DNA from: Cyanobium sp. Prado107
Lineage (GTDB): Bacteria; Cyanobacteriota; Cyanobacteriia; PCC-6307; Cyanobiaceae
DNA: 50,164 nucleotides
Reading direction: 5' to 3'
Assembly: GCA_025454305.1 (NCBI GenBank)
Contig: JALOOQ010000012.1
Coordinates: 1 to 50,164 of the forward strand
The notes below the pieces were generated by a model. The model was not told the origin of the DNA. It ran no database searches and was given only the letters and a program-made list of their open reading frames with translations. Each line of letters opens with the position of its first letter. Within the stretch, counting starts at the first letter, position 1. This document shows, piece by piece, positions 1 to 50,164 of the stretch. Position numbers and translations under genes: made by a program.

Positions 1-606
1 GCGGAGCACTGGGCGGAGCTCTTCCCCCACTTCCGCATCCATCCAGCCGCCCTGGCGCAGGATCTGGGCGAACTGCTCCGTCAGCGGCTGGCGAGCCTGC
101 TGGAGGATGCCGGTGTCGAAGCGGATCTGGTGCAGGCGGTGGCCGGCGAGACCGTACCCGTGGAGCGCCTGCTTCGCGATCCCGCCGATGCCAGGCAACG
201 GGTGGATCTGCTGGTGGAGCTGCGCGAGAACGGCCGGCTCGAGGCTGTGCGCGCCGTGGTCACCCGTGCCGCCCGGCTCGCCGAGAAGGCTGAGCTCCGC
301 GGCGATGTTCTCGCCGCCGAGGGAGTGGTGGACCCGAACCTGTTCGAGAAGCCCAGCGAGGCGGCGATGCTGGACGTGCTTCGGCGGCTCGAGCCCGTGG
401 CGCGGGCCGGTGATGCCCACAGCTATGCGGAACTGGCCGAAGCCCTGGCTGAGAGCGCCGGAACGCTGTCAGCGTTCTTCGACGGCGAGCAGAGCGTGAT
501 GGTGATGGCCGACGACCCTGCCGTGCGGCGCAACCGCCTGCATCTGCTGGCGGTGCTGCGCAATCAGGCATCGGTGCTCGCCGAGTTCAGCCGCGTCACC
601 GGCTGA
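1..606 (+). CDS. glyS: Glycyl-tRNA synthetase beta subunit, C-terminal part (partial)
   Basis: The reading frame is open from the first base and ends at TGA 604-606, so only about the last 200 residues are present. The beta subunit of the alpha2-beta2 bacterial GlyRS binds tRNA-Gly and is needed for glycine charging. The tail carries the family's closing block, with FFDGEQSVMVMADDPAVRRN followed by RLHLLAVLRN, the DALR-like anticodon-binding region. The preceding RLLRDPADARQRVDLLVELR stretch is helical, as expected here. The next gene, chlP, is convergent, with 34 bases between the two stop codons and no obvious hairpin there. Confidence 0.95.
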   Translation, partial: AEHWAELFPHFRIHPAALAQDLGELLRQRLASLLEDAGVEADLVQAVAGETVPVERLLRDPADARQRVDLLVELRENGRLEAVRAVVTRAARLAEKAELRGDVLAAEGVVDPNLFEKPSEAAMLDVLRRLEPVARAGDAHSYAELAEALAESAGTLSAFFDGEQSVMVMADDPAVRRNRLHLLAVLRNQASVLAEFSRVTG

Positions 607-640
607 ACTCGGCGGCTGAAACCGACTGGCCCGTCGACGG

Positions 641-2083
641 TCAGGCCACCCCGGCCGGCTCGCGCTCAGCGTTGCGGCGGTCGACGGCCTCGTCTGCTCC
701 AGCCGCATCAGCTGCTGCTTCAGGCGCATCAGCCGCAGAGGCGGCCGCCTCTGCGGCCAGGCGCTTCTCACGTGAGGCATTGATGCCGCCCTTGATGCTG
801 CTCACCGCCAGCATCGCGTTCACCTCCTCATCGCTGCGCACCGTGCTCGGCACCGGCTTGTAGCCCTGGGGTGCCAGGGCGTTGCCGCGCAGCACCGCGC
901 CGAGGGTCAGCAGGGTGAGCTTGAGTTGCTGCCAGGGATTCATGGCCACAACCCGCTTGTAGAGGTAGCTGTCGAAGGTCAGACGCTGCACGTCTTTGTC
1001 GTCGCACATCTCCACGAAGGCTTCTCGGGCTGCATCGTTGCGGTAGAAGATGTTCTGCAGGATTTCCAGCACCTTGTAGGTGGCGCCGTACTGACGGTCC
1101 CACGTCTTCAGGTACTTCTTCAGATCGGCTTCGCTGGGAATCCGCGTGCCGCCCTGGCTGGACTCCACGATCTGCTCGGCGCACATGCGGCCGCTCTTGG
1201 CGGCGAAGTAGATGCCCTCGCCCGAGCTCTTGGTGACATAGCCGGCGGCGTCGCCCACGAGGGCCATCCGCCCCACCACCCGACGCGGGCGGGGGTGCTC
1301 GGGGATGGGATGGGCCTCCACCTTGATCACCTCACCCTTGACCAGCCGTTTCTTGGCCCGTTCGCGGATGCCCACCTGCAGACTCTTGATCAGAGCCTGG
1401 TTCTCCTGCATCGTGCCCGTGCCCACCGCCACATGGTCATACTTGGGAAACACCCAGGCGTAGAAGTCGGGCGACACGTCGGTGCCGACATACATCTCGG
1501 CCAGATCCTCGTAGTAGCTCATCTCCTCGGGGGGCAGCTTGATGCGCTCCTGGAAGGCGATCGCCACGTTGTAGTCACCCGCGTCCATGGCCTTGGCCAC
1601 ACGGCTGTTGGCGCCGTCAGCGCCGATGATCAGGTCCACCTCGAGGGAGCAGGTCTCGCCGGTGGCTTCACCGCCGCTGTAGTCGGAATAGGTGAGGGTG
1701 TAGGGCCCCTGCCGGTTGTTGCCGGTGTCGATCTTGGTCACCAGCCCGTTGATCAGATGGGCTCCGAGCTCGGCTGCACGGTTGCGGAGGAAGGAATCCA
1801 GCACTTCCCGGCGACACATGCCGATGTACTCCTCCTCGTTGTCGAGGTGAATGTCAACTTCACGGTTTGATGGAGAGATCATGCGCATGTTGCGCACCTT
1901 CCTGTCGATGATGGAATCGGGAAGGTCGAATTCGCTGACCATGCAGAGCGGAATGGCACCCCCACACGGCTTGGCGTTATCGAGCTTGCGCTCGAAGATC
2001 CAGGTTTCGATGCCGGCCTTGGCCAGTATCTCGGCGGCGCATGATCCGCTGGGGCCACCACCCACAACTGCCACTCGCAACAT
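641..2083 (-). CDS. chlP: Geranylgeranyl reductase ChlP
   Basis: This FAD enzyme reduces geranylgeranyl-diphosphate or geranylgeranyl-chlorophyllide to the phytyl form, for chlorophyll a and tocopherol. The N-terminus MLRVAVVGGGPSGSCAAEIL holds the GxGxxG dinucleotide motif at residues 8-13. ERKLDNAKPCGGAIP follows, and the second flavin motif GDAAGYVTKSSGEGI lies near residue 280. I chose ATG 2083; a TTG six codons upstream is possible but unneeded. The product is 480 residues. Homologues usually stop soon after the SSIKGGI block, whereas here about 40 extra residues rich in Ala, Asp and Glu follow. It probably acts at the thylakoid membrane. Confidence 0.95.
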   Translation of the reverse strand: MLRVAVVGGGPSGSCAAEILAKAGIETWIFERKLDNAKPCGGAIPLCMVSEFDLPDSIIDRKVRNMRMISPSNREVDIHLDNEEEYIGMCRREVLDSFLRNRAAELGAHLINGLVTKIDTGNNRQGPYTLTYSDYSGGEATGETCSLEVDLIIGADGANSRVAKAMDAGDYNVAIAFQERIKLPPEEMSYYEDLAEMYVGTDVSPDFYAWVFPKYDHVAVGTGTMQENQALIKSLQVGIRERAKKRLVKGEVIKVEAHPIPEHPRPRRVVGRMALVGDAAGYVTKSSGEGIYFAAKSGRMCAEQIVESSQGGTRIPSEADLKKYLKTWDRQYGATYKVLEILQNIFYRNDAAREAFVEMCDDKDVQRLTFDSYLYKRVVAMNPWQQLKLTLLTLGAVLRGNALAPQGYKPVPSTVRSDEEVNAMLAVSSIKGGINASREKRLAAEAAASAADAPEAAADAAGADEAVDRRNAEREPAGVA

Positions 2084-2184
2084 CGAAAGAGCGCCCCGCA
2101 AGGAGTTGGAAGTGGGCGGAACCTAACACCGTTGCACGGGCGGTCGGGGCCTGCTCGCCGCTTCCCAACTAGGATCTTCACCGT

Positions 2185-3030
2185 GTGTTGTCCACGGGCG
2201 GCACACCGCAGCAAGCCCACTCGCCCTCACCGCCAGCCATCGCTCCGCATCCGCCAGCTCCCCAGCCCGGAGGCGTCCGCCGGCTACGAGCCCTGTCCGG
2301 CGGTCCCGCCCCCCCGGCTGCTGCCGATGACATCCCCGTTGCCCGCCGCATCCGGATTGACACGCCAGTCCGCCTGGGGCTGCTGAGCCGACTCGGCCTG
2401 CTCGCCCTGGGGGTGTCGCTCACGGGTCTGGCAGTGCTGCTGCTGTTCCCCGAACCCCTGCGCCTCTGGCTAAGTCCTCCTCCCGTGGACGGCCTGGATG
2501 CCCGCACCACCCCTGATGGACGACTGCTGGGTCACTTTCCCTATGCAGAGGCATCTCCGCAGAACCTGGTGGAGGTTGCCCCTGGCAAGGCCCTGCACCG
2601 CGATGCGGCACAGGCCCTGCTGGGCATGCAGCGGGCCGCCGCCGCGGACGGAGTCCAGCTGGTGGTGCTGAGCGCCTTCCGTCCCGTGACACTGCAGAAG
2701 GAGCTCTTCTTCGACGTCAAGTCGGAACGCAACCAGAGCGCCAGCGAGCGGGCCCAGGTCAGCGCACCGCCCGGTTTCTCCGAGCACAGCACCGGCTACG
2801 CCGTCGACCTGGGGGATGCACTGGCACCCCAGAGCGATCTCTCGGTGAGTTTCGAGTCCACCGCTGCGTTCGCCTGGCTCAAGGCCAACGCAGCCCGCCA
2901 CCATTTCATCCTGTCCTTTCCGCCCGGCAATGCCCAGGGAGTGAGCTACGAGCCCTGGCACTGGCGTTTCGAGGGCTCCGCCGATGCCCTCAAGCTGTTC
3001 GAGGCGGCTCACCGTCTTCAGCGAGACTGA
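2185..3030 (+). CDS. VanY/M15-type D-alanyl-D-alanine carboxypeptidase, membrane anchored
   Basis: Peptidase M15B proteins trim the terminal D-Ala of peptidoglycan stem peptides. The zinc ligands are visible: H201 and D208 in SEHSTGYAVD and H259 in EPWHWRF, plus the conserved SAFRP (R166). A cytoplasmic Pro-rich stretch of about 60 residues precedes one hydrophobic segment at about residues 64-88, so the catalytic domain is expected in the periplasm. The start is uncertain: GTG 2185 gives 281 residues, but a later start keeping the membrane segment would also work. It is divergent from chlP and upstream of typA. Confidence 0.85.
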   Translation: MLSTGGTPQQAHSPSPPAIAPHPPAPQPGGVRRLRALSGGPAPPAAADDIPVARRIRIDTPVRLGLLSRLGLLALGVSLTGLAVLLLFPEPLRLWLSPPPVDGLDARTTPDGRLLGHFPYAEASPQNLVEVAPGKALHRDAAQALLGMQRAAAADGVQLVVLSAFRPVTLQKELFFDVKSERNQSASERAQVSAPPGFSEHSTGYAVDLGDALAPQSDLSVSFESTAAFAWLKANAARHHFILSFPPGNAQGVSYEPWHWRFEGSADALKLFEAAHRLQRD

Positions 3031-3108
3031 CCACCGCCGGAACGACGCCGGGCTCATCGGTTAGGGTGAAAGCTTGGCTACAGCCCAGAACGCAGGAATT
3101 CTTAAAGT

Positions 3109-4917
<1,809 letters not shown>

Positions 4918-4960
4918 GCCCGGCAGCCACTCCCCACGCTTCGGCAACCCCAGCCCTGCC

Positions 4961-5401
4961 GTGCCGCCGTCGCCGGATCCCGATGAGACGCCCGATGAGA
5001 CGCTCCTGATGGCCGACCCTCGCTTCCGAGAAGCGGTCGGACTGTTCAATGCCGGCCAGTGGTATGCCGCCCACGACGGCTTCGAGGAGCTCTGGCATGA
5101 GACGGCCGGACCCCTGCGCTCCATCCTCCAGGGGATCCTGCAGCTGGCCGTGGCCCAGCTGCATCTGGAGCGCGGCAACCTCCGTGGCGCCACGATCCTC
5201 ACGGGCGAGGGGCTGGGTCGGCTGCGCTCCGCCCCGGAGCGTGCCCTGGGACTGGATCTGGCCGCGTTGCGGCTCAGCGCGGGGGCCTGGCTGCAGGTCC
5301 TTCAGCAACAGGAGCACGCGGCGCCTGGGGAGTTGCCACCGCCGCGGCTGCACCCTGCCGAGCCCCCCGTCCACTCCGACGGCAACGCTGCGGATCGGTA
5401 G
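4961..5401 (+). CDS. DUF309 domain protein
   Basis: A small helical protein of 146 residues. The DUF309 signature FNAGQWYAAHDGFEELWHE occupies residues 29-47, followed by a second helix with SILQGILQLAVAQLHLERGN. Family members occur across cyanobacteria and chloroplasts; no biochemical role is established to my knowledge. The GTG start at 4961 is supported by the short distance to typA (43 bases) and by the absence of an upstream alternative; an ATG at 5009 would still keep the domain. The Pro-rich tail is poorly conserved. Confidence 0.8.
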   Translation: MPPSPDPDETPDETLLMADPRFREAVGLFNAGQWYAAHDGFEELWHETAGPLRSILQGILQLAVAQLHLERGNLRGATILTGEGLGRLRSAPERALGLDLAALRLSAGAWLQVLQQQEHAAPGELPPPRLHPAEPPVHSDGNAADR

Positions 5402-5450
5402 ATTTCCAGCACAGTCGGCCATCCGGCCCGGCCGCTGCTCCGCCCTTCCC

Positions 5451-5942
5451 TTGCCCACTGCAACACCACTGCACAGCTCCCCACTGCACAGCTCCCCCCA
5501 GCACCGATCGCCGCTCACCAGCCTGGCGCTGGCCGGGCTGGTGCTCTGGGGGGCCCTGGCTCCCGCAAGGGTGCTCGCCCAGGGCCGTGAACCTGTGGTG
5601 ACCCCCACCAGCGGCATCGTGACCATCGAGTCGGACCTGCAGCGCGCCGACAACCTCACGGGTGTGGTCACGGCCAGCGGCAATGTCCGCATCGTCTATC
5701 CCGACCGGCGCGTTGTTGCCACCGCCCGCCAGGCGCAGTACTTCACCCGGGAGGGCCGGGTGGTGCTCAGCGGCGATGTGGATGTGATCCAGGTCGATGG
5801 TCCCTCCATCCAGGCCGACCGCATCACCTACCTGGTGGATCAGGAGCGTGTGATCGCCGAACCCGCCCGGGGTGGTCAGGTGCTCAGCCGCTTTCCGGTG
5901 CCACCGGAGCGCCGGGAGACGGCTCCCCCCCCTGCCCGATGA
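5451..5942 (+). CDS. lptA: LptA/OstA-like periplasmic LPS transport protein
   Basis: LptA bridges lipopolysaccharide across the periplasm between LptC and the outer-membrane LptD. The mature part reads as an OstA-fold domain: VTIESDLQRADNLTGVVTAS, GNVRIVYPDRRVVATARQAQ and a second SGDVDVIQVDGPSIQADRI repeat. A hydrophobic segment, SLALAGLVLWGALAPARVLA, ends at a probable signal-peptidase site. No ATG or GTG precedes it, so TTG 5451 is the likely start (163 residues). The stop overlaps the lptB start (ATGA at 5939), so the two are translationally coupled. The signal-peptide region contains an exact 15-base tandem duplication at 5466-5495. Confidence 0.8.
   Translation: MPTATPLHSSPLHSSPQHRSPLTSLALAGLVLWGALAPARVLAQGREPVVTPTSGIVTIESDLQRADNLTGVVTASGNVRIVYPDRRVVATARQAQYFTREGRVVLSGDVDVIQVDGPSIQADRITYLVDQERVIAEPARGGQVLSRFPVPPERRETAPPPAR
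5466..5495 (+). repeat. Exact 15-bp tandem duplication in the lptA signal region
   Basis: CCACTGCACAGCTCC occurs twice head to tail (5466-5480 and 5481-5495). If translation starts at TTG 5451, the repeat encodes LHSSP twice, before the hydrophobic core of the signal peptide, without changing the frame. Confidence 0.9.
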
Positions 5943-6667
5943 CACTGGTGCTGGACGACGTGCTCCTGGCCATCGGCGGTCGGGTGCTGGTGAACCGCGT
6001 CTCGATCGAGCTGGAACAGGGCGAGGTGGTGGGTCTTCTGGGACCCAACGGCGCCGGCAAGACCACCACCTTCGGCCTCGTGACAGGCCTGCTGCGCCCC
6101 GATGCCGGTGAGGTGCTGCTGGACGGACAGGAGATCGGCCGCCTGCCGATGCCCCAGCGCGCCCGGCTCGGGATCGGCTACCTGCCCCAGGAGCCCAGCG
6201 TGTTTCGGCAGCTCAGCGTGCGCGACAACCTGCGCCTGGCTCTCGAGCAGAGCGGCACACCCCGGTCCCTGCGCCGGGAGCGGCTGGAGAGCCTGATCAC
6301 CGAGTTTCACCTCACCGCCTTCCAGCACCGGCGCGGGTATCAGCTGTCCGGGGGCGAACGCAGACGCTGCGAGGTGGCCCGGGCCCTGGCGGTCGGTGTC
6401 AGCGGCCCCCGCTACCTGCTCCTCGACGAGCCCTTCGCCGGCGTGGATCCCATCGCCGTGGCGGATCTGCAGGAGCTGATCGCCGGCCTTCGCCGCCGCG
6501 GCATGGGCCTGCTGATCACCGATCACAACGTGCGGGAGACCCTGGCCATCACCGATCGCGCCTACATCCTCTCGGAGGGCTCGATCCTGGCCTCGGGGAG
6601 CTCCCAGGAAGTGGGGCACGACCCCCTGGTCAGACGCCACTACCTCGGTGAGGGGTTCCGCCTGTGA
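5939..6667 (+). CDS. lptB: LPS export ABC transporter ATP-binding protein LptB
   Basis: ATPase that powers extraction of lipopolysaccharide from the inner membrane by LptFG. The domain order is standard: Walker A GPNGAGKT at residues 35-42, Q-loop YLPQEPS at 81-87, signature LSGGE at 136-140, Walker B YLLLDEP at 159-165 and the switch histidine H196. [11 protein letters not shown] is characteristic of LptB. The length is 242 residues. It overlaps lptA by four bases upstream and the permease by four downstream (GTGA at 6664), giving a tightly coupled operon. Confidence 0.95.
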
Positions 6668-7842
6668 GTGCCCTCCGCCGCCTCGTGCGCCCGCTGCTGG
6701 CCCCCTGGCGCTGGCTGCCGCTGATGGACCGCTGGCTGCTGGGGGAGCTGATCGGTCCCCTGCTGTTCGGCATCGGTGCCTTCACGGCGGTGTCGCTGTC
6801 GGTGGGAGCGGTCTTCGATCTGGTGCGCCGCATCGCCGAGTCGGGGCTGCCGGTGGGCATCGCCCTGCAGGTGCTGGCCTTGGAGCTGCCCTCCTTTCTG
6901 GTGCTCTCCTTCCCGATGGCCACCCTGATGGCCAGCCTGCTCACCTACAGCAAGCTGTCGGGCAACAGCGAGCTCACGGCGCTGCGCAGCGTCGGCGTCA
7001 GCGCCTGGCGGATGGTGTCTCCTGCCCTGGCCCTGGCGCTGGTGATGACCCTGCTCACCTTCGCCTTCAACGAGGCGGTGGTTCCCCACACCCTGCGGCA
7101 GGCCGAGGCCACCCGGGACCGGGCCGTGGGCAAGGCGGTGCTGGGGGAGGACCGGGAGCGGGTGAGCTACTCGCGCTTCGGCAACGTGACCCAGCCCGAC
7201 GGCAGCCGGGATCGCACCCTCACCCACTTCTTCTACGCCCAGCGGATGAACCAGGGGGTGATGGAGCAGGTGACCGTGCTGGACCTCTCCCAGCCTGGCC
7301 AGCGCCTGATGCTCACCGCCAAGGAGGGCCGCTGGAACGAGCAGGAGGCGATGTGGGAGTTCCTGGACGGCAGGCTCTATGTGGTGAGCGAGCAGGGCGG
7401 GGAGAACATCACCTCGGCCACCTTCGACCGCTATCTCTATCCCCTCGGCAACCAGCCCCTGAAGGTGGCCAAGCTGCCCACCGACGCCGAGCTGCTCACG
7501 ATCGGCCAGGCCCGCACCGCCGAGAGGCTGCTGCGGGAATCGGGGGACCCCCAGGCCGCCCGCAAGCTGCGGGTTCGCATCCAGGAGAAGTTCTCCTTCC
7601 CGGCGGTGTGTCTGGTGTTCGGCCTGCTGGGCAGCTGTCTGGGGGTGCGGCCGAATGCCCGGCGCAGCCGCAGCCAGGGGTTCGGTCTCAGCGTGCTGCT
7701 GATCTTCGCCTACTACGTGGTGGCCTTCAGCTTCAGCGCCATGGGCGTGAACGGAGCGCTCACCCCCCAGCTCTCCGCCTGGCTGCCGGTGGCGATCTTC
7801 CTCCTGATCGGAGCCGGCCTGCTGCGTCAGGCCAGCCGCTAA
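6664..7842 (+). CDS. LptF/LptG family permease (YjgP/YjgQ)
   Basis: Inner-membrane permease of the LPS exporter. It is 392 residues long with hydrophobic segments near the start ([20 protein letters not shown] and [19 protein letters not shown]), a long soluble periplasmic part in the middle, and further segments at the end ([39 protein letters not shown]). The block [20 protein letters not shown] is the coupling region typical of the family. The start is GTG, overlapping lptB. Cyanobacteria often carry a single such permease gene, so I do not choose between F and G. Confidence 0.9.
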
Positions 7843-7874
7843 CCGGCAGACTGGCTGCAGGAATTCCTCCGACC

Positions 7875-8810
7875 TTGCCTGATCTGCTCCATGACCCGGT
7901 GACGGCCCTCGGCCTCGCCGCCTTCGCCCTGCTGTTGATCGTTCTGCCGCTGGCCTTCTGGTCGCTCAGCGGCGAGCGGAGCAGCGCCAGCGTGCGCCTG
8001 CTGGTGGCTGCCGCCAACCTCTGCCTCACCGCCCAGCTCCTGCTCCGCTGGATCGGCTCCGGCCACTTCCCCATCAGCAACCTCTACGAGTCGCTCTGCT
8101 TCCTCGCCTGGGGCTGCACCCTGGTGCAGCTGCTGGTGGAGCGCAGCTGGCCGTCGCCCCTGGTTCCCGCCGCCACCACTCCCGTGGCGCTGGGATGCGT
8201 GGCCTTCGCCAGCTTCGCCCTGCCGGAGCGGCTGCAGGAGGCCTCACCGCTGGTGCCGGCCCTGCGCTCCAGCTGGCTGGTGATGCACGTCAGCGTGATC
8301 ATGCTCAGCTACGCGGCCCTGCTTGTGGGCTCCCTGCTCTCCCTTGCCGTTCTGTTCACGGACCGCGGCCAGGATCTGCAGCTGCGCAGCAGCTCGATCG
8401 GCAGCGGTGGCTTCCGGCAGGCCCGCCTGGCCAGCGACGGCCCAGGGGCCATGGCCGCTCCCCTGCAGCTGAGCAGCGTCTCGATGACGATGGCGGAGCA
8501 GCTCGATTCCCTGAGCTACCGCACCATCACGGTGGGTTTCCTGCTGCTCTCGGTGGGACTGGTGAGCGGCGCGGTGTGGGCCAACGAGGCCTGGGGCAGC
8601 TGGTGGAGCTGGGATCCGAAGGAAACCTGGGCCCTGATCTGCTGGCTGGTGTACGCGGCCTACCTGCACACACGCCTGATCAGGGGATGGCAGGGCCGCA
8701 GACCGGCGCTGCTGGCCAGCGCCGGTCTGGTGGTCATCGCCGTCTGTTACATCGGCGTCAACCTCCTGGGCATCGGCCTGCACAGCTACGGCTGGTTCTT
8801 CGAGGGCTGA
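7875..8810 (+). CDS. ccsA: Cytochrome c biogenesis protein CcsA (system II haem ligation)
   Basis: With Ccs1 this membrane protein carries haem across the thylakoid or plasma membrane and attaches it to apocytochromes c. The tryptophan-rich signature [11 protein letters not shown] lies at residues 240-250, and histidines H138, H265 and H303 fall in or beside membrane segments, as for haem coordination. TTG 7875 is the likely start: it comes 32 bases after the permease stop and gives a normal 311-residue protein. Also called CcsB in some bacterial nomenclatures. It follows the LPS export genes and is probably co-transcribed with them. Confidence 0.9.
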
Positions 8811-8823
8811 TCGGCGCAGCTGA

Positions 8824-9507
8824 TCAGACAGCCACCGGTTCGGGGCGCCGGCTTTCGCGGATTCCCCGGATCGCGCCGGCGTAGTCGCTGGCCCCGAACA
8901 CCCCTGAACCGCTCACGATCGCGTTGGCGCCGGCCTCGATCACCTTCCAGGCGTTCGCGGGCTTGATGCCGCCGTCCACCTCGATCCAGGGATCGAGACC
9001 CTTCGCGTCGCACATCCGGCGCAGATCGCGGATCTTGTCCACCTGGCTGTCGATGAAGCTCTGCCCCCCGAAGCCGGGGTTGACGCTCATCACCAGCACC
9101 AGGTCGCAGAGCTCAAGGCAGTACTCGAGGGTGTCGATGGGGGTGCTGGGGTTCAGCACTGCTCCCGCCATCTTGCCGAGGTCGCGGATCTGGGCGAGGT
9201 TGCGGTGCAGGTGCGGGCAGGCCTCCACCTGCACGGAGATGATGTCGGCGCCGGCCCGGGCGAAGTCGGCCACGTACTTCTCGGGCTCCACAATCATCAG
9301 GTGCACGTCGAGCGGCTTACTGGTGACGGGCCGCAGGGCCTCGACGATCAGGGGACCGATGGTGATGTTGGGAACGAACCGACCGTCCATCACATCGACG
9401 TGGATCCAGTCGGCTCCGGCCTGATCCACCGCCCGCACGTCCTCACCCAGACGGGAGAAGTCCGCCGACAGGATCGACGGGGACACGACCAGGGACTTCG
9501 TGCTCAT
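8824..9507 (-). CDS. rpe: Ribulose-phosphate 3-epimerase
   Basis: Interconverts ribulose 5-phosphate and xylulose 5-phosphate in the Calvin cycle and the pentose phosphate pathway. Visible motifs are [10 protein letters not shown] near the start, the metal and catalytic block [31 protein letters not shown], and [11 protein letters not shown] before the phosphate-binding loop. Starting at ATG 9507 gives 227 residues; an ATG five codons upstream (9522) is equally legal. It is divergent from glpX, another Calvin-cycle gene, across roughly 220 bases that must hold both promoters. Confidence 0.95.
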
Positions 9508-9731
9508 GGGGGATGCCGGCATGGGAGGGAGCGATTGTAGGAACGGGGCCTGCTCCTCCCCAGCGGCCTGCCGCCCGGAGCCGCTGATAAAGTTGCTCCG
9601 CTTCAGGCCTGGGAGTGAGCGCAGGGGCAGGGGTCAGGGTTCAGGGCTGAGGGGTCACCCGCTCAGCGATCCCAGCACCGCTTCTGAGGCCCGTCCCCTG
9701 CCCCTGCATCGCTCTCCCCTGCCGGAACACC

Positions 9732-10736
9732 GTGGATCGCACCCTCATTCAGGAAATTCTCGAGGTCGTTGAACAGGCGGCCATCGCCTCGGCCAGGCTC
9801 ACCGGCATGGGCCTCAAGAACGAAGCCGACGCCGCGGCCGTGGAGGCGATGCGCGAGCGCATGGGCCAGATCCAGATGCAGGGCCGCATCGTCATCGGCG
9901 AGGGCGAGCGCGATGAGGCGCCCATGCTCTACATCGGCGAGGAGGTGGGCAGCGGCACCGGCCCCGGTGTCGACTTCGCCGTGGATCCCTGCGAGGGCAC
10001 GAACCTCTGCGCCAACAGCCAGCGCGGCTCCATGGCGGTGCTGGCCGCCTCCGACCGCGGTGGCCTGTTCAACGCGCCCGACTTCTACATGAACAAGCTG
10101 GCGGCGCCGCCGGCCGCCAAGGGCAAGGTGGACATCCGCAAGTCGGCCACCGAGAACATCGAGATCCTCAGCCAGTGCCTGGGGGTGCCCAAGACCGATC
10201 TGGTGATCGTGGTGATGGACAGGGCCCGCCACAAGGGCCTGATCGCCGAGATCCGCGCCACCGGCGCCCGGGTGCAGCCGATCTCCGACGGCGACGTGCA
10301 GGCCGCCATCGCCTGCGGCTTCACCGGCACCGGCACCCATTGCCTGATGGGCATCGGCGCCGCTCCGGAGGGTGTGATCTCTGCCGCCGCCCTGCGTGCC
10401 CTGGGCGGGCACTTCCAGGGGCAGCTCGTCTACGACCCCGCCGTGGCCCAGACCAAGGAGTGGGAGGGGCTCACCCGCGAAGGCAACCTGGCCCGCCTGG
10501 CCGAGATGGGCATCGGCGATCCCGACAGGGTCTACGAAGCCGAGGAACTGGCCTGCGGCGAGAACGTCGTCTTCGCCGCCTCCGGGATCACCGACGGCCT
10601 GCTCTTCGACGGCGTCAAGTTCGAGCCCGACTGCACCCGCACGAGCTCGCTGGTGATCAGCACCCTCGACAACACCGCCCGCTTCACCACCACGGTGCAC
10701 ATGAAGGAAGGCGCCAGGAGCATCTCCCTGCGCTGA
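9732..10736 (+). CDS. glpX: Class II fructose-1,6-bisphosphatase / sedoheptulose-1,7-bisphosphatase
   Basis: The main cyanobacterial F/SBPase, hydrolysing FBP and SBP in the Calvin cycle. It is GlpX-type: [31 protein letters not shown] (metal site) and [16 protein letters not shown] are all present, and the length of 334 residues is usual. The start is GTG 9732, in ACACCGTGGATCGC. Its divergent arrangement with rpe fits shared light or carbon regulation, although I could not identify a CbbR/RbcR-type site by eye. Confidence 0.95.
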
Positions 10737-10779
10737 GGTTCTCCGCCTGCCAGCTGAACGGCTCCATCACTCTTCCTCC

Positions 10780-12090
10780 ATGCACATCGCGGTCGTCGGA
10801 CTGAGCCATCGCACGGCTCCGGTGGAGATCCGGGAGCGGCTCAGCATCCCGGAGCAGACGATGGAGGACTCCCTCCAGCGGCTGCGCAGCGATGAGCAGG
10901 TGCTCGAGGCCTCCATCCTCAGCACCTGCAACCGGCTGGAGATCTACACCCTGCTCCGCCATCCGGAGCAGGGCATCACCGCGGTGGGGCAGTTCCTCAG
11001 CCAGGTCTCGGGGCTGGCGATCGAGGACCTCTCCCCCCACCTGTTCACCTACCACCACGAGGACGCGGTGGGCCACCTGCTGCGGGTGGCCGCCGGCCTC
11101 GATTCGCTGGTGCTTGGAGAGGGCCAGATCCTCTCCCAGGTGAAGCGGATGGTGCGCCTGGGGCAGGAGCACCGCTCCCTGGGGCCGATCCTCAACCGCC
11201 TGCTCAACCAGGCGGTGAGCACCGGCAAACGGGTGCGCACCGAAACCAGGCTCGGAACCGGAGCGGTGTCGATCAGTTCGGCGGCGGTGGAACTCGCCCA
11301 GCTGAAGGTGGGCCAGGCCCGCGGCCAGGACGAGATGGTGCCGCTCGACCAGGAGCAGGTGGCCGTCGTGGGCGCGGGTCGCATGGCCCGGCTGCTCCTT
11401 CAGCACCTGCAGGCCAAGGGCTGCCGGGGCGTGGTGCTGCTGAACCGCACCCTGAGCAAGGCCGAACTGCTGGCCGCCGACTTTCCCGAGCTGCCGGTGC
11501 AGTGCCGGCCCCTCGAGGATCTCGACCACTGCCTGAGCACCTGTTCGCTGGTGTTCACCAGCACCGGCGCCGAGGATCCGATCATCACGGCCCAGCGGCT
11601 CTCGGGGCTCAACCGGCGCAGCTCGCTGATGCTCATCGACATCGGCGTGCCCCGCAACATCGCCGCGGACACCGGTTCGCTCGCGGGTGTGCAGGCCTTC
11701 GACGTGGACGACCTCCAGGAGGTGGTGGCGCGCAACCAGGAGGCACGTCGCGAGATGGCCGCCGAGGCCGAAGCCCTGCTGGAGGAGGAGGCCCGTCTGT
11801 TCCTGGAGTGGTGGGACGGGCTGGAGGCGGTGCCGGTGGTGAACCGGCTGCGCCGCCTGCTCGAGGACATCCGCGAGCAGGAGCTGCAGAAAGCGCTCAG
11901 CCGCATGGGACCTGACCTCTCGGCACGGGAGCGCAAGGTGGTGGAGGCCCTCAGCAAGGGCATCGTCAACAAGATCCTGCACACCCCGGTCACCAACATC
12001 CGGGCTCCGCAGCCTCGTCAGCACCGCCACACCGCCATGCGGGTGCTGGAGGATCTGTTCGAACTCCATGACCCCGTACAGTCCGACTGA
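10780..12090 (+). CDS. hemA: Glutamyl-tRNA reductase
   Basis: First committed enzyme of 5-aminolevulinate synthesis for haem, chlorophyll and bilins: it reduces Glu-tRNA to glutamate-1-semialdehyde with NADPH. The N-terminus [20 protein letters not shown] is diagnostic, and the catalytic Cys50 sits in STCNRLEIY. The NADPH fold has [14 protein letters not shown], and the C-terminal dimerisation helices end the protein. The length is 436 residues. It lies 43 bases downstream of glpX in the same direction, so read-through is possible. Confidence 0.97.
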
Positions 12091-12215
12091 TCCCGGCCGC
12101 CGGGATCACCGCTGTGCTGCCTGCAACAGTTCGTGCCCCTCGCCCCTCTCCCCCCTGGCCTGATGACCGGGCCGTCCCCTACGGTCGCCGCAGCCCATCA
12201 ACGGGGACGGCTGGC

Positions 12216-13511
12216 ATGAAACGGGTACTGGCGATCATCCTCGGTGGTGGAGCGGGCACGCGCCTCTACCCGCTCACCAAGATGCGGGCCAAGCCTGCCG
12301 TGCCCCTGGCGGGCAAGTACAGGTTGATCGATATTCCCATCAGCAACTGCATCAATTCCGAGATCAACAAGATCTACGTTCTCACGCAGTTCAACAGTGC
12401 TTCGCTGAACCGTCATCTGACGATGACCTACAACCTCTCCGCCGGCTTCGGCCAGGGGTTCGTGGAGGTGCTGGCTGCCCAGCAGACCCCCGACAGTCCC
12501 AGCTGGTTCGAGGGCACCGCCGATGCGGTGCGCAAGTACCAGTGGCTGTTCCAGGAGTGGGACGTGGACCATGTGCTGATCCTCTCCGGCGACCAGCTCT
12601 ACCGGATGGACTACAGCCGTTTCGTGCAGCACCACATCGACAGCGGGGCCCAGTTGTCCGTGGGTGCCCTGCCGGTGGATCCGCAGCAGGCCGAGGGCTT
12701 CGGGTTGATGCGTACCGATTCCTCCGGTCGAATCCTGGAATTCAAGGAGAAGCCCAAGGGTGATGCTCTCGCGGCCATGCGGGTGGACACCCAGTGCCTG
12801 GGCCTCTCGGCCGAGGAAGCCCAGCGCCGGCCACATCTGGCCTCCATGGGGATCTATGTCTTCAGCCGCGACACGCTCTTCGATCTGCTCAACTCGCATC
12901 CCGGTGCCACGGACTTCGGCAAGGAGATCATTCCGACCGCCCTGGACCGTGGTGATCGACTGCAGAGCTATCTCTTTGATGACTACTGGGAAGACATCGG
13001 TACGATCGGGGCCTTCTATGAAGCCAATCTTGCGCTCACTCAGCAACCCAATCCTCCGTTCTCCTTCTACGACGAAAAATTCCCGATCTACACGCGTCCC
13101 CGCTATCTTCCGCCCAGCAAGCTGCAGGATGCTCAGGTCACCGAGTCGATCATCGGAGAGGGATCGCTGCTGAAGGCCTGCAGCATCCACCGCTGCGTGC
13201 TCGGTGTTCGCTCCCGCGTGGAGGATGAGGTCGTGCTCCAGGACACCCTCGTGATGGGTTCCGACTACTTCGAATCCTCTGAGGAGCGCTCTGTGCTGCG
13301 GGAGCGGGGCTCAACGCCCGTGGGCATCGGCCGAGGCACCACCATCCGCGGAGCGATCGTGGATAAGAATGTGCGCATCGGTCGGAATGTGACAATCACC
13401 AACAAGGATCGAATCGAGGAGGCGGATCGCCCGGAGCTCAACTTCTACATTCGCAACGGTATTGTCGTGGTGGTGAAGAACGGCACCATTGCCGATGGCA
13501 TGGTGATCTGA
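12216..13511 (+). CDS. glgC: Glucose-1-phosphate adenylyltransferase (ADP-glucose pyrophosphorylase)
   Basis: Makes ADP-glucose for glycogen and is normally controlled by 3-phosphoglycerate and phosphate. [20 protein letters not shown] holds the nucleotide-binding GGGAGTRL at residues 10-17, followed by [20 protein letters not shown]. The allosteric C-terminal left-handed beta-helix is complete ([12 protein letters not shown]-like [19 protein letters not shown]) and the end GTIADGMVI is usual. I chose ATG 12216 because the open frame upstream of it has no family similarity. The product is 431 residues. Confidence 0.97.
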
Positions 13512-13737
13512 GATTCTGATTTCGAAGGCATCAACTCTGCCTGTCCGACTGCTGACGGAATCGACGACGAGACCACAGGCGGATGCCCGGATCATGTGGT
13601 CGTTCAGGCTCACGGCCCGAACCCGTCTCCACCTGCTCACCTGTTGTGAATCCGTGACATGACTGCCCATGTTGTGACGGATCTGGACGTCGCCCACGGG
13701 AGCTGTTCACACTGACGGAACACCGCACGCACATTGC
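13512..13737. other. Intergenic region between glgC and gnd
   Basis: 226 bases without a supported gene. They contain two TTGTGA words (about 13644 and 13672) and no strong hairpin with a T-run. This stretch must hold the glgC terminator and any gnd promoter, but I cannot place either securely. Confidence 0.5.
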
Positions 13738-15156
13738 ATGGGAACGGCACATTTCGGCCTGATCGGGCTGGGTGTGATGGGGGAGAACCTGGTGCTCAAC
13801 GCCGAGCGCAACGGGTTCTCCAGCGTCGTCTACAACCGCACCTGGGCCAAGACGGAGGCCTTTCTGTCCGGTCGCGGAGCGGGCAAGGAGATCAGTGGTG
13901 CCCGCAGCCTGGAGGAGTTCGTGGCCTCCCTGGAACGGCCTCGCAGGATCCTGATGATGGTGAAGGCGGGGGAGCCGGTGGACGCCATGATCGCCACCAT
14001 TTCTCCGCTGCTCGAAGAGGGTGATCTGCTCATCGACGGCGGCAACTCCCTTTACGCCGACACCGAGCGCCGGGTCAAGGAGCTGGAGAGCCGCAGCTTC
14101 GGCTACATCGGCATGGGCGTCTCCGGCGGCGCCAAGGGTGCACTGGAGGGGCCCAGCATGATGCCGGGCGGCACCCGCGCCGCCTACGACGCCATCGAAC
14201 CCCTGGTGCGCAAGATGGCCGCGCAGGTGGAGGACGGTCCCTGCGTGACCTACATCGGCCCCGGTGGTGCCGGTCACTTCGTGAAGACCGTGCACAACGG
14301 CATCGAATACGGGATCGAGCAGATCCTGGCGGAGGCCTACGACCTGATGAAGCGCATCGCCGGCATGAACGGTGACCAGATGGCCGATGTGCTGGCGCAA
14401 TGGAACGAGACCGAGGAACTGGCCTCCTATCTGGTCGAGATCACCGAGGTGTGCCTGCGCACCAAGGATCCCGAGACGGGCGGCGACCTGGTGGAACGGA
14501 TCGTGGATGCCGCAGGTCAGAAGGGCACGGGCCTGTGGACCGTGGTGAGTGCCCTGGAGATGGGCGTGCCCGTGCCCACCATCTATGCGGCCCTCAATGC
14601 CCGGGTGATGAGCTCCCTGCGCGACGAACGGCTGGCTGCCGAGGCCGTGATCCCGGGGCCGGAGAGCCACAGGTTCGACCTGGGCAGCCCAGCCGATGCC
14701 ATGGCCCCTCTGCGCGATGCCTGCATCGCGGCCTGCGTGGTGAGCTACGGCCAGGGCATGGCCCTGATGCAGGAGGCCTCCCGGCTGCACGACTACAAAC
14801 TTGATCTGGCCGCCATCGGCCAGATCTGGAAGGGCGGCTGCATCATCCGCGCCCGCCTGCTGCAGCGGATTCAGGACGCCTACAACGCCAGTCCCCAGCT
14901 GGCGAACCTGATGCTCGATCCCTGGTTCGCAGCGCTGATCAACCGCTGCCTGCCCGGGCTGCGCCAGGTGGTGGCCGGTGCCGCGCTTGCCGGCATCCCG
15001 GTGCCCTGCCTCTCCAGCACCCTCGACTACATCGACAGCTACCGCAGCGGCCGCCTGCCCCAGAACCTGGTGCAGGCGATGCGGGATTGCTTCGGCTCCC
15101 ACACCTACGAGCGGGTCGACCGGCCGGGCACGTTCCACACTGAGTGGTTGAGCTGA
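13738..15156 (+). CDS. gnd: 6-phosphogluconate dehydrogenase, decarboxylating
   Basis: Oxidises 6-phosphogluconate to ribulose 5-phosphate with NADP in the oxidative pentose phosphate pathway, the main night-time carbon route in cyanobacteria. The Rossmann motif GLIGLGVMGENL starts at residue 7. The catalytic block GPGGAGHFVKTVHNGIEYG and the C-terminal DCFGSHTYERVDRPGTFHTE complete the enzyme. The length, 472 residues, is normal. The next enzyme in the pathway order, pgl, follows after only eight bases. Confidence 0.97.
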   Translation: MGTAHFGLIGLGVMGENLVLNAERNGFSSVVYNRTWAKTEAFLSGRGAGKEISGARSLEEFVASLERPRRILMMVKAGEPVDAMIATISPLLEEGDLLIDGGNSLYADTERRVKELESRSFGYIGMGVSGGAKGALEGPSMMPGGTRAAYDAIEPLVRKMAAQVEDGPCVTYIGPGGAGHFVKTVHNGIEYGIEQILAEAYDLMKRIAGMNGDQMADVLAQWNETEELASYLVEITEVCLRTKDPETGGDLVERIVDAAGQKGTGLWTVVSALEMGVPVPTIYAALNARVMSSLRDERLAAEAVIPGPESHRFDLGSPADAMAPLRDACIAACVVSYGQGMALMQEASRLHDYKLDLAAIGQIWKGGCIIRARLLQRIQDAYNASPQLANLMLDPWFAALINRCLPGLRQVVAGAALAGIPVPCLSSTLDYIDSYRSGRLPQNLVQAMRDCFGSHTYERVDRPGTFHTEWLS

Positions 15157-15164
15157 GTCGCGCG

Positions 15165-15911
15165 ATGACCACCATCCAGTTCCCATCACCCTCCGCTGCC
15201 CGCTACCGCCTGGAGGTGGTCGATTCGCCGGACGTGATGGCCCGCCGCTGCTCCGAGACGATCGCCTCGGCCATCGACCTGGCCCTGGCCGAGCGGGACC
15301 GCTGCCAGATCGCCCTGGCCGGTGGCCGCACGCCCGCGGCCACCTACAGCCAGCTGGGTCAGGAGCATCTCCCCTGGGAACGGGTGGATCTGCTGCTGGG
15401 GGATGAGCGCTTTGTTCCGGCCGACGATCAGGCCAGCAATGCACGCCTCCTGCATGAGACGTTGATGGCCGGCGGTCCCGGCCGGCAGGCCCGGTTTCAT
15501 CCGGTGCCCACCCAGCTGGCCAGTCCGGAGGAGGCAGCCCAGGCCTACGCCCGGACCCTGGCCCAGCTGTGCGGTGACCATCCGCCTGTGCTGGATCTGG
15601 TGCTGCTCGGCCTCGGCGATGACGGCCACACCGCGTCCCTGTTTCCCGGCACCGCCGCCACCACGGTGATGGACGAGACCGTGACCGTGAGCGAGGGCAA
15701 GGGAATCCCGCGCATCACCCTCACTGCCCCGGTGCTGTCGGCGGCGCGGCGGGTGTTGTTCCTGGTGAGCGGCGCCGACAAGCAGCAGGCCCTCGGTCGA
15801 CTTCTGGATCCAGCGGAACCGGCGCAGCGAACCCCGGCGCGGCTGGTGCAGCCCGCCGCTGAAGTGCTGGTGTTCGCCGACCGGGCGGCGGCGCAAGGAC
15901 TGGAGGCCTGA
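15165..15911 (+). CDS. pgl: 6-phosphogluconolactonase
   Basis: Hydrolyses 6-phosphogluconolactone, the step just before Gnd. Family motifs are LAGGRTPAATYSQL, LLLGDERFVPADDQASNARL and LVLLGLGDDGHTASLFPG. ATG 15165 gives 248 residues; an in-frame GTG at 15144 inside gnd would add seven. The eight-base gap to gnd indicates an operon, placing two oxidative pentose phosphate enzymes together. Confidence 0.95.
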   Translation: MTTIQFPSPSAARYRLEVVDSPDVMARRCSETIASAIDLALAERDRCQIALAGGRTPAATYSQLGQEHLPWERVDLLLGDERFVPADDQASNARLLHETLMAGGPGRQARFHPVPTQLASPEEAAQAYARTLAQLCGDHPPVLDLVLLGLGDDGHTASLFPGTAATTVMDETVTVSEGKGIPRITLTAPVLSAARRVLFLVSGADKQQALGRLLDPAEPAQRTPARLVQPAAEVLVFADRAAAQGLEA

Positions 15912-15916
15912 GCCCC

Positions 15917-16513
15917 ATGCCGCTGAACCAGGGCGCTCAGCACCAGGGCCCTCAGCCGCAGCCTGAGCACGCGCTGGAGATCGTGTCGGGAGCCGGCTTC
16001 AGCGGCTGGACCACCCTCAACGACACGATCATGGGTGGCCGCAGCTCAGGCCGGTGCAGCGCCGGCTCCGAGGGGCTGGTGATGGAGTCGCAGGTGGTGG
16101 AGGAGGGGGGCGGCTTCGTGAGCTGCCGCTCCGCCGACTTCGTGCCGCCGCTGGATCTCTCTCCCTACCGGGGGCTGGCCCTCGAGGTCGATGGCGATGG
16201 CCGCCGCTACAAGCTGGCTGTCGCCTGCGCCGACCGGGTGACGGGAGCGGCGGAGCTCATCCCCGGCGGTCTGCGCTGGGTGGCTGAGTTCGACACCGAG
16301 CCGAGCGGCACCACCCGGGTGGTGGTGCCCTTCCAGCGGCTCACCGCCAGTGTGCGGGCGCGACCCCTGGGCCTGCCTCTGCGCTTTGACCCCCGCCGGA
16401 TCAAGCGGCTGCAGATCCTGCACTCCAGGTTCAACGACAGCGGGGGCCTCAACCCGGGCTTCCGGGCGGGGCCGCTGCGGCTGAGGATCCGCCGGATCGA
16501 GGCGGTGCCCTGA
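15917..16513 (+). CDS. CIA30-family protein
   Basis: Contains a complex I intermediate-associated protein 30 domain. The entry motif GWTTLNDTIMGGRSSG and the end motif IKRLQILHSRFNDSGGLNPG are both readable in a jelly-roll-like sequence. The length is 198 residues. Plant and algal relatives are linked to NDH or photosynthetic complex assembly; in cyanobacteria the role is not settled. It starts six bases after pgl and ends six bases before the next gene, so it is part of the gnd-pgl transcription unit. Confidence 0.85.
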   Translation: MPLNQGAQHQGPQPQPEHALEIVSGAGFSGWTTLNDTIMGGRSSGRCSAGSEGLVMESQVVEEGGGFVSCRSADFVPPLDLSPYRGLALEVDGDGRRYKLAVACADRVTGAAELIPGGLRWVAEFDTEPSGTTRVVVPFQRLTASVRARPLGLPLRFDPRRIKRLQILHSRFNDSGGLNPGFRAGPLRLRIRRIEAVP

Positions 16514-16518
16514 ACCCC

Positions 16519-16932
16519 ATGGCCGAGGAGCTGAGCCTGTCGTTGGAGCAGCTCGCCCGGGCGGCGGACCTGAGCCTGCCCCCCTGGCGTCACGCGGTGC
16601 GGCGCGACGAAGCTGCCGCCCAGACACCACTGGACTGCACGCTGCGGATCGAAGCCCGTGACGGCGACGGCGCTCGCCAGCCTTGCCACGACCTGGAACT
16701 GGAGATCTACCGCAGCGGCGAGGAGCTCAACCTGATGCTCAGTCGCGTGGCCGACGGGCAGGCCCCCCTGCTCTGGCATGGCCGTCACCCGGTGTGGTTG
16801 CATCCGGACACCGGCGAGCGCTGCGAGCGGCCCGGGGATGGAGCGGGGTTGGAGGCTCTCTGCCGCCGGTTGCGGGCGCTGCTGGCGGCGGAGCGACACC
16901 ACGGAGCCGGGGGCCGGAGCTCAGCGGGTTGA
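16519..16932 (+). CDS. Hypothetical protein (cyanobacterial, unknown function)
   Basis: I do not recognise a named family. The 137 residues begin with an acidic helix (MAEELSLSLEQLARAADLSL). A beta-rich part follows, with LELEIYRSGEELNLMLSRV and PLLWHGRHPVWLHPDTGER, and a helical tail rich in Arg and Ala ends the protein. There is no signal peptide or membrane segment. It lies six bases after the CIA30 gene and is probably translated from the same message. The stop (16930-16932) overlaps the -35 element of the LexA-controlled promoter. Confidence 0.65.
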   Translation: MAEELSLSLEQLARAADLSLPPWRHAVRRDEAAAQTPLDCTLRIEARDGDGARQPCHDLELEIYRSGEELNLMLSRVADGQAPLLWHGRHPVWLHPDTGERCERPGDGAGLEALCRRLRALLAAERHHGAGGRSSAG

Positions 16933-16967
16933 CACACCCGTACTATCGACGCTAGTACGGGTGTACT
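16929..16967 (+). promoter_or_regulatory. Promoter with LexA (SOS) operator
   Basis: TTGACA (16929-16934) is a perfect -35 hexamer; TAGTAC (16953-16958) is a weak -10 with an 18-base spacer. AGTACGGGTGTACT at 16954-16967 matches every position of the cyanobacterial LexA box RGTACNNNDGTWCB. A second, degenerate copy in inverted orientation (16931-16944) matches 11 of 14 positions and covers the -35. Together they form 12-base perfect inverted arms (16934-16945 and 16953-16964). LexA bound here would cover the -10 and start site. Confidence 0.7.
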
Positions 16968-16969
16968 GC

Positions 16970-17152
16970 ATGCCAGTTTCGCTGGCTTCTCCCATGGCTG
17001 TCGTCGCCTCGCCCTACGCTCCCTTCCGCGCCGCCGAGTGGATGCGCATGCCTCCCTCGGCCGCAGCCAGTCCCCAGCCTGGCTGCGGCCAGCCGGCCAG
17101 CACCCTGCCGCCACCGGTACCGCTGCCAGGACCAGCCGGGAAGCGGCTCTGA
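16970..17152 (+). CDS. Small ORF under the LexA box, candidate SOS-induced small protein
   Basis: A 60-residue frame starts three bases after the LexA box, so its transcript would be almost leaderless. MPVSLASPMAVVASPYAPFR is mildly hydrophobic, followed by AAEWMRMPPS and a Pro-rich tail with a single Cys and a basic end. An ATG at 16994 is an alternative start. I recognise no family. The operator position argues for a real, damage-inducible gene; the low-complexity tail argues for caution. A perfect hairpin begins at its stop codon. Confidence 0.45.
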   Translation: MPVSLASPMAVVASPYAPFRAAEWMRMPPSAAASPQPGCGQPASTLPPPVPLPGPAGKRL

Positions 17153-17188
17153 GCCGGACATCTGCGCGTTTCGCTCAGATGTCCGGCT
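17152..17188. terminator. Perfect 13-bp hairpin between the small ORF and ilvD
   Basis: AGCCGGACATCTG (17152-17164) pairs perfectly with CAGATGTCCGGCT (17176-17188) across an 11-base loop. It starts at the stop of the rightward small ORF and overlaps the stop of leftward ilvD (17175-17177), so it could serve both directions. No clear T-run follows on either strand, so termination efficiency is unknown. Confidence 0.5.
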
Positions 17189-18777
17189 GATCGGTCACGG
17201 CGCCCTTGCTGCTGGAGCTCACCAGACGGGCGTACTTGCCCAGCACGCCGGTGCGGTAACGGGGCTCGGGCTTCACCCAGGCGGCCCGGCGGCGGGCGAT
17301 CTCCTCGTCGCTCACATTCAGCTGGATCAGCAGCCGATCGGCGTCCACGGTGATGCTGTCGCCCTCCTGCACCAACCCGATGGTGCCGCCGACGGCGGCC
17401 TCGGGAGCCACGTGACCGATCACCAGACCGAAGGAGCCGCCCGAGAAGCGGCCATCGGTGATCAGGGCCACCGAATCCAGCAGGCCCTGGCCCACGATCG
17501 CGGCGGTGGGGCTGAGCATCTCGCGCATGCCGGGCCCCCCCACCGGTCCCTCGTTGCGCACCACCACCACATCGCCGGGGTTGATGCGCTTGTCGAGAAT
17601 CGCGCCCAGGCAACTCTCCTCACTCTCGAACACCCGCGCCGGGCCGGTGATCACCGGGTTCTTGACGCCGCTGATCTTGGCCACCGCCCCCTCTTCGGCC
17701 AGGTTTCCCTTGAGGATCGCCAGGTGCCCCTTGGCGTAGAGCGGGTTGCTCAGCGGTCGGATCACCTCCTGGCCGGCGGGAGGCTCCGACGGCACCTCGG
17801 CGAGCACCTCGCGCAGGGTCCTTCCCTCGATCGTGCGGCAGTCGCCGTGGAGCAGGCCCGCATCCAGCAGCAGCTTCATCACCTGGGGGATGCCACCGGC
17901 CTGGTGCAGGTCCACGGTCACGTAGCGGCCGCTGGGCTTGAGGTCGCAGATCACCGGCACCCGCTGGCGGATGCGCTCGAAGTCGTCGATCGCCAGGTCC
18001 ACGCCGGCGGTGCGAGCCACCGCCAGCAGGTGCAGCACCGAGTTGGTGGAGCCGCCCACCGCCATGATCACGCTGATGGCGTTCTCGAACGCCTCACGGG
18101 TCATCAGGTCGCGGGGGCGGATGCCGGCCTGGTGGGCCTGCACCAGCACTTCGGCGCTGCGGGCGGCACTGTCGGCCTTTTCGGGATCCTCGGCGGCCAT
18201 CGTGGAGCTGTAGGGCAGGCTCAGGCCCATCACCTCGAAGGCGGCGCTCATCGTGTTGGCGGTGAACATGCCGCCGCAGCTGCCGGCGCCGGGGCAGGCG
18301 TTCTTCTCGATGGCGGTGAGCTGCTGCTCGTCGATCTGGCCGCCGCTGTACTGCCCCACCGCCTCGAAGGCGCTCACCACGGTGAGGTCGCAGGCGCCGA
18401 GCTTGCCGGGCCTGATCGTGCCCCCGTACACGAAGATCGAGGGGATGTTCATGCGGGCCATGGCGAGCATGGCGCCGGGCATGTTCTTGTCGCAGCCGCC
18501 GAAGGGAGTACTTCATCCCCTCGGTGCCCATCGAGATGCCGTCGCTCACCGTGATCGTGCCGAACATCTGGGGCATCGCACCGGCCTGGTGCGCGGCCTG
18601 CTCGGCACGGCGGGCCAGGTCGTTGAGCCCCAGGTTGCAGGGGGTGATGGTGCTGTAGGCGTTGGCGATGCCGATGATCGGCTTGCTGAAGTCGTCGTCA
18701 CCGAAGCCCACCGCTCGCAGCATGGCCCGGTTGGGAGAGCGCTGAATCCCCTGGGTGACGGCGGCGGAGCGGAGCAT
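17175..18777 (-). pseudogene. ilvD: Dihydroxy-acid dehydratase with internal deletion and frameshift
   Basis: IlvD dehydrates dihydroxy acids in valine, leucine and isoleucine synthesis and is an Fe-S enzyme. The N-terminal part (ATG 18777) reads normally through [20 protein letters not shown] and includes the first cluster cysteine (ITPCN). The rest resumes in another frame from [20 protein letters not shown], with the second and third cluster cysteines ([21 protein letters not shown]), to a normal C-terminus. Between KYS and GGCDKN the family has about 26 residues; only four bases remain (18501-18504), a net loss of about 74 bases. Both flanks look well conserved, so this is either a recent mutation or an assembly error. 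Confidence 0.85.
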
Positions 18778-18782
18778 GGGCG

Positions 18783-18814
18783 CTGGGTAGGTCGCAGATC
18801 TGCAACCTACCCAG
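18783..18814. terminator. Near-perfect 32-base palindrome directly before ilvD
   Basis: CTGGGTAGGT (18783-18792) pairs with ACCTACCCAG (18805-18814). The loop is itself the palindrome GCAGATCTGC, so only one mismatched pair interrupts a 32-base palindrome. It lies between the stop of the upstream reverse-strand gene and the ilvD ATG, five bases from that ATG. It could be a terminator, an operator or a leader hairpin affecting ilvD translation. Confidence 0.5.
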
Positions 18815-18822
18815 TGGTGGTT

Positions 18823-19191
18823 TCAGCCCTGGGGTTGCAGCTGTTCGAGCTGCCGCCGCACGGCTTCGATGGCCTGGTTGAGTTCGTGCACCTTGTTGTG
18901 GAGGTCTCTGTCATCGGCCGTTCCCGCTTCCGGGGTTTCGGCAACTGCCCGGCCGCGCAGAGGCTCATCCTGAGGGTCGGCGCCGCCCTGCAGGCGCGAC
19001 AGGCGCAGACTGCGCTCCTGTCGGGCCGCCAGGCGACGACGTTCCGCCACCGACAGGAGCCACCAGGCCAGGCCGGCTGCTCCGAGCACGGCGCCGGCCA
19101 CGGCACCGGCAAGCACGGCGGAACCCTGGGAACAACGCACCTCGCCATCCCGGGAGGCTGTGCTCAGGTCCCTCCGGTGGTGCTCGGCCAT
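18823..19191 (-). CDS. Hypothetical single-pass membrane protein with coiled coil
   Basis: No family is recognised. From ATG 19191 the 122-residue product has a short N-terminal head, one membrane segment (VLAGAVAGAVLGAAGLAWWLL), a basic juxtamembrane stretch rich in Arg (SVAERRRLAARQERSLRLSR) and a C-terminal helix LHNKVHELNQAIEAVRRQLE with heptad spacing. The topology suggests a membrane-anchored, cytoplasmic coiled coil. An ATG five codons upstream is possible. It is co-directional with ilvD and the UPRTase-like gene, but the palindrome before ilvD may separate the transcripts. Confidence 0.65.
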   Translation of the reverse strand: MAEHHRRDLSTASRDGEVRCSQGSAVLAGAVAGAVLGAAGLAWWLLSVAERRRLAARQERSLRLSRLQGGADPQDEPLRGRAVAETPEAGTADDRDLHNKVHELNQAIEAVRRQLEQLQPQG

Positions 19192-19218
19192 GACAGTGCT
19201 TGCCACTCAACCCAGAGA

Positions 19219-19875
19219 CTAGGCAGCGGGGACGTCGAGTTCCACCGATGGGCAGCCGAACAGACGCTGGGCCACGGCGCCGATGCCGGGGCTGATGCGG
19301 CCGTCGGCGGACAGTTCGGGATCGATGCAGGCCGTGTAGAGGGTGAGGTCAGGAAAGGACTCCCCCAGGCGCTTGAGGCCCTCGCTGGCGACCAGGGCCG
19401 TGATCACCCGCAATCTCGGACCCGCCACCCCCTGATCGCGCAGGCTCGCCAGCAGCGCCTCCAGTTCGCCGGCATCGCCGACTTCAGCAGCGAACACGAG
19501 CACCCCGCAGCGGGGATCGATGCCTGCCTCGGCCAGGGATTCGCCCCGGTGGAGATGCAGCACCCTGGCGGTGGGGAGCACCGTCTTGGCTCCATCCCAC
19601 ACGCCCAGGCCGTCGGGGCAGAGGGGAATGGCCAGGATCGGCACGGATGCGTCCACCACCTGCCCCTGGCAGGGGGCAAGATCTGTGCCGACGCTCACGA
19701 ACCGATGCGGCAGCCAGTCGCGCAGCGCCTCATACGTGAGCCAGCGCCCCAGCTCGGTCGTGGCGCTGCCATAGAGGGGTCCCGGCGTGTGGGGGTCGCG
19801 CAGCACGGTGAGCCAGTGACCGATCAGGGGGTGGGGAGGCACCACCACCCGCAGGGTCATCGCCATGGTTGCCAT
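19219..19875 (-). CDS. Uracil phosphoribosyltransferase-like protein (cyanobacterial type)
   Basis: PRTase-fold protein of the kind annotated as uracil phosphoribosyltransferase in cyanobacteria, which would salvage uracil to UMP. LRVVVPPHPLIGHWLTVLRD and ELGRWLTYEALRDWLPHR match the UPRTase N-terminus, and LRVITALVASEGLKRLGESF and DLTLYTACIDPELSADGRI match its end. The usual PRPP-loop sequence is diverged, so catalytic activity is not certain. The start is ATG 19875 or 19866; upstream residues in the same frame show no similarity. The product is about 218 residues. Confidence 0.8.
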   Translation of the reverse strand: MATMAMTLRVVVPPHPLIGHWLTVLRDPHTPGPLYGSATTELGRWLTYEALRDWLPHRFVSVGTDLAPCQGQVVDASVPILAIPLCPDGLGVWDGAKTVLPTARVLHLHRGESLAEAGIDPRCGVLVFAAEVGDAGELEALLASLRDQGVAGPRLRVITALVASEGLKRLGESFPDLTLYTACIDPELSADGRISPGIGAVAQRLFGCPSVELDVPAA

Positions 19876-19905
19876 AACTTGAGCGTTCACCGTAGGTGCA
19901 CACCG

Positions 19906-20454
19906 ATGCCCGCCCCCCTGTCTTCGCCGCACACCAGCGCCGTGTCGCAGGCGTGGGGACTGGTGGCCATGGTCACGAGTGCACTCATGGCGGTCTGGGT
20001 GTGCCTGCTGATCGTCGTTCCACCTGCGCTGGCCATCACGGCGCCGGAACTCCGGGGCCAGAGAGCGCTGCAGGATCTCCAGCCGGACATGCATGGGCGC
20101 AGCCTGCAGCAGGCTGAGTTCCTCAAGGCTTCCCTGGCGGGGTACGACTTCAGAAAGGCCGATCTGCGGGGTGCGGTGTTCAACAACAGCGATCTGCGGG
20201 GCGCCGACCTCCGCGAAGCCAATCTCGGTGATGTGGTGGCCTATGCCACACGCTTCGACGACAGCGACCTCAGCGGTGCGATCCTGCGCAACGCGATGCT
20301 GATGCAGAGCCGGTTCTCAGGGGTCCGCATCGAGGGAGCCGACTTCACCGACGCCGTGCTGGACCTGCCACAGCAGAAGCAGCTCTGCCAGCGGGCCAGT
20401 GGCTCCAACCCCGTGACCGGGGTGCTCACCCGTGACAGCCTCGCCTGCCGATGA
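19906..20454 (+). CDS. Exported pentapeptide-repeat protein
   Basis: After ATG 19906 a hydrophobic segment (ALMAVWVCLLIVVPPALAIT) acts as a signal or anchor. It is followed by A(D/N)LxX repeats from about residue 70: LQQAEFLKASLAGYDFRKAD, LRGAVFNNSDLRGADLREAN and FSGVRIEGADFTDAVLD. The tail has two cysteines (QLCQRASGSNPVTG and SLACR at the end), a pattern seen in thylakoid-lumen pentapeptide proteins. The length is 182 residues. Role unknown. The stop overlaps the start of the CobW gene (ATGA). Confidence 0.85.
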   Translation: MPAPLSSPHTSAVSQAWGLVAMVTSALMAVWVCLLIVVPPALAITAPELRGQRALQDLQPDMHGRSLQQAEFLKASLAGYDFRKADLRGAVFNNSDLRGADLREANLGDVVAYATRFDDSDLSGAILRNAMLMQSRFSGVRIEGADFTDAVLDLPQQKQLCQRASGSNPVTGVLTRDSLACR

Positions 20455-21533
20455 TGACCAACGCCAGCCCTGCCCTGCCGCACGAGCGGCCATCCCGGCT
20501 GCCGGTGACGGTGGTGACCGGTTTCCTCGGCTCGGGCAAGACCACCCTTCTGCGTGAACTGCTGCTGCGCAGCGGCCTGCGGCTGGCTGTGCTGGTGAAT
20601 GAGTTCGGCGAGGTGGGCATCGACGGCGACCTGCTGCGCAGCTGTGGGTTCTGCCCGCAGGACGAACTCGAAGGGCGCCTGGTGGAACTCACCAACGGCT
20701 GCCTCTGCTGCACGGTGCAGGACGACTTCCTGCCCACGATGACGACCCTGCTCGAACGGGCCCACCAGCTCGACGGCATTCTCGTGGAAACCAGCGGTCT
20801 GGCCCTGCCCGAGCCGCTTGTTGCGGCCTTCGACTGGCCGGAGATCCGCTCACGCACCCGTGTGAACGGCGTGGTGACCGTGGTGGATGGCGAGGCGCTG
20901 GCTGCCGGAGCGGTGGTGGCCGATGCGGAGGCGCTGGAGAACCAGCGCCGCGCCGACCCGAGCCTCGATCACGTCACGGGCATCGATGAGCTGTTCGCGC
21001 AGCAGCTGGCGAGTGCCGACCTGGTGCTGATCAGCCGTGCCGATCTCCTCACGGAGAACCAGCTGGAACAGGTGCGCCAGGGTCTGGCCGGCCTGATCCG
21101 CAGCGGCACGGCGGTGCTGCCGGTGGCCCGCGGGGTGCTTCCTGCCGAGGTGCTGCTGGGACTCGACCACCGTCCCGCCCACCATGACGGTCACGACCAC
21201 CACCAAGACGACGGCGACCACGATCATCACCACCACGTCGCGATGGAATCGCTGGCGCTCCAGCTCAGCGGGTGCTTCCAGCGCACCGCCGTGGAAGAGG
21301 CGCTCAGGCACGTGATCAGGCAGCACGCCCTGGTGCGGGTCAAGGGCCGGCTGCGCATTCCCGGCAAGGCCCGGCCCCTGGAACTGCAGGCCGTGGGGCC
21401 GCGACTGGAGAGCTGGTTCAGTGCGGAGGGCCCGCAGGATCCGGACGTACCGCCGGGCCTGGACCTGGTGATGCTGGGCTTCCAGCTGCCGGAGAGCAGG
21501 CTGCGGGCAGCGCTCGCCGACCTGCTGCACTGA
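20451..21533 (+). CDS. CobW/COG0523 family GTPase, probable metallochaperone
   Basis: P-loop GTPase with Walker A GFLGSGKTT at about residues 24-32, the family metal motif CLCC (within TNGCLCCTVQDDF), ETSGLALPEPL and a C-terminal CobW domain ending in the MLGFQLPESRLRAALADLL block. A His/Asp-rich loop (HHDGHDHHQDDGDHDHHHH) joins the two domains, as in zinc- or cobalt-handling members. The length is 360 residues. It is coupled to the pentapeptide protein by a four-base overlap. The metal, zinc or cobalt, cannot be told from the sequence. Confidence 0.9.
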   Translation: MMTNASPALPHERPSRLPVTVVTGFLGSGKTTLLRELLLRSGLRLAVLVNEFGEVGIDGDLLRSCGFCPQDELEGRLVELTNGCLCCTVQDDFLPTMTTLLERAHQLDGILVETSGLALPEPLVAAFDWPEIRSRTRVNGVVTVVDGEALAAGAVVADAEALENQRRADPSLDHVTGIDELFAQQLASADLVLISRADLLTENQLEQVRQGLAGLIRSGTAVLPVARGVLPAEVLLGLDHRPAHHDGHDHHQDDGDHDHHHHVAMESLALQLSGCFQRTAVEEALRHVIRQHALVRVKGRLRIPGKARPLELQAVGPRLESWFSAEGPQDPDVPPGLDLVMLGFQLPESRLRAALADLLH

Positions 21534-21587
21534 CATGGGCCAAGCCCTTCAGTCCACCTGCTCAATCCGTCGCCTCAATCCATCTCC

Positions 21588-21971
21588 TCAATCAAGGGGA
21601 ATCTCCCCCTTGGCGCAGACACCGTCCCAGCACAGTGCGGCATCGGCGGTCCACTGCGCCTCCACCGGTCTCCAGTCACGGCTGCCCCGCTGCATCCGCA
21701 GTCTGCCGCGGCCGTCATGCTCGAACGACAGCCGCTCGCTGCCCACCAGCAGACTCCAGCGTTCCCCGAGGCGCTCGACGGTCATCCGGCAGTCCTGCCA
21801 GGGGCCTCCTTCCAGACGGCAGCGCAGGGGCACGGGTGGATGCTGCGGCTCCGCCCGCCCGGCCGGGGTGCCACTCCACACCATCAGCGTCGCCGTCAGC
21901 GTCGCCAGGGACAGCAGCTGCTTCCATCCCAGACGGACAACTGCCACGACCAGCAGCGCGACTACCTTCAA
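21588..21971 (-). CDS. Small exported protein of unknown function with four cysteines
   Basis: I do not know a named family; the ending LCWDGVCAKGEIPLD looks conserved-type. A hydrophobic segment of about 30 residues (VVALLVVAVVRLGWKQLLSL and onward) precedes a soluble part with C in PLRCRLEGGPWQDC and C in LCWDGVC, four cysteines that could form two disulfides in the periplasm or lumen. TTG 21971 (MKVVALL) is my best start; TTG 22022 and GTG 21947 also fit. It is divergent from purS, whose start is only about 65 bases away. Confidence 0.6.
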   Translation of the reverse strand: MKVVALLVVAVVRLGWKQLLSLATLTATLMVWSGTPAGRAEPQHPPVPLRCRLEGGPWQDCRMTVERLGERWSLLVGSERLSFEHDGRGRLRMQRGSRDWRPVEAQWTADAALCWDGVCAKGEIPLD

Positions 21972-22036
21972 CCTGCGCCTCTGCGCCAGCCCTGGAGTCG
22001 CAGGGCTGCGAAGATGTAACAAATCCGCCGGATCCC

Positions 22037-22309
22037 GTGCCCACCTTCCACGCCCGCGTCCAGGTCTCGCTCAGACCATCGGTGCTCGATCCAGCCGGAG
22101 AGGCCACGCGGGCAGCCGCGGCCAGGCTGGGCGTGGATGGCGTGCGCAGGCTGCGCATCGGCAAGGCCATCGAGCTGGAGCTCGAGGCGGCCGATCGGGC
22201 CACGGCCCAGAGCCAGCTCGAGCTGATCAGCGACCGGCTGCTGGCCAACCCCGTGATCGAGAACTGGACCCTGGAGATCAGCGAGCCGGCTGCGGCTGAG
22301 CATCCATGA
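22037..22309 (+). CDS. purS: Phosphoribosylformylglycinamidine synthase subunit PurS
   Basis: Small subunit that links PurL and PurQ in the FGAM synthase complex of purine synthesis. [20 protein letters not shown] and the block [20 protein letters not shown] are the PurS signature. The length is 90 residues from GTG 22037. The stop overlaps the purQ ATG (ATGA at 22306), giving translational coupling. Confidence 0.93.
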
Positions 22310-22959
22310 CCGTCGGTGTGCTCGTGTTTCCCGGTTCCAACTGCGACCGGGACGTGCGCTGGGCCCTGCAGGGGTGCCTTGGGGTGTCCACCACCTTTCT
22401 GTGGCATGAGCAGCGCCACCTCGACGGCATCGACGCCGTGGTGATTCCCGGCGGCTTCAGCTACGGCGACTATCTGCGCTGCGGAGCGATTGCGCGTTTC
22501 GCACCCGTGCTGGAGGCGGTGAAGGCGTTCGCTGCTGCCGGCGGCCCTGTGCTGGGGATCTGCAACGGGTTCCAGGTGCTCACGGAGATGGGGCTGCTGC
22601 CTGGAGCGCTGACGCGCAACGCGGGTCTGCATTTCATCTGCGAGCCCGCCGAGCTGCGGGTCAGCCCCGGCGCCTGCCGCTGGCTCCAGGGCTACGCCGA
22701 AGGCGATGCCATCCGGCTGCCGATCGCTCACGGGGAAGGGCGCTACCAGTGCGATCCCGACGACCTGCGCCGCCTGGAGGACAACGGACAGGTGGTGCTG
22801 CGCTATGCGGCCAATCCCAATGGATCGGTGGGCGATGTGGCGGGGCTCAGCAATCCCGCCGGCAATGTGCTCGGTCTGATGCCCCACCCGGAGCGGGCCT
22901 GCGACCCGGCCACCGGCGGGGTGGATGGCCGGCCGCTGCTCGCGTCGCTGCTGCGCTGA
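22306..22959 (+). CDS. purQ: Phosphoribosylformylglycinamidine synthase subunit PurQ (glutaminase)
   Basis: Class I glutamine amidotransferase supplying ammonia to Pur[21 protein letters not shown] is the PurQ start. The nucleophile cysteine lies in [17 protein letters not shown], and the His-Glu pair in [12 protein letters not shown] near the end. The length is 217 residues. It is coupled to purS; purL is not in the window. Confidence 0.97.
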
Positions 22960-22970
22960 GGCCTGGCCGG

Positions 22971-23018
22971 GCAAGGTCTTTCCCCATCAAAAAAGCAAGG
23001 TCTTTCACCATCAAACAA
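22971..23018 (+). repeat. Imperfect 24-bp tandem repeat after purQ
   Basis: Two head-to-tail 24-base copies (22971-22994 and 22995-23018), each beginning GCAAGGTCTTTC and differing at two positions. They lie between the convergent purQ and peroxiredoxin genes and partly form the A/T-rich flank of the adjacent terminator. Confidence 0.85.
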
Positions 23019-23043
23019 AGAAGGGGGGTGCCTGAGCACCCCC
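23009..23043 (-). terminator. Rho-independent terminator of the 2-Cys peroxiredoxin gene
   Basis: Read on the reverse strand, GGGGGTGC and GCACCCCC form a perfect eight-pair stem (23036-23043 with 23024-23031) around a four-base loop. The strand then runs into a T-rich stretch (CTTCTTTGTTTGATGG). It lies 30 bases beyond the peroxiredoxin stop. Confidence 0.8.
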
Positions 23044-23073
23044 GTTCAGATGGGATCGAGCCGAGCGGCCGGT

Positions 23074-23664
23074 TCAGTTGACGGCGGCGAAGAAGTCCTT
23101 CGACTTCACCGGGTCGGGGTTCATGGTCTTGTCGCCGGGCTGCCAGTTGGCGGGGCACACCTCATCGGGGTGGCTCTGCACGTACTGGAACGCCTGCAGC
23201 ACACGCAGGGTCTCGTCGACGCTGCGGCCCACGGGCAGGTTGTTGATCGTGCTGTGCATGATCACGCCCTCGGGATCGATGATGAACAGGCCGCGCAGGG
23301 CCACGCCGGCGTCTTCGTCCAGAACCTCGTAGGCGCGGGCGATCTCCTTCTTGAGGTCGGCCACCAGGGGGTACCGGCACTCACCCAGGCCGCCGTTCTT
23401 GCGGTCGGTCTGCACCCAGGCCAGGTGGGAGAACTCGCTGTCCACCGACACGCCCAGCACCTCGGTGTTGCGGCTGGTGAAGTCGGTGTAGCGGTCGGAG
23501 AAGGCCGTGATCTCCGTGGGGCAGACGAAGGTGAAGTCGAGCGGGTAGAAGAACAGCACCACGTACTTGCCGCGGTACTGGCTCAGGGACACAGTCTTGA
23601 ATTCCTGGTCCACCACGGCGGTGGCGGAGAAATCTGGGGCCTGCAGACCGACGAGACGGGACAT
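23074..23664 (-). CDS. Typical 2-Cys peroxiredoxin
   Basis: Thiol peroxidase reducing H2O2 and alkyl peroxides with thioredoxin. The peroxidatic Cys48 lies in [10 protein letters not shown] and the resolving Cys170 in [22 protein letters not shown] (GGLG motif) is present, the feature linked to over-oxidation sensitivity in this class. ATG 23664 gives 196 residues; the open frame continues upstream without similarity. It has its own terminator downstream and an A/T-rich upstream region shared with the divergent small gene. Confidence 0.95.
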
Positions 23665-23848
23665 GCTCGATGTGCTGGGTGGGAGGGATGACGCACTGGT
23701 TGAGCCGGCCGCACGCCAGCAGACTGACGAGGACCTGGATCCGCGATCCGGGAGCAGGTCGAACTCGTACCGACTTCCAGTTGTCTCTAACAATTTATCA
23801 CAAGGCGACGTCCGCGGCGCCATAAGCTGAGGGCAACCGCACGCGCCC
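23665..23848. promoter_or_regulatory. Divergent promoter region, peroxiredoxin and 66-residue gene
   Basis: Between two divergent starts lies an A/T-rich island (about 23781-23804, TTGTCTCTAACAATTTATCA) that stands out in the G+C-rich surroundings. It is a plausible core promoter for the peroxiredoxin gene, and CATAAG at about 23821 could be a -10 element for the rightward gene. Exact elements are not secure. Confidence 0.4.
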
Positions 23849-24049
23849 ATGGCCTGGGATCCCGCCGTCCTCCGCAAGCACAACATGACCAGCCACTTCC
23901 GGCTGCTCAGTCAGCTGCGTTCCGAGCTGCGGGACAACCCCCTGGTGCGCCCCAAGGAGGGAGAGCGCATCGGCGAGGTGAACCGCAGCAAGGCCCTGGT
24001 GCGGGCCGTGGAGAACAAGATCGCCAGCATGACCCGCAGCCGCCGCTGA
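23849..24049 (+). CDS. Conserved-type hypothetical protein, 66 residues
   Basis: A small basic helical protein: [20 protein letters not shown], then [20 protein letters not shown], ending in SRR. There is no signal peptide and no cysteine. I believe short proteins starting this way occur across marine and freshwater picocyanobacteria, but I cannot name a function. The size, basic charge and predicted helices would allow nucleic-acid or protein binding; this is a guess. Confidence 0.65.
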
Positions 24050-24137
24050 GCGGCTGTGCTTGTTTCCTGGCACAACCCACCACCGGCGGGAGCAGGAATC
24101 TTCGATAGCGCTGTCGTTCACGGTTCGCCGGCGCAGC

Positions 24138-24989
24138 ATGGTTGTGGTTCAGCGGGACGCTCCTTATCCCCACATCGAGTTCAGTGAGTCGGTCGATGGC
24201 GATCTGCTGCGGGTGGTGCCGGAGCGAGGAGGCCTGATCACGGGCTGGCGCAGCGCCGGCAGGGAGCGGCTCTACTTCGATCACGAGCGCTTCCTTGATC
24301 CCCTGCTCTCGGTGCGTGGGGGCATTCCGGTGCTGTTCCCCATCTGCGGCGGGCTCCCGGGTGGCGTTCTCAGCCTTCCTCAGGGGCGTTTCCAGCTTCC
24401 GCAGCATGGGTTTGCCCGCGATCTGCCCTGGCAGCTGCGCCCGCTCGCCGATGGCCGGGGCATCGGCCTGGAGCTGGAGCACAACGCCACCACCCTGGCT
24501 CTCTATCCGTTCCGCTTCCTGCTGAGGCTGGAGGTGCGGCTGGCTCCGGGAACGCTGGACATCTCCGCCGTGGTGCACAACCACGACGACGAGCCGATGC
24601 CGTTCAGCTTCGGGCTGCATCCGTACTTCCGCATTGCCGACCTGGCAACGGCGCGCTTCGAGGGTCTGCCCCACCGCTGTGTGGATCAGCTCACCGGTCA
24701 GGAGTGCGACACCGACCAGCAGATCGATCTGATGGCCGAGGGCATCGACCTGCTCGCCCATCCGGCCGGACCTGTCCGCCTGATCGATCCCAGCGGCGGC
24801 ACCACGCTGGAGCTGCAGACCAGTGCTCCCCTGGATCGGGTGGTGATCTGGAGCGACCCTCCCCGGCCGATGGTGTGCCTCGAACCCTGGACGGCACCCC
24901 GCGGAGCGCTGGTCAGCGGAGTCGGCCGTCTGGAGGTGCTCCCCGGAGCTCAGCTTCAGCTGCACACCCGCTACAGGGCCCTGGCCTGA
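24138..24989 (+). CDS. Aldose 1-epimerase family protein (galactose mutarotase-like)
   Basis: The beta-sandwich mutarotase fold is readable: RGGIPVLFPICGGLPGG, LPQHGFARDLPW (catalytic-type His), MPFSFGLHPYFRI (second His) and a final CLEPWTAPRGAL with the Glu. The GG-LFP and HGFAR motifs resemble the YeaD-like hexose-6-phosphate mutarotase branch. ATG 24138 gives 283 residues. The substrate is unknown; a sugar phosphate is plausible in a cyanobacterium. Confidence 0.88.
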   Translation: MVVVQRDAPYPHIEFSESVDGDLLRVVPERGGLITGWRSAGRERLYFDHERFLDPLLSVRGGIPVLFPICGGLPGGVLSLPQGRFQLPQHGFARDLPWQLRPLADGRGIGLELEHNATTLALYPFRFLLRLEVRLAPGTLDISAVVHNHDDEPMPFSFGLHPYFRIADLATARFEGLPHRCVDQLTGQECDTDQQIDLMAEGIDLLAHPAGPVRLIDPSGGTTLELQTSAPLDRVVIWSDPPRPMVCLEPWTAPRGALVSGVGRLEVLPGAQLQLHTRYRALA

Positions 24990-25000
24990 GCCGGCGGGGC

Positions 25001-25059
25001 TTGCAACTGCAACTTGCTATTGAGAATCGCTTGCAAAAGGGGCCCTGTTGCCCTTAGGT
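25001..25059 (+). promoter_or_regulatory. Candidate Fur-type operator and promoter of the Crp-family gene
   Basis: GCTATTGAGAATCGCTTGC (25016-25034) agrees with the Fur consensus 19-mer at 12 positions by my count, and the wider stretch TTGC...TTGCAA is roughly palindromic. TTGCAA (25031-25036) with a 17-base spacer to TTAGGT (25054-25059) could be the -35 and -10. The operator would then overlap the -35, as expected for iron repression. The ATG is at 25095. Confidence 0.5.
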
Positions 25060-25094
25060 TGCGACCAGTTCTCAACAAGCACCGCTCAGTGGCC

Positions 25095-25688
25095 ATGGGA
25101 TTCCGCTTCCTGCCCGATGAGGCCGTGGCTGCCGTCCGCGTGCCAGCCGGCCAGTCCGTGCTCATCGACACCAGCCTCCACACCGCCGGCAGCGCCATCG
25201 AAGTGCTGGAGGGTGTGGCCCGGGTGTACTGCCCCTGCGAGGAAACCGAGGGCATGACCATCGCCTTCCTCCAGGTGGGCGATCAGTTGTGCACCGACCG
25301 CCTCTGCAGCGAGGGTGTCTGCGTCGAGGCGCTGACCCCGCTCTGCTTCCGCAACCACGGTGACAGCAGCGACCGCCAGGGCTTCGACGCGGTGAACGAA
25401 TGGACCCTGCAGCTGCTGCGCATCCGCCACCTGGGATCGGCCGAGCAGCGTCTGCACGCATTGCTGGCCCTCCTGGTGAACCGGCTGGGCCGTCGCTGCG
25501 GCGACTGGTGCGACCTGCCCTTCCGCCTCACCCACGAGCGCATCGGTGAGCTGATCGGCACCACCCGGGTCACCACCACCCGCCTGATCTCGCGCTTCCG
25601 CAGCGCCGAACTGATTCAGGTGCCGGCGGGTGCCAGCGGATTGCGTCTGGCGCCAGCCCTGGTGGAAACCGCTCCTCTGGCGGCGTGA
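25095..25688 (+). CDS. Crp/Fnr-family transcriptional regulator, cysteine-rich
   Basis: A cNMP-like effector domain spans residues 15-85. A helix-turn-helix follows at 145-168 (LTHERIGELIGTTRVTTTRL), which would bind DNA. The cAMP-binding Arg-Ser motif is not seen. Instead there are eight cysteines (46, 48, 66, 71, 76, 84, 135, 139), many packed in the effector domain, including CPC and CSEGVC. They could bind an Fe-S cluster or sense redox state. ATG 25095 gives 197 residues. The Fur-like upstream box and the peroxidase genes downstream suggest an iron or oxidative-stress regulator. Confidence 0.85.
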   Translation: MGFRFLPDEAVAAVRVPAGQSVLIDTSLHTAGSAIEVLEGVARVYCPCEETEGMTIAFLQVGDQLCTDRLCSEGVCVEALTPLCFRNHGDSSDRQGFDAVNEWTLQLLRIRHLGSAEQRLHALLALLVNRLGRRCGDWCDLPFRLTHERIGELIGTTRVTTTRLISRFRSAELIQVPAGASGLRLAPALVETAPLAA

Positions 25689-25969
25689 TCAGCACCACCA
25701 TGCACACCTGCGTCACCACCGGCGACAGCCTGATCGCCAGCCTCTGCCGAGAAGTGGACGGGCTCCGGCAGCGCAGTCGCCAGCTTCACGACTGCATGCA
25801 ACGCTGCCAGGACCCGCCGCTGTTCGACCGCCTGCGCCTGGAACTCGATCAGCTGCAGCGGCGACGCCGCTGCCTGCAGGAGTGCGCCCGCTCCTGGCGG
25901 CGGGAGCAGCTTGCCGATCCTCTGGCGTTGGACTTCCTGCTCGAGCTCTGCAGCCGCCCCCTGTCGTGA
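25685..25969 (+). CDS. Small twin-CX3C helical protein, unknown function
   Basis: Translation may start at GTG 25685, overlapping the regulator stop (GTGA), or at ATG 25700. The 94-residue product has seven cysteines, including C37-x3-C41 and C63-x3-C67 separated by 21 residues, in sequence predicted to be a helical hairpin rich in Arg, Leu and Gln. Twin CX3C hairpins bind metals or form paired disulfides in other proteins. I know no named family. Coupling to the Cys-rich regulator suggests a linked job. Confidence 0.65.
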   Translation: MISTTMHTCVTTGDSLIASLCREVDGLRQRSRQLHDCMQRCQDPPLFDRLRLELDQLQRRRRCLQECARSWRREQLADPLALDFLLELCSRPLS

Positions 25970-26044
25970 TCTGGCTTCACACAAATACGAAGCCGATCTG
26001 AAGCACTGCGCCAGCACCCGCCCGGCAGATTCAGGGTGATGGGT

Positions 26045-26416
26045 ATGAACAGCCCCACCACCGCCTTCCCGGTCTCGGCGCCAAGTGCGGCGCCAGCAGT
26101 CGCGCCAGCTGGCACGCGGTCGGTGCCAACGGCGGGATCGAGTCGTGCGGCGGGCGGGGCCTCCCAGGTGCTGGTGTTCACCCCACGCAGCCTGAACGAT
26201 GCCCGCACGGTGATCGAGGCGGTGCGTGCCCATCGCACCGTGGTCGTGAATTCGGCCTGGCTGGAGGACAGCCCGGGGCAGCGGCTGATCGATTTCGTGT
26301 GCGGGGGCATCGAGGCGATCTGCGGCCAGGTGCACCGCATCGCCGAGGAGGTGTTTCTGTTCGCCCCGGCGGGCACGCGGGTGCAGGCCTGCAATGCTAT
26401 GCGCGTCGAGTCTTAA
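26045..26416 (+). CDS. SepF-like protein (DUF552), short form
   Basis: SepF (Cdv2 in cyanobacteria) anchors FtsZ and shapes the septum. The SepF core is clear: VLVFTPRSLNDARTVIEAVR, HRTVVVNSAWLEDSPGQRLI, DFVCGGIEAICGQVHRIAEE and VFLFAPAGTRV. The product is 123 residues, shorter than the usual cyanobacterial SepF of near 190, and its N-terminal 40 residues are Ala/Pro-rich rather than a membrane-binding amphipathic helix. The start is ATG 26045, with ATG 26039 and GTG 26036 also possible. Probably a paralogue, because the main sepF normally sits near proC. Confidence 0.8.
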   Translation: MNSPTTAFPVSAPSAAPAVAPAGTRSVPTAGSSRAAGGASQVLVFTPRSLNDARTVIEAVRAHRTVVVNSAWLEDSPGQRLIDFVCGGIEAICGQVHRIAEEVFLFAPAGTRVQACNAMRVES

Positions 26417-26490
26417 GCGGACTGACTATGGGTTAGCCTGGATGCGGTGCCAGGGTTCTGGTGCCCAGTCCCACTGCGCTCCGGCGATCC

Positions 26491-27063
26491 ATGGCTCCTC
26501 TCACCCGTGTGCCCGACGTCACCTTCAAGACCAGGGTGCGTGACGAATCCGTTCCGGGCCCCAACCCCTACCGCTGGCAGGACCTCACCAGCGACGAGAT
26601 CTTCGGGGGCCGCAAGGTGGTGCTGTTCGCCCTGCCCGGTGCCTTCACCCCCACCTGCTCGTCGAACCATCTGCCCCGCTACGAGGAGCTCTACGAGGAG
26701 TTCCGGGCCCATGGAGTGGACCAGATCATCTGCCTGTCGGTGAACGACGCCTTCGTGATGTTCCAGTGGGGCAAGCAGGTCGGTGCCAGGAACGTGTTCC
26801 TCCTGCCCGATGGCAACGGCGAATTCAGCCGCAAGATGGGCATGCTGGTGGACAAGTCGAACCTGGGCTTCGGTCTGCGCTCCTGGCGCTACTCGATGCT
26901 GGTGAACGACGGCCAGATCGAGAAGATCTTCCTGGAGCCGGAGTTCGGAGACAACTGCCCCGTCGATCCCTTCGAGGTCTCCGATGCCGACACGATGCTG
27001 GCCTACATCAAGGGCACCGAACCCGCCGGGGTCAGCGGCCCGCGTCGGGAGTTCGAGGGCTGA
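26491..27063 (+). CDS. Type II peroxiredoxin
   Basis: Prx5/PrxII-type thiol peroxidase, usually reduced by glutaredoxin or glutathione. The peroxidatic Cys56 lies in [15 protein letters not shown] and the second Cys81 in [11 protein letters not shown], the spacing typical of PrxII. The product is 190 residues from ATG 26491. Its 3' end overlaps the convergent SOD gene by 32 bases. It follows the SepF-like gene by 74 bases. Confidence 0.93.
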
Positions 27064-27790
27064 GAGCTGGTGGGCCGGCGCTGGCGGGGCTCAGGGCTTC
27101 GGCATAGCGCTGATTCACCTGATCCCAGTTCACCAGCGACCACCAGGCGGCGATGTAGTCGGCTCGGCGGTTCTGATATCCGAGGTAGTAGGCGTGCTCC
27201 CACACGTCCAGGCCCAGCAGCGGCGTGCCGCGCTCGATCCCGGGCTGATTCATCAGCGGATTGTCCTGGTTGGCCGTGCTGGTGACCGCCAGTGTTCCAT
27301 CGGGGCGCAGGATCAGCCAGGCCCAGCCGGAGCCGAATCGAGCGGCCGCCACCTGGCTGAAGCGGTCCTGCAACGCCTCGAGGGAGCCGAACGAAGCCTT
27401 GATGGCGGCCAGCAGCTCCTCGGAGGGGGTTCCACCGTCGCCGGCAGGGGCCATGGCCGTCCAGAACTGGCTGTGGTTCCAGTGGCCTCCGGCGTTGTTG
27501 CGCACGGCCTCGGGCAGCCGGCGACCCCGTGCCAGCAGCTGCTCCAGGGAGAGCCCGGCCAGATCGTCCCGCTGGGCGAGAGCCGCGTTGAGCTGGGCCA
27601 CATAGCCGGCGTGGTGCCGGTCGTGGTGGATCTCCATGGTGCGGGTATCGATCTGCGGTTCCAGGGCCTCTGCCGGGTAGGGGAGTGGCGGCAGGGTGAA
27701 TGCCGCCTGGGCCGGGGCCGCCGCGACAAGCAGCAGGCCCAGCCAGGCCACCAGCAGCAACTGGCGGAGTGCACGGATCAGGGACGGCAT
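27032..27790 (-). CDS. Exported superoxide dismutase, Mn-type
   Basis: Fe/Mn-SOD family. Metal ligands are H55, H106, D195 and H199 (in [22 protein letters not shown] and [15 protein letters not shown]). The outer-sphere Gln in [10 protein letters not shown] (Q175) is the Mn-SOD type rather than the Fe-SOD type. Residues 1-30 are a clear signal peptide ending AAPAQA, so the enzyme acts in the periplasm or thylakoid lumen. The length is 252 residues. It converges on the type II peroxiredoxin with overlapping 3' ends. Confidence 0.93.
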
Positions 27791-27978
27791 GGTCAGGGAG
27801 GGGCGCGGTGCCGGGGTTCTACCGCAGGGCCGCCAAGGCTTCGGTTCCGCTGGGCCCGCTGAGTCGGGCCTTCTGCCATGGCGGCAGTGCGCTGGAGCGC
27901 GATGGCCCAGGACGAACCAGCCCCCTACGAGCCGTGAACGGGAGGCTCGGCCTGGTGCGGGCGCACCAGAATGAGGTC

Positions 27979-27985
27979 AAGGAGG
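27979..27985 (+). promoter_or_regulatory. Strong ribosome binding site of the chlH-like gene
   Basis: AAGGAGG lies ten bases upstream of ATG 27996 and fits 16S rRNA perfectly. It is one of the few strong Shine-Dalgarno sequences in the window and fixes the start of the long gene. Confidence 0.7.
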
Positions 27986-27995
27986 GCAGCCGGCC

Positions 27996-30900
27996 ATGAC
28001 GATCGGCAGCGCGAACCCAGCCGCCGGCGCCGGATCCACCGGAGCGAGCGAATCCGGATTGCGTCGGGTGGTGCTGATCGCCGGCTTCGAGGTGTTCAAC
28101 GCCGCCCTCTACCGCCACGCGGCCGAGCGGGCCGTGGCGCGCTGTCCCGAGCTGCAGATCCGCGTCTTCAGCGACCACGACCTGCGCCGGCGCGATCCCC
28201 AACTCGTGGCTGCCCTGAGCGGCGCCGAGGTGCTGTTCGCCAGCCTGATCTTCGATTTCGACGACGTCGAATGGCTGATCCGGCAGGCCGCGGAGATTCC
28301 CGTGCGGCTGGTGTTCGAGTCGGCCCTGGAGCTGATGGCGCTGACGCGGCTCGGCCGCTTCACCATCGGCGCCGGCTCCCGTGGGATGCCCCGGCCGGTG
28401 CGGGCGCTGCTGGACAAGTTCGGCAGCGGCCGGGAGGAGGACCGCCTGGCGGCCTACGTGGGCTTCCTCAAGGTGGGCCCGAAACTGCTGCGCTTCCTGC
28501 CCTCCCGCCGGGCCCAGGATCTGCGCCACTGGCTGGTGCTCTACGGCTACTGGAACGCGGGGGGAGAAGAGAACGTCACCGCCCTGTTCCTCTATCTGGC
28601 CCGGCACGGCCTCGGCCTGGACTGCGGCCCGGTGCCGCCACCCCAGGACACGCCTGCCATGGGGCTGGTCCATCCCGACCACCCGGAGGTGTTCCGCCGG
28701 CCCGGCGACTATCTGGCCTGGTTCCACCGCACCCGGCCGGAGAGCCGCCCCGGGCGTGAGGACTGGCCGGTGGTGGGCCTGCTGCTCTACCGCAAGCACG
28801 TGATCACGGCCCAGCCCTACATCGGCCAGCTGATCCGCGCCTTCGAGGCGGCCCGGCTGATGCCGCTGCCGGTGTTCATCAACGGCGTGGAGGGCCACAT
28901 GGCCGTGCGCGACTGGATGACCAGCGCCAGCGAGCCGCCCTCTCCCCAGCGGCGGCAGGCCGTGGCGGTGGAGGCGATCGTCTCGACGATCGGCTTCCCG
29001 CTGGTGGGCGGACCGGCCGGCTCGATGGAGGCCGGCCGGCGCGAGGAGGTGGCGCAGCGCATCCTGCGGGCCAAGAACGTGCCCTACGTGGTGGCGGCGC
29101 CGCTGCTGATCCAGGACATCCACTCCTGGAGCCGCCAGGGCATCGGCGGTCTGCAGAGCGTGGTGCTGTTCGCCCTGCCGGAGCTGGACGGCGCCATCGA
29201 CCCGGTGCCCCTGGGCGGCCTGGTGGGTGACCGCATCCTTCTGGTGCCCGAGCGGCTGCGGAGACTCACCGGCCGTCTCAACGCCTGGATCCGGCTGCGC
29301 CGAACGCCTCCGGCCGAGCGGCGGCTGGCGATCGTGCTCTACGGCTTCCCGCCGGGCTACGGGGCCACCGGCACGGCGGCGCTGCTGAACGTGCCGGACT
29401 CGCTGATGAGCCTGCTGGAGGCGCTGCGCCGCCAGGGCTACGACCTGGGCGATCCCGCCGACTGGCCCGCCGACGGCGAGGAGCTGGTGCGGCGGGTGAA
29501 GGAGGCCGATGAGGCCTGGCTGAGCCGCATCCCGCCGGGGGAGCGGTTCGAGGAGTCGCCCCTGGCCAGCGTCGGCGCCGACGAACTGCGGCAATGGCTG
29601 GGACCCCTGCACAGCCGCCGCATCGAGCGCCAGTGGGGGCCGCTCAGGGGCACCGGCATCCGCACCCTGGGGGATCGCTTCCTGCTGGGCGGGGTGCGGC
29701 TGGGCAACGTCTGGATCGGTGTGCAGCCGCCCCTGGGGGTGGCGGGCGATCCGATGCGGCTGATGTACGAGCGCGACCTCACGCCCCACCCCCAGTACGC
29801 CGCCTTCTACCTGTGGCTGCAGCGGCAGCTGAAGGCCCACGCGGTGCTCCACTTCGGGATGCACGGCACGGTGGAATGGCTCCCGGGCTCGCCCCTGGGC
29901 AACACCGGCTACTCCTGGCCAGACCTGCTGCTGGGCGATCTGCCTCACCTCTATGTGTATGCGGCCAACAATCCGTCGGAGTCGATGCTGGCCAAACGGC
30001 GTGGCTACGGGGTGCTGATCTCCCACAACGTGCCCCCCTACGGCCGGGCCGGGCTGTACCGGGAGCTGGTGGCGCTGCGGGATCTGATCGGCGAATACCG
30101 CGAGGATCCGCTGCGCAACGCCGCCCTGCGCGAGCCGATCCTCAAGGCCGTGTTCGATGCCGGCCTCGATCGCGACTGTCCCCTGCCCGCAGGACTCGAC
30201 CGCCAGGGAACCGAGCAGGAACTCTTCGACACCTATCTCGCGCAGCTGAGCAGCTACCTGCAGCTCCTGGAGCAGCGGCTGTTCTCCAGCGGCCTGCACA
30301 GTCTTGGTGAGCCGCCGGACCGCGCCGGGCTGCTCAGCTACCTCCGGGCCTGCTTCGGTGAGGAGCTGAGCGGCCCGCTGCTGGAGGAGATCACGGCGCT
30401 GGAGCCGGCCAGCCTGGATCGGCTCGCCGACGAGGCCGCCCTGCAGTCCCGGGGGCATGCCCTGCAGCAGCAGCACCCCGAGCTGAACGCTGCCGGACAG
30501 GAGACGCTGGCGCGCGCTCTGCGGGTGGCGGGGCTGCTGCAGCGCAACCGCGAGGAACTCACCAACCTGCTGCGGGGCCTCAACGGCGAATACATTCCTC
30601 CCGCCCCGGGCGGGGACCTGCTGCGCGACGGGCCTGGCGTGCTGCCCACAGGCCGCAACATCCATGCCCTCGACCCCTACCGCATGCCGTCGGCGGGGGC
30701 GATGGCTCGCGGCCGCACGATCGCCCGCCAGATCCTCGAGCGCCACCGCGCCGAGCACGACGGCGCCTGGCCGGAGACCGTGGCGGTGATGCTGTGGGGC
30801 CTCGATGCCATCAAGACCCGGGGCGAATCGCTGGCGATCCTGCTGGAGCTGGTGGGAGCCCGGCCGGTGCAGGAGGGCACGGGCCGGATCGTGCGCTACG

Positions 30901-31856
30901 AGCTGATCCCGCTGGCGGAGCTCGACCACCCCCGCGTCGACGTGCTCGCCAACCTGTCGGGGATCTTCCGCGACAGCTTCGGCAACATCCTCGAGCTCCT
31001 CGACGATCTCTTCCGCCGCGCCGCCGAGGCCGACGAGCCCGAGGAGCGCAACGCCATCCGCCGCCACTGCAGCGCCCTGCGGGCCGAAGGGGTGGAGAAC
31101 CCCAGCGCCCGGCTGTTCTCCAATCCGGCGGGCGATTTCGGGTCGCTGGTGAACGATCGGATCACCGACGCCAACTGGGAGCAGGGCGATGAGCTCGCCG
31201 CCACCTGGCGCGACCGCAACGCCTACAGCTATGGCCGCAGCGACCACGGCCAGGCCCGGCCGGAGGTGCTGGCGTCGCTGCTGCGCAGCACCGACCGGGT
31301 GGTGCAGCAGATCGACTCGGTGGAATACGGGCTCACCGACATTCAGGAGTACTACGCCAACACCGGCGGCCTCAAACGGGCCGCCGAGGTGGCCCAGGCG
31401 GCCGAGCGTCCCGGGCGGCGGGTGCCGGCCAGCTTCGTGGAGTCATTCTCGCGCGACACCACCCCCCGGGAGCTGGACGAGCTGCTGCGGCTGGAGTACC
31501 GCAGCAAGCTGCTCAACCCCCGCTGGGCCGAGGCGATGGCCTCGATGGGCTCCGGCGGCGCCTACGAGATCTCCCAGCGCATGACGGCGCTGATCGGCTG
31601 GGCGGGCACCAGCGACTTCCGCGATCAGTGGGTGTACGACCAGGCGGCCGACACCTACGCCCTCGATCCGGCCATGGCCTCCCGCCTGCGCCAGGCCAAC
31701 CCCGAGGCCTTCCGCAACGTGGTGGGCCGCATGCTGGAGGCCAGCAGCCGCGGCATCTGGGAGGCCTCGCCCGACAGGCTGGCCGCCCTGCGGCAGCTCC
31801 ACGACCTCACCGACGCGGAACTCGAGGGCGTGGCGGTGGCCGCCGGGGCCGGGTGA
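27996..31856 (+). CDS. Magnesium-chelatase H subunit-like protein (divergent ChlH/BchH)
   Basis: CobN/BchH family; the H subunit binds protoporphyrin IX and inserts Mg. The N-terminal DUF3479-type part reads GLRRVVLIAGFEVFNAALYR, then EVLFASLIFDFDDVEWLIRQ. The core follows, with TIGFPLVGGPAG, FALPELDGAIDP, HFGMHGTVEWLPG (from residue 619), YAANNPSESMLAKRRGYG, LPTGRNIHALDPYRMPS and a complete C-terminus. The length is 1286 residues. Compared with the ChlH I know from cyanobacteria (about 1330), the region after residue 720 is shortened and the block near 1115 reads DIQEYYANTGGLKRAAE instead of the DVSHYFDSDP type. It is coupled to the D-subunit gene by GTGA at 31853. CobN was considered and rejected on the N-terminus. 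Confidence 0.85.
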   Translation: MTIGSANPAAGAGSTGASESGLRRVVLIAGFEVFNAALYRHAAERAVARCPELQIRVFSDHDLRRRDPQLVAALSGAEVLFASLIFDFDDVEWLIRQAAEIPVRLVFESALELMALTRLGRFTIGAGSRGMPRPVRALLDKFGSGREEDRLAAYVGFLKVGPKLLRFLPSRRAQDLRHWLVLYGYWNAGGEENVTALFLYLARHGLGLDCGPVPPPQDTPAMGLVHPDHPEVFRRPGDYLAWFHRTRPESRPGREDWPVVGLLLYRKHVITAQPYIGQLIRAFEAARLMPLPVFINGVEGHMAVRDWMTSASEPPSPQRRQAVAVEAIVSTIGFPLVGGPAGSMEAGRREEVAQRILRAKNVPYVVAAPLLIQDIHSWSRQGIGGLQSVVLFALPELDGAIDPVPLGGLVGDRILLVPERLRRLTGRLNAWIRLRRTPPAERRLAIVLYGFPPGYGATGTAALLNVPDSLMSLLEALRRQGYDLGDPADWPADGEELVRRVKEADEAWLSRIPPGERFEESPLASVGADELRQWLGPLHSRRIERQWGPLRGTGIRTLGDRFLLGGVRLGNVWIGVQPPLGVAGDPMRLMYERDLTPHPQYAAFYLWLQRQLKAHAVLHFGMHGTVEWLPGSPLGNTGYSWPDLLLGDLPHLYVYAANNPSESMLAKRRGYGVLISHNVPPYGRAGLYRELVALRDLIGEYREDPLRNAALREPILKAVFDAGLDRDCPLPAGLDRQGTEQELFDTYLAQLSSYLQLLEQRLFSSGLHSLGEPPDRAGLLSYLRACFGEELSGPLLEEITALEPASLDRLADEAALQSRGHALQQQHPELNAAGQETLARALRVAGLLQRNREELTNLLRGLNGEYIPPAPGGDLLRDGPGVLPTGRNIHALDPYRMPSAGAMARGRTIARQILERHRAEHDGAWPETVAVMLWGLDAIKTRGESLAILLELVGARPVQEGTGRIVRYELIPLAELDHPRVDVLANLSGIFRDSFGNILELLDDLFRRAAEADEPEERNAIRRHCSALRAEGVENPSARLFSNPAGDFGSLVNDRITDANWEQGDELAATWRDRNAYSYGRSDHGQARPEVLASLLRSTDRVVQQIDSVEYGLTDIQEYYANTGGLKRAAEVAQAAERPGRRVPASFVESFSRDTTPRELDELLRLEYRSKLLNPRWAEAMASMGSGGAYEISQRMTALIGWAGTSDFRDQWVYDQAADTYALDPAMASRLRQANPEAFRNVVGRMLEASSRGIWEASPDRLAALRQLHDLTDAELEGVAVAAGAG

Positions 31857-33937
31857 GCGTTTCCAGTGCGGCACGGCCCTATCCGCTTCATGCCGTGGTG
31901 GCTCAGGAGCGGATCCGCACCGCCCTGCTGCTGCTGGCGGTGGATCCGGGGCTCGGCGGGGTGGTGATCGCCGGCCGGCGGGGCACGGCCAAGACCGTGA
32001 TGGCCCGGGCCCTGCACGCCCTGCTGCCACCCATCCGGGTGATCCGCCACTCCTGCGCCCAGGCCGACCCGGCCGCTCCCTGGGACTGGGACGACGCCAC
32101 CGTCGCCCACCGGGCACGGATCAGCCGCACGCCGGTGAGCGCGGTCGTGCCGCCGCCGTTCGTGCAGGTGCCGCTGGGGGTGAGCGAAGACCGGCTGCTC
32201 GGCTCGGTGGATGTGGAGGCCTCGATGCGCAGGGGCCGGCCGGTGTTCCAGCCGGGACTGCTGGCCGAGGCCCACCGCGGCGTGCTGTGCGTGGACGACC
32301 TCAACCTGCTGGAGCCCGCCCTGGCCGATCTGCTGCTCTCCGCCGTGGCGGCGGGCTTCAACCAGGTGGAGCGCGAGGGCATCAGCTTCCGTCACCCCTG
32401 CCGGCCGCTGCTGATCGCCACCGCCAACCCCGCCGAGGGGGAGCTGCGGCCCCACCTGCTGGACCGCTTCGCCATGGTGCTCAGCGCCGACCTGCCCCTG
32501 ACGCTCGACGAACGGGTGGAGGCGGTTCGCCGGGTGCTCTGGTTCGCCGAGCAGCCTTCGCAGTTCTGGGGCCACTACGGCGCCGGGCTGGAGGCGCTGC
32601 GGCGGCAGGTGCTCGCGAGCCGCCGGCGCCTGCGGCGGATGCGCATCCAGCGGGCCCAGATCCGCTACCTGGTGGAGGAGTCGATCCGGGCCGGCACCCA
32701 GGGGCACCGGGCCGATCTGTTTGCCGTGCGGGTGGCCCGGGCCCACGCCGCGCTACAGGGGCGGGAGCGGGTGAAGGCGGTCGACCTGCGCGAAGCGGTG
32801 CGGCTGGCGGTTCTGCCCCGTTCGGCCCTGGTGCTCGCCCCGCCCCCGCCACCACCGACGTCACCGCCGCCGCCGTCCCCCGCAGACCAGCCGCCCGGCG
32901 ATACGGCCCCGCCGCCGCCGGAAGGTGGCGAAACGACCGCCCCGCCCCAGGACCCCGACGTGGTGCCGGAGACCTTCCTGTTCTCGCCGGAGGGGGTGGC
33001 TCTCGACCCCGATCTGCTGGCCATCGCGGCGCACCGCGGCCGTCGCCAGGGGCGCAGCGGCGGGGGCGGGCTGGTGCATTCCCGGGAGCGGGGCCGGTAC
33101 GTCAAGGCGGTGCTGCCCCATGGGCCGGTCGTGCGGGTGGCCGTCGACGCCACGCTGCGGGCGGCGGCGCCGCATCAGCTAGTGCGGCGCCGGCTCCTGC
33201 AGCGGCGGCAGGCCCGCACCCGGGGCCGGCAGGTGCTGATCCGCGATCAGGATCTGCGCGTCAAGCTCCTGGCGCGCAAGGCCGGCGCCCTGGTGATCTT
33301 CGTGGTGGACGCCTCCGGCTCCATGGCCCTCAATCGCATGCAGGCGGCCAAGGGAGCGGTGCTGCAGCTGCTCAGCGAGGCCTACCGCCACCGCGACCAG
33401 ATCGCCCTGATCACCTTCGCAGGCCAGCGGGCGCGGGTTCAGCTGCCGCCCACCCGCTCGATCACAGCGGCCTCCCGGCGGCTGGAGCGTCTGCCCTGCG
33501 GCGGCGGCTCGCCGATGGCCCATGGCCTGGCCCTGGCACTGCGGGTGGGAGGCAATGCCCTGCTCTCCAAGGACATCGCCGAGGTGATCGTGGTGCTGAT
33601 CACCGACGGCAGGGCGAACGTGGACCTGAGCCGGTCGCTGGCGGTCCCGGCCGGCGGTGGCGGTGGTCGTGGGGGTGATGGTCGTGGTGCTGGCGGTGAA
33701 CCGCTGACCCTGGCGGACATTCACGCGGAGGTGCTGACGATCGCCCGCACCCTCGCCAGCCTGATGGTGCCTCTGCTCGTGATCGACACCGGCAGCCGGC
33801 ATCCGCCCTCAGCTCTGCTGGCGGATCTGGACAGCAAGGGCGGCGCCACGGTGCTGCCCCTGCCGCGGGCAACGGCCGCACAGATCAGCGCCACATCACG
33901 GCGGTGGCTGGCGCAGGGGCGATCCGGCGACGGCTGA
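31853..33937 (+). CDS. Magnesium-chelatase D subunit-like protein (ChlD-type, AAA plus VWA)
   Basis: The D subunit partners the AAA ATPase ChlI to drive Mg insertion by H. The AAA domain has Walker A GRRGTAKT (residues 41-48). The Walker B-like VDDLN (147-151) differs from VDEIN in the usual ChlD. A Pro-rich linker (about 325-362) follows, then a VWA domain with MIDAS DASGSM at 486-491. A glycine-rich insertion (about 598-616) interrupts the VWA domain after ITDGRANVDLSRSL. The length is 694 residues from GTG 31853. No I-subunit gene is nearby, so ChlI would have to come from elsewhere. It may be the only ChlD of the genome or a paralogue. Confidence 0.88.
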   Translation: MSVSSAARPYPLHAVVAQERIRTALLLLAVDPGLGGVVIAGRRGTAKTVMARALHALLPPIRVIRHSCAQADPAAPWDWDDATVAHRARISRTPVSAVVPPPFVQVPLGVSEDRLLGSVDVEASMRRGRPVFQPGLLAEAHRGVLCVDDLNLLEPALADLLLSAVAAGFNQVEREGISFRHPCRPLLIATANPAEGELRPHLLDRFAMVLSADLPLTLDERVEAVRRVLWFAEQPSQFWGHYGAGLEALRRQVLASRRRLRRMRIQRAQIRYLVEESIRAGTQGHRADLFAVRVARAHAALQGRERVKAVDLREAVRLAVLPRSALVLAPPPPPPTSPPPPSPADQPPGDTAPPPPEGGETTAPPQDPDVVPETFLFSPEGVALDPDLLAIAAHRGRRQGRSGGGGLVHSRERGRYVKAVLPHGPVVRVAVDATLRAAAPHQLVRRRLLQRRQARTRGRQVLIRDQDLRVKLLARKAGALVIFVVDASGSMALNRMQAAKGAVLQLLSEAYRHRDQIALITFAGQRARVQLPPTRSITAASRRLERLPCGGGSPMAHGLALALRVGGNALLSKDIAEVIVVLITDGRANVDLSRSLAVPAGGGGGRGGDGRGAGGEPLTLADIHAEVLTIARTLASLMVPLLVIDTGSRHPPSALLADLDSKGGATVLPLPRATAAQISATSRRWLAQGRSGDG

Positions 33938-33988
33938 AGGTGCGTTGTCCCTATGCGGCTAAAGTCATAAGACAACGCCACGGATTCC

Positions 33989-35122
33989 ATGGCTTCCGCC
34001 CCGCATGCCACCCCGAAGGCCGCCATCTCCCTGCTCGCCGCCGCCGGTGGCGGTCCGCTGCTGTTCCGCCAGCTGTTCGACGCCGACACCGGCACCTTCA
34101 CGTACCTGCTGGCCGACACCGCCGGCCGCCAGGGGGTGATCATCGACAGCGTCTTCGAGCAGCACCAGCGCGACCTCTCCCTGATCCGGGAGCTGGGCAT
34201 CGAGCTGGTGGCCTCGATCGACACCCACGTGCACGCCGACCACGTCACCGGCAGCTGGCTGATGCACGCGGCCACCGGCTGCGCGATCGGCCTGGCGGCC
34301 GCGGGTGGCGCCGAGAACGTCACCCTGCCCTTCACCCACGGCGATCGGGTGCCCTTCGGCAACCGCTACCTGGTGGTGCGCAGCACGCCGGGGCACACCG
34401 ATGGCTGCCTCACCTACGTTCTGGATGACCGTTCCATGGCCTTCACGGGTGATGCCCTGCTGGTGCGGGGCTGTGGCCGATGCGATTTCCAGCAGGGTGA
34501 TGCCCACGCCCTGTGGACCTCGATCACCGAGCAGATCTTCAGCCTGCCTGAGTCCTGCCTGCTCTACCCCGGCCACGACTACACCGGCCGCAGCGTCACC
34601 TCGGTGGTCGAGGAGAAGTCCTACAACGCCCGCCTCGGCGCCGGTGCCACCGAACGCGATTTCGTGGGCCACATGGAGAACATGAAGCTCCCGCATCCGC
34701 ACCGCATCGCCGAGGCGCTGCCCGGCAACCTGCGGTCCGGCAAGCCCAGAGAACCGCAGGCAACCCCTGCCTGGGCGCCGGTGGCCCGCAGCTACGCCGG
34801 CCTGCCGGAGCTGACGCCGGCCTGGGTTGCAGCCCACCGCCAGGACGTGACGGTTGTCGATGTGCGTTCCGCCGAGGAGCTCGAGGGTCCCGACGGGCGG
34901 GTGGAAGGCAGCCTCTCGATCCCGCTGCCCGACCTGGAACGGCGCAGCGCCGAGATCCCAGCCGACCGGCCGGTGGTGGTGGTGTGCCATTCCGGCAGCC
35001 GCTCCGCCCTCGCCACCCAGCAGCTGCTCAAGGCCGGTCGGGCCGAGGTGGCCAACCTGCGCGGTGGGCTGCGCCTCTGGGCCGACGAGGGCTACCCGCT
35101 CGAGGTTCCTCAGCTGACCTGA
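33989..35122 (+). CDS. Persulfide dioxygenase-rhodanese fusion (ETHE1-like MBL plus rhodanese)
   Basis: The N-terminal metallo-beta-lactamase domain carries THVHADH (79-85), H136 in TPGHTDG, D155 in TGD and H196 in YPGHDY. The ETHE1-type block GCGRCDFQQGD follows the Asp. The C-terminal rhodanese domain has its active Cys333 in VVVVCHSGSRSA. ETHE1-like enzymes oxidise glutathione persulfide to sulfite; the rhodanese part can move sulfane sulfur to thiosulfate. The product is 377 residues with no signal peptide. It is the first gene of a sulfur cluster; upstream, GTTGTCCCTATGCGGCTAAAG is A/T-richer and may hold the promoter. Confidence 0.88.
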   Translation: MASAPHATPKAAISLLAAAGGGPLLFRQLFDADTGTFTYLLADTAGRQGVIIDSVFEQHQRDLSLIRELGIELVASIDTHVHADHVTGSWLMHAATGCAIGLAAAGGAENVTLPFTHGDRVPFGNRYLVVRSTPGHTDGCLTYVLDDRSMAFTGDALLVRGCGRCDFQQGDAHALWTSITEQIFSLPESCLLYPGHDYTGRSVTSVVEEKSYNARLGAGATERDFVGHMENMKLPHPHRIAEALPGNLRSGKPREPQATPAWAPVARSYAGLPELTPAWVAAHRQDVTVVDVRSAEELEGPDGRVEGSLSIPLPDLERRSAEIPADRPVVVVCHSGSRSALATQQLLKAGRAEVANLRGGLRLWADEGYPLEVPQLT

Positions 35123-35240
35123 ACCCGGTGCGCCATCAGCGCTCCGCCAGCCGGACCCTGCGGGCTCCTTCCTGTCCAGTCCCGGATTCGGTGCCGCTGC
35201 CGGTTCTGTGCCCCCACACCGCTCTCTGTCCCCAGACGTG

Positions 35241-35780
35241 ATGACCACCACCCAGCCCCTGCCGCACCGCAGCCGTGTGTCGGCCCACGACCTGACTGAC
35301 CAGCTCACCAGTCATGCCGTGACGGTGGTCGATGTGCGTGAACCGGTGGAATTCGCCTCCGGCCATATCGAGGGAAGCCTCAACATCCCCCTCGGGCGTC
35401 TCGCGAGAGCCGACCTGCCCAGTGGTCCGCTGGTGCTGGTGTGCCACAGCGGCAACCGCAGCAGCCGGGGTCTGCGGATCCTGCAGCAGCAGGGTCACCC
35501 CCATCCCGTCGCCGACCTGGAGGGCGGGGTGCTGTCCTGGGAGCAGGCCGGTCTGCCCCTGCGGCGGCTGCGGAAGGCTCCTCTGCCGCTGATGCGCCAG
35601 GTGCAGATCGCCGCCGGTTCCCTCGTGCTGCTGGGGCTGATCCTCAGCCAGGTGGCGGCGCCGGCCTGGATCCTGCTCACCTGGTTCGTGGGGGCCGGCC
35701 TGGTGTTCGCCGGCATCAGCGGCTTCTGCGGCATGGCGCAGCTGCTGGCGGCGATGCCCTGGAACCGGATCTCGCCGTGA
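35241..35780 (+). CDS. Rhodanese domain fused to a DUF2892-like membrane hairpin
   Basis: The rhodanese domain (VVDVREPVEFASGHIEGSLN) has catalytic Cys68 in LVCHSGNRSSRG. After residue 110, two membrane segments follow (IAAGSLVLLGLILSQVAAPA and WILLTWFVGAGLVFAGISGF), ending in GFCGMAQLLAAMPWN. This rhodanese-membrane form is found in thiosulfate and sulfide modules and probably presents sulfur at the inner membrane. ATG 35241 gives 179 residues. The stop overlaps the next gene's GTG (GTGA). Confidence 0.85.
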   Translation: MTTTQPLPHRSRVSAHDLTDQLTSHAVTVVDVREPVEFASGHIEGSLNIPLGRLARADLPSGPLVLVCHSGNRSSRGLRILQQQGHPHPVADLEGGVLSWEQAGLPLRRLRKAPLPLMRQVQIAAGSLVLLGLILSQVAAPAWILLTWFVGAGLVFAGISGFCGMAQLLAAMPWNRISP

Positions 35781-36625
35781 TCGAGTCCACACCGACCCTG
35801 CTGCTGCTGGGCGGCGCCCTGATCGGGTTTCTGCTGGCGGTGCTGGGTGCCGGTGGCTCGATCCTGCTGCTGCCGCTGCTGGTCAGCGGGGCTGGGCTGC
35901 CCACCCGTGAAGCCGTACCGCTGTCCCTGATCGTGGTGGGGCTGCTGGCCCTGGCCAATGTGCCGCCCTACCTGCGCCGGGGCTGGATCGCCCCCAGGCC
36001 CGCCCTGGTGCTGGGCGTGCCGGCCCTCGTGGGCAGCTGGATCGGTGGCAGTCTGGTCAAGGCCGGTCTCATTCCCGAAGCCCTGCAGCTGGCTCTGTTC
36101 GCCGCGGCGGCGCTGCTGGCCTCGTGGTTGCTCACCCGCAGCTCCACGCTCGTGACAGCCACCACCGCCAACCAGGCCAGCGGCGGCGGCAGCGGACTGC
36201 TGGCGGCGCAGGGAGTGCTGGTGGGTCTGCTCACCGGGATCGCCGGTGTGGGTGGAGGCTTCGCCATCGTCCCGGCCCTGGTATTGCTTGCGGGACTGCC
36301 GATGGCGCTGGCCAGCGGCACCAGCCTGGTGCTGATCGCCACCAACGCCCTGGTGGCACTGCTGGCCCTGGGCCACTGGCCCAGGGATGTGATGGCACTG
36401 CTGATCCCCCTGCTGCTGGGAGGACTGGCTGGCGGCGTGGTGGGCCAGAGGCTGGCACCCCACCTGCCTGATCTACGGCTGCGTCAGGGCTTCGCGGTGC
36501 TTCTGGTGGGCTCCGCTCTGCTCACCGGCGTGGAGGCCTGGCGGCGCCAGCAATCGCTCCCCACCGCGGAACGTCCTCCCCAAGCCGCGCCAAGGGCCTT
36601 GTCCCCGTCGTTCCGCCTGCCATGA
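35777..36625 (+). CDS. TauE/SafE-family sulfur anion exporter
   Basis: Polytopic membrane protein of 282 residues with about eight hydrophobic segments. The duplicated family motif appears twice: LLAVLGAGGSILLLPLLVSG near residue 20 and LLTGIAGVGGGFAIVPALVL near 155. Members export sulfite or related sulfur compounds. The GTG start overlaps the rhodanese stop, and the stop overlaps the OsmC-like ATG. Here it probably removes sulfite made by the upstream persulfide dioxygenase. Confidence 0.88.
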   Translation: MIESTPTLLLLGGALIGFLLAVLGAGGSILLLPLLVSGAGLPTREAVPLSLIVVGLLALANVPPYLRRGWIAPRPALVLGVPALVGSWIGGSLVKAGLIPEALQLALFAAAALLASWLLTRSSTLVTATTANQASGGGSGLLAAQGVLVGLLTGIAGVGGGFAIVPALVLLAGLPMALASGTSLVLIATNALVALLALGHWPRDVMALLIPLLLGGLAGGVVGQRLAPHLPDLRLRQGFAVLLVGSALLTGVEAWRRQQSLPTAERPPQAAPRALSPSFRLP

Positions 36626-37071
36626 CGCCAGAACGCCTGTTTCGGTTCCGCCTTCAGAGCCGGCATTCCGCTCCCGAGCGGGCCAGCACTGATCTGGCTG
36701 TCCAGTGGCTGAGCCCTGAGGGCCTCTGGGAACCCCAGGAACTCACCCTCACCATGCCGGGGTTCCGGATCTACCTGATCTCGCTGCTGCTCTGCCAGCA
36801 TTTCTATCTCGTGGCCAACGCCCGCGAACGGGGGATCCCCCTGGAGCGGGTGGAGGCTGACTTCGCGGTGAGCGCCGGAGAGGACTGGATCCTGCACAGC
36901 GTGACCGGCGACTTTCAGATCCAGCTGGACGGATCGGCGCTGGTGCAACGGGGCGGCTCCATGTCCGAGGAGGACCTCGCCTTCATCGAGGAACGCATGA
37001 AAGCCTGTCCTGTATCGAGAAATCTGGCTTCTTCAGTGGAGAAGCGCACCAGACTGAAGGTGTTCGGCTGA
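36622..37071 (+). CDS. OsmC-like protein
   Basis: OsmC/Ohr-fold protein of 149 residues. The family ending MSEEDLAFIEERMKACPVSRN includes Cys129, and Cys58 in LISLLLCQHFYLVANARERG is the likely partner. In OsmC these two cysteines reduce organic hydroperoxides. In sulfur clusters, OsmC-like proteins may act on persulfides. It overlaps the TauE/SafE stop by four bases, so it is the last gene of the four-gene operon. Confidence 0.8.
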   Translation: MTPERLFRFRLQSRHSAPERASTDLAVQWLSPEGLWEPQELTLTMPGFRIYLISLLLCQHFYLVANARERGIPLERVEADFAVSAGEDWILHSVTGDFQIQLDGSALVQRGGSMSEEDLAFIEERMKACPVSRNLASSVEKRTRLKVFG

Positions 37072-37072
37072 G

Positions 37073-37134
37073 TGGTCGTGATCAAAATGGTCGTGATCAA
37101 AACTTGTTGTGATCGAAACTGACCGTGATCAACT
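37073..37134 (+). repeat. Four short tandem repeats carrying GTGATC after the sulfur operon
   Basis: TGGTCGTGATCAAAA occurs twice exactly (37073-37087, 37088-37102), followed by two diverged copies with GTGATC (37103-37118, 37119-37134). The period is 15-16 bases. The array starts one base after the OsmC-like stop. It could be simple slippage or a binding array; no gene follows on this strand. Confidence 0.8.
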
Positions 37135-37243
37135 CAGTACGTTCAACAGCCGGGATGTTGTGAAGAGCATTCAGACGAAGAAGGTTCTGAAAGCGTCAGG
37201 ATGCCGACGATTGCAGGGAGCCGCTGTGATGACGACACCGGAA

Positions 37244-37317
37244 TGGCTCGGGGGAGACTTGAACTCCCGACCTTGGGGTTATGAATCCCACGCTCTAACC
37301 AGCTGAGCTACCGAGCC
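37244..37317 (-). tRNA. tRNA-Met (anticodon CAU)
   Basis: On the reverse strand the 74 bases fold as a cloverleaf. The acceptor GGCTCGG pairs with CGAGCC and its neighbour, the D arm is GCTC...GAGC, the anticodon loop TTCATAA holds CAT, and the T arm is GGGAG-TTCAAGT-CTCCC. The discriminator is A and no CCA is encoded. The anticodon stem ends in an A-C pair. The acceptor and D-arm sequence suit elongator Met rather than initiator; a lysidine-type tRNA-Ile(CAU) is not excluded. Confidence 0.88.
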
Positions 37318-37334
37318 GCGGTGTGTGGAGTGTA

Positions 37335-38516
37335 TCAGGCGCGAGGCGGCAGGAAGTTGAGGGGGTTGACCGCAGACGCGCCCGGTGGGTGGATCTCGAA
37401 GTGCAGATGGGGGCCGGTGCTACGCCCGGTGCTGCCCATCAGGGCGATCACGGTGCCCTGGCGCACCTCCTGGCCGCTGCTCACCATCAGACGGCTGTTG
37501 TGGGCGTAGAGCGAGCGGCTGCCATCGGGATGCTGGAGGGTCACCAGATAGCCGTAACCGCCGTCATGCCAGCCCGAGAACACAACACGGCCGTTGCGCG
37601 CCGCCTTGATCGGGGTGCCGACGTTGCTGGCCAGGTCGATGCCACGGTGCATGCGGCCCCAGCGCCAGCCGTAGCCGGAGGTGAACACGCCGGTGGTGGG
37701 CCAGATCCAGGTGTGGGCACCGCGGTCATCGAAGGGCTGCTGCGGCTCCCCGAAGCTGGGCTGGTCGGGCCAGCTCAGGCCGCCGCTGGTGCTGGGACGC
37801 AACCCCAGCACGGCGCGCTGGCGCACCGGGGCCGCCTGCACCAGCTGGACCTCGGTGCCGGCCACCAGTCGGGCGGTATCGAGACCGGGGTTGAAGCGCA
37901 GCAGCTCATGCATGGTGAGCCCGTAGCGCTGGGCGATCTGCAGCAGGGTGTCGCCGAGGCGCACCACCCCCTTGGTCTGCACCGGAGGCGGAGCGGAGGG
38001 AGGCGGCGGGGTGCGTCGCTGGTTTGAGCCGTCCAGCGCCGCAACCTGCTTGGCCAGGCGGCTCTGCTGGGTGGGCAGCACCACCCACTCATCGCTCTGG
38101 AAACGGTGACTGGTGCCCACGTCGTTCAGGTTGGCCAGCAGCTGGCTCCGAACCCCGATCTGGCGGGAGAGTTCGCCCAGGCTCACCGGGCGGCGCACCC
38201 TCATCCACACCCGGTCGGATGCAGGCAGGGCCGCCACAAGCTGAGGCGACGCCGATTCGCCGCTGACGGGCAGGGGGGGGCTGAATGGTGAGGGCGGCGG
38301 CACTGGAAAGGCCGCCGCGAGGTTGTCAGGCGACTCGACGATGGATTCATCGTTCCCGCTTCCCACTGCGGGGGCCGCAGAGAGCGCGAGAAGCTGCTGA
38401 TCCAGCGGCAGCTCCGTGGAGCCGTGCCTTGAGACAGCAAAGCTGAGTGCAGGTAAGGCGACAACTCCTGGCAGGAGAAGCAACAAACCCTTGTGAATTG
38501 TCTGGCTCGGCTTCAT
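37335..38516 (-). CDS. LysM-M23 peptidoglycan endopeptidase (NlpD/EnvC-like)
   Basis: The N-terminal segment KGLLLLLPGVVALPALSFAV is a signal or anchor. One LysM-like stretch (RRPVSLGELSRQIGVRSQLL) and a second (GVVRLGDTLLQIAQRYGLTM) bind glycan. The M23 domain follows with TSGYGWRWGRMHRGIDLA and GSTGRSTGPHLHFEIH; its histidines and aspartate are intact, so a zinc peptidase is likely. ATG 38516 gives 393 residues. The tRNA begins 17 bases downstream of its stop. Confidence 0.9.
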   Translation of the reverse strand: MKPSQTIHKGLLLLLPGVVALPALSFAVSRHGSTELPLDQQLLALSAAPAVGSGNDESIVESPDNLAAAFPVPPPSPFSPPLPVSGESASPQLVAALPASDRVWMRVRRPVSLGELSRQIGVRSQLLANLNDVGTSHRFQSDEWVVLPTQQSRLAKQVAALDGSNQRRTPPPPSAPPPVQTKGVVRLGDTLLQIAQRYGLTMHELLRFNPGLDTARLVAGTEVQLVQAAPVRQRAVLGLRPSTSGGLSWPDQPSFGEPQQPFDDRGAHTWIWPTTGVFTSGYGWRWGRMHRGIDLASNVGTPIKAARNGRVVFSGWHDGGYGYLVTLQHPDGSRSLYAHNSRLMVSSGQEVRQGTVIALMGSTGRSTGPHLHFEIHPPGASAVNPLNFLPPRA

Positions 38517-38661
38517 TCGATCTGTCCCCAAACGACAAAGCCCAGTAGAGAAGCCTGCATCCCTGGACCGCGCAGACAGTAGCGGACTGACCCGGGTGCA
38601 GCAAGTTCACCCCAGACCCCAGCCGCCACGCGGCTTGCCGTCTCCCCTGCCTGGAACTGGC

Positions 38662-39147
38662 TCAGTCGGTGTCCTGCTCTCCGAGCTGGCGCAGGGTCTC
38701 GAACAGCACCACCGCCACCGCCGAGGCCAGATTGAGGCTGCGCACCCCGCCCTCGGGATGGTGCCTGGAACGGGCCATGGGAATCGTCAGGCACACGTCG
38801 GCCTCCTGAAGCAGCGGCGGCGGCAGTCCGTCGGTCTCGCGGCCGAACAACAGCCAGTCGTCCGCCGCGAAGCGGAAGTCGGTGTAGCTGTCCCGGGCAT
38901 GGGCGGTGAGGGCCACCAGGCGTCCGCCCCGGCGGCGGCGCTCGCGGCAGCAGTGCTCCCAGTCGGCATGGCGGTGCAGGGGCACCCAGGGCCAGTAGTC
39001 GAGCCCGGCGCGGCGAAGCTGGCGATCGCTGATCTCAAAGCCCAGGGGGTCCACCAGATGCAGCTCCTGTGCCGTGGCGGCGCAGGTGCGGGCGACATTG
39101 CCGGTGTTGGGCGGAATCTGGGGCTGATACAGCACCACGCGGGGCAT
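38662..39147 (-). CDS. trmL: tRNA (cytidine/uridine-34 2'-O)-methyltransferase TrmL
   Basis: SPOUT methylase of the wobble ribose. MPRVVLYQPQIPPNTGNVAR, LHLVDPLGFEISDRQLRRAG, LLFGRETDGLPPPLLQ and RSLNLASAVAVVLFETLRQL are the family's conserved blocks, including the knotted SAM site. The product is 161 residues from ATG 39147. It lies six bases beyond the cobU stop in the same direction. Confidence 0.93.
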   Translation of the reverse strand: MPRVVLYQPQIPPNTGNVARTCAATAQELHLVDPLGFEISDRQLRRAGLDYWPWVPLHRHADWEHCCRERRRRGGRLVALTAHARDSYTDFRFAADDWLLFGRETDGLPPPLLQEADVCLTIPMARSRHHPEGGVRSLNLASAVAVVLFETLRQLGEQDTD

Positions 39148-39152
39148 CGCGA

Positions 39153-39716
39153 TCAGCGCCTCGGGGGGTCTGCGGGCACCGGCACACTGTTGGGGAGCAG
39201 ATCGAGGGCGCGGCCCGCGACCACCAGCCAGAGGTGGCGGCACTGGCCGCCGAGCCGTTCCTCCAGGGCGCCCAGCCGATCCCGGAAGCGTCCGCCGATG
39301 GCGGTGGCCGGCACCACCCCCCAGCCGGTCTGCTCGCTCACCAGCAGCACCCGGGAGCGGCAGGTCGCCAGGCTGGTCAGCAGGGCGGTGACATGCCGAT
39401 CCCAGCGGGCTTCGTCCAGATCCAGGCTCCAGCTCACCCAGGTACCCAGCGAATCCACCAGCACCAGCTCTCCGGCCGGCACGGCGGCAAGGGCCTCGGC
39501 CAGCTCGGCGCCCACCTCGTGGCAGCGCCAGCCGCCCGGCCGGCGCTGGCGGTGCCGGGCCAGCCGTTCCTGCCAGGCGGGGTCGTGGGGCAGCTGCGGA
39601 CCCGTGGCCAGGTAGTGCACCGGCAGCCCGGCGCTCCGGGCACGATGTTCGGCCCAGCGGCTCTTGCCGCTGCGCGCGGGTCCGGTGATCAGCTCCAGCG
39701 CACCCATCTCAGCCAC
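39153..39716 (-). CDS. cobU: Adenosylcobinamide kinase / guanylyltransferase
   Basis: Phosphorylates adenosylcobinamide and adds GMP in B12 nucleotide-loop assembly. The P-loop ITGPARSGKSRWAEHRA is at the start, with LVDSLGTWVSWSL and SEQTGWGVVPATAIGGRFRD following. The length is 187 residues. Its start overlaps the end of pcxA by eight bases. A lone cobU outside a larger B12 cluster is usual in picocyanobacteria, which make pseudocobalamin. Confidence 0.92.
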   Translation of the reverse strand: MAEMGALELITGPARSGKSRWAEHRARSAGLPVHYLATGPQLPHDPAWQERLARHRQRRPGGWRCHEVGAELAEALAAVPAGELVLVDSLGTWVSWSLDLDEARWDRHVTALLTSLATCRSRVLLVSEQTGWGVVPATAIGGRFRDRLGALEERLGGQCRHLWLVVAGRALDLLPNSVPVPADPPRR

Positions 39717-40857
39717 CGCCGTTCATGTTGCGCAGCGTGGCCACCGAGGAGGGTGAAACCCGGTTGAGGTAACGGAAGATCCAGTACTTGAAGATGGTTG
39801 CCAGCACCACCGGGAAGGTGGCGATGAAGAGCATGATGAAATTTTCCTGGGCCGGCAGACCCAGATGACCGGCCAGACCATTCAGCAAGACAGTCCAGCC
39901 TTCCGGGCTGTGGAAACCAACGAAGATATCGGTGAAGAGGATGATGGCAAAAGCCTTTGCACTGTCACTGAGGCCATACACGATCTCGTCGAGAAATGCC
40001 TTCAGCACCTGAATCTCGCGGCGTCCAAGCAGGCACATCAGCACAAATCCCAGAAGCCCAACCACATCGGAGAGCACGTTCTTCACCGCCTCGGAACTGC
40101 TCTGATCGGCCTCCTCTTTCAGCAGCCGAGCCCGTTCCGTCAGCAGGGTGTGCATCTCCTCAGGCTCCGGCACCGGTCTGCCACGCAGGAGCGCATCGAA
40201 CTCAACCTCCTCCTTGTACACCCTCAGCTTTTCCACGGCCGCTTCCTCCAGCGCCGGTCTGGGATAGGTGAGGAACGGCGTATCGGGTGCGAGCCGGTCC
40301 ACCAGCGGCGACACCAGCAGCGAACGGCTGAGTTGCTGCATCAGCAGGGGCACCAGCACCAGCAACAGCAGGATGCGCAGGGAAACCAGGGTGGCGTCGC
40401 GGCGACGGCGAAAACCCTCCAGGAGGTTGGCCTCCGCTTGCGGGTCCAGCTGACGGCGCAGGGTGTCGAGCATGCCGATCAGGCTGCGGGGCAGCACGTC
40501 CGGTGCCCGGCTCAGCCCTGGGGCGGGTTTCGCCTGGGAGGGGTCGTAGCGCTCCAGCACCAGCTCCACACCGCGCAGCTGGCGCTCGGCCTCACTGCTG
40601 AGGACCGCCCGGTGCTCCTCCAGGACGGTCACCGCGGCCCGGCACACCTGCAGAGCCGCCTGGAATCGACGGCGCAGACGGGCCTGGGCGGACCGGGGCA
40701 GGGGCAGATCCTGATCCACCCGCACCGGGCGGCTGTTGAAGTGTTCCCGTTCGATCTCCTCGATCGTGCGTGCCGCCTCCACGGCGCGCTGGAGATCGCG
40801 GCTGATCTGGCGGTTGCTGGCCTTGCTGAAGGTGCCGATCCAGTCGCTCAGACCCAT
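39709..40857 (-). CDS. pcxA: Proton extrusion protein PcxA (CemA family)
   Basis: Inner-membrane protein needed for light-driven proton release and inorganic carbon handling; the chloroplast homologue is CemA. A long soluble N-terminal helical part comes first, then membrane segments SLRILLLLVLVPLLMQQLSR, SDVVGLLGFVLMCLLGRREI and FIMLFIATFPVVLATIFKYW. The typical ending FRYLNRVSPSSVATLRNMN is present. The length is 382 residues. Confidence 0.93.
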   Translation of the reverse strand: MGLSDWIGTFSKASNRQISRDLQRAVEAARTIEEIEREHFNSRPVRVDQDLPLPRSAQARLRRRFQAALQVCRAAVTVLEEHRAVLSSEAERQLRGVELVLERYDPSQAKPAPGLSRAPDVLPRSLIGMLDTLRRQLDPQAEANLLEGFRRRRDATLVSLRILLLLVLVPLLMQQLSRSLLVSPLVDRLAPDTPFLTYPRPALEEAAVEKLRVYKEEVEFDALLRGRPVPEPEEMHTLLTERARLLKEEADQSSSEAVKNVLSDVVGLLGFVLMCLLGRREIQVLKAFLDEIVYGLSDSAKAFAIILFTDIFVGFHSPEGWTVLLNGLAGHLGLPAQENFIMLFIATFPVVLATIFKYWIFRYLNRVSPSSVATLRNMNGGG

Positions 40858-40900
40858 GTGGGGAATGCCATGCGCAAGGGAGAGGCAGCCCTGATCAGCG

Positions 40901-41563
40901 TCAGCGCGAGAAGACCCACCAGGTGGCCATGGGCACGATCGTGCCGACCACCAGCAGCACCAGCACCCAGGTGCGCGCGTTGCTGGAGACGGTGTCCTCG
41001 CGACTGGGCACGTTGCTGGGAGCCGTGACCACCGCAGGCACCTCCGGCTCGCCGGGATCCTCCCCGCCCTGGATCACGGTGAGCAGGCGCTCGATGCCGT
41101 CGAGGCTGGCCTGGCGGTAGCGGGCACCTTCGCGGATCGGCTGAATCATCGTGGTGCGGCCTGTGCTGCGCAGCAGAGTCGGTGTCAGCCTGCCGTCGAG
41201 CTCCGCCGAACTGACGACGGCGGCACTGTTGGTCTGGCTGTCGATCAGGAACAGGAGCTGGGAACGGCCCTGAGCCGGGTCGCTCCAGCGCTCCACCAGC
41301 CGGCGGCCGAGCTCCTCGAGGGACAGTCCGTAGTCGAGCTGGCTGAGGGTGACGAGGCGGGCATCCACGCGTTCCGCCTGAAAGCTCTCCAGCCGCCGGC
41401 TCACTTCGGCGCTGGCAGAGCGGCTGAGCAGGGATGCGCTGTCGATCACCCGCTCCGCGGGCGCCGCCTCGGGAAAGTCAGCCGCCGAGACGGCCAGGGC
41501 CGGGCCGAGGGGCCAGAGCAGCAGCAGAGCCGCCAGGGTGGCCAGCAGCAGGGAGCGGATCAC
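40901..41563 (-). CDS. TPM-domain protein, Psb32-like
   Basis: A signal peptide (LLLATLAALLLLWPLGPALA) leads to a TPM (YgcG/Psb32) domain: VIDSASLLSRSASAEVSRRL, ARLVTLSQLDYGLSLEELGR and RSQLLFLIDSQTNSAAVVSS. One C-terminal membrane helix (WVLVLLVVGTIVPMATWWVF) anchors the domain outside the cytoplasm. The length is 220 residues. Psb32-type proteins help photosystem II repair and protection; TPM proteins have also been described as acid phosphatases. Confidence 0.85.
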   Translation of the reverse strand: MIRSLLLATLAALLLLWPLGPALAVSAADFPEAAPAERVIDSASLLSRSASAEVSRRLESFQAERVDARLVTLSQLDYGLSLEELGRRLVERWSDPAQGRSQLLFLIDSQTNSAAVVSSAELDGRLTPTLLRSTGRTTMIQPIREGARYRQASLDGIERLLTVIQGGEDPGEPEVPAVVTAPSNVPSREDTVSSNARTWVLVLLVVGTIVPMATWWVFSR

Positions 41564-41622
41564 GGGCCGGAGGGAGGCTGGCCCTAGTTTGCCGCTTGCG
41601 TCCGTCCTGTGCCGCCGCCGTC

Positions 41623-42235
41623 ATGGCCCTTCCCATGCCTGCCAGGGTGAGCCTCGGTGCCGGGTTGGGCGGCCTGCTGCTGGTGGTGGTCAATCAGCTC
41701 TCTGCGCCGCTGCAGGACCCCGCCCTCACCCGCGCCGGGGTGCTCGCCGCCCTGCTGGCCGTGGGGCTGATGCTGGTGGCGGTGCTCTGGACCCGGGCCG
41801 TGCCGGAGGCGGCCGTGCGGGCGCCGCTGCAGGGGCAGGAGGGGCTGGAGCTGGCGGCGGACCTGCCGGAACGCGTACGTCAGGAACTCGGGTGGGGCAG
41901 CCAGATGCTTCTCACCGCCAGCCCGGCGGCGGTGGTGCTGGTGTGGTGGCAGGGCAGGGTGCTGCTGCGCCGTGGCCTGCTGGTGGACACGCCCTTCGCA
42001 CCGGGGCCCATCTGCAACCGCGCGCTGCAGCGGCGGCAGGCGATTTCGCTGGTGAATCTGGCCCTCTATCCGGGGCGGGACGAGTTTGAGGCCCTGCTGC
42101 CGGCTGGTGCTGCTGGGCGGCTGGTCGGCCCGCTGCTTCAGCCGCAGCGATCTCACCTGGGTGGAGGGCTGGGGCCGGAGGCTCAGAGCTGAAATGCTGG
42201 CGGCCGCTGGCGGGGGCGATCCCGATCCGGCCTGA
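41623..42235 (+). pseudogene. Cofactor assembly of complex C subunit B (CCB2/CCB4-like), frameshifted near the end
   Basis: CCB proteins attach haem ci to cytochrome b6 at the stromal face. From ATG 41623, two membrane segments (LGAGLGGLLLVVVNQLSA, GVLAALLAVGLMLVAVLWTR), then the family body LPERVRQELGWGSQMLLTAS and LVNLALYPGRDEFEALLP are normal. After residue 160 the conserved ending continues only in the next frame (LVLLGGWSARCFSRSDLTWV then EGWGRRLR) from about 42104 to TGA 42233. About 15 family residues seem missing at the junction, so a small deletion changed the frame. In the first frame the protein would stop at 42192 with an unrelated tail. Confidence 0.75.
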
Positions 42236-43373
42236 GTGGAGAGGAGCCGTCCGCTCCAACGCCACCCGCACCGGGCAGCTGCAGCTCGGTGCGCACCCGC
42301 CCCCCCGGGCTGGTGAACTCGGCGAAACCGTCTGCGGCAACTCGTCCCTGCAGCCGCTCGGCCCTCGTCTCCAGGCCGTTGGCCTCACGGCGCAGCACCA
42401 CACCGCCGCTGGCGGACGCCTCGCCACTGTCCCAGTTCCAGAGGCAGGTGTCGGCCTCCAGCTGCTCTCCCGGCTGCCGCAGCCGGCAGTCACCCTCGAC
42501 CCGCACGGTCTCGGCGCCCAGATCGAGGAGAAAACCGGAACCGCTGAGCTGCACCTTGCCGTAGCGACCCTGGAAGGGCTCGCTGCTCGACACCTGACGG
42601 CGGGGGATGTCCAGCCGGGTGCCGCGGGCCTCCAGCACAGCCTTACGGCTGGGATCCTCCAGCCGCACCGGGGCCTGCAGATCGATGGTCTGCGCGGTGG
42701 TGCTGCCGGTGAAACCCGGTGCGCTGAGGGTCTGCACCGCTCCGTCGGCATGACGCCGCCGGCCCCGAACCGGTCCCCTGGCCAGCAGTTCAGCACTGGC
42801 CGCAGTCCAGTCCAGCTCACGCATGTCCAGCTGCAGGGGGTCGGCTCCCGCCCGCCGCAGCCGGGGGCTGCGGCGCAGTTCGAGTCGGTCCTGCTTGATC
42901 AGGAAGCGTGCGATGCCCGCGGTGAGCTCCAGATCGCCGCTGCTGGCCCTGGGATCGCGGTCGATCTCCATGCGTTCCTGGCGCGGATACCAGCGCAGCC
43001 GCAGGCCCGTGACGACCAGGGGACGCTCCTTGTCCAGCCGCTCCAGTCGGATCGGCCCCTCCAACTGCACCAGTTCGCCGTCGTTGAGCACCACGCCGTT
43101 GGCGGCGGAGAAGCGGTAGAGCGGTTCTCCCCGCTCGTAGAGCACACCGGTGAGATCGCGCGACTGGGCAAGCTTGCGGCTGAGGTCGTAGCGGGTTTCC
43201 GGGCTGCTGAGCCGCCACAGCGGCCTGCCCTGCTGATCCTGCTGGCGCAGGTTGAGCGCCCGGAACACGAACGGCTGCGCCGGCGGCGGGGTCTTCGGCG
43301 CCGGGGTGCAGCCGATCAGGGTGAGCGTCAGCAGCCCGCAGACAGTGGTCCTGGCGCCACGGCGACGGGTCAC
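42183..43373 (-). CDS. lptC: LPS export lipoprotein LptC-like, long cyanobacterial form
   Basis: A lipoprotein signal with lipobox LIGC (Cys22) begins the protein. The LptC domain follows (LSSPETRYDLSRKLAQSRDL, LYRFSAANGVVLNDGELVQL), then OstA-like strands (ARGTRLDIPRRQVSSSEPFQ, ASGGVVLRREANGLETRAER). At 396 residues it is about twice the E. coli LptC, as is common for cyanobacteria. It would receive lipopolysaccharide from the LptB-permease complex encoded near 6 kb. The start overlaps the metG stop by four bases; the end overlaps the convergent ccb gene. Confidence 0.85.
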   Translation of the reverse strand: MTRRRGARTTVCGLLTLTLIGCTPAPKTPPPAQPFVFRALNLRQQDQQGRPLWRLSSPETRYDLSRKLAQSRDLTGVLYERGEPLYRFSAANGVVLNDGELVQLEGPIRLERLDKERPLVVTGLRLRWYPRQERMEIDRDPRASSGDLELTAGIARFLIKQDRLELRRSPRLRRAGADPLQLDMRELDWTAASAELLARGPVRGRRRHADGAVQTLSAPGFTGSTTAQTIDLQAPVRLEDPSRKAVLEARGTRLDIPRRQVSSSEPFQGRYGKVQLSGSGFLLDLGAETVRVEGDCRLRQPGEQLEADTCLWNWDSGEASASGGVVLRREANGLETRAERLQGRVAADGFAEFTSPGGRVRTELQLPGAGGVGADGSSPLRPDRDRPRQRPPAFQL

Positions 43374-44941
43374 AACGCCGAGTCGAGTTCGAGCCGCTGC
43401 ATCACCGGCTCCGGCTCCGGCAGGGGCGACCCGCTGCGCAGCAGGCCCCAGCGCTGGGCGTCCGGCCAGGCACCGGCCGGCGCATCGGTCGGCCCTCCGG
43501 ATGCGAAGGGCTCGAGACCCAGCTGCTGCAGCATGCGCCCGGACAGCTCCGGCAGCAGCGGCGCCAGCAGCACGGCCAGCCAGCGGCTGGCCTCCAGCAC
43601 CGCGTAGAGATCGGCCGCGACGGCGGCTTCCTGCCCCGGCTGCTTCATCGCTTTCCAGGGAGCCCGGTCGTTGAGGTAGCCGTTGGCGGCACCGGCCAGC
43701 TGCAGGACCGCCTCGGCGGCGGCGCGGAAATCAAGGGCCTCGAGGGCCCCGTTCACCGCTTCGGCCGCCTCCAGAGATGCCACTGCCAGCGGGTGATCCG
43801 CCAGCGCCGCGTCACCGGCAGGGGGCACTGCCGCGTCGTACCACTTGCGCGCCATGGAGCTGGTGCGGTTCAGGAGATTGCCGATGGTGTTCGCCAGATC
43901 GTTGTTGACGAGGTCGGTGAAGCGCTGCTGCTGAAAGTCGCCGTCGTCGCCGAAGGGGATGTCGCGCAGCAGGTACCAGCGCACGGCATCGCGGCCGCAG
44001 CGCTCCAGCAGCACCACCGGATCGAGCACGTTGCCCAGGGATTTGCCCATCTTCTGGCCCTCGCGGGTGAGGAATCCGTGTCCGAACACCCGTTCCGGCA
44101 GGGGCAGTCCGGCGGAGAGCAGCATCGCCGGCCAGTAGACGGCGTGGAAGCGCAGGATGTCCTTGCCGATCACGTGCAGCTGGGCCGGCCAGCCTCGCTT
44201 CAGCACCTGCTCCAGATCCACCGGACCATCGGGGTCGACCAGGGCGGTGAGGTAGCCCAGCAGGGCATCGAACCACACGTAGAACGTGTGGCCAGGGTGG
44301 CCCGGCACGGGGATGCCCCAGGGCAGATCCACGCGCGAGATCGAGAAGTCACGCAGGCCCTGGGCCACGAAGTTCTCCACCTCCCGGCGGCGGCTGGCCG
44401 GGGCGATGAAGCCGGGACGGCGGATCAGGTCCTCGATCTGGCCCTGATAACGCGACAGTCTGAAGAAGAGGTTCACCTCGTCGCGCCACTCCAGGGGCCT
44501 GCGGTGCACGCTGCATTCGGGGTCCTGGGCTTCATGGGGGTCGTCCTTGAACTCCTCGCAGGCCACGCAGTACCAGCCCTGCTGGCGCCCCTCCAGCACA
44601 TCGCCGGCGGCTTCCACCCGCGCGAAGAACTGCTCCACCAGCTCACGGTGCCGGGGGTCCGTGGTGCGGATGAAGCGGTCGTGGCTGATCTGCCAGCGGC
44701 TCCAGAGTTCGCGGTAGCCCTCGCTCACGGCATCGCAGTGGGCCTGGGGCGAGAGCCCGGCTGCCTCAGCGGTGCGCTGGATCTTCTGGCCGTGCTCGTC
44801 GCAGCCGGTGATGAAGGTCACCCGTTCGCCCCGCAGGCGCCGGTGACGGGCGATCGCGTCACAGGCCAGCGTCGTGTAGGTGCTGCCCAGGTGCGCCCGG
44901 TCGTTGACGTAGTAAAGCGGGGTGGTGAGGGTGTAGGACAT
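43370..44941 (-). CDS. metG: Methionyl-tRNA synthetase
   Basis: Class I synthetase. The HIGH-equivalent is in YYVNDRAHLGSTYTT, and the KMSKS-equivalent reads GQKMGKSLGN, a common variant. The zinc/CP region (GWYCVACEEFKDD) and the tRNA anticodon domain (NRTSSMARKWYDAAV onward) follow. ATG 44941 gives 523 residues; the frame stays open far upstream without similarity. There is no C-terminal tRNA-binding (Arc1-like) domain, so it is the short form. Confidence 0.95.
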   Translation of the reverse strand: MSYTLTTPLYYVNDRAHLGSTYTTLACDAIARHRRLRGERVTFITGCDEHGQKIQRTAEAAGLSPQAHCDAVSEGYRELWSRWQISHDRFIRTTDPRHRELVEQFFARVEAAGDVLEGRQQGWYCVACEEFKDDPHEAQDPECSVHRRPLEWRDEVNLFFRLSRYQGQIEDLIRRPGFIAPASRRREVENFVAQGLRDFSISRVDLPWGIPVPGHPGHTFYVWFDALLGYLTALVDPDGPVDLEQVLKRGWPAQLHVIGKDILRFHAVYWPAMLLSAGLPLPERVFGHGFLTREGQKMGKSLGNVLDPVVLLERCGRDAVRWYLLRDIPFGDDGDFQQQRFTDLVNNDLANTIGNLLNRTSSMARKWYDAAVPPAGDAALADHPLAVASLEAAEAVNGALEALDFRAAAEAVLQLAGAANGYLNDRAPWKAMKQPGQEAAVAADLYAVLEASRWLAVLLAPLLPELSGRMLQQLGLEPFASGGPTDAPAGAWPDAQRWGLLRSGSPLPEPEPVMQRLELDSAL

Positions 44942-45121
44942 GCGGCGGTCGATGGCCTTCCGGGGCCTCCAGGCGCGCTCGGCAGCCATCACGGCGCCCT
45001 GACGATCTGCCGTCAGCCGTTCCCGACCCGGCCGATCAGGAACCGATCCGGGGAACCCTGCGCCTGGGCTGGATCCTACCCATCGCCGTTCGCCTGCCCT
45101 CCTCCACCCCCTGCCCCGCCC

Positions 45122-46960
45122 ATGCCCGCGCAACAGATCCCCGTGGTGGTGTGGGGTGGGGGAACCGGAGGAGCGGCGGCGGCGATCCAGGCGGCCCGCA
45201 GCGGCGCCCGCACCCTGCTGCTCACCCCGGGCCCCTGGCTGGGCGGCATGGTGAGCGCCGCAGGGGTCTGCTGCCCGGACGGCAACGAGCTCAGCCCCTG
45301 GCAGACGGGTCTGTGGGGCGCCTTGCTGCGCCAGCTGGCCCGCGAGGAGCCCGAGGGTCTCGACCACAACTGGGTGAGCTGCTTCGGCTACCGGCCGGCC
45401 AGTGCCGAGCGCATCCTGCGCCGCTGGGTCCAGACCGCGGGAGTGGAGTGGTGGCCCCAGTGCCGGCTGCGGGCGGTGCGGCGGCAGGGCGACCGCATCG
45501 CGCTGGTGGAGCTGGAGCGTCAGGGTGAGCGGCTGGCGGTGGCGCCGCAACTGGCGATCGATGGCAGCGACCGCGGCGAGCTGATCGCCCTGGCCGGCAG
45601 CGCCCATCGCTTCGGCTGGGAGAGCCGGGAGCAGTGGCAGGAGCCCAGCGCCCCCACCGCCGAACGGCTGGCGGCCGAACCCTTCTTCCGGCAGCAGCCG
45701 GTGCAGTCGCCCACCTGGGTGGCGATGGGACGGCTGCGTCCGGATCGGCGCTGCGCTGATCCGGCCCCTGCTCCGGCGGAGCCGTTCCAGGCGGCCGCCG
45801 AGGCCTTCGGCCTGGAGCGCACGATCACCTATGGCCGGCTGCCGGGCGGTCTGGTGATGCTCAACTGGCCGCTGCACGGCAACGACTGGCACGACGGGCT
45901 GATGCGGGCCTTCGGCGCCGCTGCGGAGGGCGCGGGGAATGCCGAGTCGCAGCTGTTCGCCGCCATGCAGGAGCACAGCCTGGCCTTCGCCGCCGCCCTG
46001 GGGCAGGCCAGCGGCGGCTGGCTGGAGCCCGCGCCCGTGTTTCCCCAGCTTCCGGGGAGCCCTGAGCTGGAAGGGCCCTCGCCCCTGGCACTGATGCCCT
46101 ACTGGCGCGAGGGCCGGCGGCTGGAGGGGCTCGAGACGGTGATCGAGCAGCAGCTGCTGCCCGGCGCCCCCGGCGCGTCGATCGCACCGCTGCCGCTTGA
46201 CGCTGACGGCATTTCGGCCATCGCCGTGGGCAACTACGCCAACGATCACCACTATCCAGGTCCAGACTGGCCCCTGGCGGCCAAGAGCTGCCGCTGGGGA
46301 GGCCGCTGGAGCGGCACGCCATTCGCCGTGCCCTATGGAGCCCTGGTGAGCCGCGACACGCTGAATCTGCTGGCGGCCGACAAGTGCATCAGCGTCAGCC
46401 ACATGGCCAACGGGGCCACTCGCCTGCAGCCCCTCATCCTCAACATCGGCCAGGCGGCGGGGCTGGCGGCCGCCCTCTGCCTGGAGCGTCGCTGCCTGCC
46501 GGCTGAACTCCCCCGTCGGGAGCTGCAGGAGGCCCTGATCGACGAACCTCAGGCTCCCGCCGGTCCCCTGCCACTCTGGGACACGCCCTGGCACCACCCC
46601 GCCTGGCGGCAGCGCCAGCGCGCGGCGCTGGCCGATCCCGGTCTCATCGATGGCGGAGGGCAGCTGTGCGCGGCGGAGAAGCGGCCCGGCGCGCTGGAGC
46701 CGGATCTGGACCCTCAGCAGGCACCTGCCGAAGCGCACGAGCGCCTCTGGTGCGGTGTGCTGGTGGGCGATGGCACGGGCGGCTACCGCCTCGAGACCGG
46801 CGGCGACGCACCCGCCGAAGCCCCGCGCAGCTGGCAGCTGATCACCCTGGAGCCTGCCCTGCACCACTGGCTCAGCCAGGCCGCCGGCGGCTCGGTGCGG
46901 CTGATGGGTGTGGTCAATCCCTGGGGACCGTGGCTGCGGGTGTCGCGGCTGGTGGCCTGA
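45122..46960 (+). CDS. FAD-dependent oxidoreductase (FAD_oxidored family)
   Basis: The N-terminal dinucleotide motif VVVWGGGTGGAAAAIQAARS (residues 8-27) is followed by LLLTPGPWLGGMVSAAG, typical of the FAD-dependent oxidoreductases once named xanthan-lyase-like. KSCRWGGRWSGTPFAVPYGA and ADKCISVSHMANGATRLQP form the second FAD-contact region. The product is 612 residues with no signal peptide. The substrate is unknown. It is divergent from metG. Confidence 0.85.
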   Translation: MPAQQIPVVVWGGGTGGAAAAIQAARSGARTLLLTPGPWLGGMVSAAGVCCPDGNELSPWQTGLWGALLRQLAREEPEGLDHNWVSCFGYRPASAERILRRWVQTAGVEWWPQCRLRAVRRQGDRIALVELERQGERLAVAPQLAIDGSDRGELIALAGSAHRFGWESREQWQEPSAPTAERLAAEPFFRQQPVQSPTWVAMGRLRPDRRCADPAPAPAEPFQAAAEAFGLERTITYGRLPGGLVMLNWPLHGNDWHDGLMRAFGAAAEGAGNAESQLFAAMQEHSLAFAAALGQASGGWLEPAPVFPQLPGSPELEGPSPLALMPYWREGRRLEGLETVIEQQLLPGAPGASIAPLPLDADGISAIAVGNYANDHHYPGPDWPLAAKSCRWGGRWSGTPFAVPYGALVSRDTLNLLAADKCISVSHMANGATRLQPLILNIGQAAGLAAALCLERRCLPAELPRRELQEALIDEPQAPAGPLPLWDTPWHHPAWRQRQRAALADPGLIDGGGQLCAAEKRPGALEPDLDPQQAPAEAHERLWCGVLVGDGTGGYRLETGGDAPAEAPRSWQLITLEPALHHWLSQAAGGSVRLMGVVNPWGPWLRVSRLVA

Positions 46961-46983
46961 TCCGGCCAGGCGCCACGGCTGCC

Positions 46984-48951
46984 TCAGCCCCCGGCCACCA
47001 GCCTCAGCTGATCGCGCAGCGGATCCACCTGCTGAACCCGCAACAGCAGGCTGGTCGCCGGTTCGCAGTGCTCGGGGCAGAGGGCGGGCAGATCCATCGC
47101 CAGGTCCTCCACATGAACCAGTCCGAGCCGGTCCTGCGGACGCAGCCAGCGCAGGAAGCAGCAGCGCCACTGCTGACCGGGATGGGCCTCGAACCACACC
47201 TGCTGCCAGTGGCGCTGGTCTTCGCGACTGATCTGCATCGCCTGGCGGGTGGGCCCCTCCAGCTCGCCGATCACACCCAGCAGGGCGTCGGCATCCAGGG
47301 GCATGCCTCCCTGCAGCTGGGCCTCGAGCTGGCGCTGCACCAGCAGGTCGCCGTAGCGGCGGATCGGTGAGGTGGCCTGCACGTAGGCCGCCAGGCCCAG
47401 GCTGAAATGGGGTGCCGGGCGGCTGCCGGTGTGCCCTCGGCTGAGGCAGCGCTTGATGGCGGCATGGCGCACCGGGCCCGGCGGCAGAGCCTCCAGCTCG
47501 TGGGTCGGTGGCAGCTCCGCCGGTGGCTGACTGCGGTAAGGCAGGGCCAGGTCGTGTTCCCGTCCGTGCTCGGCCACGACGGCACCGGCCAGGATCATCG
47601 CCTCCGCGACCATCTGCCGCGACGGGCCAGGTTCGGTGATCTCCAGCTGGGGTGCGCCGTCCTGGTCGCGGATGCGGCCCTCCGGCTGATCGAGCAGCAG
47701 CGCCCCCTGGGCCACCCGCCAGCGCCGCCGCCGGCCCAGCAGGGCATGCAGCTCGCTCAGCTGACGCTCCTGGGGCGGAGCCAGCTCGATCAGCTCATCG
47801 GCATCGGCGTAGGAAAGGCGGTAGCGGGGCTTGATCCAGCTGCGGCAGATGCCGCTGGCGGCCACGGCTCCATCCTCGTCGAGCTCCACCCACAGACTCC
47901 AGGCCGGACAGCGCCGGCCGGCCCTCAGGCTGAAGGGCCCATGGCTCAGGAGGGGGGGGAACATGGGCAGGGTGCCCCGGGCCAGGTAGAGGCTGGTGCC
48001 TCGGCGCCGGGCCTCGAGATCCAGGGGCGAGCCGGGCGGCACCAGCCGGCCCGGATCCGCCACATGGATCCAGAGTCGGGGTCGACCGTCGGCCCCGCGC
48101 TCCAGGGCCAGGCCGTCATCGACGTCGAGGGTGTCGTCGTCATCGATGGTCACGCCCTGCTGGCTGCAGAGATCGACCCGCGTCTCATCGCCGGGCAGCT
48201 CCCCCTCGGCAAGGGCGGCCAGGCGCTCGGCCTCGTTCTCCAGGTCGGCGGAGAACCCCAGCTCCCAGCAGGTGCGGCTGAGGGAGGGCAGATGGTGGCG
48301 GGACCACTGGCCCAGATCCACCAGCAGATGGCGGATCCCGCCGCTGTCGGCCGTGCAGTGGGCGCTCGCCAGGGCCCGGCGCAGCTCGGCGGGCAGGGGG
48401 GTGTCCGTCTCCTCGCCCGCCCAGCGCCGCAGCAGCTCCAGCTCCTCGCGCTGCCTGGGGCCGAGGGCCTCGGCGTCGATCGGCTGGCGCTGGCCCAGCA
48501 GGCCATGCCAGTGCTGCTGCTGGCGCTGCTGCAACCACCCCTGCCGCCGCTGCTGCCGCAGGCGCCTGAGATCATCCCCTGGACGGGCGCTGATGCCCTG
48601 CTGACGCAGCCGGAACCAGAGTTGCGGGCCCTGCAGCCAGAGCCAGCCGGCAGCCAGGTGCAGCGGCTCCCGGTCGCCCAGCACCAGCTCGCACCAGTCG
48701 GCCAGGCTGAGATCGTCTTCGTGCTGCTCCGCCAGCAGCCACCAGGCGGCACCGATGTCGCGCTGGCGGGGAAGGGCCGCGGACAGGTCGGTCTCACTGA
48801 AATTCCACGGGCTCACCCCCAGCCGGGCCGGGGGGGCCTCGGCCACGGGCAGGGAAGAGATGCGCTGCACGTCCCGCCGCGGCAGGACCGAGGTCCTGGC
48901 GGACCAGCCCACCAGCACCTGCACCTTGGAGCCGTGGATGGCCTGGACCAC
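46984..48951 (-). CDS. RNB-domain exoribonuclease (RNase II/R family), start codon unusual
   Basis: The RNB catalytic motif GVTIDDDDTLDVDDGLAL has the four-Asp metal site, followed by LWIHVADPGRLVPPGSPLDL and the ending YVQATSPIRRYGDLLVQRQL with the conserved Arg. The length is 655 residues from GTG 48951. Similarity-type sequence (LHPGDLTGLLLERGGERVPA) continues 27 codons upstream in the same frame, with no ATG, GTG or TTG; a CTG at 49032-49030 would include it. That would overlap rpsR slightly, consistent with the usual rpmG-rpsR-rnb order. Either a CTG start or a sequence error is possible. Confidence 0.85.
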   Translation of the reverse strand: MVQAIHGSKVQVLVGWSARTSVLPRRDVQRISSLPVAEAPPARLGVSPWNFSETDLSAALPRQRDIGAAWWLLAEQHEDDLSLADWCELVLGDREPLHLAAGWLWLQGPQLWFRLRQQGISARPGDDLRRLRQQRRQGWLQQRQQQHWHGLLGQRQPIDAEALGPRQREELELLRRWAGEETDTPLPAELRRALASAHCTADSGGIRHLLVDLGQWSRHHLPSLSRTCWELGFSADLENEAERLAALAEGELPGDETRVDLCSQQGVTIDDDDTLDVDDGLALERGADGRPRLWIHVADPGRLVPPGSPLDLEARRRGTSLYLARGTLPMFPPLLSHGPFSLRAGRRCPAWSLWVELDEDGAVAASGICRSWIKPRYRLSYADADELIELAPPQERQLSELHALLGRRRRWRVAQGALLLDQPEGRIRDQDGAPQLEITEPGPSRQMVAEAMILAGAVVAEHGREHDLALPYRSQPPAELPPTHELEALPPGPVRHAAIKRCLSRGHTGSRPAPHFSLGLAAYVQATSPIRRYGDLLVQRQLEAQLQGGMPLDADALLGVIGELEGPTRQAMQISREDQRHWQQVWFEAHPGQQWRCCFLRWLRPQDRLGLVHVEDLAMDLPALCPEHCEPATSLLLRVQQVDPLRDQLRLVAGG

Positions 48952-49039
48952 CCCCAGAGCGGGGACGCGTTCACCTCCCCGCTCGAGCAGCAGTCCGGTC
49001 AGGTCGCCGGGGTGGAGGGGCTCCTGGGCCAGACGCCGC

Positions 49040-49261
49040 TCAGCCTTCCGGGTTGACGAAGGGCAGGAGCGCCACGATGCGGGCCCGCTTCACCGCATTG
49101 GTGAGGTCACGCTGCTGCTTGGCGGTGAGCCCGGTGAGGCGGCGGGGGAGGATCTTGCCGCGCTCAGTGATGAACTTCTTGAGCAGATCGACGTCCTTGT
49201 AGTCGATCGGATCGCCCGGCTTGATGGGCGAAAGACGCTTCTTGAAAAAGGTGCCGGCCAT
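49040..49261 (-). CDS. rpsR: 30S ribosomal protein S18
   Basis: [20 protein letters not shown] is the cyanobacterial S18 start; the core [20 protein letters not shown] and [19 protein letters not shown] completes it at 73 residues. It binds the 16S rRNA platform with S6. It lies 89 bases downstream of rpmG in the same direction, and its 3' end meets the start of the RNB ribonuclease gene. Confidence 0.97.
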
Positions 49262-49350
49262 GGGAGTGAAGAAGAAGAGAACAACGAAGCCGCAGCAGTG
49301 ACCCACGATCGCCGGTCCGATCCGGCGAAGCGCTGATCAGAGGCCGCCGG

Positions 49351-49545
49351 TCACTTGATTTCCTTGTGAACGGTGGACTTGTTGCAGTGCGGGCAGAACT
49401 TCTTCAGCTCGAGCCGTTCGGTGGTGTTGCGGCGGTTCTTCTCGGTGGTGTAGCGGGACACCCCCGGAGACCGCTTGGCGGGGTTGGACCGGCATTCCGT
49501 GCACTCGAGAGTGATCACGATCCGGACGCCCTTGTTCTTAGCCAT
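49351..49545 (-). CDS. rpmG: 50S ribosomal protein L33
   Basis: A 64-residue zinc-ribbon ribosomal protein: [20 protein letters not shown] and [18 protein letters not shown] carry the two CxxC pairs, so it is the zinc-binding (C+) form. It is the first gene of the rpmG-rpsR-rnb group, divergent from pheT. Confidence 0.97.
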
Positions 49546-49673
49546 GAAGGACGTTGCGCCGCGTCAGCGAAGCGAATGGACAAGGATCCACAGTACCTGT
49601 CCACCTGACCGGGGCTGGGTGGACCGGAGGCCGCTGCCTAGGATCCGCGGCTCGGCTGTTCAGGAAGCGGTTC

Positions 49674-50164
49674 ATGCGGGTCTCCCACCAGTGGTTGCGG
49701 GAACTGGTGAGCGCAGCCGATGGCCGTGGTGCCCTCGATCTGGAGATCGGCACGCTGGCCGAGCGGCTGTCGATCGCCGGCTTCGAGGTGGAGGCGATCG
49801 AGGATCTGGCCGCCCGGGCGGACGGCGTGGTGGTGGGCCGGGTGCTCAGCCGCGACCCCCATCCCGATGCCGCCAAGCTGAGCGTCTGCCTGGTCGACGC
49901 CGGTCAGCCGGAACCCCTGCAGATCGTCTGCGGTGCCGCCAACGTGCGCGCCGGCATCCACGTGCCGGTGGCTCTGGTGGGCACCACTCTGCCGGCGGTG
50001 AACCTCACCATTCAGCCGGCGGTGCTGCGGGGTGTGGCCAGCAGCGGCATGATCTGCTCCCTGGCGGAGCTCGGCTTCAGCGACACGTCCGGTGGCATCG
50101 CCGTTCTCGATGAGCTGCTGGAGGAGGTGCCGCCCCTGGGAGCGCCCGTGGGGCCCAGCCTGGG
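49674..50164 (+). CDS. pheT: Phenylalanyl-tRNA synthetase beta subunit, N-terminal part (partial)
   Basis: The frame begins at ATG 49674 and runs off the window end, giving about 163 residues. MRVSHQWLRELVSAADG is the usual start, followed by GFEVEAIEDL. The tRNA-binding OB domain follows, with VVGRVLSRDPHPDAAKLSVC and QIVCGAANVRAGIHVPVALV, then the start of the B3/B4 region (MICSLAELGFSDTSGGI). It charges tRNA-Phe with PheS, which is not in the window. Confidence 0.95.
   Translation, partial: MRVSHQWLRELVSAADGRGALDLEIGTLAERLSIAGFEVEAIEDLAARADGVVVGRVLSRDPHPDAAKLSVCLVDAGQPEPLQIVCGAANVRAGIHVPVALVGTTLPAVNLTIQPAVLRGVASSGMICSLAELGFSDTSGGIAVLDELLEEVPPLGAPVGPSL

Follow-up and report, generated by a model that had tools for sequence, protein, structure and literature searches.

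The window analysed here, a 50,164-nucleotide stretch of Cyanobium sp. Prado107 DNA, harbours two adjacent genes resembling the H and D subunits of magnesium chelatase, raising the question of whether they are the only such set in this lineage or a second one, and what a second one might serve. Mg-chelatase catalyses the committed step of chlorophyll synthesis. The two genes, chlH2 (27996..31856; 1,286 amino acids) and chlD2 (31853..33937; 694 amino acids, GTG start), lie head to tail on the forward strand. As claimed in the original prediction, they overlap by four bases (GTGA, 31853..31856), the GTG start of chlD2 lying over the TGA stop of chlH2; the same overlap is present in two relatives from the genus (L031 and L047). 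The surrounding ORFs include no I-subunit gene, again as predicted, and a scan of the locus for sigma-70-type promoters returned no match.

A search of the whole genome recovered a canonical set on other contigs: ChlH on C127 (another fragment lies on C111), ChlD on C196 and C225, and ChlI on C115, the one ChlI found in the genome; CobN is on C215. The pair is a second H-D set beside a normal magnesium chelatase, and no I subunit of its own was found. The original prediction had favoured a second chelatase while allowing that this was simply the only set; the latter is ruled out by the presence of canonical ChlH, ChlD and ChlI, while the former is supported both by that set and by phylogenetic trees that place neither protein in its canonical clade (ChlH1 or ChlD1).

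The H protein was assigned by profile and tree. It scored 1,419 bits against the NCBIfam BchH/ChlH model TIGR02025 (cut-off 829), and is 34% identical to ChlH1 yet 65–72% identical to second H proteins of many cyanobacteria, among which it falls in a clade (support 100) apart from ChlH1, BchH and CobN; BchH groups with ChlH1 and not with ChlH2 (SH-aLRT 97). Judged by its sequence, as a second H outside ChlH1, it behaves as a member of the known, unstudied ChlH2 clade. It resembles the cyanobacterial and green-algal ChlH2/CHLH2 proteins (Rockwell and Lagarias 2023, PMC10156173): like them, it is a second H that accompanies ChlH1, lies outside both the ChlH1 and the CobN clade and is patchy in cyanobacteria. 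The accessible text of that report places ChlH2 on a tree, and a function, a partner D and an operon are not given there.

The newer part is the ChlD2 lineage, the ChlH2 clade being already known. ChlD2 was identified by its match to the NCBIfam BchD-ChlD model TIGR02031 (629 bits; cut-off 500), by its tree position and by its domain order, in which an AAA+ domain (31853..32812) is followed by a proline-rich linker and a VWA/integrin-I domain (33287..33889) with intact MIDAS motifs (DASGS and TDG). The Walker B is VDDLN, which replaces VDE in genus copies. The Walker A, GRRGTAKT, is the form of most cyanobacterial ChlD; loss of ATPase activity through a degenerate Walker A was ruled out, as GRRGTAK occurs in most canonical cyanobacterial ChlD. 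That the D partner also deviates, as had been predicted, proved correct. ChlD2 is ~56% identical to canonical ChlD and lies outside the ChlD1 clade, and three residues near its MIDAS (K573, L582 and A588; 33569..33616) are diagnostic, being present in 23 of 23 ChlD2 proteins where ChlD1 has G, A and G (in 27/27, 27/27 and 26/27, respectively). In D trees that exclude the remote BchD and cobaltochelatase outgroups, and are thus unrooted between ChlD1 and ChlD2, ChlD2 and the extra D proteins of 11 other cyanobacteria occupy one side of a branch with 99–100% support (an earlier tree with those outgroups had long branches and placed one outgroup inside the cyanobacterial D proteins). Joining ChlD2 to the ChlD1 of Cyanobiaceae itself was disfavoured (AU test, p = 0.0003), and the tree and this test rule out a recent duplicate of the family's ChlD. 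ChlD2 is a lineage separate from ChlD1. No earlier report of a second D lineage was found in the literature searched, and the accessible part of a paper on a chlD frameshift mentions no second D; the other papers listed for the term ChlD2 concern an unrelated photosystem pigment.

ChlD2 is linked to ChlH2. Among 300 Cyanobiaceae genomes, H2 is patchy (13 carriers), and D2 is adjacent to it in all 13; a second D was found in none of 29 genomes lacking H2 (19 from the carrier genera g6, g58, g68 and g70, and 10 from the window's own genus). Within the family, D2 and H2 branch in matching orders, which indicates co-inheritance. In unrelated genomes the two genes are in tandem (G588, L222) or convergent, at a distance of 0.9 kb (G585, L227) or 2.6 kb (G569, L225). 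The pair is also carried by the isolates Synechococcus sp. WH 5701, J7-Johnson and Cruz-8D1; this recurrence, together with the 13 of 300 family genomes, rules out contamination, chance or an assembly artefact. No neighbours of the pair common to several genera were found, so chlH2 and chlD2 alone form the unit. ChlD2 is missing from 10 of the 11 ChlH2-bearing cyanobacteria whose genomes were examined, thus an ordinary ChlD can evidently serve H2. A second D lineage that travels with ChlH2 supplies the latter with a partner and a testable role.

The genes downstream of chlD2 in the window are of sulfide type. A metallo-beta-lactamase/rhodanese fusion resembling persulfide dioxygenase (33989..35122, forward strand) starts 51 bases downstream of chlD2, possibly shares its transcript, and is also found near H2 at three other loci; a YgaP-like rhodanese (35208..35780) and a TauE/SafE sulfite-exporter family protein (35750..36625) follow on the same strand. 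On the other side, an Fe/Mn superoxide dismutase gene (27032..27790, reverse strand) is divergent from chlH2 and neighbours it in this genus only, where peroxiredoxins are also found near the pair. In genome G496, ChlD2 adjoins a Rieske/sulfur-transferase fusion, a rhodanese, a psbA variant, a heme oxygenase-like gene, HemF and AcsF; in Acaryochloris marina, low oxygen induces genes of these kinds (the Rieske fusion, psbA1, AcsF and HO2; PMC5295598). This micro-oxic gene island (L228) holds one of the 11 ChlD2 outside Cyanobiaceae. ChlA, HO, HemF and psbA occurred in the flanks of 0 of 101 H2 loci, and no low-oxygen tetrapyrrole genes were found in the flanks of H2 loci outside Cyanobiaceae. 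HoxH hydrogenase was present in 13 of 13 H2 carriers versus 74 of 287 other genomes, an association confounded by genus, as HoxH is present in every g6 genome checked, whether it carries H2 or not. A second AcsF copy was found in 8 of the 13 carriers, and was rejected as a partner marker for not being tightly associated.

The low-oxygen use suggested in the original prediction is the best-supported reading, drawn from gene context and co-occurrence. We consider it most likely (with a probability of about 60%) that chlH2-chlD2 is a second Mg-chelatase module that shares ChlI and is used under micro-oxic or sulfidic conditions. We infer that ChlH2-ChlD2 acts as a Mg-chelatase, with magnesium as its metal, a shared ChlI and an exclusive pairing of H2 with D2. 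ChlH2 would provide porphyrin binding and the metal-insertion site, and ChlD2 would be a dedicated adaptor whose VWA domain contacts H2 and whose AAA+ domain docks onto the hexameric ATPase ring formed by the one ChlI that both sets share. Coupled translation, which the gene overlap suggests, would match the supply of H2 to that of D2, and having a D of its own could allow H2 to be served by the shared ChlI motor without competing with ChlH1 and ChlD1. Magnesium would then be inserted into protoporphyrin IX when oxygen is scarce or sulfide present, probably making the pair the equivalent, for Mg-chelatase, of the known low-oxygen isoforms ChlAII and HO2. ChlAII, HO2 and HemN under ChlR (PMC4500134) are the proposed parallel, as second tetrapyrrole isoforms for micro-oxic conditions; the low-oxygen isoforms covered in the accessible text of that review concern coproporphyrinogen oxidation, the cyclase and heme oxygenase, with a Mg-chelatase isoform absent from the list in its main text. 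If expression agrees, ChlH2-ChlD2 would be the missing Mg-chelation member of this set. According to the accessible text of PMC10156173, light and oxygen rapidly inactivate BchH that has porphyrin bound, and ChlH2 occurs in green algae too, so relevance may extend past cyanobacteria. The locus is also a natural setting in which to ask how a single ChlI motor is divided between two H-D pairs. A bolder version, in which the two proteins form a complete second lineage sharing only ChlI, dedicated to chlorophyll synthesis where oxygen is scarce and sulfide present, with ChlD2, rather than ChlD1, perhaps retaining the older state and the pair thus a relict of a pre-oxic enzyme, is tentative, the odds leaning somewhat against it.

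Alternatively, the pair could be a Mg-chelatase isoform that is redundant or serves dosage and is unconnected with oxygen; it would have been retained on account of arriving together with its own D, and might be used, for instance, when iron is limiting, under light of a particular colour or in a certain growth phase. Its patchiness within Cyanobiaceae, the neighbours that differ between genera, and the presence, in the window's genus, of a superoxide dismutase and peroxiredoxins close to the pair would fit such an isoform. However, both lineages are old, their conserved diagnostic residues and motifs argue for a distinct function, and one ChlD2 resides in a micro-oxic gene island; we regard this explanation as unlikely, and iron limitation, raised in the original prediction, gained no support.

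Another metal or tetrapyrrole, also raised there, fared no better. A chelatase of the same H-D-I plan acting on cobalt, nickel, zinc or a modified porphyrin would be in keeping with the departure of ChlH2 from ChlH1, BchH and CobN at several positions that are universal elsewhere (P385 to G, H599 to P, L678 to N and T679 to V, among others), which makes a changed substrate or metal possible, and with the few states it shares with CobN. A COG0523-type CobW GTPase is encoded in the same window (20451-21533), and D2 in G569 neighbours CobW, ArsR and cation-efflux-like genes, as assigned by sequence. Yet a CobN is already encoded in the genome, the pair is accompanied by no biosynthetic gene for a different tetrapyrrole, and at positions discriminating Mg-type H from CobN, ChlH2 is Mg-type at 27 and CobN-type at 5, making this reading less probable still. 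ChlH2, above its Mg-chelatase cut-off, is far below that of the best NCBIfam CobN model (535 bits; cut-off 822), and ChlD2 is below that of the cobaltochelatase-subunit model TIGR02442 (618 bits; cut-off 779), scores that rule out a cobaltochelatase. A dechelatase stripping metal from a tetrapyrrole is very improbable: the CobN-like heme dechelatase HmuS is homologous to the H family, but ChlH2 is nearer to ChlH (708 versus 311 bits), and a tightly linked D with largely intact ATPase and VWA motifs argues for an ATP-driven chelatase.

Compared with canonical ChlH1-ChlD1-ChlI, the preferred second Mg-chelatase shares the subunit plan, the catalytic glutamates and the AAA+ and MIDAS motifs, and differs in its divergent H, its D with the fixed K573, L582 and A588, and its overlapping genes. 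Glu627 (codon 29874..29876) matches the ChlH glutamate substituted in PDB 6ytj (HGSLEF to HGSLKF) and Glu662 (29979..29981) that substituted in 6yt0 and 6ytn (NNPSE); with both invariant across 12 aligned ChlH2 proteins, the two active-site glutamates are kept. The H is shorter than ChlH1, as predicted (1,286 versus ~1,338 amino acids), and the predicted gap is real, although it begins near residue 810 rather than after 720: ~58 residues of the ChlH1 813–888 segment are absent. Proteobacterial BchH likewise lacks most of that segment; BchH/BchD/BchI resemble the present system in plan and H length, whereas BchH sides with ChlH1 in the tree and BchD is much more divergent from ChlD2. The predicted difference between YYANTGGLKRAAE of ChlH2 and the YFDSDP aligned opposite it in ChlH1 is also real, but BchH has YFDTLGG and CobN has YYQFQGGL at this site; the glycine pair is thus the common form, and YFDSDP the one special to ChlH1.

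The genes encoding the two subunits, chlH2 (27996-31856, forward strand; 1,286 amino acids) and chlD2 (31853-33937, forward strand; 694 amino acids), overlap by four bases (GTGA), in exact agreement with the coordinates and overlap of the original prediction. By curated model scores, the H protein is of the Mg-chelatase H type rather than CobN, and the D protein is of the Mg-chelatase D type. The same genome, a draft of 242 contigs at 88% completeness, carries a canonical ChlH with the YFDSDP motif on C127 (truncated where the contig stops; a C-terminal fragment lies on C111), a canonical ChlD in two pieces (C196 and C225), a single ChlI (C115) and a CobN (C215). Thus, the suspected second set is present, the idea that the pair could be the only set in the lineage falls away, and chlH2-chlD2 is a real second Mg-chelatase H-D pair. 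The break in ChlD1 is most likely an assembly matter, as ChlD1 is intact in the close relative G004, whose ChlH2 is 96% identical to that of the window. Relative to G004, the chlD piece on C196 (L190) shows a local frame break plus scattered small gaps; the other piece is L191. The two canonical chlH fragments (L001 on C127 and L004 on C111) overlap by 305 bases at an identity of only 96%, which suggests that the draft mixes two strains or contains two chlH1 copies.

The window H protein shares approximately 34% identity with ChlH1, 35% with BchH and 29% with the CobN of its own genome, whereas sampling of 23 other cyanobacterial families revealed, in 11 of them, a second H protein 65-72% identical to it. 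Among its named relatives are Synechococcus sp. WH 5701 and Cyanobium sp. PLM2.Bin73, along with many Nostocales and other filamentous forms. As predicted, this H is divergent: ChlH2 forms a separate clade outside ChlH1 (support 100), whereas proteobacterial BchH clusters with ChlH1 (support 97). From its pattern as a second H outside ChlH1, it probably corresponds to the ChlH2 of Rockwell and Lagarias (PMC10156173), a clade that is already known but uncharacterised, with no function given in the available portion of that paper's main text. The stretch reported missing after residue 720 is indeed absent, but it corresponds to ChlH1 residues 813-888 and is mostly lacking from BchH as well. Similarly, the window H does differ from YFDSDP, reading YYANTGG, yet it is the ChlH1 motif that is special, since YYANTGG resembles YFDTLGG of BchH and YYQFQGG of CobN. 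In one genome (G037, L041), chlH2 adjoins canonical chlH in divergent orientation; another (G048) encodes two CobN-like proteins (L044 and L045), each sharing ~30% identity with ChlH2, that differ greatly between themselves (one branch length, 3.4).

The D partner also proved divergent. In trees built without remote outgroups, ChlD2 stood apart from every canonical ChlD, even its own family's ChlD1 (support 100/100 in one tree and 99 in another), and its grouping with Cyanobiaceae ChlD1 was rejected (AU P value=0.0003). Near the MIDAS motif, K573, L582 and A588 occur in 23 of 23 ChlD2, where ChlD1 has G (27/27), A (27/27) and G (26/27). A class-wide search of 390 genomes, together with earlier finds, yielded extra D proteins in 11 genomes outside Cyanobiaceae, with those of G588 and G608 being the nearest relatives of Cyanobiaceae ChlD2. 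Because the outside-family ChlD2 form a grade in the midpoint-drawn tree, ChlD1 could be the derived form. No description of such a D lineage was found in the papers searched; ChlD2 is the newer part of the pair.

ChlH2 was present in 13 of 300 Cyanobiaceae genomes, with ChlD2 adjoining it in all 13. Genomes without ChlH2 yielded no second D, either in the 19 examined from four carrier genera or in the 10 from the genus of the window (two of the latter, G002 and G007, <80% complete). Within the family the branching orders of the two proteins agree, and the pair is the unit, as the flanking genes differ from genus to genus. Outside Cyanobiaceae, ChlH2 loci normally have no D neighbour; the two genes lie close together in 3 of the 11 ChlD2 genomes, in tandem in G588 and convergently in G585 and G569. 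Every ChlD2 genome checked for both has ChlH2, namely those of Cyanobiaceae plus G047, G422, G380, G588, G585 and G569 (6 of the 11 outside the family). The majority of ChlH2 genomes lack ChlD2, which is thus optional for ChlH2 in general and constant in Cyanobiaceae.

ChlH2 retains, as E627 and E662, both of the glutamates replaced in mutant ChlH structures (6ytj; 6yt0 and 6ytn). At sites invariant within Mg-type H and within CobN but differing between the two, ChlH2 has the Mg-type state at 27, the CobN state at 5 and neither at 13. ChlD2 keeps the MIDAS and a Walker A of the form common to cyanobacterial ChlD; in Walker B of the genus copies, VDD replaces VDE. The natural reading of the kept glutamates, Mg-type sites, Walker A and MIDAS would be a working H-D pair that uses the shared ChlI, with magnesium as the likeliest metal judging from sequence, although the 13 positions private to ChlH2 would be compatible with a different substrate.

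A low-oxygen role for ChlH2-ChlD2 is a reasoned hypothesis to which we give roughly even odds, with three hints. (i) The ChlD2 region of G496 includes an interrupted variant of psbA and genes for a Rieske/sulfur-transferase fusion, a rhodanese, HemF, AcsF and a heme oxygenase-like protein (the last identified by sequence resemblance, with no match in an NCBIfam scan). The same kinds of genes are strongly upregulated in micro-oxic Acaryochloris marina (Rieske fusion AM1_0450, psbA1, AcsF AM1_0465 and HO AM1_0466; PMC5295598). (ii) HoxH hydrogenase was found in 13 of 13 carriers versus 74 of 287 other Cyanobiaceae (P value=5e-8; Fisher's test), an association that tracks genus, as every checked genome of one genus (g6) has HoxH. 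(iii) Sulfide-type genes lie 3′ of chlD2: starting 51 bases after it, consecutive genes at 33989-37071 encode a metallo-beta-lactamase/rhodanese fusion, a YgaP-like rhodanese, a TauE/SafE-type exporter and a weak OsmC-like protein, resembling a sulfide-detoxification set, and the fusion also occurs within ChlH2 flanks at L054, L058 and L227. Counting against the role, a second AcsF was found in only 8 of the 13 carriers, and ChlA, HO, HemF and psbA were absent from the searched flanks of all 101 ChlH2 loci. The part available of a review (PMC4500134) gives low-oxygen isoforms for three steps and names none for Mg chelation.

The psbA variant of G496 (L228:5591-6789; C-terminal part HAVNAHNFPLTL) adjoins ChlD2 and apparently lacks two manganese-ligand residues of normal D1. 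In one Cyanobiaceae genome (G115, L156:4465-5940), the HoxH gene, for the bidirectional hydrogenase large subunit, lies just downstream of chlD2. Upstream of the pair in the window are a SepF cell-division paralogue (26036-26416), with related SepF-like genes also upstream of ChlH2 at L150 and L155, and a CobW-family GTPase (20451-21533) with a histidine-rich stretch (DGHDHHQDDGDHDHHHH), possibly a metal chaperone.
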